This document shows positions 1-64,000 of a stretch of 64,000 bases of DNA, in pieces (position 1 is the stretch's first letter; each line of letters starts with the position of its first letter). The DNA is from Aureobasidium sp. EXF-3400. Lineage: Eukaryota; Ascomycota; Dothideomycetes; Dothideales; Saccotheciaceae. A model generated the notes under the pieces. That model saw only the letters and a list, made by a program, of their open reading frames with translations. It had not been told where the DNA came from and ran no database searches. Location of the stretch: positions 28,455 to 92,454 of the forward strand of contig SWBL01000203.1 of NCBI GenBank assembly GCA_024195585.1, given 5' to 3'. The translations under genes and the position numbers were made by a program.

Positions 1-3000
1 CAACACAGCTGGAATAGAAGCTTCCATATTTGCAGCAAGAGACTTCTGAACAACGGTTGCAAGATCTTTCTGTAGAGACGGAATATCCTCAGCAAATGTG
101 CCAAGCATGATGGCCAGCGCTTTCCAGCTCTTCAAGAGATTGACTTGAGCTTCGACCAAAGACAGATTGACGTTGGCTCTTGCGACTTCTTCGACAAATC
201 CTTGATTGTTACGACCACTCCAGGATGACTCAAAGTCAAGCATTTGACTAGCAATTTTGCGATCGTAGTAGTAGTCACGACCGAAATCTGCTTGTTGAAG
301 AGAAGTGCGCTTGAAGTTTTCAAGCTTGCACTGTGGGAACTTGATGACAAAGTTCTTGGCTAGATTTTTGTGTAACGAGTGGTTGTATGCATTGACTGTG
401 ACTCCATGTTCGGTGAGGTATTGCAGTTTGGTGGCCACGATCTTTGCGGTTGTCGTGTCACCAAGCTGGCGTGCGTTGTGAAGGTAACGGGCAAGAATGT
501 TTGAAGCGTAGGAAGCCATCTGAATCTCGTTGGCATATCGGATGGTGCTCTCCAGATCGGACTGCTTGCTGTTTGGCTCAATCTCCGCGAGCCAATCTGC
601 TGCGCTCTTGAGGAAGTTGGCATGTTTACCAATGCCGTGTGTTGCCCAGGCCCACTGGTCTTGTGCTGAAGCAACAAACTTCAAGATAGCCATTGCTCGT
701 TTGGGAGAGATATTTTTGATGTCAGCCAGTTGATCTAAAGCATACTTCAGCAATGCTTTGCTGCCAGTAGCCTCGCTCTTTTCGGTCGCCTTCAGTCTAT
801 CACGAGGTGTGGTGCCAGTAAGCAAGCAGATAGAAAGCCATTGTTGCTTGTTGCTGACGACGGCAGAGAACATCTCCCAGATCGTAGATTCCACACCGAT
901 GTCTTGCAATGGCTGGTCCAGCTCTGCAAGGACGGCCAGGAAACTCTTTGCGGCCTCCGGGCTCAAATGACCAAGAAGAGAAGCTGGTTCTGACTCAGAC
1001 TGGTTCAATGTGCGAACAAGACTTGTGAACAAGGTGGCGACTGGTGCTTTGTAAGAGTGTTGGGCGGCAAAGAGACGCGCAAGAAGAGGCATGGACTGAA
1101 GGAGGTTCTTGCTGAGGTAACCAGCTTTGCGATCAGTGAGCAAGCCGACGTCAAGGATCGTTGAACAGAAAGACAGAGCTGCACTAGTCTGGAGTCTGAT
1201 TGGTCCTTCGTTCTCGAGCGGTCCGGGGTTGATCGAAGCGAGACCTGAAGTGAGGATGTTCAGGAGCGGGTGGAAAGTCAGAGAATGAGGACTGTCTGCC
1301 AGGTACACCTTGAGAAGATCTTCCGAAGCTTGTGCAAATACACCAGTCAACTTTCCGGTAACGGCTTTGTTATCGTCCACGCTGTAAGAAAAGTTAAGAA
1401 TCTCGGTAGCTGCGTCAAGTATACGTGTGCTGATCTCGCATCTTTCTGCAGGGAAGACAAAACGCCAGCTCGGCGAACTTTGCAGTACATCGAGAAGAAT
1501 ACGTTGGAATGCTGCAAGTACTGCACTAGTCAGCTTCTCGGGTGTGGTTCCAGTTGCATCGGCTGGGTCGTCAAATCGAGTAACAGCTTTTGTGTTAGAT
1601 TTGCGCGATACAGCCCGAGTAGCAACATCTTGTATCAATCCCTCGAAAAGGCCAATGCAAGCACGAAGCAGGTCGTACTGTCCGATTGGGAGCTCCGTGG
1701 CACTTATGATGGCAGCGAGACCGCCGAAGTTGTCGTCAACGGAGAGCAGTCGACTGCGTGTCAGAAGAGACCAGATTCTTTCCGGGTAAATGGACACCAA
1801 TGACTGCATGAATCGAACAATGTGAACCAAAAGATACAATGAACCCTCCAATCCTGGCTGTTCGACTTGAGCATGCAACTCTTCCTCGAACATTTGGAAA
1901 ACGACTCTGACGATGTCATCGTTTCTGTCGAGACCATAACTCAAACGACCGAGAACGTGCTTTGCAGCATCAATATCATCCGACTTAACAGCAGCATAGA
2001 CGAGTGAATCGACGAGCGCAATAATCTCGGCGGCTGCCTCCTTTTCAACGGCTCCAGATGCCAGCTCGATGTATGTTGCATTGGATAGTCTGGTTGCGAG
2101 GAGCTTGCCGAAATACTCAAGTGCGGAGTGTTGGTGGTGCCAACAGACAACATAGGGACTGTTTTGATTCGCTAGGATACCAACTGTTCCTGAGGGAATT
2201 GTCAAATCAGTCTTAGCTTGACCAGCATCTCTGCCTGACGTGAGACGCATGTGATGGGTCCTGCCGTCTCTCGGGACGAAGAGCGGAATCTCATCAAGAA
2301 GCTGAATGTGATTCTGAAGTTCGTCCTCACGGTAATTTTCGTAACTCCTCTCAAAAGTTTTAGGAAGGATTTGAGTGAGAGTGGACATGTTCTCCAGAAT
2401 GGCGAGAATTTCCGAATCTTGTCCATCTTTCGAAGCCCGGCTTTGACTGATCGAGAGCAGGCAGTTGAGGAAAGGTCGAACTTCGTAAGCATAGCGTTGC
2501 TTGACTTGATCGAAAAATTTGCCGCCCATGCTGCTGCCGTCGGTCAAGAAAGCTCTGACTGGCTGCACCGGATTACGAGCTCGTGTCCGTGAGAGATTGG
2601 GAGGCACTGTATCGTAAGAAAGGATTGAAAGCACTGCCTGAACCACATCGGGTCCGTACTGGAAAAGATGATAGCCTGCTGAGACTAAGCTGAAGAGTGA
2701 CATTTTACCACAAGCAGCAACGTGAAGATCAAATTCAGCGCCGTACGCAAGCAGCAGACACTCAGATAGAGACGTCACCATATCGAATGTTTGCAGATCG
2801 GCGACTGCAGCATTGGCCATGAAGCCAATAACGTCTTCTCCCTCTACAGGGTGTGCATTGAGAATAGCGTCTAGTGTAGTCTCTGTCTTGGTCTTTGTCG
2901 CGTTGCTAGGACCGTCTTCAATTTGAGACTGTGCCTCAGCACGACTTGCCAGGACGGCTCCACGAAGACTTTGTGCGATAATGCTCCATGCAAGGATGGC

Positions 3001-4240
3001 AGGCCCAGCATGTCTTATGCCGAGCTGAGCTTGTGCAGCACCAAGAAGAGTTGAAGTGACTAGACGAACGCAGGCCTCGTCATCAATGTAGGATTCGCCA
3101 GGCAGTTGAGGGTAGTTTGCAGTATTTGGTTGTTCGCTGACCGAGTCCACGGTAGTTCTGACCTTGAGTACTTCCAGGGATATGAGAGAAGTTAGGCATC
3201 GAATAACAATGATCAGGTCTGAAGTCTCGGCGGTTTCGGGAAGCGCAGAGAAGAAGTATGTCGCATCCATTAAAGAAAACCAAAGAACGACCGGCTCGGA
3301 ATCAAGAATCTCCTTTTGGGAGAAGATGTGGATGTACGCCAGATGCAAGATCAGGACAAGCTGTGTAAAGACGGATTTAATGTAAGAGTTGGCCAGGTCC
3401 TCGTCGTCAGAAAGCAATCCCGACCAAGATTCTGGGTTGAGTGATTGCAATTTTGCATCCAGAGCATTTATACATTTGCAGAAAAAGGATGGGTTAGATG
3501 TCAATGTCTGGGTTCGGAAGACAGCAAGAGCAGCTTCCAGAAGCGAAACTCTGGTGTTGACAGCCGTCGACTGCAGATCTTGCGGCAATGCGAGACCAAT
3601 CAATAGTGCAGATAAAGCCAAGATGCTTGACTTCTCGGCGTAGAGCGTGTTCAATAGCCTGGGACGTCTCTGTTGCTGAGTATCGAATATCGACTTTTGA
3701 TCTGGTTCGGGAGTAGGATTGATGGACTGGCGGAAGTGGGCATTCGCAGCGGCGTTCTGAATTCCAAGTCGCTCGTCCTGGGACCACTCAGCCAGCATGC
3801 GCGAAGCAGAACGTTGCTGCCATTCGACCAGAACAATTCTCAAAGCATCCGTCTCTTGAATATTAGCTTCTTTAGACAACCACAAAGCATCCTCCTTGAT
3901 TTGGTTGATATCATATTGGCCAGATTCTGAAGGGAGAGCGTTGATGGCAGCAGTCCGTGTTTCAAAGTCGGTTTTCGACTGGGATGTAGGAGGTTGGAAG
4001 GGTGTGAGGGGAGCGCCCAGAATGGAGAGAACGGTAGGATCTTGGAAGAAAGCGTCTAGTGTGGGAGAAGAGGTGACGGAGTCGAGAGCAATGACGGCTT
4101 TATAGGCAGATTCCCATGATCTAGGACGATTAGCACAGGTTGAAGGTAGACAGAGCAGCAGGCGCATACAGAAGAGGAAGCTCGCGGGCCAAACATTTAT
4201 CCAGAGCTGGGAAGTAGACGGCCTGTGGAGAGGGCACCAT
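1..4240 (-). CDS. NUP188: Nucleoporin NUP188, 3'-truncated by window edge
   Basis: Large scaffold nucleoporin of the inner ring of the nuclear pore complex. Exon 1 (4240-4170) encodes a 23-residue start beginning MVPSPQAVYFPALDKC. A 49-bp intron (4121-4169, donor GTATGC, branch CTAAT, acceptor CCTAG) joins it to a frame that stays open to base 1, giving about 1397 visible codons. The family is usually about 1700-1850 residues, so several hundred C-terminal residues lie outside. The protein is all alpha-helical in style, with no FG repeats or membrane segment. Family features recognised include the start (FPALDKC, then LLSWESAYKAV across the splice), a SYGLDRNDD-type segment, LLTGTTPRDR and GRDYYYD. 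NUP192/NUP205 is the related alternative, but the start and these motifs favour NUP188. It diverges from trpC across about 310 bp. Confidence 0.88.
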
Positions 4241-4549
4241 TGTGCAGGTAGCTTTAGTGTATGAGCATGCGCGCCGCTCCAGAAATGTCGGATTGGCAAA
4301 TCGCGCGACAGCTGGAAAGAGCGGTAGAAGGTGGATTTGATGGTCTGGAAATGGTAGCTGCAAAGACCAGAGACACGCCAAGACAAGGAAACGCGACTTT
4401 GGGAGGAAGTTGGAAGGAGCTCCAAATCTGGGGAAGCAGCGCCGCCAGCTGACTCATCCATGCCTTCCAGATCTTATTGATGCTTTTCTTTGGCATACCA
4501 TCGCCATTCTGCTGACGATACTGCTCCAATTGTCAGACACACCTCAAAC
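4241..4549. promoter_or_regulatory. Divergent promoter NUP188 / trpC
   Basis: The 309 bp between two oppositely directed start codons must carry both promoters and both 5' leaders. A perfect general amino-acid control site lies at 4450-4456. No other element is clear. Confidence 0.7.
4450..4456. promoter_or_regulatory. Cross-pathway control element TGACTCA (Gcn4/CpcA site)
   Basis: TGACTCA is the consensus for Gcn4-type bZIP activators (CpcA/CPC1 in filamentous fungi), which induce amino-acid biosynthesis genes on starvation. It sits 94 bp before the trpC ATG, a usual position for this gene family. A chance match to this site in 309 bp is of the order of a few percent, so position and target gene carry most of the weight. 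Confidence 0.65.
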
Positions 4550-6859
4550 ATGTCTAACCTGGGCCTGGTCGACCACTCGCCCTTCAACGCCGAGCCTGCT
4601 GCTCCAATTCCTACCGCCTCCAATCTCGTTCTCATCGACAATTACGATTCGTTTACCTGGAATGTCTACCAATATTTGTGTCTCGAAGGCGCAACCGTCA
4701 CCGTCTACCGCAACGATGAAATCACTATCGACCAATTGATCGCCAAAAATCCCACCCAGCTGGTCATCAGTCCCGGTCCTGGCCACCCCGAAACAGACTC
4801 TGGCGTTAGCAAGGATGCCATCCGACACTTTGCTGGCAAGATCCCCATCTTCGGTGTCTGTATGGGCGAACAATGCATTTACTCTGTCTTTGGTGGTACT
4901 GTCGAGAAGACTGGCGAGATCCTCCACGGAAAGACTTCGCCTTTGCGACACGATGCCAAGGGCGTCTACGCCAACCTCCCTCAGGACATTCCCGTTACCC
5001 GCTACCACTCGCTTGCCGGAACCCACCCTACTCTTCCCGAGTGTCTCGAGGTTTCCTCTTGGATTGCCGTTGGTCCCGATGGAGGAAAAGGCGTCATCAT
5101 GGGTGTGCGCCACAAGGAATACGTTATTGAGGGTGTCCAATACCACCCCGAGAGTATCTTGACCGAGGAGGGAAGACTGCAGATCAAAAACTTTCTGTAT
5201 ATGCAGGGCGGTACCTGGGCCGAGAACGAACGTCTGCAGAAAGAGGCTAAGTCAAACGCCCAACCAGCAAAGACCAACGGACAGACCAAGGACAAGCAGA
5301 CAAACATCCTCGAGAAGATTTTTGCTCGTCGCAAGGAATTGATCGCTGCTCAGAAAGAAATCCCCTCGCAAAGACCCATCGACCTGCAGGCCGCCTACGA
5401 CCTCGACCTTTCACCACCTCTGATCTCTTTCCCCGACCGTCTCAAGCAGTCTCCTTACCAACTTTCCCTGATGGCTGAAATCAAGCGCGCTTCTCCTTCC
5501 AAAGGCATAATCTCAATCTCCACTTGCGCCCCTGCTCAAGCTCGCATCTACGCCCTCGCCGGCGCCAGTACCATTTCCGTCTTGACCGAGCCTGACTGGT
5601 TCAAGGGTAGCATCGACGATCTCAAGGCCGTTCGTCAAGCTCTGGCTGGCATGCCCAACCGTCCTGCTGTTTTGCGCAAGGAGTTTGTCTTCGATGAGTA
5701 CCAAATTTTGGAAGCTAGATTGGCTGGTGCCGACACCGTTTTGCTCATCGTCAAGATGCTCGAGACCGAGACTCTTCACAGATTGTACAAGTACTCACAG
5801 TCTCTTGGTATGGAGCCTTTGGTCGAGGTCAACAACGAGGAAGAAATGAAGATCGCCGTCGACATGGGTTCAAAGGTCATTGGTGTCAACAACCGTAATC
5901 TCACAAACTTCGAAGTTGACCTGGAAACCACTAGCCGTCTTATGTCGCTTGTTCCAAAAGAGACTGTTGTCTGTGCTCTCAGTGGTATCGCTGGACCACA
6001 GGATGTTGTTCCTTACCAGAAGAATGGTGTCGGTGCTGTTCTTGTTGGCGAGGCTTTGATGCGCGCAAAGGACACTGCTCAATTCATCTCTGAACTGCTC
6101 GGTGGCAGTGTCAAGTCCGCTCACAAGGAGTCCAAAAAGACACCCATGGTCAAGATTTGCGGCACTCGTTCCCCCGAAGCAGCCAAGGCTGCAGTTGAGG
6201 CTGGTGCAGACTTCATTGGCATTATTTTGGTGAAGGGTCGCAAGCGATGCGTGTCTACCGAGACCGCTCTAAAAATCTCAAAGGTTATCCACGAGACACC
6301 CCGCGCTGGATCGGACGCCGCCTCGAGCGAAGAATCATTGCCCGTATCAGCAACAAACTACTTCGACCATACCACATCACACAACTTGGTCCACCCACGA
6401 CACGCGTCACTTGTTGGTGTCTTCCAGAACCAGCCCTTGTCATATATCCTAGAACAACAGAAGCTTCTCGGTCTTGACATTGTACAACTACATGGATCTG
6501 AGCCGATTGAGTGGGCATCACTCATTCCTGTTCCTGTCATTCGCGCTTTCCACCCTGGTGATGCCGGTCTTGCTACTCGTGGCTACCATGCATTGCCACT
6601 GGTCGATTCTGGCGCCGGTGGCTCTGGTGAGCAGGTGGACTTGACACAAGTACAAGAACTTTTACAGAAGGACAGTGGTCTGCGGATCATGCTTGCTGGT
6701 GGCCTCAACCCCAGCAATGTCAAGCAAGTTTCCAGCGGGCTGGCCTCCAACATGAGCCAAATCGCCATCCTCGATGTCAGCAGTGGCGTTGAAGAGAATG
6801 GCGAGCAGAGTCTCTCGAAGATTCGTGAGTTTGTCACCGCTGTCAAGGCTGGATCTTGA
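4550..6859 (+). CDS. trpC: Trifunctional tryptophan biosynthesis protein (GATase / IGPS / PRAI)
   Basis: One uninterrupted 769-residue protein carrying three activities. These are the glutamine amidotransferase of anthranilate synthase (residues about 25-220), indole-3-glycerol-phosphate synthase (about 252-515) and phosphoribosylanthranilate isomerase (about 530-769). This is the classical Pezizomycotina fusion (A. nidulans trpC, N. crassa trp-1). Visible catalytic features are the amidotransferase nucleophile Cys104 in FGVCMGEQ, His199/Glu201 in YHPES, the IGPS motif [13 protein letters not shown] and the PRAI start VKICGTR. I chose the ATG at 4550 because it has A at -3 and opens the expected N-terminus; the frame upstream offers only a TTG. 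The amidotransferase partners with the anthranilate synthase large subunit, encoded elsewhere. Likely under general amino-acid control through the site at 4450. Confidence 0.96.
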
Positions 6860-7463
6860 CCACATAACGAACAAAAATAATAGAACAAAGCTTTTCACCC
6901 TCAGACTTCATCACACCATCACTTCCTTGATTTTTTTCTGAATTCAGTACTGACTTGTCACTGATAACAAATGATTACGTCTACACTGCGCTGAAAAGCT
7001 GCTAACTTTCATCCTTCAACCAAGAGCACTACTGCTTATTGATTGTTCTTGAAATCAGACGTAGGTCTTTCGCTCGGTCGTGTTTCACTTACTGGTTCGT
7101 GTTCACTCGGCCTCCATATCAGGATGTTCTACTGAGTTACAATTATTCCTCCTTCCTCCTTCTGTCTTACCCTTCTTTCACCACATATCAACTTCCACCA
7201 CTTCTATCCTTCCACCTCTCCATCTCTCTCTGCTTCCACCATCTCATACAACATACCTCTTTGCATTCTCATACTATCTATCAGGATCACGAACACTTGC
7301 CTGGCGCAGTCACTTCAGATCTTTAGAGATCCCTGAGAGATCCTCCCAGCTTGGATCGGCGCGAACACTTCACGCTGCGTCTCTCTGTCTCTTCCTATCA
7401 GTCGACTATCATCCGCCAGCGCCTTACGATATCTCAAGCCGACCAACCACCCAAGCCACGACC
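6860..7463. other. Intergenic spacer with pyrimidine-rich leader
   Basis: 3' region of trpC followed by the promoter and leader of the BRCT-WGR gene. From about 7140 to 7300 the top strand is strongly C/T-rich, typical of fungal core promoters and leaders. The reading frame that runs into the next gene from 7080 has no support before the ATG at 7464. Confidence 0.6.
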
Positions 7464-9047
7464 ATGGCTCCCAAGTTCAAGAACGCCGTCATCTGCTTCT
7501 CAGGCACCTTCGACAACTCTGCAGCCACCCTGCAAAAATGGACCGAAGCCAATGGCGCCACCTACAACCGCAAGCTTACCTCTAACACCACCCACCTCGT
7601 CGTCAGCGAAGCCAACTGGCGTGCCCGCGTCTCCGAAGTGAAGACAGCCCTCGAAGACAGCACCATCAAGGTCGTCAACTACGACTGGTTTGACGATAAA
7701 CTGCGCCTGTCCAGCCGCGTCACAGAAACAAAATACCTCTGGCCCACCATCGATGCCGAGCAACTCAAGCAAGAAGCCAAGGACGCCAAAGCCGCCGAAC
7801 GCGAGCAAAAGCGCGCAGAGAAGGAAAAAGAGAGGAAGAAGAAGGAAGCCGAGAGTATCAACTGGGGCGCTGCATTGATGCAACACACCAATGCGGTTGC
7901 TCGCGTCGAGGACAGCAGCGAAGATGAAGAGTCTAGCGAGGAAGACTCGTCTGCTGAACAGAACAAGTCTCTGGCTCAGCAGTTTGCTAAGGGAGCTAAA
8001 CAGGCAAAGCAAGATTTGATGAGTGAGAACCACCATATCTACATGGATCAGACTGGCTTTGTCTATGATGTTGTGGTCACCAAAGCTTCGGTTGAGCTTT
8101 CTCGTTTGGAGAAGGCATCTATCATCGTAAGTTCCTCGTGCTCTCCTCGTCCTGAGAGATCTTACTGACATATGTCCCTTACACAGCTCTACGAAACCAA
8201 CGCCGGACCACCCCACTACTACTCCGTCGTTGTCAAGGTCCCAGAAAAGACCTCCATCGACGACTACGACCTTACCACCGTCCACAACGTCAACTTCCCC
8301 ACTGCCTTCAAGTGCCTACGCGACAACTTCAAAGTCCTTACTGGAGCATCCTGGGACAACCGCATTAAGAAATTCAGCAATGGTCTTTCGTTGGCACCTC
8401 TTCCTCGCGCCAACATCACCGTTACACCTCCTTCCAAGCCCTCTCCTTCCGGAAAACTATCCAAGATAACCAAAAAGGGAAAGTCTGGCAAGGAACCCAC
8501 AGAGGTAGAGGAAACCCCAGAAATGCTTCAGCAGAGATTGGAAACTGCATTTGCGGCTCAAAAGTATCGTTACCGCTTGCCTGTTGAGGGAGAGCCTCAC
8601 GGCACTATGCCTGATGGATCACACTACCTGCACCAAAACAAAAAGAGTGTGTATGATCTGTTCGGCAAGGTTGCAGACAGAAGTGCTGAGATCCTTGCTG
8701 CTAAAGAGGCCAAAAAGGAAGAAATCAAGAGGTTGAGCAGAATGGCGTTGAAGAGACAGAATCAGCAAATCAAGAGCAAGCCGGAGGTCATCACCATTGA
8801 GTCTGATGATGAGGAAGAGGAGACTGCAGAGGAAGAGAGTGGAGAGGAAGAGACTGCAGAGGAAGAGACTGAGGAGGAAGAGGTCGGAGATGAGGAGATG
8901 GAGGATGGCTATGTTGCTGTCAATGCTGCTGGCAAGGATGTCGAGATGCAGAGTGTTTACTCTGTTGATGTTGCTGGCTACGGAGCTGGAGTTGAAGCTG
9001 CCGAGGAGGACTTCACCATGGTCGATGCTCCTACTACCCAAACCTGA
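7464..9047 (+). CDS. BRCT-WGR domain protein, PARP-like without catalytic domain
   Basis: Two exons (7464-8126 and 8187-9047; donor GTAAGT, branch CTGAC, acceptor CACAG) give 507 residues. Residues about 5-95 form a BRCT domain (KNAVICFSGTF start, THLVVS, NYDWFDD end). A Lys/Glu helical stretch and a Ser/Glu acidic patch follow. Residues about 190-305 form a WGR-type domain (YMDQTGFVYDVVV, then ASWDNRIKKF), though the WGR tripeptide itself is not preserved. The C-terminus is a long Glu-rich acidic tail. Fungal PARP homologues order BRCT-WGR-regulatory-catalytic; here the regulatory and catalytic ADP-ribosyltransferase parts are absent. It is probably a nuclear DNA-break or chromatin-binding protein without enzyme activity. 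That function is inferred from domains only. Confidence 0.8.
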
Positions 9048-9659
9048 TTCGACAGCACCGCTACACCTTGGCATCTTCGACTTACGACTTAACGACTTAC
9101 GACATCTACTGGAATTCGCACCTTCTTGCATCGACTGAGACCTCTTCAGCTCAGAAAAGGGAAAGGGGAGCTCAATCTCTTTTCCTTTCCCCTTTTGATT
9201 TGATTTCTTTTTCTTGCAAGTTATGAAATGGGAGGCAGAGCAGCACGGAATTTTGAAATCGTGGAAGTTACGAAGTTACGAGCGCTGGGCCCTTATAGAT
9301 AGGTTCATCGAGGAGAGGGCTGCTTTTGATCTTATGGGCGCTTTTCCTATTATTCACCAAATCTTTTGCAGTCAATTCGCTTCTCCTGCACAAATGAACA
9401 ATGTTGCTGATTTAAGACCCGTGAATAATACATGATTCGAAGCAAGACGGCCTGATTTTGCTCAAAGGTTGATTGAGCATGTTCTGCATCAGAATCAGGA
9501 CAATGAGGAATCATCCTAATGGTAGCCAGGTGATTTGTGAGCCTTCGAGAGAAGAGAAAAAACAGCAGAACGCGCCCGATATTGTATTGCGGTGTCTTTG
9601 GTATGGGTGAGAAGAACAAGCGTGAAATATGTATAGAAAAGAGGTGGGGTGGTTCTCTC
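9048..9659. other. Convergent 3' spacer
   Basis: Lies between the stop codons of the BRCT-WGR gene and NDUFB7, so it holds two 3' untranslated regions. An imperfect inverted pyrimidine/purine pair occurs near 9157-9197 (GAAAAGGGAAAGGGG against CTTTTCCTTTCCCCTTTT), which could form a hairpin in either transcript. No gene seen. Confidence 0.5.
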
Positions 9660-10192
9660 TTAGTTGCTTCTCTCGCCGCCCTTTGCAGCTCTCAATTCGT
9701 CCATCTTTGCGACGCGCTTCTTGAACTCTTCGTATTGGCACTTTTCGTATGAGTGTCTCTCGTTCTGTTTCGTTGTGTCAGACTCATGGGATGTAAAAAC
9801 AAATGGATCGATAATCTGTCAAGGTTCCAGGTCGTAAGTGGAAGGGTATGCGTACCTCGCACTTCCAGGGAAGGTAGTACTCGTTGTGTCGGCAGCGGTT
9901 CAGCGGGATCAAGAGGTGGGCGCAGGTGTCTCTGTAGGCGATGGGGAGTCTTGCGTCGGACATTTCCTCGCGGGAAGCAGCTGTTGATTCATCCTCTGGT
10001 TAGCATCATGTTTCGAAGATTCCAATTGACGAGCGAGTGTGTAGAGCGAGTTGCAAGATGGTGGGTGTTGGCGCGCGAGCGGGATTGGACCGGTTGTAGG
10101 AGGCATTGGGAATGGCGACTGAGGGGAGACGTACTGGTCGAAGGACCAGCTTCGAGGCCGACGGCATGCTTGATTGTTTCGGTAATAGCCAT
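9660..10192 (-). CDS. NDUFB7: NADH:ubiquinone oxidoreductase subunit NDUFB7 (B18)
   Basis: Accessory subunit of mitochondrial complex I on the intermembrane-space side. Three exons (10192-10135, 9980-9856, 9764-9660) give 95 residues. Introns are 154 bp (donor GTACGT, branch TGCTAAC, acceptor CAACAG) and 91 bp (donor GTACGC, acceptor AAACAG). The diagnostic twin CX9C pair is intact: one from DTC to NRC, the other from KCE to EKC, as expected for a Mia40-imported CHCH protein. Family signatures LPIAYRDTCAHLL, YYLPWKCE and YEKCQYEEFKKRVAKM are present. Because the small exons alternate with introns, a longer frame on the opposite strand (9753-10211) is only a shadow. It diverges from mbp1. Confidence 0.93.
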
Positions 10193-10584
10193 GGTTGTGA
10201 TTGTGTCTTGACTTGGATCACGACAGCTCCTGCTATGACATTGGATGCGGTCGCAGGCCGGCAACTCTCTCGCGCCAAGGCCCGGTCAAGTTCACGGTGC
10301 GGAAGCGCCAAGGCCTTCACAACGCGTCCTCACGTCTCCCTCCAGTCGACCGTGTCTTCCTCGTGTGTCGCATCAAAGGGTGCATCGGTGCGTCGCTACC
10401 CGGGACTCCAGACACTGACAGGCTTTGCATGTGCTAAATCATGGATACAGGGTAGCAATCATCTCACTCAGCAATCAACCTGGCTTCAGCTCGCCCTTGC
10501 GACGACAGCTCGACCAACCGTCGCAACTGACCTCTTCCTCTCGCTCCTCCACCTTCTCTGCACCTCTTCACTACATGACCGACC
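10193..10584. promoter_or_regulatory. Divergent promoter NDUFB7 / mbp1
   Basis: 392 bp between opposite start codons. It contains an MCB-type hexamer at 10322-10327 and a C/T-rich stretch just before the mbp1 start, and ends in a short upstream reading frame that overlaps the mbp1 ATG. Confidence 0.6.
10322..10327. promoter_or_regulatory. MCB-like box ACGCGT
   Basis: ACGCGT is the core recognised by MBF, whose DNA-binding subunit is the product of the adjacent gene. It lies 258 bp before the mbp1 ATG and 130 bp before the NDUFB7 ATG. The same hexamer also occurs inside coding regions of this window, so chance is possible (about one in ten for a spacer this size). Confidence 0.4.
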
Positions 10585-10637
10585 ATGACGGACACTCGCG
10601 TTTACTCGGCTACATACAGCAATGTGCCCGTCTATGA
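10575..10637 (+). other. Short uORF overlapping the mbp1 start codon
   Basis: An ATG 10 nt before the mbp1 ATG opens a 20-codon frame that ends inside the mbp1 coding region in another frame. Its context has T at -3 (weak), while the mbp1 ATG has A at -3 (strong), so leaky scanning would still reach mbp1. Relevant only if transcription starts upstream of 10575. Confidence 0.5.
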
Positions 10638-12561
10638 GTTCAACATCGAGGGCAACCATGTTATGCGACGTCGCTCCGACAATTGGATCAACGCAACACA
10701 CATTCTCAAAGTCGCTGATTTCGACAAGCCAACCCGTACCCGAATCCTCGAGCGCGAAGTCCAGAAGGGAACACATGAAAAGGTCCAGGGTGGCTATGGA
10801 AAATACCAAGGCACATGGATTCCTTTACCCGAGGGCCGCCAGCTGGCCGAACGAAACAGAGTCCTCGACAAGCTAAGACCAATCTTCGATTTCGTTCCTG
10901 GCGACAGGAGTCCACCTCCTGCTCCCAAACACACAACTGCTGCTTCCAAGCCGCGCGCCAACAGAAAGCCTGTCAACAGGGTACCTGCACTGTCTCATAT
11001 CTCCGAGGATGTTGAGATGTACCATCATTCAGAAACGCCCGATAACGTTACCGTCGCTTCAGAATCATACATAGACGACTACAGCTACCCTCAAGATTCT
11101 CGCAAACGTAAACATCCAGATGACGAAATGTCGCTGGCCGACCAACATCACCAGTTGTGGGCTGACGAACTGCTCGATTACTTCATGGTGCTTGAGAACC
11201 CCAACGACCCTTTCCAACCTCCGCCCATCCCACCTAGCGACATAGATCTCGACCGACCTATCGATGAAAAAGGACATACTGCCATGCATTGGGCTGCTGC
11301 TATGGGAGATTTGGCCGTCGTCAAGGATCTGATTGGCCGTGGTGCCAATATCAACGCCGTCAGCAACAATGGCGAGACTCCGCTGATGCGTGCCGTCATC
11401 TTCACAAACAACTACGATAAGAGCACCATGGATCGTCTGGCTGGCTGGCTCGTGACTACCGTGCCTATGGTCGAATGGTTTGGCAGCACTGTCTTCCATC
11501 ACATTGCAGGGACAACCTCATCAAAATCAAAATATGCTTGCGCTCGCTACTATCTCGATTGCATTCTTTCAAAGATGGCAGAGACTTATTCTCCTACAGA
11601 TATTGAGCATGTTCTTAACATTAAAGATCGCAACGGAGATACAGCTATCCACATTGCTGCTAGAAATGGTGCAAGGAAGTGCGTGCGGAGTCTTATAGGT
11701 CGACATGCTTCCGTTACCATTCCCAACGACCTAGGAGAGACAGCAGATGATCTTATCATTTCCCTCAACCGCCGCCGAAGAGATGGCCGCCATCGCGCCA
11801 TGTCTTCCTCGCCCTTCCAGATGGACTCAAACTCTCACAACACAGCCATGAATCTCGACCCGACTCTCGAAACACCCTCATCCAACAATCCACTCCTCGC
11901 TTCTGCGCCTGGCAACACATCTATTCCTTCAAAGCCTCACCACACCTCCGAAGCAGGATCCGCTCTAACCAACCAAATCTTCCCTCTACTACTCAGCAAA
12001 TCGGAAAAGTTAGCCGCAGCCTTTGACGCCGAAATCAACGAGCGCGAAACAGATGTTGCAGAAGCTGAGCGAGTCGTTCAAGTTCGCACAGCTGAGATTG
12101 AATCGCTGAAGAAGCAATCAATGGCCCTTGCAATGAGTGACCAAGAAGACGAATATGACGCTCGTCTACAAAGGCAACTCGGCAACTTGGTTTCCCAATG
12201 CGAGAGCCTGATTGAGGATGAACAAGCCGCAGATCTCCAACACCTACTCCGACAACTCTCATCACAGATGAACTCAAACAACGACATGGACATGAACGAC
12301 TACCAAGACGAAGGCATGGAAAAGTTATCTTTACTTTTATCTATCAAGAGATTAAAAGACGAGAGAATGGCATTGGTGAGGGAGGTTGTGGCAAGCCAAG
12401 CAGAAGCCGGTATGGGAGATAGGCAAAAAGAGTATCGAAGATTGATTGTGGGTGCGTTGGGAGTTAGAGATGAAGATGTTGACGGTATGCTGCCTGATAT
12501 CGTGGGCGAACTTGAGGAGTGGCAGGGGATGGAAGGAGGCGTGGTTGGGGTTGGTGCATAG
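10585..12561 (+). CDS. mbp1: APSES/ankyrin transcription factor Mbp1 (MBF DNA-binding subunit)
   Basis: Single-exon gene of 658 residues. The N-terminal APSES (KilA-N) DNA-binding domain covers residues about 5-105, with MRRRSDNWINATHILKVA and KVQGGYGKYQGTWIPL closely matching yeast Mbp1. A linker follows, then ankyrin repeats at about 230-400 (GHTAMHWAAAMGDLAVV, NGETPLMRAV, NGDTAIHIAARNG), a disordered Ser/Asn region and coiled-coil helices at about 470-640 that should bind the Swi6-type partner. In yeasts, MBF drives G1/S genes through MCB boxes. Length and order fit the Mbp1 branch better than the developmental APSES factors (StuA), which lack ankyrins. Swi4-type naming cannot be excluded, since filamentous fungi usually keep one such subunit. 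Confidence 0.92.
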   Translation: MTDTRVYSATYSNVPVYEFNIEGNHVMRRRSDNWINATHILKVADFDKPTRTRILEREVQKGTHEKVQGGYGKYQGTWIPLPEGRQLAERNRVLDKLRPIFDFVPGDRSPPPAPKHTTAASKPRANRKPVNRVPALSHISEDVEMYHHSETPDNVTVASESYIDDYSYPQDSRKRKHPDDEMSLADQHHQLWADELLDYFMVLENPNDPFQPPPIPPSDIDLDRPIDEKGHTAMHWAAAMGDLAVVKDLIGRGANINAVSNNGETPLMRAVIFTNNYDKSTMDRLAGWLVTTVPMVEWFGSTVFHHIAGTTSSKSKYACARYYLDCILSKMAETYSPTDIEHVLNIKDRNGDTAIHIAARNGARKCVRSLIGRHASVTIPNDLGETADDLIISLNRRRRDGRHRAMSSSPFQMDSNSHNTAMNLDPTLETPSSNNPLLASAPGNTSIPSKPHHTSEAGSALTNQIFPLLLSKSEKLAAAFDAEINERETDVAEAERVVQVRTAEIESLKKQSMALAMSDQEDEYDARLQRQLGNLVSQCESLIEDEQAADLQHLLRQLSSQMNSNNDMDMNDYQDEGMEKLSLLLSIKRLKDERMALVREVVASQAEAGMGDRQKEYRRLIVGALGVRDEDVDGMLPDIVGELEEWQGMEGGVVGVGA

Positions 12562-13424
12562 TGGTGTTGATATTTGGAGTTTGGTTCAAGACTGTATGAG
12601 TGGAAGAGGGGGGAGAGGATTGAGATCAAGATGGAGAAACGCCTTTGTGTATACGGTGAGGTTTTCTTCATCTTCGCTATGCACACCTATCATTATCATC
12701 CATCATCGATGGACTCTTAAGGCTTCGTACCGAGTATACGAAAAGCGATCGTTGATCCATTATCATGCCTTTTTGATCAAGGCATTCTAGAGCCCGAAAC
12801 TTCTCCGTGCTTGCTGAGATTGCTGATCGACCTCACCCATACCTATCATTATGTCTCCCATCGAGTCTATCTAATTATGTGTTGAGATTCACCTTCAAAG
12901 TTTTAACTTTACTCGATCACCCTGTCCGGGAACCTCCGATGACTTGGGGTACGGCGTGTACGGAGAATTGTCGCTCTCTCTTGCGAAACACGATGATTGC
13001 GCGTCACGGTGACCGCATACCATATACCACTTTCACGTCTCGGATTGGCGCGGAACTAACCCCGGGAGACGATCTATCAGAGAGAGGAAGGAACTGCCGG
13101 GCAGGCATTGGTCAGCTTGGATATTAGTGGTCGCAACCGACAACAAGCATTGACATGAATTGACAAGGATAGACAAGGATAAACGAGGAGCCAGGATTTG
13201 ACAGGACCAGGACGTCCTTCCCCAGTCGCATCCCAAACGTCACAATTGCGGGTACGATGTCGTCTACGGTCGCACCTGCTATCGTTGATGATGGGTTCGC
13301 TGATCAGATGTAATTGACGAGGTGCTTGAAAGCTGGTTTATAAGTAGTCTGCCCTGCTCATACTCTCGGAGCATTCTTACCTTACTTTTACTCTATCATT
13401 TTTATCACTAAACTGTAATCTACA
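12562..13424. other. Spacer and catalase promoter
   Basis: 3' region of mbp1 followed by the catalase promoter, with a TATA-like element at 13339. No gene is supported; open frames here are short and run through mbp1's tail. Confidence 0.6.
13339..13344 (+). promoter_or_regulatory. TATA-like element of the catalase gene
   Basis: TATAAG lies 86 bp before the catalase ATG, inside GGTTTATAAGTAG. This is a plausible TATA distance for an inducible fungal gene with a short leader. Confidence 0.45.
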
Positions 13425-15044
13425 ATGGCACCTCCAGACTTCAACCAAGCAAGCAGACGTGCCAATCCACCTGTCTACACTTTGCAGGAGGGTAAGTGAC
13501 ATAGAATAAAAAGCGGATCAGCATTAAACTAATATTGCTAAAAGGTGCACCTGTCTCTGATCCTTCAGCTTCCCTGCAGGTCCGTACGACATATGGCGGT
13601 GGTGGTCTAGGTATCCTGGCCGATACTCAGCTCATCGAAACACTTGCCCATTTCCCTCGCGAACGTATTCCTGAACGTGTAGTTCACGCAAAGGCAGCAG
13701 GAGCGTGGGGAGATTTCGAAGTAACAGACGACCTCTCCGACATCACGGATGCCAAATTCCTAAGTGGAAAGGGAAAGAAGACCCCTCTCCTTGCTCGTAT
13801 CTCGACCACTGCTGGAGAGAGAGGTGCTGCCGACACTGTCCGTGATATTCGTGGCTGGTCCATGAAGCTCTTCACCGAGGAAGGAAACCAAGACTTTGTC
13901 TTCAACAGTCTGCCCGTCTTCTTTATCAGAGATCCTATCAAGTTTCCCAGCGTCAACCGTTCTCATAAGAGACACCCCGTAACGAACATTCCTGACCCAA
14001 ACATGTACTGGGACTACCACGTCAACAACCAGGAAGGTATTCATGCATTGATGCATCTCTTTGGTCTCCGCGGTATTCCTGCTTCGGTAAGTTCTCTCCC
14101 AACAATTGCTCCTACACGGCACTAATCGTATGTCACAGCTTCGTCACATCAACGCTTTTGGTGTTCACACATACAAGCTCGGAAAGCAGGATGGCAGCTT
14201 TGTTTATGTCAAGTGGCACATTAAGCCCGAGGGTGGTATCGAAAACCTTCACGCAGATGAGGCACTCCGTCTTGCTGGTGAAGCTCCCGACTACCACGTC
14301 AAGGATCTTTACGACGCAATCGAGCGCGGAGATTACCCCACGTACACCGTGAACCTTCAAATCATGAAACCCAAGGAAGCAGAGGCCTCCGGTATCAACA
14401 TCTTCGATAACACTTTCACCTGGCCTCACGAGAAATACCCTCTGCGCCAAATTGGCAAGATCACGTTCAACAAGAACCCCACCAACTACTTCCAGGATAT
14501 TGAACAGGCTGCCTTCTCCCCTTCAACGATGGTTCCCGGAGTTGGTCCCTCGGCCGATTTGATGCTCCAGGCCCGCATGTTCAGCTACCCAGACGCTGCA
14601 CGCTACCGTCTTGGACCCAACTACCAACAACTTCCTTGCAACAGACCCATCAGCCAAGTCTACTCGCCCTACCAACGTGACGGTCCCGGACGCATGGATG
14701 GCAACTACGGTGCCGATCCCGACTATGTTCGCAGCAGCTACACCAAGCTTGCCAACGGTAGCCACGAACTGGCTACTCACGAGCAGTGGGTCGGTAAAGT
14801 CGCCTTTGCATCGACCGATGTCACCGACAAGGACTTTGAGCAGCCCAGAATACTGTGGCACACCATGCTGGAGGAAGAAGGTGGACGCGAGAACTTCCTC
14901 AAGAATTTGTGTCCTCATCTTGGTGGTGCTTCTGACCCTATCATTGAAGAGGCTATCAAGATGTTTGCCAGAGTCGATGAGGGACTCGGCAAGGATATCC
15001 GTCAAGGTATCAAGAACCACAAGGAGGGAAAGTCTATTGTTTGA
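13425..15044 (+). CDS. Catalase, small-subunit haem type
   Basis: Monofunctional haem catalase (2 H2O2 to 2 H2O + O2). Three exons (13425-13491, 13545-14086, 14139-15044; both donors GTAAGT) give 504 residues, the size of small-subunit catalases. Visible landmarks are the distal His in RERIPERVVHAK, the catalytic Asn in the segment before PVFFIRDPIKFP, and the proximal Tyr region FSYPDAARYRLGPNYQQ. There is no signal peptide, and the C-terminus (KSIV) is not a PTS1 of the SKL/ARL type, so a cytosolic location is the simplest reading. The next gene repairs oxidised methionine, so two oxidative-stress genes are adjacent and co-directional, about 650 bp apart. Co-regulation is possible but unproven. 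Confidence 0.93.
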
Positions 15045-15692
15045 GCGAGTCTTGAACGTGTAGTATGACAGATCATTCCTAATGACGATAACGAATATAT
15101 CCTACGTTCTTGAACAATAATTCTCATCTTGATTGTTGAAACCGCTCAGTGCGTCTTGCTCAATCAGCCAATTTAACCATGCCACCCTGAAAACTCGTGC
15201 ATACTCATAGCTACACACGCTGTTGACACGGATGAATTATACAAACATGTCTGATGCCTATCACTCAATCGTTATGCGATGTGGTTTCCGGATCTATTCG
15301 GTACTATTTAACTACAGGGTGGTCTTTCTAGCCAAGCTGACATGGCCAGAATTTGCAAATGTCGGATATCAGCGGCTTACGATGTAAAAGGTTCCAACAA
15401 GAACCTCAAGCATCGGCATTGGTTGCTTTGCATCGTAGTCGCGAACGACATGTACAATCCTCGGTCGCAATGCGAAGTGTTTGCTGTAATAGACTAGATA
15501 TTGTTCGCGATGGCGTGCTTGCCTTGTTTGTATTCTCCCATCTTCCATGAAGAGTTGTGGTCCGAGCAAATTGCGGAGTGGATTGCCCGACAAGCGTATT
15601 TTTTTCTCTTGGGGGAGTTTTGACTCTTTTGTTGTATTGTCGCGTGACTCTTTTCATAACAAGTGGTACTTAGGAACAGAAACCAAACAACC
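15045..15692. other. Spacer catalase / methionine sulfoxide reductase
   Basis: AT-rich 3' region of the catalase gene, then the promoter of the fRMsr gene. No conserved reading frame seen on either strand. Confidence 0.55.
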
Positions 15693-16663
15693 ATGGTGAG
15701 AAAGTTCTAGGTTGAGAGGTCGCCAACGCGATTGCTGAGAGTCAAAGGTGCATGCCGACGCGTCCAACTTTGTCTCCAATGTGAGCAAGCAGGAGGCTTA
15801 CACGCAAGTTCTTGAACAAGCAAGAGGATTGTTCTATGAGCAGAGGAATTGGGTGAGTCGTTTTCTCTCTTTTTCTTGTCGTCTTTCTCGATATCAACCA
15901 TTACATGTTGTTGTATTCCCTCGACTATACTTCCCACAAGAAAGAAGTCATCATATCCATTCAATCGCTTTGATGTCTTCAGAATCTATGACCATAGCGT
16001 TTCATGTCCCCAGAACGCTTTTCTTGGAAAGCGATATTCGGAAGTAGAATATGGAGCTGACAGTAGTCTACCTAGGTCTGGTAACCACTCACCGTCCCAG
16101 CACTTCAGCTCTTACCCAACCCCACTAATCACCCTAAACCCACAGCAACCTCTCCAACGCCGCCTCTCTCCTCTGGCACGCCCTCCACGCTCTGCCTGCT
16201 CCTTCCTCTAACACCAACTGGGCTGGCTTCTACGTTCTCGATCCTTCTTCCCCAAGCAACCAATTGATTCTCGGCCCTTTCCAAGGCAAAGTAGCTTGCC
16301 AGATCATCAGATTTGGCAGAGGTGTCTGTGGCACTGCTGCTAGCACCAAGACTACGCAACTCGTGGCTGATGTAGAGGAGTTCCCTGGTCATATTGCCTG
16401 TGATGCTGAGAGTGCTTCTGAGATCGTTGTGCCGATTTTGCAAGACGGCAAGGTGAGTTTCCCGTTGTTCTTTTTTGCCGATTTTCTTTCTCTTGAAGTG
16501 TCTGGGAGCATATTGTGGATGTGTATGGGAATGTGGGCTGATCAAGTTCTAGGTTGTCGCTATCATTGATATCGATTGCGCTGTGAAGAACGGCTTCGAC
16601 GATGAAGATAAAAAGTACTTGGAAGAACTTGCAGAACTCATCGCCGAGTCCTGCGACTTTTGA
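15693..16663 (+). CDS. Free methionine-(R)-sulfoxide reductase (GAF domain)
   Basis: GAF-domain enzyme reducing free L-methionine-(R)-sulfoxide with thioredoxin; yeast orthologue YKL069W. Five exons give 176 residues: 15693-15695 (ATG alone), 15748-15852, 16076-16080 (5 nt), 16146-16452 and 16553-16663. The first donor is GTGAGA straight after ATG. The 5-nt exon GTCTG sits between acceptor CCTAG and donor GTAACC and restores the conserved NWVCNLSN segment. All phases sum correctly. Three Cys at 89, 99 and 123 have the same spacing (10 and 24) as the redox triad of the yeast enzyme, in KVACQ, GVCGTA and GHIACD. Without the micro-exon the conserved domain falls out of frame. The enzyme is probably cytosolic. 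Confidence 0.92.
16076..16080 (+). other. Five-nucleotide micro-exon of the fRMsr gene
   Basis: GTCTG is preceded by a branch-like CTGAC (16057-16061) and acceptor CCTAG, and followed by donor GTAACC with branch CTAAT and acceptor CACAG downstream. It encodes Val plus two bases of the following Cys codon. Flanking introns are 223 and 65 bp. Confidence 0.8.
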
Positions 16664-17690
16664 AGAGTCAGCAACTACCTTGTCTGAAAGATTCAAACAG
16701 AGCTAGGAAGCTGTCGTCGTTATGGACAACTTTGAATGGGTTGATCGTCCTGGCTTGATGCTGGGATGCTTACCAATGCGCGATCAGGATATCCTTCGGC
16801 AGGCTTGCTGATGGGAGTCGGGTTCGAAACCGCGGGACTTTATAAGTCCTGGAGGGTACTTTTCCAGATGAACCATGTAACCACCCAAAGCATGACCATC
16901 TTGTATTGCTAGATGTCAGGGTGGAAATCGGTTGCTGGACTTGAAGCCGAGCTCGAAAAAATCTACCTTGGGTCAAAATTGTCACAAAACTTATTCGATT
17001 CTATCCAGCTCTTCACCTTTGGGTCTCATTGGAAAGAGAAATGCATCTCTTGACTTCTTGTTAGTATGTTTTACATAGTAACTCCATTGTCCCTCGAAGT
17101 TTGCTTTTTTTTTTTTTTCGTTTTCCTGTTCTTCTTTTACTTGCCTAAATTCCATGCCTCTCCACTTCGGCAGCTCCACACAAACTCGCGTGTGGCTTTC
17201 CGAATCACACGTGCGGGCAGCGGAGCTCTAAACTCTTATCCCACGTTCCAAACCTTCGTCTTAATAACATCCTCAGTTGGAGTCGATCATCTCCCCTTGA
17301 ACACAACCCACTCATGGATCTTCAAGGCGCAGCAACGTCGCAGAGCGGACATCAGGTCTTGGCACAGACGGCTCGGCTTCCGAGCCAATCAAGCTGTTCA
17401 ACATCCCCTCGTGGCACGCTGAACTCCAGTCCGAGACTTGGCCATCAGGAGTGGAGATTTCCCAGGGGAAGAGGAGGAACCCAACCAAGGCACCTGTGGC
17501 GATGTTCTGTTCTATGCACAATGACCACTACGCCGTCGTGGAGTGGGCCGCGGGGCTTCTGATGTCGACCTCAACCGCCTCCTCAGGAATCAGTGTAGGT
17601 AGGTATAAAGAGGCAGATTGCTGCTGTGAAGCCTCAGTAAAGTAGGTTATCTACCTTTGTCAACTGATCTTTGTTTGTCTTCTTGGCATC
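16664..17690. other. Spacer and promoter of the phytase-like gene
   Basis: Contains a run of about 13 T near 17107 and a TATA box at 17604. A motif resembling a tRNA B-box near 16818 has no matching A-box or acceptor stem. No gene supported. Confidence 0.55.
17604..17609 (+). promoter_or_regulatory. TATA box of the phytase-like gene
   Basis: TATAAA in GTAGGTATAAAGAGG, 87 bp upstream of the ATG at 17691. Confidence 0.5.
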
Positions 17691-19436
17691 ATGTTGTTGC
17701 TTTCTCGTTTGGCTGCTTTGGCTGCCCTCAATGGTCTTGTTACTGCTCTTCCACCTAGTCCAGCTGGTCCTCCTAGTCCTCCTGGTCCAGCTGGCCCTCC
17801 TGCTCCTCCTAGTGCTCCAAATGCACCAAGTCCACCAAGCCCACCTAAGGCGCCAATGCCACCCACCTCATCCAATTCATCGGTCGTCAATTCCACCATT
17901 TGTGGTGGTCAGACTTATGTCTACCAGGAGTTGGCTGGCTATGGCTTTGTAAAGAGCGATGCCAGAGACAAATTCGGAGACACTTTGGGTGGAATTGGTT
18001 CGTCCATTGCCATTGACCAAAAGACTTGGAAGAAGATGGGACCAAACTCTTATCAAGGCATTTTGTGGGCATTGCCTGGTAAGTCTTGCTTCTGCACTTG
18101 AGTAGAAAATGCAGTACTGGTCACTCTCTGGAGAAGCCTTGCTGATGTTGGGTGAAATGGAACAGATAGAGGATGGAATACTCAAGGCACCTTGAACTAC
18201 CAGAACAGAGTCCACAAGTTCCAGATCAAGTTGTCTCTGCAAGAAAACGCTACTGTGGAGTCGCCATCTGGTCCTAATCTCCAATTCGATTATATCGACA
18301 CCATCCGCTTTTCTGATCCCAAAGGAACTCCTGTAACTGGCTTGGACGCCGATGCCACAGGCCCTTACCTCCAGTTCTCTGGCTTCCCCGATGTGCCATC
18401 TGCCACATACACTGGCGATGGATTCGGCAACAACGGTACAGGCGGCCACCGCGTCTCTGTAGACTCTGAAGGCTTAGTCCTCAACGCCGACGGTTCATTC
18501 TGGGTTTCCGACGAGTACGGTCCTTATATCTACCATTTCTCTCCTTCTGGAAAGATGTTACAAGCTATCCGTCCTCCTAACGCTTACATCCCTTTACGTA
18601 ACGGAACAGAGAGTTTCAGTGCTGATTCGCCGCCAATTTACGATCCGGATGAGGTGATCGATCCAGAGGATCCTACGCAGGGACGAGCCAACAACCAAGG
18701 ATTGGAAGGCTTGACTGCTTCTCCTGATGGCAAGCACCTCTACGCACTCATGCAATCTGCACTCAACCAAGAAGGCGGCCTCAAGAAGAAGAACAGACGC
18801 TACGCTCGTTTGTTGCAATACTCCGCTCCTTCCTCACCCTCTGCATCCCCAATCTACGAGGCCGAATACGTAGTTCCACTTCCTCTGTACAACGACGGGG
18901 ACAAGGTAGCCGCACAATCCGAGATCCACTTCCTAACACCCACCCAATTCTTCATTCTCGCAAGAGACTCTAATGCCGGACACGGACAAACCTCCTCCAC
19001 ATCCGTGTATCGCCACATCGACATTTTCGACATTTCCAACGCAACAAACATTGCCGGCGCAACCCATGACGCCTTCAACACCTCCATCGCCAGCTCAAAA
19101 GGCGTCCTCAACAGCAACGTGCAACCAGCAACTTACTGCTCCTTCCTCGACTTCAACGTAAACGCCCAACTAAACCGTTTCGGCGTCCACAACGGCGGAC
19201 CCCAAGACTCCAGCCTTCTAAACGAAAAGTGGGAGTCTATAGCCACTGTTCCTGTATCCGATGGTACCGATGGAGAATATTTTGTCTTTTCGCTCAGTGA
19301 CAATGATTTTGTAACGCAGAATGGATTCATGGATGGTGGAAAATACCGCTATAAAGATGCTTCGGGATATAATCTCGATAAGCAGGCTTTGGTCTTCAAG
19401 GTCTCGGTGCCCAAGGGTGTGCACCCTCCAAAGTGA
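17691..19436 (+). CDS. Secreted esterase-like protein of the phytase family
   Basis: Two exons (17691-18078, 18166-19436; donor GTAAGT, branch CTGAT, acceptor AACAG) give 552 residues. Residues 1-19 are a signal peptide (hydrophobic core LLLSRLAALAALNG, cleavage after VTA). Residues about 20-60 are a Pro/Gly/Ala/Ser linker with collagen-like PxGPPxP periodicity. The rest is a phytase-like (esterase-like) beta-propeller domain, with GGIGSSIAI near the start, FWVSDEYGPYIYHF, NNQGLEGL and GEYFVFSLSDNDF. Several N-glycosylation sequons occur. Members are found as secreted or wall-linked proteins with poorly defined substrates, so phytase activity itself should not be assumed. Confidence 0.85.
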
Positions 19437-19964
19437 GAGATGGCTTTATTAGTGATATTTAGCGATTTGCAGAAAAAAAGTGTTTCTTTTACGTTATTCA
19501 CATGGAAACATCAACATGAGATATGGCTAGCTGTTATACATAGCTGTGTACGAAGAAAAAATTAAGATCTTTCGTTGAAAGAAACATGTTAACCGTATAC
19601 TGCAGATTACCCCATATCTTTGGCTTGTGATTGTCGATGCCCTAGTATGTATGAGCAAATGGCGGCAACAACAAGGCTCCTGAGTACAGCCCTCTTGAGA
19701 CATATACAACATCGGTATAGGTTATATGCAACAGACTTGATAGATAATTCGAATAATATATATACTCAGCAAAGACTGATATGCAGCAAAGGAATCCAAT
19801 GCAGAACGAGGGGAACAAAGAAGCTAATCACCTCTGTGAATGCACGCCGCAAGGGACGTTTTGGTATCTCTGGAAGCAAGACAAAAAAAAAGCAAAGAAA
19901 AATGCTCAAAGCATACAACATGCAAACAATGCAAGAAAGATGAGAAGAAGGCAGAAATGTCGTC
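19437..19964. other. Convergent 3' spacer
   Basis: Separates the stop codons of the phytase-like gene and the acyltransferase. AT-rich; no gene seen. Confidence 0.55.
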
Positions 19965-22355
19965 TCAAATGTCCTTCTTGTCCTCATCGTCCTCAACCTC
20001 TACATCCGCATCAGCCATCTCCCAGCCGTCAATGGCAGACGCATCTTCACTCCTTCTTCTACGTCCACGTTGCTTCATCGCATCTCTGATCTTCTCAGTG
20101 ACTTGCTCGTAACCGCCTTTGGAGTCAATGGTGGTCATGGGCTTCATGGCCGTCAAACCCATACCGCCATCACTGCTCGTACGACTACGGTTGCGGCTAC
20201 GCGAGCGGTTGGGGGTGTGAGGTCGTGATGAGAAGAAGCCGAAGCCACCGATATTGCCGAAGGATTCGTTGCGAGGTAGGTGTGTGCTGTTTTGTCCACT
20301 GCCGCCTCCAATACTGGCGCCTGCGGTACCTGTGCGGCTGAAGTAGCCCGCAAGGTCCGGAGAAGTCATAGACATGCGTTCGTACTCCGAGCTGCGACGA
20401 GAGCGGGGCGTTTGAGGCTGCGAGTATTGAGGTGAAAGTGGGTGGTTAGGGTCAGAGACGATGCGTTGGTGGTCGAAGTCAGGATACAGCTCAGGACCAA
20501 GCTCGTTGATAACTTCTGTAACTTGTTCGACCAGTGAGGCACGCTGAGCTCTTAGCTTGACCAACGTGTTGCCTGATGATGGTCCCAAGGAGAGGATCAG
20601 GGGGCGCAACGATTTGACAATGTCCATACCAACCTCACCGAATCGGAGAGCGGCAAATGTTATGGCTGGGAACAGAATGTAGCCAAAGGCAAAGACGGCC
20701 CACAGAGGAACCCACTCTGGCACACGGCCGCCAATACGGTTGTAGTGAGTCCAGATGGCCAAGATGATATTGTAGAAGTTGTAGAGAAGAGGTGCGACGA
20801 CCATAGAGACGAGCAACTTCCAAGTTGCCATGACATCGCGACCTTGAATCTTGACGGTCGATGCTGCCAGAGCTTCACGAGACTTCTTGATCGAGTAAAC
20901 TTTGCCAGTGATGAAGACGGGGCCGAAGAGGACTAGACCTGGAAGCACTGCAACAGCCAGAACGAGCAGCTTACCGAGGCGGTAGAAAAGTGTGACGATG
21001 ACCTTAAAGATGGAGAACTTGGCGTAGCTGACTTGATGATCGCGGATGTTGAGCATCATCAGCTCCTTGTTGTACGCCAGAATAGCCTTCTTCAGATTGA
21101 TAATTCGAGGATCGTCCTTGTAAGTAGTGTAGCCTTTGACAAGACGTCTGTTGAGCTCGACGACCATGGGCAAAGGAAGCTTTTTGCCCTTCGGATTGTA
21201 CAAACGTCTTACTGCTTGGATGAGCTGAACAGTGTTAGCGTATGATTGATATGTGTCGAACTGGGCTCTAAACATACCATCAGAGTGTCATAGTCAGGAC
21301 TTGTGACGGTGACAGAAACGAGAGCTTGATAGACAGTTTCCAAGACTTGGCCAACAGCTTCACGCTTTTGACCATTCTTGTACATCTCAACCAGTTCATT
21401 GGGGATTTCAACAGGAGTGCCGAATTCAACGACAGCTTGCGAACGGAACTTGTGAGCGTGGAAGTAATTCATACCACAAGGAACAATTTTAACGCCACAG
21501 TTGGGATCTTCTGCCAGCGCACCAAGAGCCATGATAGCAACACCAGCTGCTCACAATTAGTCAAGTCAAGTAACGATTGAGTCGCAACATACCTTTCAAG
21601 GGTAGCAATTCAGTTCTGTCGTGGCTTCCTCCTTCAGGGAAGATACCAATGCAACCGCCGTCATGCAGCTTCTGGAAGACGGCAGAGTAGACTTCGCCCT
21701 GATCAACATGGGGAGCAATCTCGAAGTTTGTGCCCTCGAAACCTTCAGTCAACTTGGCGTCGGCCTTTTCATCCTTGATTTCTTGACCAGTGAGTTGACG
21801 CAAGGCAACATTTCCGCTGAAGGGCTTTTTCAGACGAATCTCGTTGGGTCCCAGGATCTCCTTGATTTCAGTGTTGGCAAACTTGTTTTTAAAGCTCGGC
21901 AATGCAAGAACTCCTCCAACCATATAAACCTCCTTGTTCTCAAAATCAGTGTCAACACCCTTGATCAAAGTCGGATCGCCCTCGGGATCAGGCAGATATA
22001 TTTTGCCTTTGGCAGGCTTCTTCAAGTCCAAGGCACGACCAACAGGCACTGAGCCAACCATTCTTGCGCCCCATCCGATGAACTTTCTCTTCATAGACTT
22101 CTCGGCGATCAGGAAACAGACGCGGCGGAAAGCATCCCTACGGAGGACGCGCATCAGGATCAGGGGATCGACGAATTGGTTGGCGTGGGGAGCGGCAACA
22201 ATGATGACGGGACCATTGCGAGGGACCTTCCAAGAACTGCGAGGGTGGACTTCTCGGAAGAAGAGATCGACAAGAACAGAGAATGTCCATAACCAGGCAT
22301 CGTAGACAAGGTTTGCCCAGAAGTCGGACGTGGTCTTGCGAGATGACGGAGCCAT
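19965..22355 (-). CDS. Glycerol-3-phosphate / dihydroxyacetone-phosphate acyltransferase (Sct1/Gpt2 type)
   Basis: ER enzyme catalysing the first acylation of glycerolipid synthesis. Three exons (22355-21593, 21546-21278, 21224-19965) with introns of 46 and 53 bp give 763 residues. The acyltransferase box is HANQFVD (His57...Asp63), and the glycerol-phosphate binding motif is FPEGGSHD at about 239-246. An insertion between them is typical of the yeast Sct1/Gpt2 group. LPLKAGVAIMALG and DYDTLMLIQAVRR are recreated exactly across the two splices. Hydrophobic segments lie near residues 30 and 400-560. The C-terminal 200 residues are Ser/Arg-rich and end in a strongly acidic tail, probably a phosphoregulated cytosolic region. 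I chose the ATG at 22355; the frame upstream starts only with TTG. Confidence 0.93.
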
Positions 22356-23070
22356 GTTTGATGTGGAATGATGCAAGTGAGAGTAGGATGTTGAGTCTCG
22401 TGTGGAACCACAGGACAGATATATAGCCTCTATTGCCGCTGAGCGGCAGAGTAGCGGGAGGTCTTCTTATGCTGTATCACTTGGCGGAAGTGAAGATGTT
22501 TCGCGATTGGACGTGGTGAGTTGCAGGCATCCGTTGCGGGCGCGCCACAGGAGAGGAAAGAGGCTCACTGCAATGTATCGCGTGAGGGTAACAAGGGCGG
22601 TAGTCGGTCCAGAGGAAAGCACCTTCCAAAATGCGTAGTATGTCCAGCTCGTACCCTCAACGTATGCTGAACGAGCGCTGCATATGCTGGTGGGAGTTCA
22701 ACAACAAGGGGAATCTTTTTAGAACAGGGAAGTTGGCGGGGCTGTCATTTCCTGGGGAAAGCTGACCTTCGGCGCCAAACCCGCCCGCTCTTCCGTGTCA
22801 TCATAGCCAGCAATCCCATGTCACACAAGTAATAACATCATCATATGTATAGAGGCAATACCTGTTTGCTTGAGAAAGACAGAAGAAATGCTAATATTTA
22901 TACACAAAGAACTAACAGCGCCTGCCTCAAGCAGAGCCAACTCCAGCACCGCCAAACTTCTGATCGCTTCTTTTGCGAAGCTCGCAGAACAAAGATTAAC
23001 ATAAAATCAATCTGAACTATCTTGCGACCTTCAAAGCCTGAGTGTAATCTCTCCACTCGCTAGAGCTCAT
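22356..23070. other. Acyltransferase promoter and exchanger 3' region
   Basis: Holds the promoter of the acyltransferase gene and the 3' untranslated region of the Ca2+/H+ exchanger. No gene supported. Confidence 0.55.
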
Positions 23071-24424
23071 TTAAAAAAGCTTAGGCTTAGAGATCGGGTC
23101 ACCGGCATCATCAGGGTAAACCCACATGGCCAGAGCAATGATGATGTATGTACCAATGCACATGGCTCCTTCGAGGTAGTTGCTCTTACCATCAGCAATC
23201 AGGTAGTTAACCACAAGCACACTGACAAAGAAGACAACAGTCTCAAACATCTGGAAGTGCAGAGTCATGGGCTGACCTATAGCCCATCCGAGAAGGACCA
23301 GGAAGGGAGTCACAAACAGAGAGATCTGGAGCGATGATCCGATGGCGACACCAATTGCAAGGTCCATCTTGTCCTTGTATGCAACAACACATGCTGTGAC
23401 GTGTTCTGCTGCGTTTCCGACAATGGGCAGGAGAATCAGACCAATAAATGTCTTTGAAATGTGCGCTTCTTCAACAATCGCATCGATAGAGTCGACCAGA
23501 TACTCGGCACAGATAGCGACAGCAACAGTGATGATGACAAGTGCGATGGCGGCGGGAATGGGCTTCAGGACCTCGGGTTCCTTGCCTTCCTCTCCATCCT
23601 GCTGCTCCTCGTCAAACAGGTTGGCGTGAGTCTTGAGCTGGAAGAAGAGGTAGAGACAGTAGAGGATAAGCATGATGACAGCAGTGCCGTGAGAAAGAAT
23701 GAGAATGTTGTCGTCAGTGCGCTCCTTGGAATTGGCCAGAGCGGCGTAAAGAGTGGCGGGGATGATCAGGGAAGCAGAAGCGACTGCCATCAACGAGGAC
23801 ATGGTCGAAGCAACGGTCGAGTTAAAAGTCTGCTCCTGGTGTTTCCAGCCACCACAGAGGAAACAGCAACCAAGAACGAGGAGGATGTTGGAGAGGATAC
23901 TGCCGAGCATACTGGCCTGAACGATACGGATTTCGCCCTTTTGCAGAGCAACAATCGAAACCTAGACGGATATCAATTAGCTTGGAGTCTGCGTGTTGTA
24001 GGCGCAAGATGCGACATACGATCAATTCAACAGCGTTTCCGAAAGTTGCGTTCATGAGACCACCAATTGTCTGGCCCAACTTCACACTGAGCTCTTCGGT
24101 AGCAAAACTCAGGAGAGCAGCAAGAGGGACAATAGCCAGGAAGTTGACAACGAAAACGGCAGTAGGGTTCATGTCCAGAGCTCCGAGGATAATACCAACA
24201 GGGACGAAGACGAGCAGGACATTGACATAGTTGCTGGTGAGGACGGCCCAGGTAGTGTAAAGGAAGCTCATGGGATAAGCGATCCAAGCTCTATCGTCGT
24301 TGCGATATGAGTTCACGCGCGTGCGCAAGCTCTTCATGTTGCCCAAACGCGATGTACTCTCATTGACCAGAGGAGTGTTCTCGTCGGCGTCGCCATTGGC
24401 GCCATAGCTGGGATCACTCTCCAT
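23071..24424 (-). CDS. vcx1: Vacuolar Ca2+/H+ exchanger (Vcx1/CAX family)
   Basis: Vacuolar cation/proton antiporter removing cytosolic Ca2+. Exon 24424-24020 and exon 23961-23071 (58-bp intron, donor GTATGT, branch CTAAT, acceptor TCTAG) give 431 residues from the conservative start used here. Both CAX signatures are present, GNAVELIVSIVALQKG (rebuilt across the splice) and GNAAEHVTA, with about eleven membrane segments and a central acidic loop (DEEQQDGEEGKEPE). The true start is uncertain. The frame continues upstream of 24424 to a stop near 24632, and an ATG at 24635 is followed after one base by a GTGAGT donor. Splicing that to an AG at about 24577 would add about 50 residues in frame. 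Confidence 0.9.
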
Positions 24425-25784
24425 CGGGGGGCGTGAATCACCGGTCGAAGTGCGTCCAGCGCGTCCAAACTTGGACCTTACTTTGTCTTTATGCCACCAC
24501 CTAGTGTCAGTGATATGCGCCAAGTGGAGGTTGAATGTTGGGTAGCGGATCGAAGCAGGCTGGCTCGTGAACTCCTCTGTGAGAGGACAGGTATATGGGC
24601 AGTGGACGAGGACCGGACGGGTATCACTCACTCATGTTTTAAGAAAGAAGAGAGGAAAGAGGGCCAAGGATGGATCAAGATCTTAGTTGTATGAGAGGGT
24701 CACCGGACTCGTTGGCTCCAGGATAACTCTATTCTGCAATGCGAGCTGTCGCGACTGGTGAGTGGTAAAAAAGGCCCGTTGTGGAATCAATGAAACCCGC
24801 TGGCACTGTTCAAGCCAAGAGGAATGGATCGGTGGTGGAGGCGCAGCACAGCACACTTGCAGCAACGAACTGGAGACAAGAAGATGGTGCGAAATGAAGA
24901 GCGGCGCAGAAGTGACAAAGGAACCAAGAGAAAAGGTGTTGCACAAGGATTTTGACCGCGCTCTTCCGCCAAACAACTCTTGGTTTGTGGTTTTTGCAGA
25001 AGGGAGCTTTCGTAAAATGAAGTCATTGAGGCTGTGCAAACTGGTGTATCTAAACCTAATTTTGCTTAGAGCACCTTGCTCTCCCCGTCTTTATAACCGC
25101 CGGTGATGATTTTTCTGAAACACGATATCTCGAATCGTTCTCGGATTTCTGAAGCGAGAACGACTTTTGTGCAGAGGGACGATCAAGGAACTGGAGTGTG
25201 TCTTGATAGAGGATGCTGAGCGTGGAGTGAGGACTACTCCCACACGGTATGGGGTAGCTCCAAGTACCTCACCCCTGCCCATCATGCCGTGGTAGCACCA
25301 CTACTGCTCGGGCCGCAACAAATCAAATAATTCCAGTCGCACAAATGTCAGCCATGCGCAAGCATCAGAAAGCAAGCAATGACAGCCGAAGATCGTTTCT
25401 GCAGGTTCATGCAAGATATGCGACCTCTTGTGACCTACCACATTATCTTGCATCAGGCTTCATAGTACAGGTGCGCTGTCAGGATTACTGATATGCGATA
25501 GAGTGAGGCATCATACAGTGAGTATCGCAGTAAGGAATTAATTCATGCTATAATCAGAGAAGCGAAATGACTCAATAAAGCAAACCCAATTCCCCAGAAT
25601 GACAGACTACCTCATACCCGAAATCCCAAAGTAAAACAAGAAAAAGACATGGACTCCTCGGTGTATACCATCTCAACCCATCGTTTCCCATAAATACGCC
25701 TTCGCATATAACACCTGTTCCTCTTGAATACGCCATCGACGCCATCGCAAGAACGCAGTCAGAAAGATTACTGTACTGTATCGT
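24425..25784. other. Exchanger promoter and spacer
   Basis: Leader and promoter of the exchanger (24425 to about 25000), with a CT-rich leader just above 24635 on the minus strand, then the 3' region of the next minus-strand gene. No separate gene supported. Confidence 0.5.
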
Positions 25785-27567
25785 CTAACGACCTTCAATA
25801 GCGTATCCCTCATCAGGGCCTCTAACGATGCCCACCCTTCTGGTACCTGCATCGTGAATGATCTCATAGAGTCGACTCTTCTGTGCTTCTCTTGTGGCTC
25901 GCAGGCTGAGGTAAGTACCCTCCAAGCCCTTGATTTGCTCATCAACAGTAAGAGTGCTTGTGCCATTAGATCTTACAAGAGGTGAGACGAGCTTCTTGCG
26001 CAGGATCTCAAGGTTGCTTCTGAGTTGGAGCAAGCGACCATTGTGGTCAACAAGAACGTGCTTGTTCTGTATGGTGCGTTCACGAAGAGACGAGAGAAGC
26101 TGCTTGTTCTTCTCGAACTTCTTCAGCCGTGAAGCGTTAACTCCGATGACACGAGCCCACAGCGAGGCCAAGGCCTCGTTCTCTTCTCGCTCTTGTGCAT
26201 CAGTCTCGCGAATGACAACGCGCTGCAAATTGAGGAACTGTCGGTCGATAGCCTCGAAGTGGGCAAACAAGCTCATACTTGCAGTCAACTCATTGTTGAT
26301 GCTCTCTTCGAGGACGCCGAGGAAATCGGTGAAGGTGCGTTGGAGAGTGGCGCGTGTGACTTGTGGTGCGGTATGGCCAAAGAGTTCAGCGACGATCTTG
26401 CCAACAGCAGTTTGTTCTCCTGTACGGTGATCCTCGAGAAGACCAACTCGCGACAACAGAGAGTGAAGATTTGAGAAGGCCAGCGACATGTGTGATGCTG
26501 GCAGGGTGTTAAGCTTGGTGAGCTCTCTCTGCGCCCATTCCATGACAATGAGAATGCTGTCGATATCGCCATCAACTCCTGCGAAGAAGCGAGTCAACTC
26601 GTGAGCAAGGTTCTTCAGACTGTCCGAAAGCTCGTCGAGTTCGCGCACGATGATGGGACCTGAGGTCATGTTGGTTGAGCGAACGCTCTCACCCAAGTCC
26701 CATACGGCAACGCCGGTCTCGCCTAGCTGAACGACTTGGCTGTGGCCATTTTCACTGTAGTACATCAGAGGCTCAAAGGACTTGGCCAAGCCAGCCACCT
26801 TGACAAGATCAGGGGTAGGTCCAGTCACGGGTTCTGAAAACAAGGCGCGAGTGAGGGTCAGTACAAACAAAGCTGACATCAATGAGAGGAACGTAGTGTA
26901 TCGATTCTTGGTAAAGCGACCCCAAAGTTTGCGGAAATGGGCTATGACTGCTTCGATGGGTTCTGTGCGCTGTTGCACGTCTGCTCGAACGGAAAAACGG
27001 ATATCTACCATCCTGGTCAGCCGTCATGATCAGTATAATCACACGACGATGCATACAGTTATCAGGCTTGTCCGGCCATGATTGTTCCCCTTCCTTCTGC
27101 GTTTGAGCCATTTGCCTTCTCTTGTCTTCATCTTGCTTGAGGACTGCGGCAACGGTAGGACTGTAACTAGGTTCTGGGCTCCTGCCCTTGAGAGGACTGA
27201 TGGGCAGAGGAATGCCCGCTGCTACTAAGATATCTTCATCATCATCATACGGCGTCAACCCCTTTCTGTACTCCTCCGGACTGCACTCTCTGCTTCCGTA
27301 TGGTGACATGAGGCCAGTCTGCTGGAGGTGATGCTTGAACCAACCACTTCCTGCTTTGCGCCAGGCAGGCGGTGACCAACCTCCGTCGATGTCGGGTTGG
27401 GTTGCTGCCTCGGAGTAGTCTGAAGCAGTCGGGCTCATGAACTGGATGCGCGCATGCGAATCAGGTCGCAGAAATTCAGGAGAGTTTGCGCGGAACTCAA
27501 AATCTTCCATAGACGCGTCGACCGAAGGGTGCGATTCGTAGATGGGTCGAGTAACAGTCGTGCTCAT
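25785..27567 (-). CDS. Fungal single-pass membrane coiled-coil protein, function unknown
   Basis: Two exons (27567-27057, 27004-25785; 52-bp intron, donor GTATGC, branch-like GCTGAC, acceptor GGTAG) give 576 residues. The splice joins a disordered 170-residue N-terminus to the membrane part (KPDNYIRFSVRADV). A single strong membrane segment lies at about 205-227 (TTFLSLMSALFVLTLTRALF). It is followed by about 350 mainly helical residues with heptad-like stretches (ASRLKKFEKNKQLLSSLRER, LQLRSNLEILRKKL) ending near GYAIEGR. I do not recognise a named domain. It looks like a conserved ascomycete protein of the ER, nuclear envelope or another organelle membrane. A second start at 27011 inside the intron was rejected because the spliced frame is longer and consistent. 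Confidence 0.8.
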
Positions 27568-30095
27568 GCTATGGCGGTGGTATCGCGTTGACGGATTTAA
27601 GATAACAGGTACTGATAAGCTTTCGAGGTCGCCGACGACGAGTGTACAAGATTGATTGTTGTATGTGTGTCCAAGGGGCAACGATATATGAGAGAGAGTT
27701 GGGTGAATAGGTCATGAACAGACGAAGCGGTCAAGAGCGATAGGCAAGAGCGCAAGACGCTATCAGTGTGACTGGGCCGAGAGTCAGTTGTGCGCCAGCC
27801 CTACCAGGCACGCGCGGTGATCAGCTCGCGGGTGTTGTTGGTCTTCTGTTTGAGCAAAGTGTTTGTCGCGCGTTTGTATCCAAAAGTACCCGAGTGGAAT
27901 TGAACAGTGTATAGTTATGCGCGATGGATAAGAAAGAGGATCACCCAGGAATGAAAGCGGGAGTACGGGGGTATAAAGAGGGGTAGTATCGAGACCTGGT
28001 CTTCCACCAGCCACCCGAATGTGCAGGCGCGACGCTAGCTCCGCCCTGCCATTGGTTGCATCTTGTTCTCAACGCCGTTTCTTGATCTTGCAGCTGGTCA
28101 AAACTCATGGTTCCAACAACATCTGTCTCTCTCCGCCATCCAGATCACCTTGCTTTTCCTGCGATAATCCATTTCGTCCATTCTCGGAGCGCGTCATCGT
28201 GTTTGATTCGCGCACTTTGTTACTCAAACTGTATCTCAGCTCACAATTCGTGCCGTTGACGACTTTCGGCCCAATCCATCATCACCTTCGAGCTCCAGCT
28301 GACCCCACCATACTCCCATCCTCTCCAAGGACCCAAAGTTTATTCGCATCCACCAAGGTGGTCTGCGTAGGCGTTTGCTCGAATAGTCGTTTACTCTTCA
28401 GCCTCTTGTCATTTCTTCTGTTTGTCAAGAGTATTTGCGAGTTGAGACGTCTCAGGAGCGGAGTCGAGGGCCCTTGCAGCAGCGATCAGAACAAACCCCA
28501 AGCATCTGCTGCACCACATGTCCTGCTGACCGCCAGTTCGAGCCGCCTCTGATATCATACAGCCTACTCGAGTAGCGTCTTCGTACGAGTCGCGAATACA
28601 CATGGCGTAATCTGATCTTGCCAATCAACATGTTTGGACCGCGTTGGAATCCGAATGTCTACAGCTATAGCACGGTTGTGTTCGCATTATAAGAATGAGG
28701 GCAACAAATGGTACGAATTTGAATCTGACAACTTCCATGCATGAACAGTGCAAGGGCTGCGGGCGGCCGCCTACTGAAGCTTGACCTGATCCACAGTCTG
28801 GTGTCTGTACCAAAGACGCAGGGCATAGCGCCATTCTCTCTTAGAGGTTTATCGCAAAACTCTATCATATGTGATGACAATTGTGACCGTCAATCAAGGT
28901 GTGCGATGGTTCGATGGTGATTTCTGAGCAAGATGGTAAAGACACTGCAGCAAGAAGTCTATGGCCGGTATTAGAAGAAAAGAATTTCAAAGCCATTCGA
29001 AGACTTTCGTACACTTCTACAGCTCGATGCATGGCAGATATACACCTTCAAGAAATGCACAACTGCCGAAATTCGATTGTCTGGTGGCCTCTTGCCACAG
29101 ACATCGATGGCTTGATGCTCGAAAGCGAACGAGAGACGTATCAATTAAGTGGCGGTTCCTGAGGCTCGCATCTGCAGGCGTGCGGCTTCCTTGCAGTCAA
29201 GCATTTGAGATCCACACAGCACTCTCCTTTCTTCTTCGACTCGTGTTTGTTCATCAGCATTCATCCTCCTCCATGCATCCATGTCTCCAACACACTCTTC
29301 TCACACTCACAAATGCCGACATTCATCGTCGCTAAGGCAAAACGCTCAATAGGCAGATCAGCATACAGAGAACAACCGAATAAAGTAGCCGCTAGGTCAA
29401 CAGCAGACAGTGAGACCGAGGCCACGGAACGTTCACGTCCACGTTTGACCGACCCGTCCCGCCCCGTTAAATCCCCCTGAGGTCTTTGACAGTTTGAACG
29501 GCAGGAAGAACGCGACAACCCAGGCAGCGGTCATCTTGAGAGCACCCATCCAGCGAAATGGCATATAAAAGCAGAAGCGTGGACGATCTGGATCTGCACC
29601 GCCGTGACGATAGCGACTCGTGAACGAAAAAAAGCACGGGAATGAATTAGTCGCAGCACTGAGCGGATTTGCTCGGGGAATGATCTTCTCACGTGGGCGG
29701 TGGAACTGTCAACGGGTTCGTTCCAGTTGCGAGCTTGCTAACCCACGCTTGCAGCAGAACTGTTTCTATACAAGATGTCTATATACCTATTGCTTAATAA
29801 CAATGCACCGTATTCGATTCAGATATCCACCTAGGAAACGATGACACATATAATAGAGGTCTAGGTGCCTGAGAAAACGTCTGAGCCCCTCCGGCTCCGC
29901 ATCGCATCATCATTCATTTAGATAGTAGCTGAACTCCACCCTCCAACCTTAAATTCTTCACCTTTAGCAAAATCGCAACCAAGCTTTTTGTCGCCGCTCA
30001 ACCGCCTACTTTGAACCCCCCTCCCAAGTTTCCTCACCCTCTCACATAGCCAGACAAATGCTCTTGGGCAAGTCGTGGTGCATCGGTCGTCGAAG
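27568..30095. other. 2.5-kb region without a recognisable gene
   Basis: Upstream regions of the flanking divergent genes plus about 1.5 kb of non-coding sequence. The longest frames (177 codons at 28019-28552; about 82 codons at 28914-29162) have no recognisable domain, and the first is pyrimidine-rich like a leader. A TATA-like GCATATAAAAGC occurs at about 29561. A CACGTG occurs near 29692. I see nothing that supports a gene. Confidence 0.5.
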
Positions 30096-31227
30096 ATGCA
30101 TCGCGACGTCGAGGAGTTTGGCCTCGATCCAGTATCCACAATCGTAGTCGGCGCGGTCATGTTCGTGGTGACTGGGCTTGCGCTGTCCCTGAGAGTCTAC
30201 GTACGAGGCGCTCTCATCAAAGCTTTCGGCTGGGACGACAGGCTTCTCTGTTTCGCTTTCTTTCTCTACACTGGCAATTGCATCATCCTCATACTCATGG
30301 GATCAACACAAGCGGTCGATGGTCTCGAAGCCAGTGCTGCTCGGAAACTTGCAAAGGTCGGTTGTCCCAAATATGACTTCTGATGGTCAGACTAACACAT
30401 GACAGCTCTCAATTGCTGGTGTAACCGTCTGGAACGCGACTGAAATATTCATCAAGCTATCTGCTGCATTGTTTTTTCTTCGACTGGTTCAAGAAATGTG
30501 GCAAAGACGTGTCATACTGATATCCATCACCATCTATGTCATGGTCATGACCATGGTCATCTTACTTACCATCTTTCAATGCGGAACTCCCTCGAACATT
30601 TTCATCCATCGCGACTGTCTGAACTGGGACTCTGTAATGGGACCTATCAGCTACTTCAGTGGAGCCTTAACAGCACTTACGGATTGGATTTTTGTCCTGA
30701 CTACTGTAGCCCTCGTCTTGAAGACCAAGATGCCGCCACGAGCAAAGATATCAGTTGTGTTGCTGTTATCCCTGGCCGCTATGGGTAGCATCGTCTCAAT
30801 CGCACGAATTCCCTTTATCCGCGGAGGAAGATACCAACTTAATACAACCGCAAAACTCCCTCGAGTGGTCATCCTCGCAGCCATAGAAGCAGGCATTGGC
30901 ATCATTGCACTTTCACTAGCCACATTACGACCACTCGTCAAGACTTGGATGGATGCATTAAGCAGCAAACACTCGGCCTCGTCTGAGGATGTCGAGCGCC
31001 AGGCCGTTGGTGCTGTACATCACGCTCCACCAGGTCTGGCTGTCGCCGGCCCTTCTGGAGACCAAGGATACGAGGTCATTGACATTGAGATGGCGAGACC
31101 CAAGGACAGACGGACAGATTCGCACTGGAATGATCAGGTTATTGCGACCATCTCTATGCCCTCGGAGATTTCTGGAAGATATGGTGTTCTGGACAGTGTC
31201 TATTCCGCCGACAAACATCAAAGATGA
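30096..31227 (+). CDS. Seven-transmembrane rhodopsin-domain protein (Pth11/SAT4-like family)
   Basis: Two exons (30096-30356, 30406-31227; 49-bp intron, donor GTCGGT, branch CTAAC, acceptor GACAG) give 360 residues. Seven hydrophobic segments are visible, from about 12-35 (STIVVGAVMFVVTGLAL) to about 255-280 (VILAAIEAGIGIIALSLATL). Family hallmarks are the GWDD after helix 1 and the short loop around the third helix with KLSAALFFLRL. A cytosolic tail of about 85 residues follows. This large Pezizomycotina family includes Pth11-like receptors and many members of unknown role. I see no N-terminal CFEM domain. The donor is weaker than usual, but phases and topology fit only with this intron. I chose the ATG at 30096 because the frame upstream offers only GTG. 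Confidence 0.82.
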
Positions 31228-31442
31228 AGCTTCTTTGAAGTATACAAGAACAATTACATCACCACATATACCGGAGCGAAAATCAACTATTCTGGCGGCC
31301 TTAATTGCACAAAGCCTCGCCAAAGAGGTTTCACTTGAACCTCAATCACTCCTGGCTGGCTAACAGTCTGAACTTGGCGAAAGCAGTCTGAGCTGGTCTT
31401 TACTGTACAAGGAGTGTCTACAAACATGACTATGAGATCTCT

Positions 31443-32526
31443 CTACTCTTCGCTACCGAGACCCAGCAACGAGTTAGGCTCCGTCTGCAACACTACGCCT
31501 GCCTCATGATCATGATCGCCAGCCACCAATCTGTTCAGCCAAGTGGCTGTTCTCAGAATCGCCTTACTCATCTGCAACTCCACGATGGGGAAAGCACCGG
31601 TGGCATAACCGCTGGTGGCCAAATCGATATCCTTGAGAGCATGCGCGAAGACATAGTCGCAATCCAGCGCATTGCTATCGCGAGCCCAACTGAGTGCACA
31701 TTCCAAAGGCCTAGAAGGATCGCTACAAGCTATCCACTCAGAAGAAGGAATTGAGAAATCATTCTCTTGGATGCGGGAGACCAGATGCTTGAAGAAGGGC
31801 TGGATGGTTGTGTTGGGGAAGCTAGTGACGTTTGCATCGGCGTAGACGATCCAGGCATCCCAGACCTGCAAGCGCGGAGTATGTTTAGCATGAAGGATAG
31901 AAGACGAAGGAAAGATACAGGCATGGCAAAACTTACAGCATGTAACTCGGTGGTCTGATTGGCGAACACAACTTCAATACCATTGCCACCAGCGGCGACA
32001 CCGGACGCGTGCAATGGTTGAGCGATATCGCCCAAGAAATGCACAACCCATTTGAGCGCGTATGAGCACTGCAAATCCCCACCACCAACCAAGTCACCAC
32101 TCTTCACTTTCTGTATACAATCTCTGAGTATCTGCGTCTGGTTCGCAATAGCGGAAACCACACAACCGCCTTCAGAGCAGTCACGATGGTAGTAAACATT
32201 GCAATAATGCGGAGGCTTGTCAGCAGAATCAATCCAATGCCATTGGTAGCTGAAAGCGCCTTCGGTGGTGTGGGCGTAGTCGTCTGCCCAGGCTGCAGCG
32301 AGACCGATGCTGTTGTTATATTTGGGTTCGAGGATTCGATAAAGGACGGACTTGGTGGTAGAAGTTAGAAACTGTTCTGCACTGTGGCCGATCTGTTGGT
32401 GGACGTCTGGGTATCATGTTAGAAGACAGAGATGTCATGTATAGAGGGAGTCTAGATGCCTTTGTTCCAGGCTATGGATGCAGATGCCAGAAAGGCACTG
32501 GCGATGACGATTGGCCGAACAAGCAT
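31443..32526 (-). CDS. S1/P1-type secreted nuclease
   Basis: Zinc-dependent single-strand nuclease and 3'-nucleotidase. Three exons (32526-32460, 32406-31937, 31865-31443) give 319 residues. Exon 1 is a signal peptide cut after Ala19, so the mature protein begins with Trp20, whose amino group and carbonyl bind zinc in this family. Trp20, His25, Asp64 and His79 keep exactly the spacing of P1 residues 1, 6, 45 and 60. HFLGDIAQPLH and ELHAVWD supply the remaining ligands. Intron 1 (53 bp) is GC-AG (AAAG/GCATCT...CTAAC...CCCAG); intron 2 (71 bp) is ordinary (GTAAGT). Cys residues and NxS/T sites fit secretion. It diverges from ERV41 across 289 bp. Confidence 0.92.
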
Positions 32527-32815
32527 GTCTTGTCCCTGTTCAGTAGTGTGATTGAAAGTGTGCGAAAAGTCCACCCAATGGATCAACAGATCATATGACT
32601 GCTTTGTGACGCTCTTGTATATCTACCCGGTGTATTGTTCCTGGTAGATGGTTGATGGAGACAGAGCGATGTCGCGATAAGATGGACTTGAATTGTGGAG
32701 ATGATGAAGCGGATTGGGAAATGCGGGGTGAAACATGTCAGGGACAGGTACTCTACAGCCAAGTGGCCTTCCATACTTTACTCTTTCACATGTCAATCAA
32801 GTCTTGATAGGCACC

Positions 32816-34071
32816 ATGAATGGCTTTTCCGACCATGGGCTCGACGAGGGAGCTTTCGGAGAGTCAAAGGCCACTTCGGTCGTAAAGGCCTTTGACGCCT
32901 TCCGTACGCGACAATCTTCTCCTTCTCTTCATCTTGACAAGATCGCTGATCCCAACCCGCAACAGCCAAAACCAAACCCTCGTACCAGACCAAGACGCAG
33001 AATGGAGGAGTGTGGACGCTCTTCCTCGCCTTTGCCTCGTTCCTGCTGGCAGTAACCGAGGTGCGCCGCTGGTACGTTGGCGAGACACACCACACCTTCA
33101 GCGTCGAAAAGGGCATCTCGCACAACCTGCAACTCAACCTCGATGTCGTCGTTGCCATGAAGTGCAACGACCTGCACATCAACGTCCAAGATGCCTCTGG
33201 TGATCGCATCATGGCCAGCCAAACCCTCTCCCGTGACGCAACCCTTTGGTCTCAATGGCAGAACACAAAAGGCGCACACCACCTCGGTGGCAGCGCTGCC
33301 GAAAGAGGTGGATCCGACTATCAAGAGGAAGATGTCCACGACTACCTCGGCGCCGCCCGCAAGAAGAGAAAGTTCGCAAAGACACCGCGACTGGGCAGAG
33401 GTGCAACACCCGACTCGTGTCGCATCTTTGGCAGCCTCGAGCTCAACAAGGTCCAAGGCGATTTCCACATCACCGCTCGCGGCCACGGATACATGGAATT
33501 TGGCCAACACCTAGACCACCAATCCTTCAACTTCTCACACCAGATCAACGAGTTGAGTTTCGGTCCTTTCTATCCTGGTCTGGATAACCCTCTGGACAAC
33601 ACGCGCACCACTACCGATCAGCACTTTGAAAAGTTCCAGTATTATCTTTCGGTTGTGCCAACCGTGTACACTGATAACCCATCTGCTCTGCAAAGGTACT
33701 CTGATGCTGCTGTTCCATTGTCCTCGGGTGACGATTCAGTTCCTCAACCCCGTCTGCCTCGCAACACAATCTTCACAAACCAATACGCCGTCACCGAGCA
33801 ATCGCATATCGTCTCTGAGCGCCAGGTTCCCGGTATCTTTGTCAAGTTTGACATTGAGCCTTTAATGTTGACTATCGCTGAAGAGTGGGGCGGTATTTTG
33901 AACTTGTTGGTTAGATTGGTCAATGTGGTCAGTGGTGTGTTGGTTGCTGGTGGCTGGGTGTTCCAGATCCAGGAGTGGGCCAATGAGGTCGTCGGACGTA
34001 GGAGGCAAAGAAGACAAGATGGGCTAGGAGGTGTGCTCACGGGGAGAAAGAGCATGGACGAGAAGCACTAG
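32816..34071 (+). CDS. ERV41: ER vesicle protein Erv41/ERGIC2 family
   Basis: Membrane protein of COPII vesicles that, with Erv46, retrieves ER proteins from the early Golgi. Two exons (32816-32903, 32966-34071; 62-bp intron, donor GTACGC, branch CTGAT, acceptor AACAG) give 397 residues. The splice rebuilds the family start AFDAFPKTKPSYQTKTQNGG. Transmembrane helix 1 is at about 46-65 (VWTLFLAFASFLLAVTEV). The lumenal domain contains LNLDVVVAMKCNDLHINVQD, CRIFGSLELNKVQGDFHI and FGPFYPGLDNPLDNT. Helix 2 lies near 345-365, followed by a short basic cytosolic tail. Kozak context CACCATGA supports the start. The Erv46 paralogue is longer and Cys-rich, so Erv41 is preferred. Confidence 0.92.
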
Positions 34072-34440
34072 TCTCTGCTTCTCTATTGGGCTTTGGACTC
34101 TCATACACGTTGAAAAACAATCAAAGAACTGGCATATTTGTTCATGCACAAGCAGACCTCCGCAAGTCTTGAGACACCCATGTTTGCTGTACCTCTGACA
34201 TGAGAGATCTGGACACTAATCCACAAAATCTGAAACACAAGTGAATAAGTCTACAGCTTTCATGACATGTCCACGTCATGTGAAAGAACAGTTGAGTATA
34301 TAAAACACAGTATCCACCAAAAGTCTCATACATTTGCTTCTACTCAGCCCGTGGTGAGGAGGTGGAGGAAGAGAGCCAAACAGCGCGAGAGGACGGCTGT
34401 CGTCTCACTATCACATGAGGACGAACATAGGGAGGAAGCA

Positions 34441-34488
34441 GCAAAAACCAGGCCAGTCATCCCTACAGCTGCTTGCGCATCTCCTGAC
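34441..34488 (+). repeat. Diverged direct repeat, copy A
   Basis: 48 bp that match 35028-35075 at 36 of 48 positions without gaps, counted by eye. Both copies end in CTCCTGAC/CCCCTGAC. Confidence 0.45.
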
Positions 34489-34885
34489 ACACAACATAGT
34501 TAGATCAATCTCCTGTCGCCATTCAAGGTGACTCTCTTTCTCACCGTATCGGTTTTGTGCTCGATGTTAGCCAAAGTCTGATTTTCCGTATGCGAACAAG
34601 ACTTTATCAGTTCCTCTGTACGTCACTGTCTTATGATCATGTTAAAAAGGCATCATCTAGAACATCTGGTGATATGTGATGTGAATTGAGGTCTAATGTT
34701 GAGATGAACGCTGGATGCAATGGTATCTGCAACAGTATCCAAAGCTCTTCATGTCATAAGTGGCAGCAGGTACATGTGCCTCAGAGATTTGCCGAGTTTT
34801 GCTTGCGTCTCAAGTGAACATGTTGATTCTTGCAATGCTTCTGTTCAAAACTACAAAAAGAGTATAAGAAATCTTCGGTGACATT

Positions 34886-34914
34886 CAACCCACATCTCAA
34901 CCCACATCTCAACC
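34886..34914 (+). repeat. Tandem repeat of CAACCCACATCT
   Basis: About 2.4 perfect copies of a 12-bp unit in non-coding sequence. Confidence 0.8.
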
Positions 34915-35027
34915 AAGCCTATCTCTTCTTCATTGGCTTCCTCAGTGATGAAAGAATCCCTTCACGACAGGTTGTTTCTAGGCATTGGCTTTTGAGGCAC
35001 GAGCCACGTCAGGTAAGGAAGAGAAGA

Positions 35028-35075
35028 GCAAATACCAGGTCACTGACCCTCACAGCTGTCTACTCATCCCCTGAC
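35028..35075 (+). repeat. Diverged direct repeat, copy B
   Basis: Second copy of the 48-bp repeat, 587 bp downstream of copy A and in the same orientation. Confidence 0.45.
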
Positions 35076-35777
35076 GTTGGGATCCAGACACATCAGGCTC
35101 CTGATACCCTCCAACATAACTCCTGGTGTTGTTCCTGAGGCCAATCACCGTATTCTTGATCTTGTTGTGGACCTGGTGTGGTACCTCCCTGGGTACGTGA
35201 TAGGGTCTGAGAGTATTGTTGTTGGACACAGGTAGAGTGTGTTGTCGCTGGCTCTGTACTTTGTGGAATGATTCGTTCTTGGTAGGTCGTGATCGGCAAA
35301 TAAACAGTAGTCGAGAGATGAATTTATGTACGCTTGTAATATGAGTATTTCTCCATGTGCTCTCACAAGGGAACTCTTCTGTTGGGTGGCAACGGATATG
35401 GCACGTCCTGGGACTTTATAAGATAGTAGTCAAGTGCTACGGCCACAAAGATTCCAAATTGTGACGCTTTACCAGAGACCTGTATAGCATGCTAGTTGGC
35501 GAAGGTCCCAAGCTTGATCCTTCCACGAGCTCGCCACCGACTTCACAAGGTATGTATCTTGCCGTTTCGTCACCCCTGCTCTCATGGCAACGTGGGCAAT
35601 GCATCTGAGATTGGGTGACTGCATAGTCGATGTCACTTGCATGCGTATTACGAAGAGACACGTCAAATAAATATGCTTTAGCACATATTGTTTAACTGCC
35701 CAAAAATATTGTGTAGTCATCCAACTGCTCTACACATCTGACCAACAAATTCAAGCCCATCTTCTCAATCCAACACT

Positions 35778-37089
35778 TCAAGGCTCCCCCGGCCAAATCT
35801 CATCGGCAATCGCCCTAACCAACTTCAACTTCTCCACCATATCATCATAAGTCAACAGATTACCCTCACTATGACTAGCAAACCCACACTGCGGACTAAC
35901 ACCAATCCGCTGTAAAGCCTGCTCTCTACTCTCTCCACTTCCTTGCGCCACAAAATCTGCAGCTTGCAATACTCTATCCACCATTTCTTTCTTGTTTTCC
36001 AGTTTGGGGAATTTGGAGGTTACTACGCCTAAGGCGACGAATTTGTCTTTGGGCAAGTGTTTGAGGGGTTCAAAGCCGCCAGCGCGAGGAGTGTCGTATT
36101 CGAGGTAGTAAGTGCTGACATTGAGGTTTTGGAATAGATTTGTGGCGATGCGGTCGTAACCTCCTTCGCTAAAGTGACGTGAGTTTACAAAGTTTCCGCG
36201 GCAGAGGTGGATGCCTAGGTGCATGTCGGAAGGGCGTTGGAAACAGTCATTGTAGAAGGAGATGTAAGCATTAAAGAGCTCGTCGGCGGTTTGGGTGTTG
36301 GACTTGTCTGCTGCCCAGCCGTCGAGCATTTTCTCGGAGCAAAAGTCTAGGAGGCAGTTAGTCGAGTAAACTTCCTTGCGAGGGTACATAATTCCACGTA
36401 CAGGCAAGGTTAGGGTCATCGACTTGAGCATTTCTCAATCCTGCGTCGTAGAGAATTTGGAGCTCGGTCTTGTATGCCTTCGCGATGTCGGCGAAATATT
36501 CTTGGTCGTTGGCATAGACTTCCTTGGGGTAAGCTTTGCCAGTCTTGTATCTCAGGTGGTACCTTGTCGATTCATTAGCAAGATACCAAATGGGAAGGAA
36601 ATCATGACGAGGATACCAGTTCGGTGCGGCGAGCGTGAGCTTGATATTTCCCCAATTCTCCTTGGGAACAATGCTCTTCATATACTCAAACTGCTCAATG
36701 TAACTGCTTTTGCCAGTGTGTTCAATCTTGCCCGTGCAAATCACCGTTTCTCCAGGCACATGGTCAGCCTCTAAGAAAGCTGCAATATCAGGAACGTAAG
36801 GACGGAAGATATCAGCATCGGGTCCTTGGATTTCAGTAAATCCTTTCAGGGAAGGAAAGAAGGTGCCCCAGAACATGTGGCGACGGTACTCTCCATCGCT
36901 AATTGCGTGGAAACCGCATTGTTCTTGAATTTTAACGACGTCCTTAATGGATTGATCTTCAATTGCAGGCAAAGAGTCTTGTGATGCCTTGTGTTCGTGG
37001 ACGTCTTTGCGAGCGGCCAGGAGATTGTCAGGACGCTTGAGAGAGCCCAGATGCTCTGCTCTGAAGGGAGGGTTCTTGGGTGCTGCCAT
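35778..37089 (-). CDS. MetE-like (cobalamin-independent methionine synthase C-terminal) family protein
   Basis: Two exons (37089-36402, 36346-35778; 55-bp intron, donor GTACGT, branch CTAAC, acceptor CCTAG) give 418 residues. This is a stand-alone TIM-barrel of the MetE C-terminal type, about half the length of true methionine synthase. Start motif FRAEHLGSLKRP, then SDGEYRR and VDDPNLAYFC across the splice. Zinc ligands look conserved: His276 and Cys278 in IHLCRGN, Cys383 in SPQCGF, and a Glu in YYLEYD. Such proteins probably transfer methyl groups to thiols, but the physiological substrates of the short fungal forms are unclear. It diverges from a chromate-type transporter across about 500 bp. 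Confidence 0.85.
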
Positions 37090-37592
37090 TTCCGAGAGTT
37101 TCAATTGCAATTGGAAACGTGTTAAAGTATAATGGAAAGAGCTGGGGAGAGCTTGAGGTTATCTGATGTCGCATGCGGGGTGATCTGCAGACCCCACTGT
37201 GGAGTTGCGATTGTTGGCGCAGGTGCATTCACGGTCAACATCATCTATTGATTTATATATGCCAGAAGACACCAGAGTGTACACTTTTTCTCTCAGTAGC
37301 CAGGGTACTCTTATGCCCTAGTCGGTTGCGGTAGGCTTGAGATCAACAGTCCATGATACTCAGGTGTCACCGAGAGGGTTTTACTACGTTCTCTATCAAA
37401 TTCATCATTCTCACCACATATGATTGGCCAAAGCAAACCTCCTTCCTTGAGCTCAACCTTCAGCCAAGCTCTTTTTACCTCACACGTGCTCTGCAGCCAA
37501 GACAGAATATCAACTGCCCTGAAGAAACATCTCATCATGCCTTCAACAATTTTCGATCTGCCTAAGAGTCCGAGACTCATTGCCTGCTCATC
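37090..37592. promoter_or_regulatory. Divergent promoter MetE-like / chromate-type transporter
   Basis: 503 bp between opposite starts, with a CACGTG palindrome at 37483-37488 and C/T-rich sequence next to the transporter start. Confidence 0.55.
37483..37488. promoter_or_regulatory. CACGTG E-box (Cbf1-type site)
   Basis: Centromere/promoter-binding bHLH sites of this form control sulfur-metabolism genes in yeasts. It lies 105 bp before the transporter ATG. A chance occurrence in this spacer is about one in eight. Confidence 0.35.
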
Positions 37593-39374
37593 ATGCACTC
37601 CTCAATTCAAAATGCCCTTCGCCATCTGAGGCCAGAGTACATGCCCTTCAGCTTCCGAACCGTACACGAACATCAACGAGATGCAAGAAATGCCTGCAAA
37701 CCAAACACTCAGCATTTACCCTTCCGTCTTGCGGACGTGTTTCTGAGAATCTGGGATCTGGGATTTACTGCTTTCGGCGGACCACCTGTACATTTCCAAA
37801 TCTTGCATCAACGATTCGTAGAAAGCAGAGGTGCGTATGTTGCATGGGTCGACGAACAGACTGTATGTATCTCCCTCGTTGCAACAGAGTCTTGCCAAAT
37901 CAAAACTGATACTCAAGATTTAGTATCGTGAGCTCTTTGCTCTTGCGCAAGCTTTACCTGGGCCTGGAAGCACCAAGATGCTCTTTACTCTTGTCGCGTA
38001 TCATGCTGGTCTCATATGTGCTATCTTCGCATTTTTGGTTTGGAGTCTTCCTGGAGCTATCGGTATGTTCTTGCTTTCAATTGGTGTCGGCAAGATCAAA
38101 GATGTATTGCCAGGCCCTGTGTATGGTCTTCTATCTGGCTTGAATGCGTCAACGGTCGGAATCATTGCCCTGGCAGCTGTACAGGTGAGTCAGCTGTTTC
38201 ATAAAGTCTTTCTTGCTGCATCCCTGGCTCTCCGGTACTTGCCCAGTTCTTCACAGCCCATCGCCCGGTATACTGACGAAGATGCTTCGCGAAGCTTGCT
38301 ACCAAAGCCATTGTCGACCCTCTTTCTCGCATCTTGGTCATCTTTGGTGCATGTGCTGGACTCTGCTACACGGCATTATGGTACTTCCCTGCTTTAGTAG
38401 GTATTGGAGGTGTGGTAGCAGTGGTCTGGGATCTATACCTTAGCCGTGCAATTGGTAGGTTTCGTGCCAAACGACAACAAAGTCGCATCAATCAACAACG
38501 CGTGGCGGAAGAAAGCAGTTCGACCACAACAACCAGTATCCCCCTCCAAGATATGTCATCTACACAAGCATCATCATCTCGGCGGACTGCTACATTGCAA
38601 GAGCAACCCACCAAACAGCTGACCACAAATGCCGAAGCTGCCGAGCCTAACGTGGAAGAGATACCAGAATCACAAAACCACACTTACACTTTGTCCCTTT
38701 GGCAAAGCATCTTCATCTTCTTCCTCTTCTTCGCCTCCTTCGCCGCAGTTCTTGCAGCGCGCGGTACTCTGTCTGCTCCTCCATTGATACTCGATCTTTT
38801 CGCAAATATGTACCTAGCCGGCACCATCATCTTTGGTGGCGGTCCAGTCGTCATCCCTCTGCTCAGAGAGTACACTGTACAACCCGGCTGGGTCTCCTCT
38901 CGCGACTTCCTCATCGGTCTAGCCATCATACAAGCATTTCCCGGTCCGAACTTCAACTTCGCTGTCTACCTTGGTGCTTTGGCTGTTTCTTCCCACGCGC
39001 AAGGATTAGCTGGTGCGGTTCTAGGTTTCATCGGTATCTTTCTTCCAGGCCTTGCTCTCAGCACGGCTGTATCAGGCATCTGGCAGATCGTGCGCACAAA
39101 AGCTCTCGTTGTGAGTGTGCTTAGAGGCATTAACGCTACCGCTGTTGGACTTGTGTTTACTGCTGTGTACCGGCTTTGGGAGATTGGATTTTTGACTCCA
39201 GATTCGGGCAGAGGCAAGTCTTTGGCTAACGACCCTTGGTGGGTCGTTGTTGCCGCTGTCGCATATTCTGGCACTGCTTGGTTCAAGATACCTCCTGCAC
39301 TAGCAATTATTGCTGGAGCAGTGTTGGGATTGTGTTGGTATGGGGTGGCTGGGAAGCAAGTCTTGGGACTATAG
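37593..39374 (+). CDS. Chromate ion transporter (CHR/ChrA family), two-domain form
   Basis: Three exons (37593-37862, 37924-38184, 38295-39374; introns 61 and 110 bp) give 536 residues. Two CHR halves are visible. The N-terminal half begins FLRIWDLGFTAFGGPPVHF and runs through ALPGPGSTKM. The C-terminal half begins near LFANMYLAGTIIFGGGPVV and contains AFPGPNFNFAVYLGA. They are joined by a hydrophilic Ser/Thr/Gln loop of about 110 residues that should be cytosolic. Splices rebuild DEQTYRELFALAQAL and LAAVQLATKAIVDP. Each half should carry about five or six helices. Bacterial ChrA exports chromate; fungal members are often only predicted and may move sulfate-like oxyanions. The first in-frame ATG was used; an internal Met 16 residues later is also possible. 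Confidence 0.9.
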
Positions 39375-39678
39375 ATGCTGTCAATGCGGCTAGTGGTTGT
39401 TGAGCTGTAGGATATGCACAGTTTTCAGAATGGCGAGTTTGTTAGTATGACCGAAAATAAAAAGTGGCTGGGTGTTAAACGAAGGGAGATTGCTTGCCAA
39501 GAGAAACAGGCAGCCACATCCTTCCAGTCTTCCTGACATTGGACACTTTTTTGATGAACAGTCACGTAGTCGACATGCACGTTCGTAGCTTCTCTTATAA
39601 GTATGCGCTTTCCCTCCTCTCTCTTCTTTTTTCTCGCGTGACCGAATAGCACCCTTCCACTCGATCGTTCGAGCGATC
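39375..39678. other. Spacer transporter / 2EXR gene
   Basis: 3' region of the transporter and C/T-rich promoter of the 2EXR gene. Nothing else seen. Confidence 0.5.
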
Positions 39679-40584
39679 ATGACAAAGCCGGCGACATCTT
39701 TCCATCTCTTTGGACGGCTTCCACCTGAGCTGCGACTGCAAATATGGCAGTACTGCCTTCCGTATCGAGTATTTGAACTGGATTTTTCTCTTGACGAATA
39801 TGTCTTCTGGTCGTACAGGAAGTACCTAGACCCCCCCTTACCTTCGCCATGTACCCTCCAACATACAACGCGTCAAAATGGGCGTCCGCCACTCATCAGC
39901 CGTATCTGTCGCGAATCACGCTCCGTCGCGACCGAATCAGGTGGCTTTGTCACAGAGTGCGACCTTGATCAACCCTTGGATGCTTATTGGACTTCAAGCT
40001 TTGACTTCGAGGATGCCTGGGTAGACACAACACATGGTGCACCTCACCTCAACTGGACCTCAACGTATGAGGCTGAATTTTGCTGGGCTGGCTATCCTAT
40101 CAACTGCATGATATGGGAGTCTCGGAAGTTTTCTGCCACTCCATCTATCATGGTGGGGTTGCTTGACACCCGGACATTTGGACCTCAACTTTTTCACGAA
40201 AAGACCAAATTTATCGACGCCTTCAAGACATTGCCTAGCTGGCTAGTCGTCATGGATGTCGTTGTGGTTCATTCAGACCTCAGTTCTGCAGCAGCCACAG
40301 GGTTATTCGGCCTGCTAGGAGACGCTCCGGTACAAATCATCCCAGTCTCCGAAGAGGCCAAAATCGACAGTTTTTACGACCTGGCCGAGCGCTGCGAACG
40401 CGGACAAACCGTCACTGCTTCACAAAATTTCACGCGAAAATCTGCTGATGAAATGAGGCAAAAGTTGAGAGTTAAGTTCTGGTTAAGGTTTAGAGCAGAG
40501 GATTTGGCTGCGATTATGCATCCGGCTATCATGTTTCGCCTTTGTACGCAAATGTGCAATCACAGCGTTGAGGTTAGTACTTGA
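39679..40584 (+). CDS. 2EXR-domain protein, function unknown
   Basis: Single exon, 301 residues. It begins with the 2EXR/F-box-like signature FHLFGRLPPELRLQIWQYCL, followed by an extended region with PPLISRICRESRSVATE, the second hallmark of this large Pezizomycotina family. The rest is a globular domain without known catalytic motifs. Members are numerous and mostly uncharacterised; some resemble F-box adaptors, but a role in ubiquitin ligases is not shown. The start has the ATG directly after a palindromic CGATCGTTCGAGCGATC stretch. Confidence 0.8.
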   Translation: MTKPATSFHLFGRLPPELRLQIWQYCLPYRVFELDFSLDEYVFWSYRKYLDPPLPSPCTLQHTTRQNGRPPLISRICRESRSVATESGGFVTECDLDQPLDAYWTSSFDFEDAWVDTTHGAPHLNWTSTYEAEFCWAGYPINCMIWESRKFSATPSIMVGLLDTRTFGPQLFHEKTKFIDAFKTLPSWLVVMDVVVVHSDLSSAAATGLFGLLGDAPVQIIPVSEEAKIDSFYDLAERCERGQTVTASQNFTRKSADEMRQKLRVKFWLRFRAEDLAAIMHPAIMFRLCTQMCNHSVEVST

Positions 40585-40944
40585 TTGCATATCCTGTACG
40601 GACGGGCGCTTCATATCTTCCTCCTCAACCTGTTCTTCGAAATGGTCTCGAGAAAGAAAGTCTATGTAATCGCTGCAGCAGGTTCCGCTACTATCGCACG
40701 CACCGTCGCTATAGCAGGCGAACTTAGCAACACATTGAGCATCTACAACGCTGTCCAAGACCCCAGGTCCGCCGTTGTCAATGTGTTCTGGATGTTGATA
40801 GGAGTGCGCAGCATTGCCAAAGCCTCGCCCGATTGTAAGGGTATCGCTGGTGCAGCAAGCGCGAGGAGAGTTATGTCTGCAGATACCATAGCAGGGCTAG
40901 GAAGTATATTCCAGAGAAACGGTGATGAGTTGCAGGGTGTGTAA
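40585..40944 (+). pseudogene. Remnant resembling the C-terminal tail of class V (GH18) chitinases
   Basis: An open frame beginning directly after the 2EXR stop codon encodes about 100 residues from an ATG at 40642. It contains ARTVAIAGELSNTLSIYNAV, QDPRSAVVNV, LIGVRSIAKA and SADTIAGLGSIF. From memory this matches the conserved non-catalytic tail of large fungal killer-toxin-like chitinases. No GH18 barrel, LysM or chitin-binding module is present upstream, where the 2EXR gene lies instead. The simplest reading is a truncated relic; a short independent gene is the alternative. The family match was not checked by search. Confidence 0.5.
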
Positions 40945-42143
40945 GGTTTCACTGGAGCCGGTTGAGGTATACCTTCTACAAAGTTGGTACTTTCTTCCTT
41001 TGATATCTCGTGTAGCATGCAACCACATTACTACAGACTTGACTCTATGAGATTGAACTTCGAGAGGCATTTCAACGCAAGAGTAACTCACTCGCTCATC
41101 AACATCCAACCAAATATAAGCATCATTGGTGACTGCTTGCTCACACTTCGGCGTCGCTGATGCGGATCTCACCTCACTAAAACGACATTTATCGCGAGCT
41201 CTTTCTCATCATGAATTCTTCTCAGTACTATGACGACCTTCTTGCTGGAAAAGCGTTCACAATCCTCAGGGCGCCACCAACTCTGATAACAACAACAACA
41301 CTACGACTGAAGGCATCACCATGCAGGACTGCTAGCGCTGGAGTATCGCCCCCGGGTATATATGTAGCACTCCAGGTCAACGACTGAGTTTCTTTTATCC
41401 CTAACTCCTAACTCCTTCGTTGCACTGGCCGTGTATATACATAGCTACACAGTAGTTAATTTACAGATGCAACCACATCTCAAAAGAGAAGGAGTCACCA
41501 ACCCATGCATCGACGCTGATGGAACCCCTAGCACTCCATGACCTCGTCTTATCCAATGCTAGGAGTAAACGCTAGCTACCGAGACCGTGAAAAGAAACCA
41601 GAGGGTGTTGTCGATTGTCAAAGGGGAGTTTCATCGAGAAGAAACAAGGCTTTCTGTATTGACTCTTGAGTTTTGATATGCCTTGACATCTTGCATAAGG
41701 TGGGAGACACATACCGCGCAATGATTCTGGATAAGTTTGATGTTGTTTCGTGTAAGTGGGATGGATTTGATCATGGCAAGAAGAGAAACACGTTAGCAAT
41801 TCTTAGAGACATGCGGCAAGCACGTACGGAGGAATGGCTCATGATGGAAGGAGGGTATCAAATTATGCAAAAGAAGCCTTGCTGTGAGGATTACTCAATA
41901 CTGTAGGATTATTCTGTATAGCTGGTGGATGCAATGGTGCGCTGTGTGCTGAATGTGCTATGCCTATAACAGATGCATGCATGCCAAAACAGGTGAAAAC
42001 AACCCCCCAAAATCAACTGAACTCCAAACAAGTAAATACATGCCTAACAAAAATACCCCAAATCGGTGACCATCCCTTCTTTCTCTGTCCAAGCAGGTGA
42101 AAAACAAACAGGAACCAAAAAAAAAGACAATGCTAAAACGCTT
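40945..42143. other. 1.2-kb spacer
   Basis: 3' region of the large disordered-protein gene (from about 42100 downwards) and unassigned AT-rich sequence. Small frames at 41572-41906 lie opposite each other and have no recognisable domain. Confidence 0.5.
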
Positions 42144-45100
42144 TCAATGCATGATACTCTGTCTCCACCGATCAATCAAATCGCGTTGCGCAACGAGGTT
42201 GGGATCGTGCATGCCACCTGCTGCCTGCATCTGTGCCATATGCGCATACGCCTGTTGCTGCTGCATAGGGATCATTTGCGTCTGCTGTGGCATCTGCATC
42301 TGTCCATAACCAGGATATGCACCTCCAAACATCATGTTAGGATATTGGGCGGTAGGTTGTAGGAAAGGAGGTGGTTGAGCAAAGCCATAGCCAGGGAACC
42401 CTCCAGCAGCCATTTGGGGAGGATACATCATTGGTGCCTGCTGCGGTTGCAGTGTTTGCGGGTTGAAGTATTGGGGTACTGCGCCAGTAGACTTGGAGGA
42501 GAGGAGGAAAGGTGCGGGCTGAGGGGTAAAGTGTTGAGGCATGCCGCTGGTCAGACGATTGTACGCGCTTGTGCGGTTGCGCTCGCGAAGTTTTCTTCGT
42601 GCTTCTTCTTCGGCTCGAGCGGCGTCGGCTAGAAGTGAGCCAGCTGCCGGAGCATTGGCAGAGCGAGGGCCGCCAGGAGAGGATACAGGGTGAAAGGCGA
42701 GGAGGTTTGCAAGAGAAGAGGACGAGCGTAGGAGAGGAGGACGGACAGTGCGAACAGAAGGTGGATCGGAGGTGTCGCCTCGTTTGGCTTCTGCCTCGCG
42801 CTCACGTTGCAAGCGTGCTCGTCGTTGTCCCAGTGTCTCTTCTTCGGGTTCAGGGGCCTCGGTCTCGGCCTTCGTTCCTGTAATGCCTCCAAACGTGCTG
42901 AGAATGTCTTCAGAGAAAGCGGTGGACTTGCGTTTGTCGGCTTCTGCAACATCGCCCAATGCTGCATTGAGCATCTGCTTCTGCTTGAGACGACGCAAAC
43001 GCTGTCCCAGCGGCTCGTCGGGGTCTTCATCATCGTTCGAATCTTCTCCTGGCAATGGAACTGCTTCAGGTGGTGGCAGAGCAGCCTCGCGACGTTGTCT
43101 CTCCATCTCTTGACGGATTTGACGTGCCTCAGCTGCAGGCACACCCTTAAGGCGGAAGCGACGACTGCTCAATGGCTCGTTGTCTTCGAATTCGCGCTTC
43201 TCCATCAGACCTAATGGACGATCCCAATCTGACTCGTCTTTCTTGCCTCGGTTGATCAGACCATTCTTCGTAGGATACAAGACGCCAAGTGGGACGTCTT
43301 CATCTTCTTCTTCCTCGGCCTCCTCAGCGCCTGGAGCTTCCCATGCAAGTCTAGCACGTCCGTGCTTTAGCTTCTTGTTCTTTTCCACCTGTTTGACGGC
43401 GTCCATCTGAAGCAGGGTACTATGCATTCCATTGGGGAAGGCGTCTGCAGCGGCGCGATTACGAGACTTTTGATGAGCTTTGCGAGCCTGCAACTCGGCC
43501 AGCAAAGTGGTAGGCTGGGCAAAGAATGGCATCTGCATATCCTGCTCGTCGTTGTAGATGCTCTCTCTGTCTGCTGCCGCTCCCTGAGCAGCCGCCTCGG
43601 TATGTTCTGCCTCTGCTTCAGGCGACGGTTCAGCTGGCTCCTCGATGTCGAGATTACCAAAGTGTACACTAGCAGGACGAGACTTTGCAAATTCAGTAGC
43701 TGTGTCTCCACCATCATTTATGTCCATATCAGTCATCAGAGACATCTTGCTATTTCTCTTCTTTAGCTTCTTGCCTTCGAATTTACCACCAAAGTCAGTA
43801 AGTACAGTCATCATACTGTTGCGCTTAGACATCATGGGCTTCTCAATAGTGCCAGCGCTGACGGATCGATCGTGGCCCTTCTTCTCATTTTCGTCCATGA
43901 TCATATCGAGCTTGGACAAAGTTGCACTGCGACGGTTTGCAGAACGTTCTTGGGCATAGATTTCTTGTCCGCTAGTACCGGCAAACGGATGGTCCGTAAA
44001 GACATTGACGGGAGCATTGACAGATGCAGCTAGAATACTGTCTAGAGTAGCAACGGCCGAAGCTGACTGGATCTTGACTTCTGTTGGTGACCTTTGACCT
44101 TCATTGTCGAAGAAAACAGACGCTCTCAGTTGTGGAGGCAAGTTGGCGGTACTCATTCGGCTGGCTTGGAGGTCCATCATGCTTCGTCTTTGTTGTTTTA
44201 GTTGAGGGGAGGAAGGACCGGATTGCGGGGTGCCTTCTTCCGGCTCTTGCTCTTCCAGATCAAGACCAGGGAGCCAGGGAGCACTTTGACTTGAAGTAAG
44301 AGGCATGGCGCTCAAGACCTGAGAGCGGCGCTGGGCTTGCTGGTTGGCCGAGGGCAGCTGGGACAGTCGCTTAGGCAGGTTCAACATGCGAGGAACGGGA
44401 GCGGGATAGTAGACCATGCCCTCGTTTGGTGGAGGTTGTGCGTAGGACATTGGACGGGCATATGACATGGGGCGAGGCTGGCGAGACATGCGTGACATTC
44501 GTCGTTGTGCACCACCTGGGCCATCTTCGTCGGGGCCTGGCGAATAGTGCACACCATCAAAGTCCTTGAAGAGTGAGCGGGCATCACGGAAAGTATCAGT
44601 GGTTGGTGGGCGATCCGGGGGATTCTGGACAAAGTCGTTGTAGGCATTTTGATCGGCAGCCTGTTGGTATAGGTCATGGGCTTGCTGCTGCCATTCCTCC
44701 TCTTGGCTGATTTTGTGCTGATGAGAGTGTTGTTGCTGCTGAGGAGGCTGTTTATCGTCGTGCGAGTAGTGACTCTGTTGGTCGGGCTGAGAGTAGTGGC
44801 TCTGTTGATCTGGTTGCGAGTAATGGCTCTGCTGATCGCGGGAGTAGGCACTCTGTTCATCCTGCTCATCGTAGTGTTGTTTGTCGTCATGGGAATAGTG
44901 GCTGAGCTCGTCGAGGTCTGATAGTCGTCGACTGGACTTGTCCCACTCTTGATGTTCGGGCTCGGGAGTCTTGTCGGCATCATTTTGTGATTTCTCTTGG
45001 CCGTCAAGCTGCTCAGCATCTTCTATGGTTGCGGCAAATGAATAGTGGGATGGTTGGCGTCGTGGACTCGAGTACGAAGTGGGTGAGGCGAGGGGCGAGT

Positions 45101-45578
45101 CCAGGGGACGACCCTCCTGAACGGGCTCAGGCATGCCCGAGGGTCGATGGAAGCTGCTTACTCGAGAAACGGCGGGACTGGTGATGTATCCTCCGGGCGA
45201 GTAGCCTCCCCAGCGAGCGTGGTTGTTGACGTCGACAATCGAGTTTGCGTAGCTGGAGGTCGAGTGGTTGCGGCTGCGGGTGCTGATGACTCTGTCGATG
45301 GTCTGCTGGCGGCCCTCACGAGCTTGTGACAGCGACTCAGAGGCGATGCTGCTTGAGCGTAATGAGGCCCGGTCCTGTTCCTGTTTCATCCTGCGAATCT
45401 CGTCGCCAATGTCGCTTCCCCCCTGACTCATCTCTTCTGCTGATTGCTCCAGACGCTCGACATTCTTGATGTAGGCGCCCTGCAGACTCTCCAGGCCGGG
45501 AGACGGATGTTGTAGCGATACTTGTTCAGCCGACGCCGTGCGCATCAGCGCTCCCCGTGGCGGTGCACCTGTAGACAT
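42144..45578 (-). CDS. Large intrinsically disordered protein, function unknown
   Basis: Single exon of 1144 residues. The N-terminus has a short helical segment (ESLQGAYIKNVERLEQSAEE) and Ser-rich stretches (SIASESLSQAREGRQQTIDR). Residues about 240-290 hold repeated QQSHYSQPD units, and a Gln/His-rich region follows. The centre contains basic patches (KLKKRNSKMSLM) and acidic segments. Residues about 800-1040 are rich in charged helices (RQIRQEMERQRREAA, GQRRARLQREREAEAKR), probably coiled coil. The last 120 residues are Pro/Gln/Met/Tyr-rich and prion-like (MQMPQQTQMIPMQQQQ). I do not recognise a named family. Composition suggests a scaffold or phase-separating regulatory protein. The ATG at 45578 follows a TTG in frame and is taken as the start. 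Confidence 0.82.
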   Translation of the reverse strand: MSTGAPPRGALMRTASAEQVSLQHPSPGLESLQGAYIKNVERLEQSAEEMSQGGSDIGDEIRRMKQEQDRASLRSSSIASESLSQAREGRQQTIDRVISTRSRNHSTSSYANSIVDVNNHARWGGYSPGGYITSPAVSRVSSFHRPSGMPEPVQEGRPLDSPLASPTSYSSPRRQPSHYSFAATIEDAEQLDGQEKSQNDADKTPEPEHQEWDKSSRRLSDLDELSHYSHDDKQHYDEQDEQSAYSRDQQSHYSQPDQQSHYSQPDQQSHYSHDDKQPPQQQQHSHQHKISQEEEWQQQAHDLYQQAADQNAYNDFVQNPPDRPPTTDTFRDARSLFKDFDGVHYSPGPDEDGPGGAQRRMSRMSRQPRPMSYARPMSYAQPPPNEGMVYYPAPVPRMLNLPKRLSQLPSANQQAQRRSQVLSAMPLTSSQSAPWLPGLDLEEQEPEEGTPQSGPSSPQLKQQRRSMMDLQASRMSTANLPPQLRASVFFDNEGQRSPTEVKIQSASAVATLDSILAASVNAPVNVFTDHPFAGTSGQEIYAQERSANRRSATLSKLDMIMDENEKKGHDRSVSAGTIEKPMMSKRNSMMTVLTDFGGKFEGKKLKKRNSKMSLMTDMDINDGGDTATEFAKSRPASVHFGNLDIEEPAEPSPEAEAEHTEAAAQGAAADRESIYNDEQDMQMPFFAQPTTLLAELQARKAHQKSRNRAAADAFPNGMHSTLLQMDAVKQVEKNKKLKHGRARLAWEAPGAEEAEEEEDEDVPLGVLYPTKNGLINRGKKDESDWDRPLGLMEKREFEDNEPLSSRRFRLKGVPAAEARQIRQEMERQRREAALPPPEAVPLPGEDSNDDEDPDEPLGQRLRRLKQKQMLNAALGDVAEADKRKSTAFSEDILSTFGGITGTKAETEAPEPEEETLGQRRARLQREREAEAKRGDTSDPPSVRTVRPPLLRSSSSLANLLAFHPVSSPGGPRSANAPAAGSLLADAARAEEEARRKLRERNRTSAYNRLTSGMPQHFTPQPAPFLLSSKSTGAVPQYFNPQTLQPQQAPMMYPPQMAAGGFPGYGFAQPPPFLQPTAQYPNMMFGGAYPGYGQMQMPQQTQMIPMQQQQAYAHMAQMQAAGGMHDPNLVAQRDLIDRWRQSIMH

Positions 45579-46655
45579 GGCCAATCAACAAAACCCTGTA
45601 CCATGTAGCACTCGGCCCTATCGTAATCCACTTTTACGAACGACCACCATTAGTCTTGGTCGAATACGAGAGGGGAAAAGCTGTGTCCAGACGGTCGTTC
45701 AGAGGAGAAAGGAAAGGTTAAAGAAGTGTGACAGAGTCGCACAACCCTCCCAGAGACGACCGCTCAGAAAAGCAGCCATGCGAGTCCGACAAGCGTCCCC
45801 TTACAACTTACAACAACCGGCGTCCCTAGCAAAAGCTTGGCTACGTCCGACTACTTTATTTTTAGCCCTCCAGCCGCATTCCCCCAATCTCATTCTTGTT
45901 TCCGTCTATCATCTCACATACTGCTGGACATATCCAGATTTACTCTTTTTCATACCTCAATCTCTCGCATCACACAGTCTTTCTCACTCCAGCCATCATC
46001 ACGCCCACACCGTTACAGAACAACGTTCAGAAAAGCAAGCACCCACCAAGGTAACTCACGCGAAACAGCCACTTCTTGGCGTACGCATTTCCCATCGACT
46101 TCCGCCGAACCTTTTATTCTCTCCACCAATCTGTCCAATCGCCATGTCCTGCTTGCTTATCTGTTGCTATCATCTGCACGTCTACAAGGATTCTTCAAGA
46201 TAACTACTTGATCGATACTGCAGGCTGTGATTAGACTATATTTTGATAATTGCGCCATTGGATGCTGAGACCGCTTTCTTCACCTCGCTCTCCGCGCCTC
46301 ACAACGTATCCACTCTCACATGGAATGGACAGATACCACTTATAGTAACTTGCCACGTGTGTGTAGAGTAGCCAACACAGCTTAGCATTGCTTGCCTGTT
46401 GAGGAATGCAAGGGAGGTCTCTTCAGCCGCATGTCCATAACTCTCTTCTTCATGCCTATCTCGGCTCTCCTCATCATTACCACAGCAACATATCTTCGGA
46501 CCCGTGACGGTGGACTTATTGCAAGGTTCATCATCAATATAATGTTTAGGGAAGGAGTATAATCAAAAAGCTATTTGGAATCAGATCCTTGCTCGAACAT
46601 GGCTGTAAACTCAGCACTGCCAGGGGTCCTCATCTAGACGTAGTCGTCAAGAGGA
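45579..46655. other. Promoter and leader of the disordered-protein gene
   Basis: About 1.1 kb, strongly purine-rich on the minus strand in places. A 221-codon frame on the plus strand (45538-46203) overlaps the start region of the minus-strand gene and is low-complexity, so it is not called. A CACGTG lies near 46350. Confidence 0.5.
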
Positions 46656-47351
46656 CTAGAATCCGACAAAGGCCACAAGGATTGAAACAGACAAAAGAGC
46701 CAGAGAAACTCCTCCAACTGTGCTGGCTGCACCAGTCTCGTCCTGAGTACCGGTACAACCTCTCGAACCCGTATAATTACCGTTCCTAGCTTGTGTCGTG
46801 TTCGAAGGGTTGCAAGTCAAATCTGCAGCAGTCTCTCGATCGGTGACGACCTCGTTGATGACACCACTAAGCCCATCACCGTACTTTTCACCCTCCAATG
46901 TGCATGCCGTTACAATTTGTCCCTCGAGATTATTGTCTTGACAGCCAGATAGCCTTCCTGTAGCACATATTGTGTTGGGAGTGAAGATGACATAACCATC
47001 TGTGCCATTCTTGATTGTCCACGGCCCATGATTGAGGGCCACAGGGTATGTCTGAGTTTCGTTGAACTGGAGGTTGACGACTTTGGAGATGGTGTCGAAG
47101 ATGGAGTTTGCTGAGGCATCGTCCGAGATGTTCAGTGTGCGACCATCAGTGACATATCCGCCAATGTCGACGGAGCAGTTCTGCGTGGCGGGACATGCAA
47201 CGCCCTCGCTGATGATGTATGAGCGACTGCCGAGAGATGTGTAGGTCAAGTCGGCGTAGGTGGTCGTGACGTTGAAGCCAGAGCAGGACTGTGCTAAGAC
47301 TTGTTGACTAGAAGCCAACACAAGAGCCGAGAGGAATGAGATTAGGAACAT
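46656..47351 (-). CDS. Small secreted, probably GPI-anchored protein
   Basis: Single exon, 231 residues. Residues 1-20 are a signal peptide (MFLISFLSALVLASSQQVLA). The mature part contains about ten Cys and many Asn-glycosylation sites (FNVTTTY, QNCSVD, LNISDD, KNGTDG, YTGS). The C-terminus has a small-residue site (GAAS) followed by a hydrophobic tail (LALLSVSILVAFVGF), the classic GPI-attachment pattern. No enzyme domain is recognised. It is likely a cell-wall or plasma-membrane surface protein. The ATG at 47351 was chosen; the frame upstream begins with TTG. Confidence 0.8.
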   Translation of the reverse strand: MFLISFLSALVLASSQQVLAQSCSGFNVTTTYADLTYTSLGSRSYIISEGVACPATQNCSVDIGGYVTDGRTLNISDDASANSIFDTISKVVNLQFNETQTYPVALNHGPWTIKNGTDGYVIFTPNTICATGRLSGCQDNNLEGQIVTACTLEGEKYGDGLSGVINEVVTDRETAADLTCNPSNTTQARNGNYTGSRGCTGTQDETGAASTVGGVSLALLSVSILVAFVGF

Positions 47352-48160
47352 GATATTCGATGGGTTATCCAAAAGTGTTTGGAAGGCAGAGGTTAGATAC
47401 TCATATTAGCAGATGGAGGTATAGTTGTTTATATGCCATGCCAGCCAGGCTGTGAAAGCTGGGCATATGCGATGTGACAGTCCATGGGCTCGGAAACTAC
47501 ATCTACAGGCTGGTCGATCACGCCGATGTAGTATGAAATCGGTGTTTTTATTCTCTCAGAGTCATGCGCATGCGTTAATGTTGCAAATGCCCAGCAAAGC
47601 CAAGTGTATATTGAATCCTTTGCGACCGAGCTTGGTAGTTATAAAGGGCGATCGTTTAGGGCTGCTAAGACCTCACAGGTTGTCCAAAGCTAACAGTTGC
47701 AGAATCTGAATGAACATCTTGAAAATTTGGAATTAGCATCTTGGTTGCTCTGATATCTCTCTAAGAATAGTTATCAGGCATGGGAAGAGCGTGTCGTGTT
47801 GGAGCTATGTCCTGTTGATCAATACATGCGTTGCTTGCCTTTGCATAGCTTACTACATCCAGTAGTATCTGTACTGGACTTTCATTCAAACCTTATGAGT
47901 AGTATGTGTAGATGTTGGGTTGATTTAAAACATCAGCGCGAGGATGCAAGATAAAGTGAAGAAGGTTGGGTGCAAAGTTGGGGATAGGTCAGATACAAAG
48001 CTCTGATTGGCTGAGTGTCATGGTCTTGGCAAAGTCTTTGGATGTTGGATGTTGGATGTCATGATTTGGCCACCACCTCAGTCCTTACCTACGCCTCCCA
48101 TACCCCGTCTTGTCTTCACGGTCGGCAACTGTGAATTCAATCTCTCCACACATCAGCAAC
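47352..48160. other. Divergent upstream region, surface protein / NDUFV1
   Basis: About 800 bp between opposite start codons. A TATAAA-like sequence (GTTATAAAGGGCG) occurs near 47640. No gene seen. Confidence 0.5.
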
Positions 48161-49714
48161 ATGTCGCGCGCCACATCAGCAATCACATCGGCGGCATCGC
48201 ACCGTGTCGTGCCCTCGGCCAGCGCCACCACTTCGAGATTGACCACCTCCGCCCGTGGTCTCGCTACCGTCCAGGACGCTCCCCCAGTTCAGCACAAGCG
48301 TGGTCTTCAGGACCAGGACCGCATTTTCCAGAACCTTTACGGCCACCATGGAGCCGACCTCAAGAGCGCCATGAAGTATGGTGACTGGCACAAGACCAAG
48401 GAGATCCTCGGCAAGGGCCACGACTGGGTATGCATTGCCACGCATTGCTAGTTCATCGCAACCTTGCTGACACACTTGTTACAGATCATCTCGGAAATCA
48501 AGGCCTCTGGTCTTCGTGGCCGTGGTGGAGCTGGTTTCCCCTCTGGTATGAAGTGGTCCTTCATGAATTTCAAGGACTGGGACAAGGACACCAAGCCCCG
48601 CTACTTGGTCGTCAACGCCGATGAGGGTGAGCCCGGAACCTGCAAGGACCGTGAAATTATGCGCAAGGACCCCCACAAGCTGCTCGAGGGATGTTTGGTC
48701 GCTGGTCGTGCCATGAACTGCACTGCCGCCTACATTTACATCCGTGGTGAATTCTACCACGAGGCCACCGTTCTCCAGCGTGCCATTCAGGAGGCCTACC
48801 AAGCTGGTCTCATCGGAAAGAACGCCTGTGGTTCCGGATACGACTTCGACATCTACATTCACCGTGGTATGGGTGCCTACGTCTGTGGTGAGGAGACCTC
48901 CCTCATCGAGTCGCTCGAGGGCAAGCCTGGAAAGCCTCGTCTGAAGCCTCCGTTCCCTGCCGCTGTCGGTCTTTTCGGTTGCCCTTCGACTGTCGCCAAC
49001 GTTGAGACCATTGCTGTTGCACCCACTATCATCCGTCGTGGTGGCAGCTGGTTCAACTCCTTCGGTCGTGAGCGTAACGCTGGTACCAAGCTCTTCTGTA
49101 TCTCTGGTCACGTCAACAATCCCTGTACCGTTGAGGAGGAGATGTCCATCCCCCTCCGCGAACTGATTGACAAGCACTGTGGTGGTGTCATTGGCGGCTG
49201 GGACAACCTCAAGGCCGTCATTCCTGGTGGTTCCTCGACTCCTATCCTTCCCAAGAAGATTTGCGACGACCAACTCATGGACTTTGACGCCCTGAAGGAC
49301 TCCCAGTCTGGTCTCGGTACCGCTGCCGTTATTGTCATGGACCAGAGCACCGATGTCGTCCGCGCCATTGCTCGTCTCTCCAAGTTCTACCACCACGAGT
49401 CTTGTGGTCAGTGCACTCCTTGCCGTGAGGGTTCCAAGTGGACCGAGCAGATCATGCACCGTTTCGAGAAGGGTCAAGCCCGCGCTCGCGAGATTGACAT
49501 GATGCAAGAGCTCACCAAGCAGGTTGAGGGCCACACCATTTGCGCTCTGGGAGAGGCCTTTGCCTGGCCCATCCAGGGTCTGATCCGCCACTTCCGCCCC
49601 GAGCTTGAGGCCCGTATCCAGGACCACGCTAAGGCACAGGGTGGTGAGGCACTTGCTGGTGGCTGGCACCACAACTCTCACAAGGATGGTCTGCTTGTCT
49701 CTCCCGGCCAGTAG
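48161..49714 (+). CDS. NDUFV1: NADH:ubiquinone oxidoreductase 51-kDa subunit (NDUFV1)
   Basis: Core complex I subunit carrying FMN, the NADH site and a 4Fe-4S centre, on the matrix arm. Two exons (48161-48427, 48485-49714; 57-bp intron, donor GTATGC, branch CTGAC, acceptor TACAG) give 498 residues. Residues 1 to about 37 are an Arg/Ser/Ala-rich mitochondrial presequence. FMN/NADH motifs are [32 protein letters not shown] and [16 protein letters not shown]. Iron-sulfur ligands are [12 protein letters not shown] with the distal Cys in HTICALGEA. The gene shows strongly biased codon use, which also creates a 450-codon open antisense frame. Another complex I gene, NDUFA1, ends about 1 kb downstream in convergent orientation. 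Confidence 0.97.
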
Positions 49715-50729
49715 ATTTCTTTTTCCTTGTGTGATGTGTAAATATTCAGTTGCGGCCTCTTTTTCCTTGTGTTGTCTAACGTGAGTACCAATGTGTATCA
49801 ATGGCGTTTCTTTGTTTAGCCCATAGTTCAATATCTTTTTTCTTTTTTTTGGGAACTAGAAAAATGCAGATAACCTTTTCCCCAAACACTGGCTCCATGA
49901 AGGGATGTGATTATGGCTATATACTCGCGCTTGCTTTGGCGCTGTTGCCAACTGCCTTTGTACATGTACACTTCAGCATAAGAGATAGACCTGACTGGTA
50001 TAGATATCTTACTGAGATTGGTGTGGAGGTTCGTACTGAAATGAAGCTTATGAGCATTGTGGTATCCTGAGATGAGGAAGCAGATGATTTGAGCCCGTGA
50101 ATCTACCTCGTTCCCATTTTCCTCTGACAGTGAGTCAAAGGTGTCAATGTTGCGAACCCATGTTTTTGGATAGGTGAAAACGAGAGAGTAGTGGAAAGAT
50201 GGAAGTTTTGGGACCAACGAGCTGTGTTCTTTCGCTTTCGTATCTTTTTGCTAGGCCCGTTATAGTGGAAGACTGGGATCAGCGAAATCAGCAAGTTGTT
50301 GTGATGTCAGCACTCGTGTTATGGTTGGCAGAATGTTTGCACATAACGAATACACGAAAGGAAGTAACAAAGCATGGCTTGTCGTTGTAACAGTGCAGCA
50401 TAGATGACGGAAACAGAGTCGCCCAGATGCATAGGATTGCTCTTCGGATAGATGGACTTTTGAGTGGGTATGTGCTTGGTTCTTCGAGACCGGACAGCAG
50501 AAGTTCGGCTTTCAATTGGTGCACCCCCTGTTTCTGTTTCCACGACTCCTTACTACATCACCGGATCATTCTACGAACGTATAGCGTTGTGGCAATCGTC
50601 ACAGCCGGAGTATTTGAAGACAAAATTGGTATTCGGAAAGCAGTATTTATAGCATAGTTGAGCGCCGGAGGAAATGTACAAGAGAGGAAGAAGGACGTGG
50701 GCGTATGAGCTGGTGGCATTGTAGCGTGT
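49715..50729. other. Convergent spacer NDUFV1 / NDUFA1
   Basis: Two 3' regions facing each other, with about 1 kb of AT-rich sequence. Only short frames; no gene supported. Confidence 0.5.
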
Positions 50730-51189
50730 CTAGTGCAAGTTCTTCTCGACCTGTGTTGTTGCATGTCAGTCCTTGGCCTCTTCGGACTTGCAGCATGCCG
50801 AGTCTTGGTTGTGCACGTACTCTCCATCCATTGCTGTATTCGAAGCCAGCGGGGGCAATGGGGCGGTCGACTTGGCCTCTGAGCCAGCCTGTCAGGCGAC
50901 GGTCGCGGTCCATCACTGCGGAAGGGAAGTCGGGTCAGCGTTTCTGGGTCATTGGGCTGTCGCGTGAAACGAGATTGCGCACTTTGTCTGTCCCACTGGT
51001 CGACGGAATGTCTGGCGCGCTTGCCGCCGTTCTGAATGTTTCTGATCTTTGAGAGACCAGCACCGGTAATACCGAAGAACTGCGCGTAGGAGTGTTAGTG
51101 GTGGGATTGACTGCGTGACGGAGGACGAGATGGTGGCGTACGGCAAGACAGATGCCATAAGGCAATAGAGCTTCAAATGGGACACCCAT
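50730..51189 (-). CDS. NDUFA1: NADH:ubiquinone oxidoreductase subunit NDUFA1 (MWFE)
   Basis: Small membrane-anchored accessory subunit of complex I. Four exons (51189-51142, 51079-50983, 50915-50821, 50750-50730) give 86 residues. Introns are 62, 67 and 70 bp, each with GT-AG ends and a CTAAC or CTGAC branch. The N-terminal membrane helix starts at once (VPFEALLPYGICLAFFGITG), as in the family. It is followed by LSKIRNIQNGGKRARHSVDQ, then WDRQMMDRDRRLTGWLRGQ and PIAPAGFEYSNGWRVEK. Every family block falls in frame only with all three introns removed, and the last exon encodes just six residues. It diverges from SAS3 by about 690 bp. Confidence 0.92.
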
Positions 51190-51880
51190 GGCTGTGTATT
51201 GTGTTGTGTGATATGGCCCTTCTAACACCCTCGTCGTCGGTAGACGCAGCGGGCTTGATGACCAGCTACGTCTTGGCACTGGAGTCGTGAGTAAAGCCGG
51301 ATTTCTAGCGCAGAACAGGCAACTGCGCCGTAGGGGAAGCTGCGACTTCTCCACATGCTTTGGGGCCAGAGCACAACACGAAGCCTGAGGGGGCTGAACA
51401 AGAGGCCCAGTAATCCAACATCAATTCGCCAACACGACCTGCCGCTCTGTACTCATTGGTTCCGTTGTCGCCCTACCTCGAACTATCAAAGCAGTCGCTC
51501 GTTGTGTCTGCTAGAGACTCCCTCTGCCGCCTACCTTGTCGCCGCGTCGACCTCAGCCTGCCCGTCCGAGCTTCACCACCCACTCCACGTTACCCACCGC
51601 TTGACGAATACCGCGTTCTTACGTGTCCTTTGCCTCTGGACGTATCCTCGACCTACTGGGCTACTCACACCAGCTTTCCGAGCTTTCCTACTGCTGCCTG
51701 AACGGCTTGCGACCACTTTGCTTGCTTGGGCGCCAAGGCTTCAACAGCACGTCTCCCTGTGGCCTCTCCATGCACTCTACATACAACTTCTAGACGTGTC
51801 TGGCTCTACAGCATCGCGGTTCATACCACTCTCATACCTCCGCATACTCGCGCTACAGTTGAAGGACCACCTACAGCACC
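51190..51880. promoter_or_regulatory. Divergent promoter NDUFA1 / SAS3
   Basis: 691 bp, C/T-rich on the plus strand from about 51440 to 51860, consistent with a long SAS3 leader. A 179-codon frame at 51355-51894 is low in information and overlaps the SAS3 ATG, so it is not called. Confidence 0.5.
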
Positions 51881-54800
51881 ATGCGCAGCAGTAGTATCGA
51901 CGCAGAGGGCGAGGAGGAGGATCTCGACATGCCCGAAACCCAGTCGCCTAGCCTTCAAAATGATGCTCCTGAAGACCAGGACGACGACGAAGACGAAGAA
52001 GATGATGACGAGGAAGACGAAGACGCAGATGCAGATCAGGACGACGATGACGAGAGTGAGATTGTCGGTGCTGTGAAGAGAGCCCCTACAAGGAGTAGAA
52101 CCTCAAGAGCCAGGAAAGGTCGCGACATCGAGAGCAGCGAGGACGACGATTCTGCATCCGACGGCGACAATGATTCCGACTCGTCTGACGAATCTGCCGC
52201 CACTCAGGCGCCTTGGGAAAAGGAGAGCGACACTGCTCAGGAACAGGATCAAGACATTGTGACAGACTCGACTTGCGTGTATGTGGCCATTATGGATGCT
52301 TGCTGATGGATTGCTGATTTTGGCTTGGCAGATATTGCGGACAAGACGAAGAGAATGATCCGAGCGACGAGTACGAAGAATATCTCGAATGCGGTCATTG
52401 CGGGGATCATGGTAAGTTTTATATCATCATGTCTAGTGTCAAGCTTTGTCAGGGTCCTCATGAAAGCTGACTTGATGCGTGCAGCTCACAAGCAGTGCGC
52501 CAGAAACGCTAATTCGCTTAGCTCGGATCAAGGTACGTCGACTGTTGTGACTTGCATATAGATACATACACCTGCTAACATGTATCAATAATTCTAGACA
52601 AGAATCCTCAGACCTGGCTATGTCATGACTGTGTACACAATGGCTTCCTTGCTGTCGACAGGACGACCATTAACGATGGCTCTCAACGTCGATCGTCTGT
52701 TCCCAAGTTAGCCCGAGATCTCCTGCCTGCTGCTCGTGGCGGCATCAAACCAAACTCACATTCAGTCTTCAACAATCTCATACTCGACGATGATCCTATG
52801 GATGGTTCTCGCTCTCTTAGGAAACGTAAGAATTCTTCCGTCGAGCTGGACGAGCCAACGCCAAGGGCGACATCACGGAAAAGGAGACGATCCACCGCGT
52901 CTGGCAGTCAAACCAACATCAATGTCACGCCAAGAGATGCAGTCAAGGAGCAGGCGACAAAAAGGCAAAGTAGTGGTTCAGCGGGAAGTGAAAAGTCTTC
53001 CAACACGCGCGCAACTCGACTGCGGAAACAGCCTCAGTCAAGCACAAACGCAAGGATCATTTCCGCCGAAACACACGACGACAATCCCAAAAGTCTTGTT
53101 ATCGCCATTCCTATCAGTGCCGCCGCTCTCGAAGGTATCGAGCGCAACGCCCAACGAAAGGCTCGAAGGCGCGAAAGGGACAGAGCGCGACGAGCACTTA
53201 TGGGCAGTCGCAAGAAGAAGAGTGGCGCGCAGGGCGATGTTTCCGAAGCCATCGAAACGACTTCCTCACACTACCCTGCCGTCGCCACAACACTCTACGA
53301 CAATCCTTACTACCCCTTTCCTGACCGAGAACTGGACACTGTGCAGGGCAAACCTTTTGGTGGCATCCTCACTGACGCCGAAGCTGACACAACCAAGACG
53401 TTTCCTCAGCAAGCTGACCGTGATCTTTTCGAAGAGTCTCGCCGCCAGGCTGAAGAAGCTAGGAAAGCCGAACAAGAAGCCAACCCTATCGAATTACCAT
53501 CCAGATCAAAGTCATCCGGCGGACTACCTACTAAGATTAAGTACATCCACTTTGGCGGCTGGGAAATCGAAACACTGCATGCCGCGCCTTACCCCGAAGA
53601 ATACAATCGTAACCCGATTCTATGTATCTGCGAGTTCTGTCTCAAATACATGAGCTCGTCTTATGTTGCATTCAGACACAAACTCAAATGCCCACACAAA
53701 CATCCTCCTGGCGACGAAATCTACCGCGACGATATCATTGACGCTGACGGCAACAAGAAAAGCATTTCTTTCTTCGAAGTCGATGGTCGCCGCAGTCCAC
53801 TCTACTGTCAGAACCTTTGTCTATTGGCCAAGTTGTTTCTTGGTTCAAAGACACTGTACTACGATGTTGAGCCTTTCCTTTTCTATGTTATGACGGAAAA
53901 TGATGAATTTGGTTGCCACTTTGTTGGTTACTTTTCGAAGGAGAAGAGAGACTGGACGCCACCCAGTGATCCTCGCGCTTCTATCGAGATCGGCTCTGAT
54001 CCACTAATAAATGGTCTCCAAGCCAAGGCAGGTGCCAACGCTAATGACCCGCCAGGCAATAATGTCTCGTGTATTTTGGTGTTTCCTGTCCATCAACGTC
54101 ACGGATTTGGTCGTACCCTGATCGAGTTCTCCTACCTGCTGACCCGCGTCGAGGGTAGAACAGGCTCTCCTGAAAAGCCACTCTCCGACTTGGGTCTTGT
54201 TTCTTACCGCTCTTACTGGCGTGGTGTAATGTGCAGACTACTGCTCGGCTACAAGGAAGCACCAAGAGGCTCGTACGATATCTCGTTCTCGAGCATGGCT
54301 CGTGCTACAGGCATGACTGTTGACGATGTCATCTCGTCGCTGGAAGCGCTTCGTGCTATCGTTAAGGATCCCGTCACCAACAAGTATGCTCTTCGTTGCG
54401 ACTGGGCGTACATGGCAGAATACCTCGACAAGCACGACAAGAAACGTCACATCAAGATCGATCCCGCAAAACTCATCTGGACGCCGTATGTGATGGGTAA
54501 GCCTACAAGCTATTTCCCGGTTGGTGAAGAAGCCAACGGACCTATACAAACCAAGGCTCGTCGAGATGAGCCCGAAGATTTGCAGGCCGTGCAACCCGAA
54601 GAAGGCGTACAGCAAGCTCAAGTCAATGGAACTTCTACACCCGATCCGGACGCCATTGATGGCGAAAACCTCTCGCCCAAGGCTACTCGTAAGGCTCCTC
54701 CATCAACGTTGACTCCTCAGCCCTCCTTCACCCAGGGCTCCCCTCGCCGCTCGCCTCGTAAATCACAGTCTCAATCACAACCCGAGCAGGCCAACGGCGC

Positions 54801-55455
54801 AACACAGGATGAACCAGCCTCGCAGAACGATACTTCAGATACCTCATCGGTCAGACGTGGATCCGCGTACACAGAGGATAGCATCCCCGCCTCGCGATTC
54901 GAAATCTTCCCACACATCCCTGGTCAGGTCACAAAGCGCAGACCTGGTCGTCCCATGGGCAGCCGCACTCGCTCGAAACTCACTCCATCTGTCAACAGAC
55001 ACGCCGACAGCACGGAAACAAGCACTCCCTACCCAACAACCACACCCCGCGGTCGTCCCACAAACGCCGCCCGCCGTGCCCGCAGCAAACTCGACGAGAT
55101 GGAAGTAGCACCCTCAGCCGAAGAGGACGAGATCCAACGACAAATCTCCTCGGAACATGAGCGCGCACTAGAAGATGTAGTCGACAACAACAACGGCGCA
55201 GCATTCACAAGACCGAAATTCATGGGCAGGCTCGAGGTGCCCGAACACGCTGTTGAAGATGACGAGGAAGATGAAGATGCCGAAGGCGAGGATGTCGAGA
55301 TGGGAGAGATCGGTGTGGGCACTGGCTATGACGGCGTAGGAGGTGTTGGTGCCTTGCCCAAGGAAGACGAATACGTTCCTGGCCAAGATGGCGATGAAGA
55401 TGACGAAGATGCCGATGCTGATGGAGACAGCGATGATGAGATGCCGGACGCTTAG
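51881..55455 (+). CDS. SAS3: MYST histone acetyltransferase Sas3 (NuA3 catalytic subunit) with PHD finger
   Basis: Four exons (51881-52278, 52332-52411, 52485-52532, 52598-55455) give 1127 residues. The acidic N-terminus is followed by a PHD finger (about 132-190; TCVYCGQDEE, LECGHCGDHAHKQCA, WLCHDC) that is split by all three introns. Basic NLS-like stretches (RKRRRST, KARRRERDRARRAL) lead to the MYST domain at about 490-800. This has the C2HC zinc finger CICEFCLKYMSSSYVAF, catalytic Cys667 in VSCIL, acetyl-CoA loop QRHGFG (675-680) and Glu701 in GSPEKPLSDLG. The tail is disordered with an AT-hook-like KRRPGRPMGSRTR and ends acidic. The NuA3 enzyme acetylates H3 K14. Residues just before VSCIL carry a 30-residue insertion that may be an unspliced intron (53966-54055). 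Confidence 0.93.
53966..54055 (+). other. Candidate stop-free 90-nt intron within SAS3 catalytic domain
   Basis: The segment starts GTGATC and ends CTAATGACCCGCCAG, is 90 nt (a multiple of three) and has no in-frame stop. Removing it joins KEKRDWTPPS directly to NNVSCILVFP, as in other fungal MYST proteins; keeping it adds 30 residues between two conserved strands. Confidence 0.5.
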
Positions 55456-58400
55456 TTCTGGTCCTGAAGCATCTTTCTCGCATGCGTCACCACCTTTTTG
55501 GGCCAATGATGATGGGAATCAGCCATCTTGGAAGAGATGTTTCTTCTTCCAATATTGTGGCTTTTTTGTTTTCTTTTGCTTTCTCGGTTCTGGAATATCT
55601 CTGCTGTGCGACGAAAAAAAGGCGTTCTTCGGGATTATCAACGGACGATACCATTGGGAGCATTCTTTTTTCTTTTTTTTTTTCTTCTTCTATTCTTTTT
55701 CTGCTTTGGATGATTCGCGCTCTTAAAGAAAGCGAAGCGTCTGTTCTTTTCTTTTCTGCCTTTCTTACCCTTCTTACTCATGTAGTTTTATTCTTGCTCG
55801 ATACCAGGAGTGCTTCTTTCTTCTCTCAAATTCTAGTCTTTTCTCTTCTCTCCTTGCTTGTGTCGGCGACTTCCTATACTCCTCCCTCTTTGCAATCTGA
55901 AAATATCCATCTGAGAACGGCAGGCGCGATGTGCCGATTGTTCTTGCCGATAGCTTTAATGTTTCGAATTTGTACGTATGCAATTTTTGTCAAGTGAAGA
56001 ACAAAGGTCCATCAATCGTTTCATAACCATACAGTTTACCATCTCTTTTTCGACAAAACAAGATTTGTGGTGTTTGTATGGGGGTACAAGTTGCATGTAT
56101 CAATGCCCACCCCAACACGAGTCTATTACTTGAGGAGGCTTGCTAATACGCGCATATTGTAATGGCAAGTTTCGCGCCTTCCTCTTTTGGCGCCTTCTTG
56201 TGTGGTGGTCTCTTTTGGAAATTCGGGGTTTAGACGGGTTTTTGTAGCAAGACAAGTTTTGACTATGAGACTGCTGCCATTGCGCTTGCTTGCTGTTTCT
56301 GAATCTTTCCAGCCATACGTTTGTGTACGTGGACTTTTGGTTAAATGTTTTTGTACATCAAACAAACTAATGGATAAGGATAAGGTTGGTTTCGTGGATT
56401 TTTTTGAGATCTCGCTCAAAGCGGTAGGCAACGTTTTTCGTCTCAGCTGGTCTAACTAACACAAGTCTCGTGGGAAAACGACGATTGAGTCGATATGCGG
56501 AGTCCTAGAGTGTTTTAAGTCTTTTGTGGTGTTTGGCATCAGGTGGTTCGGAAGTTTGGTTCCTCGCTACTGTGTAATGTCGATCATGTGCACTTTCTTC
56601 CCCTGGCCACATAAGGACGCTGATGGTATAGATCGTTGCCCGGACCCCCGAAATCCAGAAATAGCTCTTGTAAACGAGGCACTTGGACGAACACGAAAAT
56701 GTGTTCCAGAACCATATCACATTGCAGAGAGGGAACAGGCAAGGAAGAAAAGAAAACAAAAGTCCAGAATCGATTTGTCACTGGTGGGTCTCACAAAGGT
56801 CCTGAGATGCTAGAGGGAATCTGGTTGCAGAAGCAGCCTGGAGGTAGGTGTGTTCTCCATCATCATACCTTTCTTGTACCGAGATCTTACCACATTATCG
56901 CTGATGCTTTCTACTGTATGTACTGGCTGCGGTCCTGCCATGTTGGAGAGGGTATGTTCCACCGGTCGTGATGGCGGTTTTTTTTTTTTAATATAGAAAA
57001 AGTCTTTGTGCTCCTGGAGACAGAATGTTTCTCTTCATTGTGCTCATCTTGGACTCGTCAATACCAGAGGACGAGACAGCGGGCCGTGTAATCTTTTTGT
57101 GCTGCTTGGCTAAGGGGCTCATCATCGATAACAACCATAGCTGGGGCGACGAGGAGTAAGGATTTCGGAAGAGATTTGCGAGTGTTTGGGATCTGCTTCG
57201 AATCCATGCGTGCAAGAGAATCGGGAGATAGGGAAGTGTCGTTGCGAGTAGCGATGATAGGGGAGAGAAGGGTCTGTCAATTAGAAGATCTGGAAGCGGC
57301 GGGTAAGCTCGTTGCATTTTTTGAAGCAACCGTGGCACGCACGAAAGTGGACTCGTGCAGTGGTGAAAGAAGAGTCTCATGCTGGAATGGCAGGCTGTAG
57401 CGTAGCTATGAGCGTCAGTGTAGGAGAGGCTCGATTGACATGAGTGCAAAAATTTGCGTGCTGCATCGGGACGGTCACATGAAGCACGACTTTGCAAGAG
57501 ACGACTTCGACTTCAACGAGGTTTCAAGGATGCAAGAACGACTTGAACACCTGCTGATATCCCACTTGGCTGCGAGAGCAGTAGTGGAAAAGACGCGAGC
57601 GAAGAAGCTGCAATGGCACCTCTTTCCTTGACAGCAGCAATCAAACGTCTGAACCAAAGATTGACAATGACAGACGCCACCCTCACCTTGGACGGCTTCG
57701 CCATAGCGATGGACCGGATACTGTGGCTATCATGGTCTTATGCAATTGAGCACTCAGCAAATGAAGAGGCTTACGCCATGCAACCTCAAGACGCAACCTC
57801 ATAGCCCAGGAAACGTTGTATCGCTGTCTTCATCTTGTGGAGCTTTCCAGAAACCCGAAACAAGATTTTGAGATCGTGGAGAGCACGCGTTGGATTCGTA
57901 TGCTTGATGCTTCTGCCTGATCTTGTCTATCAACATCTAGTGTCAAAGTTTCTGTTGATCGACGTTTGTGCAAGTGCTGGAGCACGAGTCTTGTCCTCCA
58001 GGCCCTATTGGGCAGGAAGGAGGCTACTATAGTCTGTAGAGTACAACCCGGCTCGGCGTCATTGCGGGCGCCCAATATTGTATGGCCAATATCCACGCAT
58101 GCCAGTAGAATATCAGTCAGATCTCCCCACCGGGAAGATCTACTTCCGTCAAGTTTGACAAGACTATAGTGTATACGTTCCCAATAATGACCACGACTCG
58201 CAAGCAGGTCCTATATTATGCATCTTACGCAACACAGCCTCCCGGAATGCGTGCGATTCTGTGGTTCAGTTGCAGCGCTATTAGCACGTCGATGTAGATC
58301 TTAATGAACATGTTCGTCACTCGACCATGCCAATCCTGTCCCTCCTCTGTAGCGTGTCGACTACAGCGGTCGGGCAGAGGGATCGCCCAGATACTCTGGC

Positions 58401-60769
58401 ATGCTTTGGAGCTCTCCCGCTCTCAGCCGTCTGTATACGCGGTTCCGAAAACCTGAGTGAGAGATTCCTCAAGCAACGAGCATGTCGCAAGGTGCTCGGG
58501 TACCTTGCAGTGAATGGGATCGGTATACGCATCAGGTCAGGACCCTCATTACTGTCGTGTGCAAGGCCTCGTTGAAGTGTTGTTCGTGCTCGCATTCCCA
58601 ATTACCAACGTTCAATACTCCCATCTCTTTCCCTTTTGACCTATGTCTGTTTCAGCGGTCTCACTGCTTGCACATCCTGCCTTGATTGTTGATCTCCACT
58701 ATGATCCAACAACTTGAGCTCTTCCTGCAGTCACCAGTGGTGATGTTCATTAGCACTGTTGCCGCGGTTGCCTAGTCATTGTAGATCCAACATTGTTGAT
58801 TCGCTGATCATGCTCAGATAGCCGCGCAAGATCGAATAATTCCAGATCATTGGTACCGGACCATGGAGCAATCAGTAGTGTGTCGGCCAATTATACCACA
58901 AAGAGCACACGATTAATGGAGGAGATTGGTGGTGATGAGAGGACTCCTCAGTTACGCACGTAGTAAGTTTAGGTAGGACGGCCGGTCCGGGGGCAGAAAG
59001 GGGGAGATGTTATGCCTTCCGTCATCCTATAATCTAGAAATTGGACTCCAACATCAATTGTCCGTTGTCGTTGCGCGAAGGTTGGCCGATCCGGGCTCGG
59101 CCGACATCGCGGCTAAATCGTGTTGCAAGACAATGTTCAAAAGCTGCAGTCCTAAGCGCGCGTCTGATCAAAAAGGGCCAGACAGTAACGGTGCTGCCTG
59201 ATGCGAAAAGGGCAAAGGAAACGGTCTCGGTCGAGGCGGAACGCCCAAAACGCCACGACGAACGCCTCGTGAAGCCCGAAGAAGCCAACAGACGGTATGC
59301 CTGTTTCTTCCAAGTTCCCACACTTCGCCCATTGAGGAAAAAGGTCGACGTGGAGTGAACTCTTCCGAAGCAAGACAGTCATGATGGTATGACTCTGTGT
59401 GAATGACATTCGACACTGATGTATCGAAGACCAGAGTCGAGAGCCAACTTTTCCTGCAGGCGTACGGCTTCGTACGAACCCGAATGCAATGTCTCGTGCC
59501 GACGCCAGCCGGGCAAGGAGATAACAACACACTCCACACATCGTTTGTTCATATATCTGGCTCGGTATCGTTCGTGGCTATGTCGGCATTCAAGTCGCTG
59601 AACGGGCATGAGGGCTGGGTATAGGCCAGACGTTTCTAACCTGGCGGCCATGGCGGCGTCAAGGGACAGCCAAATTTCCAGCCACGAAGTCAGGAGAAAG
59701 GCTCAGGAGTATGCGATTGAATCGATGCCAACAACCCTCTTGTGGTCAGCAAGACTCGTCGCATACATGCCTTGCATCTAGAGCAAAGCTTACGTACTGG
59801 GATTGTTGATGTAGACCGTGCTGAATTGGGCGCTGTCGCGGTACGGGCCAGCACACGAAGCTTTGCCGGGATATGCTCCGGATCATGTCAAGGTGAGAAG
59901 TTTAGATCAAGGTATTTGAGATAGCTTTTAGCCATCAGGGCGTGTCATCAGCCCTAATTGAACAACTGTGATGGGCGTTACGTACTTACGATGAGGTTGG
60001 TGCAAAACGTGTTGGGATAATATTCAAATATTTTCGCCACGGTGCTGCGATGGCAGCTGCGATTCAACACCTTGAGGTGGCAAGAGCGAGGCACGAGCTC
60101 AGGGCAAGGACCATGAATGTCTCGTTGGAGATGTATGAACAAAAAATCACAGCTGTCTTATTCAGACGAGGGGTATATGGATAAAGTACTCAGACAAACA
60201 ATGCAACTCAAAAACGAACAAGAGAAAAATATACAAAGTAATACAGGGAAGGGGTAATCAACATTAATAAGAAAGACAAGGAATCCAGCCATGTGATGTC
60301 CTGTGCAAACCCATCGGCATTCATACAATAAAAGCAAAAAAAGCCAAGGAAATTCCAAAGATCAAAGGACCAAAGCCAGCCGATGGGTATCCCGCCCCCA
60401 AGGTGCCTTCCAGGACTCCTCGCTAGGAATGATCAGTGGTATAAAATCAATAACAGGTGCAGGGCGTGGCCTAGCATTGGGTATATGGTGATGAAGTTGT
60501 TGTGGTGCAGGTATATGTATGCGGGTTTGCGTGTAAGATCGGTTTGTGTTCGTGTTTGTAGTGTTTTTGTTCGTGCATGGTTCAGCAGAAGACAGTTGTG
60601 CCCATGTATTCAGTGCGGTCCGTCTTGTCTTGCAACATGATTGGATCATGATCATGATTCTTCGTTCCTTTATTGGATCCAGTAGAATCTTCGTGCTCGT
60701 GTATGTTGTATTCATAGGAGAGTCTTGTTGTACGTGATTTGCTGTCCGCTGCGTTGTGTGCTCATACTT
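55456..60769. other. 5.3-kb gene-poor region
   Basis: After the T-rich SAS3 3' region (about 55550-55880) no frame on either strand shows a recognisable domain or a convincing intron-exon chain. Frames of 90-170 codons at 56126-57497 and 59034-59541 overlap each other on opposite strands, as expected by chance. The part from 60140 to 60769 is the 3' region of vosA. Non-coding RNA or fast-evolving small genes cannot be excluded. Confidence 0.5.
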
Positions 60770-62828
60770 CTAATATGGCCTGGACGGGTCCGGTGCCTGT
60801 GTAGTGGGGTATGTCACTCCTCCAGATGTCTGGTAAGGGTTGCCTAGATCTGTTTGGTACTGCTGGTGCTGCTGGTGCTGCTGCGTTGGAGCGTAGGGCT
60901 GTCCAGGCTGCTGCGGGCGAATGGCCAAACTTGGGTGGGATTGCGGCATGTAAGGACTAGGTTGCTGTGTGTTGCGCATATCTATAGGGTTGCCCAAAGG
61001 CTGGTGTCGGCCAACCTCATGAGCCGGATTGCTCGAAGGTTGCTGCAAAAGGGTCTGAGCAGGGAGAGGTTGGTAGGCTGCCTGTCGGAAGGGCTGGTAC
61101 TCAAACTGCTGGTTCTCTGGCAGGGCGCCGTATGGCTGTTGTGACAAGGGCTGTTGTTGCATAGAATAAGCGGGTGCTGCTTGGAGCATGCCCGATCTTG
61201 TGGATGAGGCAGGACTTGCGGCCGAGTGGGTCTGTGTGTGCTGTCTAGCCATAGCCACAGGATCGTGCTCGGTGCTGTAGCTAGACGGTCCTTGCAAGCT
61301 ACCGCTGGACGGGATATACATGGTGGCACCTGAACCTTGGAATGGTGTGCTTGGGCTTGTCTGCGAGTGTTGTGCCATGGAGAGGTACGAATCTGTGCTC
61401 CTTCGAGGGAAAGCAGGGCCAGATTCTGGACCCAATGGCGGTGCAGGCTGCAAGCCATAGCCTGCAGCTCCTGGACTTGGAGCAATGCCCTGCGCGACAT
61501 CAATACCACCTTCTAGGAACCTCGCTGGCGCAGAGGCAGCGCTGTGCGGAGTGTGAAATACCTGGGTATGTGACCAGCCAGGAGGTGCAGTAGGGGTCCG
61601 GGAGCCGAAGGACGTTTGTGGTGATTGGAGCAGGGCTTGTTGTTGAAGGCCGTAGGGGCCAGGGGGCATGTTCTGAGAAGCTGTTCGGGGGTCGTATGCA
61701 AGAGGGGTTCTTTCTGTCATCGAGTAGCCCTGTGGCGGAGCGTGTTCGTTGGAGCGATGTCGTTTGTTCGGGTCATCTTCGTAGCCGAAGATAGAAGACC
61801 CTGCTTGAGTGCTGGTTCTGGGAGAGTAGGGAAGCGTACGCTTGGAGCTGTGGCTGCCTGTTAGCACTGGAACTGCCCTCTCTAGCCACTGTTGTCGTAC
61901 CCAGCTACGTTGCGGTTTTCTTTGCGCAAGCGCAGGCGCACACCCTGATCCGAGAAGGTCCTGGACAGATGAGTAGACTCAACAAGGCCCCTCCACTGCT
62001 TCTGCTGCACCACATCGAATGGCTCAGATGTAATGGACTTGAGGAATACGACCTCTCCAGTGTCCCTACTTGCTGTCAGCACTTGCCTAGCGTCTTGTCT
62101 TCCATTACTCACTTCCTGAGTTCGAACAGGCTGAAGTTGAGCCTATGTCTTCCCAGCACGCGGATCGAGATGTCTCCAAATACGAAGAAGCCGCCATCTG
62201 AGGTCGCGCGAATGATTAGCCACTATGACGAGAACATCTGCATCGCAAGCACTTACCTTCGTTGTTGATGTCCTTGAGTCTATGGAGGGAGGAGACGCTC
62301 TGGCCGGTGATCTCCTGACCAGCAGCGACTTGCGACGGAGAGTTGTCGCTCGAACTGGATTGCTGCTCCACCTGAAGAGTGCATTGCATGAACAGGTAGG
62401 GACTTTGTAAGAACTGTCTGCGCGGAGGTATCAGTACTGCACTAATGCGTCATGCCGCTAGCTATACGTACTTTCCGGGGTCCGCATTCGAGGTCACTCT
62501 CAGTTCAATAATCGGAGGAGGATCCACTGGCTTTCTATCTGTTCAGGGCACCGCGATTAGCAATCACACTTGGATCGGCTTGCGAACAGGGATGAGTACA
62601 TACTTTTCTCTTTGCCCGCCTGAGTCACAAGGGCTTCGTTGGGTTGTTGGCGAACCACGAGCTCATAATCGCCGCTGTGGGACAACATGGTTAGTTTTGT
62701 CTGTCGAACCGTGGTAAAACAGATGTATCGCTGCTTGGGGGCTTGGCGGACTGTTGGCAGCCTTACCTATCCAGCGCTCGATTGCTGGAGGGTGGTTGCT
62801 CTGGCTGAAGATGATATGGATAGTTCAT
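60770..62828 (-). CDS. vosA: Velvet-domain regulator VosA
   Basis: Seven exons (62828-62767, 62674-62604, 62538-62472, 62417-62257, 62197-62113, 62065-61901, 61853-60770) with introns of 47-92 bp give 564 residues. The velvet DNA-binding domain covers residues about 22-215: [73 protein letters not shown] and [18 protein letters not shown] [16 protein letters not shown]. The last exon encodes a Pro/Gln/Ser-rich disordered tail of about 360 residues, matching the VosA transactivation region. VosA represses or activates genes in spore maturation and trehalose accumulation, with VelB as partner. The N-terminal velvet position plus the long tail separates it from VelB and VelC, though this assignment is from memory. 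An exon 1 start at the internal ATG 62688 was rejected in favour of the spliced start. Confidence 0.9.
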
Positions 62829-64000
62829 CAGAATCCAGCATGTGAGGTGCTCTCCAACCGAACTGCACTCTCAAGTCGATCTAGCAGGATGTCCTGCTGC
62901 GATCCTGCCTGGACTGATGAGAGAGAACGGGAGCTTCCGGTTGAATATTGGTAGGATGAAAGAACCAGACTCTCGGGTTCCGGTCGAGCAGATTTGAGGA
63001 TCCTATTACCAGAGTCGGTGGAGGAGACGCGTCTGGCAGGAGTGTCGCGTTTAATTGATTCTGATTCTGACGTATGAAATTTGGACAGGCAGAAATGGAT
63101 CCTGTCGGGCATCAAGCGCGTGGCGCGGGGAGATGAAAACTTCGTGAAGCTCGCGGAGAAGGATTGTCTCAGCAGTAGTACTTGCGGCTCAGAAGTTTCC
63201 ATGCGCAGCGACGACAGGGATACAAGTTGTTGTTGTTGGTCGTCTGTCGTGGTGGTTGGAAGTCCGTAAACGTTAGAATGGCGAAGGTCGCATCCAGCCA
63301 GTCGAAGAAACGGTTCGCGTGATCCTTCCTCGCAGCAAGAGTATGCAGCGACGAATTGGTAGAAGCTATCAGACGTTCAAGAGCGGGTCGGCAACCTTAT
63401 GGAAGGCTTGCAGGTGACGATGTCAGGACCGCAGAACAAAACCCTGACAGACAGCAAATTGTTAACCACACGTCTTGTCGATCGACGGCGAGATGGTTGC
63501 GGGTGGCCTATGGGTGAGGGCTGTGACCGGGACGAGCCAGCGGAACAGATCCGTGGGTGCGTGGTAGTAAAAGCGTGGTTAAATGGCCTGTGCAAAGGAC
63601 AAGCTGAGTCGAGTGCTGCGGTACAGAGGAGCTCGCACGCACACCGAAGCTTCAGACTGCTATGTGGGCAGTTTGGTTAATGTGGCCTATGCAAGGCGTG
63701 GTTCACACGCGCGCGGGAGGGGCAGCGGCCGTCGCGGGCAGATGCGAATTGGAAGCGGCGCCGAGGAGCGGTGCTTGTCGGTGGTAGGCTACTAGGCTGG
63801 CCAAAAAATGAAAAAAGGGCTGAGAAAAAGGGCGGATGCCGAATGGTATTTCTCGTGCTGCGCTACAATGAGGACTTGAATCGAGTGGTAGCTTCAGCAC
63901 AAAAGGGCACTAACCGTGGGTGATGTTTGGAAAAGTACCGGCCCTGGGCGCTGGTCGACGATCTGACTGGTTCAAAGTTGCAGTGTTCCCGCGAACGATG
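62829..64000. other. Upstream region of vosA
   Basis: About 1.2 kb without a supported gene to the window edge, the expected place for the promoter of a developmentally controlled regulator. Only short frames. Confidence 0.5.

Follow-up and report, generated by a model that had tools for sequence, protein, structure and literature searches.

Very small coding exons have been described in several systems. The CYP621A P450 genes of Fusarium contain a 1-nt exon (PMC12940212), MPC1 contains a constitutive micro-exon of 4 bp (PMC9929638), and fungal exons down to 6 bp are present in P450 genes of Phanerochaete chrysosporium, which is a basidiomycete (PMC1184071). Plant micro-exons of at most 15 nt are long conserved and pervasively misannotated, and examples of 1 nt and 5 nt have been validated by RT-PCR (PMC8831610).

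In this work, we describe a 5-nt exon (GTCTG) in the gene of a predicted free methionine-(R)-sulfoxide reductase (fRMsr) of Aureobasidium sp. EXF-3400. The window is the whole stretch of DNA that was analysed, with a length of 64,000 nucleotides. Judging from the sequence, GTCTG is almost certainly a genuine coding exon of this gene that is needed for the full-length product.

The fRMsr exon is similar to the CYP621A exon in that both are tiny, belong to filamentous ascomycetes and code for part of a conserved motif. The CYP621A exon was detected through misfitting exon phases, and all public transcripts but one are reported to be wrong at its motif. The two cases differ in that the CYP621A exon has 1 nt, belongs to another gene and is backed by 18 SRA reads, whereas the fRMsr exon has 5 nt and a second genomic copy in place of reads (PMC12940212). 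The micro-exon of Trichoderma Xlr2 also lies in a coding domain of a filamentous ascomycete and was overlooked by annotation, but it is described as 20 nt long and glucose-regulated, whereas the fRMsr exon is 5 nt long and known from its sequence (PMC11121469). The plant exons share with the fRMsr exon their tiny size, long conservation and misannotation; the plant set is based on RNA-seq, whereas the fungal exon is from one gene, with a presumed deep conservation (PMC8831610).

The fRMsr micro-exon itself is of a known kind because examples of 1 nt, 4 bp, 6 bp and 20 nt are published. The initial annotation had placed 5 nt near the lower limit for fungi, which is contradicted by the published 1-nt exon of Fusarium (PMC12940212). 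What would be new is the likely age of the fRMsr micro-exon and its effect on annotation. Among the titles and abstract beginnings listed for fungal micro-exons and short exons, none is on the fRMsr gene, most subscription journals being outside that search. With its many sequenced relatives, the gene is a clear case from fungi, open to testing, of an exon much shorter than the size at which exons are usually recognised.

The fRMsr gene and its second copy

The host genome comprises 53.4 Mb in 717 contigs. The fRMsr gene is located at 15693-16663 on the + strand of the window, and its product after splicing with the micro-exon has 176 aa. The features of the gene are listed in Table 1. The closest matches of the protein are from Aureobasidium, the first among the matches listed being P0001, named A. 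melanogenum, with 97% identity. The spliced product aligns to yeast YKL069W (1f5m) over residues 3-176 with an E value of 1.5e-63, and the alignment is gap-free through the NWVCNLSN segment. The protein scores above both cut-offs for the Pfam families GAF_2 and GAF, while its NCBIfam match is weak and far under the cut-off. The cysteines of the KVAC, GVCG and HIAC motifs line up with those of 1f5m, and we take these three conserved cysteines to be the redox cysteines of the fRMsr family. The gene is thus a predicted fRMsr related to yeast YKL069W, which narrows the methionine sulfoxide reductase named in the initial annotation to the free Met-(R)-SO reductase family. The exon borders around GTCTG and the branch sites that had been noted in both flanking introns (CTRAY motif) are confirmed.

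Table 1. Predicted features of the fRMsr gene in the window.
Feature	Positions	Strand	Remarks
Exon 1, coding part, ATG alone	15693..15695	+	Followed by donor GTGAGA; yields the protein start MVHADASNF, shared with relatives; C9 copy arranged alike
Intron 1, 52 nt	15696..15747	+	GTGAGA...CAAAG
Exon 2, 105 nt	15748..15852	+	Ends with AGG AAT TGG (N-W), then GTGAGT
Intron 2, 223 nt	15853..16075	+	GTGAGT...CCTAG; branch motif CTGAC 15 nt before last intron base
Micro-exon GTCTG	16076..16080	+	Codes V and the first 2 nt of the C codon; top score among 156 open models; unchanged in the C9 copy
Intron 3, 65 nt	16081..16145	+	GTAACC...CACAG; branch motif CTAAT 17 nt before last intron base
Exon 4, 307 nt	16146..16452	+	Starts with C AAC CTC TCC AAC
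Intron 4, 100 nt	16453..16552	+	GTGAGT...TCTAG; CTGAT 11 nt before last intron base
Exon 5, 111 nt	16553..16663	+	Ends with TGA

By motif, GTCTG is bounded by two GT-AG introns, each with donor, branch site and acceptor. The CTRAY branch motif is absent from intron 1 in the window and in the second copy of the gene. An ATG-only first coding exon followed by an intron is observed in both copies (15693-15747 in the window; L006 265-332 for contig C9).

The second fRMsr copy in the same genome is located at C9:300664-301629 and was detected at the DNA level, with identities of 78% and 83% in the matches. The gene upstream of the window fRMsr gene has a long open frame at 14091-15044, which by eye resembles that of a catalase. 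Its homologue (83%) also adjoins the C9 copy. The C9 copy is therefore either a syntenic homeologue or a second haplotype, because it has the same upstream neighbour.

The coding sequences of the two copies are identical at 442 of 531 positions. Exons 2, 4 and 5 exhibit 82-86% identity and introns 1-4 exhibit 42-58%, with 51-58% for introns 2 and 3. The initial annotation had suggested a conservation check, and in the C9 copy, matched at 78% identity, GTCTG is retained at the DNA level (5/5) together with its TAG/GTCTG/GTAA borders and a branch motif in both flanking introns. Intron 2 of this copy reads GTAAGT...CTTAG with CTAAC 14 nt before its last base, and intron 3 reads GTAAAC...CTCAG with CTAAC 9 nt before its last base. 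This conservation in a diverged syntenic copy is, short of RNA, the decisive evidence for the predicted exon. A pseudogene or an assembly error was rejected because two contigs (C203 and C9) agree.

The genome of 53.4 Mb contains a syntenic copy, about 80% identical, of two adjacent genes. The assembly is perhaps that of a two-subgenome or hybrid diploid strain. Highly heterozygous hybrid diploids are described for A. melanogenum, with genomes of >46 Mbp by the criterion given in that paper (PMC9535773).

Splicing between exons 2 and 4

GT-AG splice models were enumerated for the stretch between exons 2 and 4, allowing from none to two introns of at least 35 nt, with all other exons fixed. The models were scored with a profile of 92 relatives outside Aureobasidium, the rows of which are mostly VC with few deviant models among them. 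In the window, 156 of 3112 models are open (four with a single intron, none intron-less). The micro-exon model scores highest with 333.8 bits, compared to 330.8 bits for the runner-up. The claim that GTCTG is the only way to keep the frame was thus too strict as worded, although it does give the best-scoring model. The runner-up has a 1-nt exon, the donors GTCGTT and GTTTCA, and the protein NWVTNLSN; the margin is small because the top two proteins differ at one residue. With a profile lead of 3 bits in the window, the case for the micro-exon is built on the quality of the splice sites and on the second copy.

The 293-nt interval between exons 2 and 4 contains a single AG-N5-GT that leaves an intron of at least 35 nt on either side, and it codes for V-C. 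In dinucleotide shuffles (20000 for each copy), a V-C-coding AG-N5-GT arises with a frequency of 0.0011 in the window and 0.0007 in the C9 copy; any AG-N5-GT regardless of coding arises with a frequency of 0.55 and 0.24, respectively. The V-C-coding GTCTG exon is more than a chance occurrence.

Skipping of GTCTG causes a frameshift in both copies, which leaves 57 aa before a stop in the window. Retention of intron 2 gives 100 aa and retention of intron 3 gives 38 aa in the window. GTCTG is needed for the full-length product because skipping it or retaining either intron truncates the protein. One long intron without GTCTG was rejected because the frame shifts.

In the splicing that we propose, introns 2 and 3 would be excised separately, both being short GT-AG introns that possess a donor, a branch motif and an acceptor of their own. 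AAT TGG, GTCTG and C AAC CTC would then be joined to give N-W-V-C-N-L-S-N. The mature mRNA predicted to contain GTCTG would read from the end of exon 2 through GTCTG into CAACCTCTCC (TGG-GTCTG-CAAC). Since the sites of introns 2 and 3 are of the fungal type, ordinary intron definition should suffice. Removal would probably be stepwise, as 5 nt should be too short to accommodate an acceptor complex and a U1-bound donor simultaneously.

The exon could also act as a regulated on/off switch, where inclusion gives the enzyme and skipping gives a frameshifted mRNA. The 5 nt are not a multiple of three, so that skipping would shift the frame in both copies as described above, and the 20-nt micro-exon of Trichoderma Xlr2 is a published precedent (PMC11121469). 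The two flanking introns look ordinary in their donors, acceptors and branch motifs, however, and we regard this role as improbable; regulation by skipping GTCTG is possible but unsupported.

Much less credit is given to alternative cryptic exons or donors located in 15853-16145, combined with a lineage-specific insertion, as in P0002 (Aureobasidium sp. EXF-12298). This protein is a deposited model of what is apparently nearly the window sequence, and 155 further models are open in the window. Its 16 additional residues come mostly from intron 2 sequence (FHVPRTLFLESDIR, from the open frame at 15739-16047). The stretch that it translates is unconserved in the C9 copy. Among the 708 models of that copy, 78 are open, and the one with the micro-exon is again first, with 323.3 bits compared to 309.9 bits for the best alternative, a lead of 13 bits. 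In the window, none of the five next-best models (ranks 2-6) does without a weak donor (GTCGTT, GTTTTC, GTTTCA, GTCCCC or GTCTAC), and all of them break NWVCNLSN. The peptides inserted in deviant Aureobasidium models mostly differ from each other, the exception being P0004 and P0010 (both EXF-8845), which are partly alike. This explanation is therefore very unlikely. Least plausible of all is a zero-length recursive splice site, formed by AG/GT at 16074-16077 within one long intron: CTAG/GTCTGG has the form of a juxtaposed acceptor and donor and the exon starts with GT, but re-splicing at GTCTGG would give the skipping product TGG/CAACC, which is frameshifted and truncated, and a stronger-looking donor (GTAACC, or GTAAAC in the C9 copy) is located 5 nt downstream.

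Public gene models at the junction

In total, 242 public fRMsr proteins were examined at the junction; they are the listed matches and not a random sample. The length of the junction is normal in 188 proteins (167 WVC, 7 WIC, 2 WAC and 12 other) and abnormal in 54. W[VIA]C at normal length is exhibited by 176 proteins, Aureobasidium included, and the other 66 are off in pattern or length. Indels fall within residue bin 35-39 in 52 of the 242 models. Every other 5-residue bin has at most three indel models, apart from those covering residues 70-79 and 135-144. Given these 52 indel models in a non-random sample, the fRMsr junction would be a ready benchmark for annotation pipelines if the deep conservation holds.

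Of 120 listed proteins, 12 are from Aureobasidium, and these were compared at NWVCNLSN. Five of them are correct (P0001, P0003, P0005, P0007 and P0008) and seven deviate exactly at the junction (P0002, P0004, P0006, P0009, P0010, P0011 and P0105). The expectation that gene callers would almost certainly mis-model the gene was borne out by these seven and is too strong in view of the five. P0011 (A. vineae) reads like TGG fused directly to CAACC. NWVCNLSN is read by P0007, named A. pullulans EXF-150, and by P0003, named A. subglaciale. For both species, the genome report (strains A. pullulans EXF-150 and, for A. subglaciale, EXF-2481) describes an annotation that drew on RNA-seq (PMC4227064). 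A right protein in another Aureobasidium is alone no proof that its gene has the micro-exon.

Two models of Ascochyta lentis are 99% identical and read VC (P0039) and VS (P0073), where VS fits a donor moved by 5 nt (GTGAG). The start of the protein is also variable. The VHAD[AS]S-type start motif is missing from 14 of the 242 models. In 25 models, this motif is neither at the chain start nor preceded by M. The preceding residue is K or Q in 15 of the 25, as if an AAG or CAG acceptor had been translated.

Age of the exon and matches in contig collections

Some of the wrong models seem to have translated introns. Four models have an insertion before VC that ends with K or Q in every case (Rutstroemia P0019, Didymella P0121, Lasiodiplodia P0154 and Colletotrichum P0226). 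This is compatible with AAG or CAG, an acceptor that would abut the micro-exon. In the protein set, 15.5% of the residues are K, Q or E. Four other models have VW or IW at the junction, followed by Y in P0022, P0152 and P0167 and by C in P0151, which is compatible with GTNTG or ATHTG joined to a GTAY or GTGY donor. P0152 alone fits both introns translated in one protein (NW/VSD...LLQ/VW/YVN...AHS/N). Its back-translation would be V-S-D (GTRAGT) ... L-L-Q (CAG), V-W (GTNTG/G), Y-V (TAYGT) ... A-H-S (YAG/C) and N.

These putative relics are distributed over three classes. Leotiomycetes have a relic of intron 2 only (P0019), Sordariomycetes have intron 2 in Colletotrichum and intron 3 in Cercophora, and Dothideomycetes have both. 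The class was taken from taxonomy records for Rutstroemia, Colletotrichum tofieldiae, Botryosphaeria and Cercophora, and is our assumption for the remaining genera with relic models. Most of the 66 deviant models are without a clear relic and could stem from one awkward intron.

The micro-exon appears to be ancient in Pezizomycotina because some wrong models seem to translate introns in these three classes. Introns 2 and 3 were probably present before Dothideomycetes, Sordariomycetes and Leotiomycetes split, and so was the micro-exon. This argument is made by back-translation from proteins, and VC could also come from a donor GTATG read as coding. We consider it likely that a 5-nt fRMsr exon (GTCTG; GTNTG, or ATHTG where WIC is present) with introns at fixed positions is older than this split and has been widely kept, together with an ATG-only initiator exon. 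At the DNA level, the micro-exon form would be AG-GTNTG-GT between TGG/ and /CAAY, and the intron-free form would be the contiguous TGGGTNTGC. If this age is right, few deeply conserved fungal exons would be smaller, the exon would be a lasting source of wrong models across Pezizomycotina, and a 5-nt exon would splice reliably over very long times in fungi.

Further matches were observed in contig collections. The fungal-type GKVACQ DNA pattern has no match in the viral contigs collection and matches two contigs in the genome contigs collection, both titled Erysipelotrichaceae (L007 6965-6994 and L008 914-943; GPF-x-G-[KQ]-VACQ). A contig of the viral collection encodes an fRMsr relative with 43% identity (L005 5001-5435).
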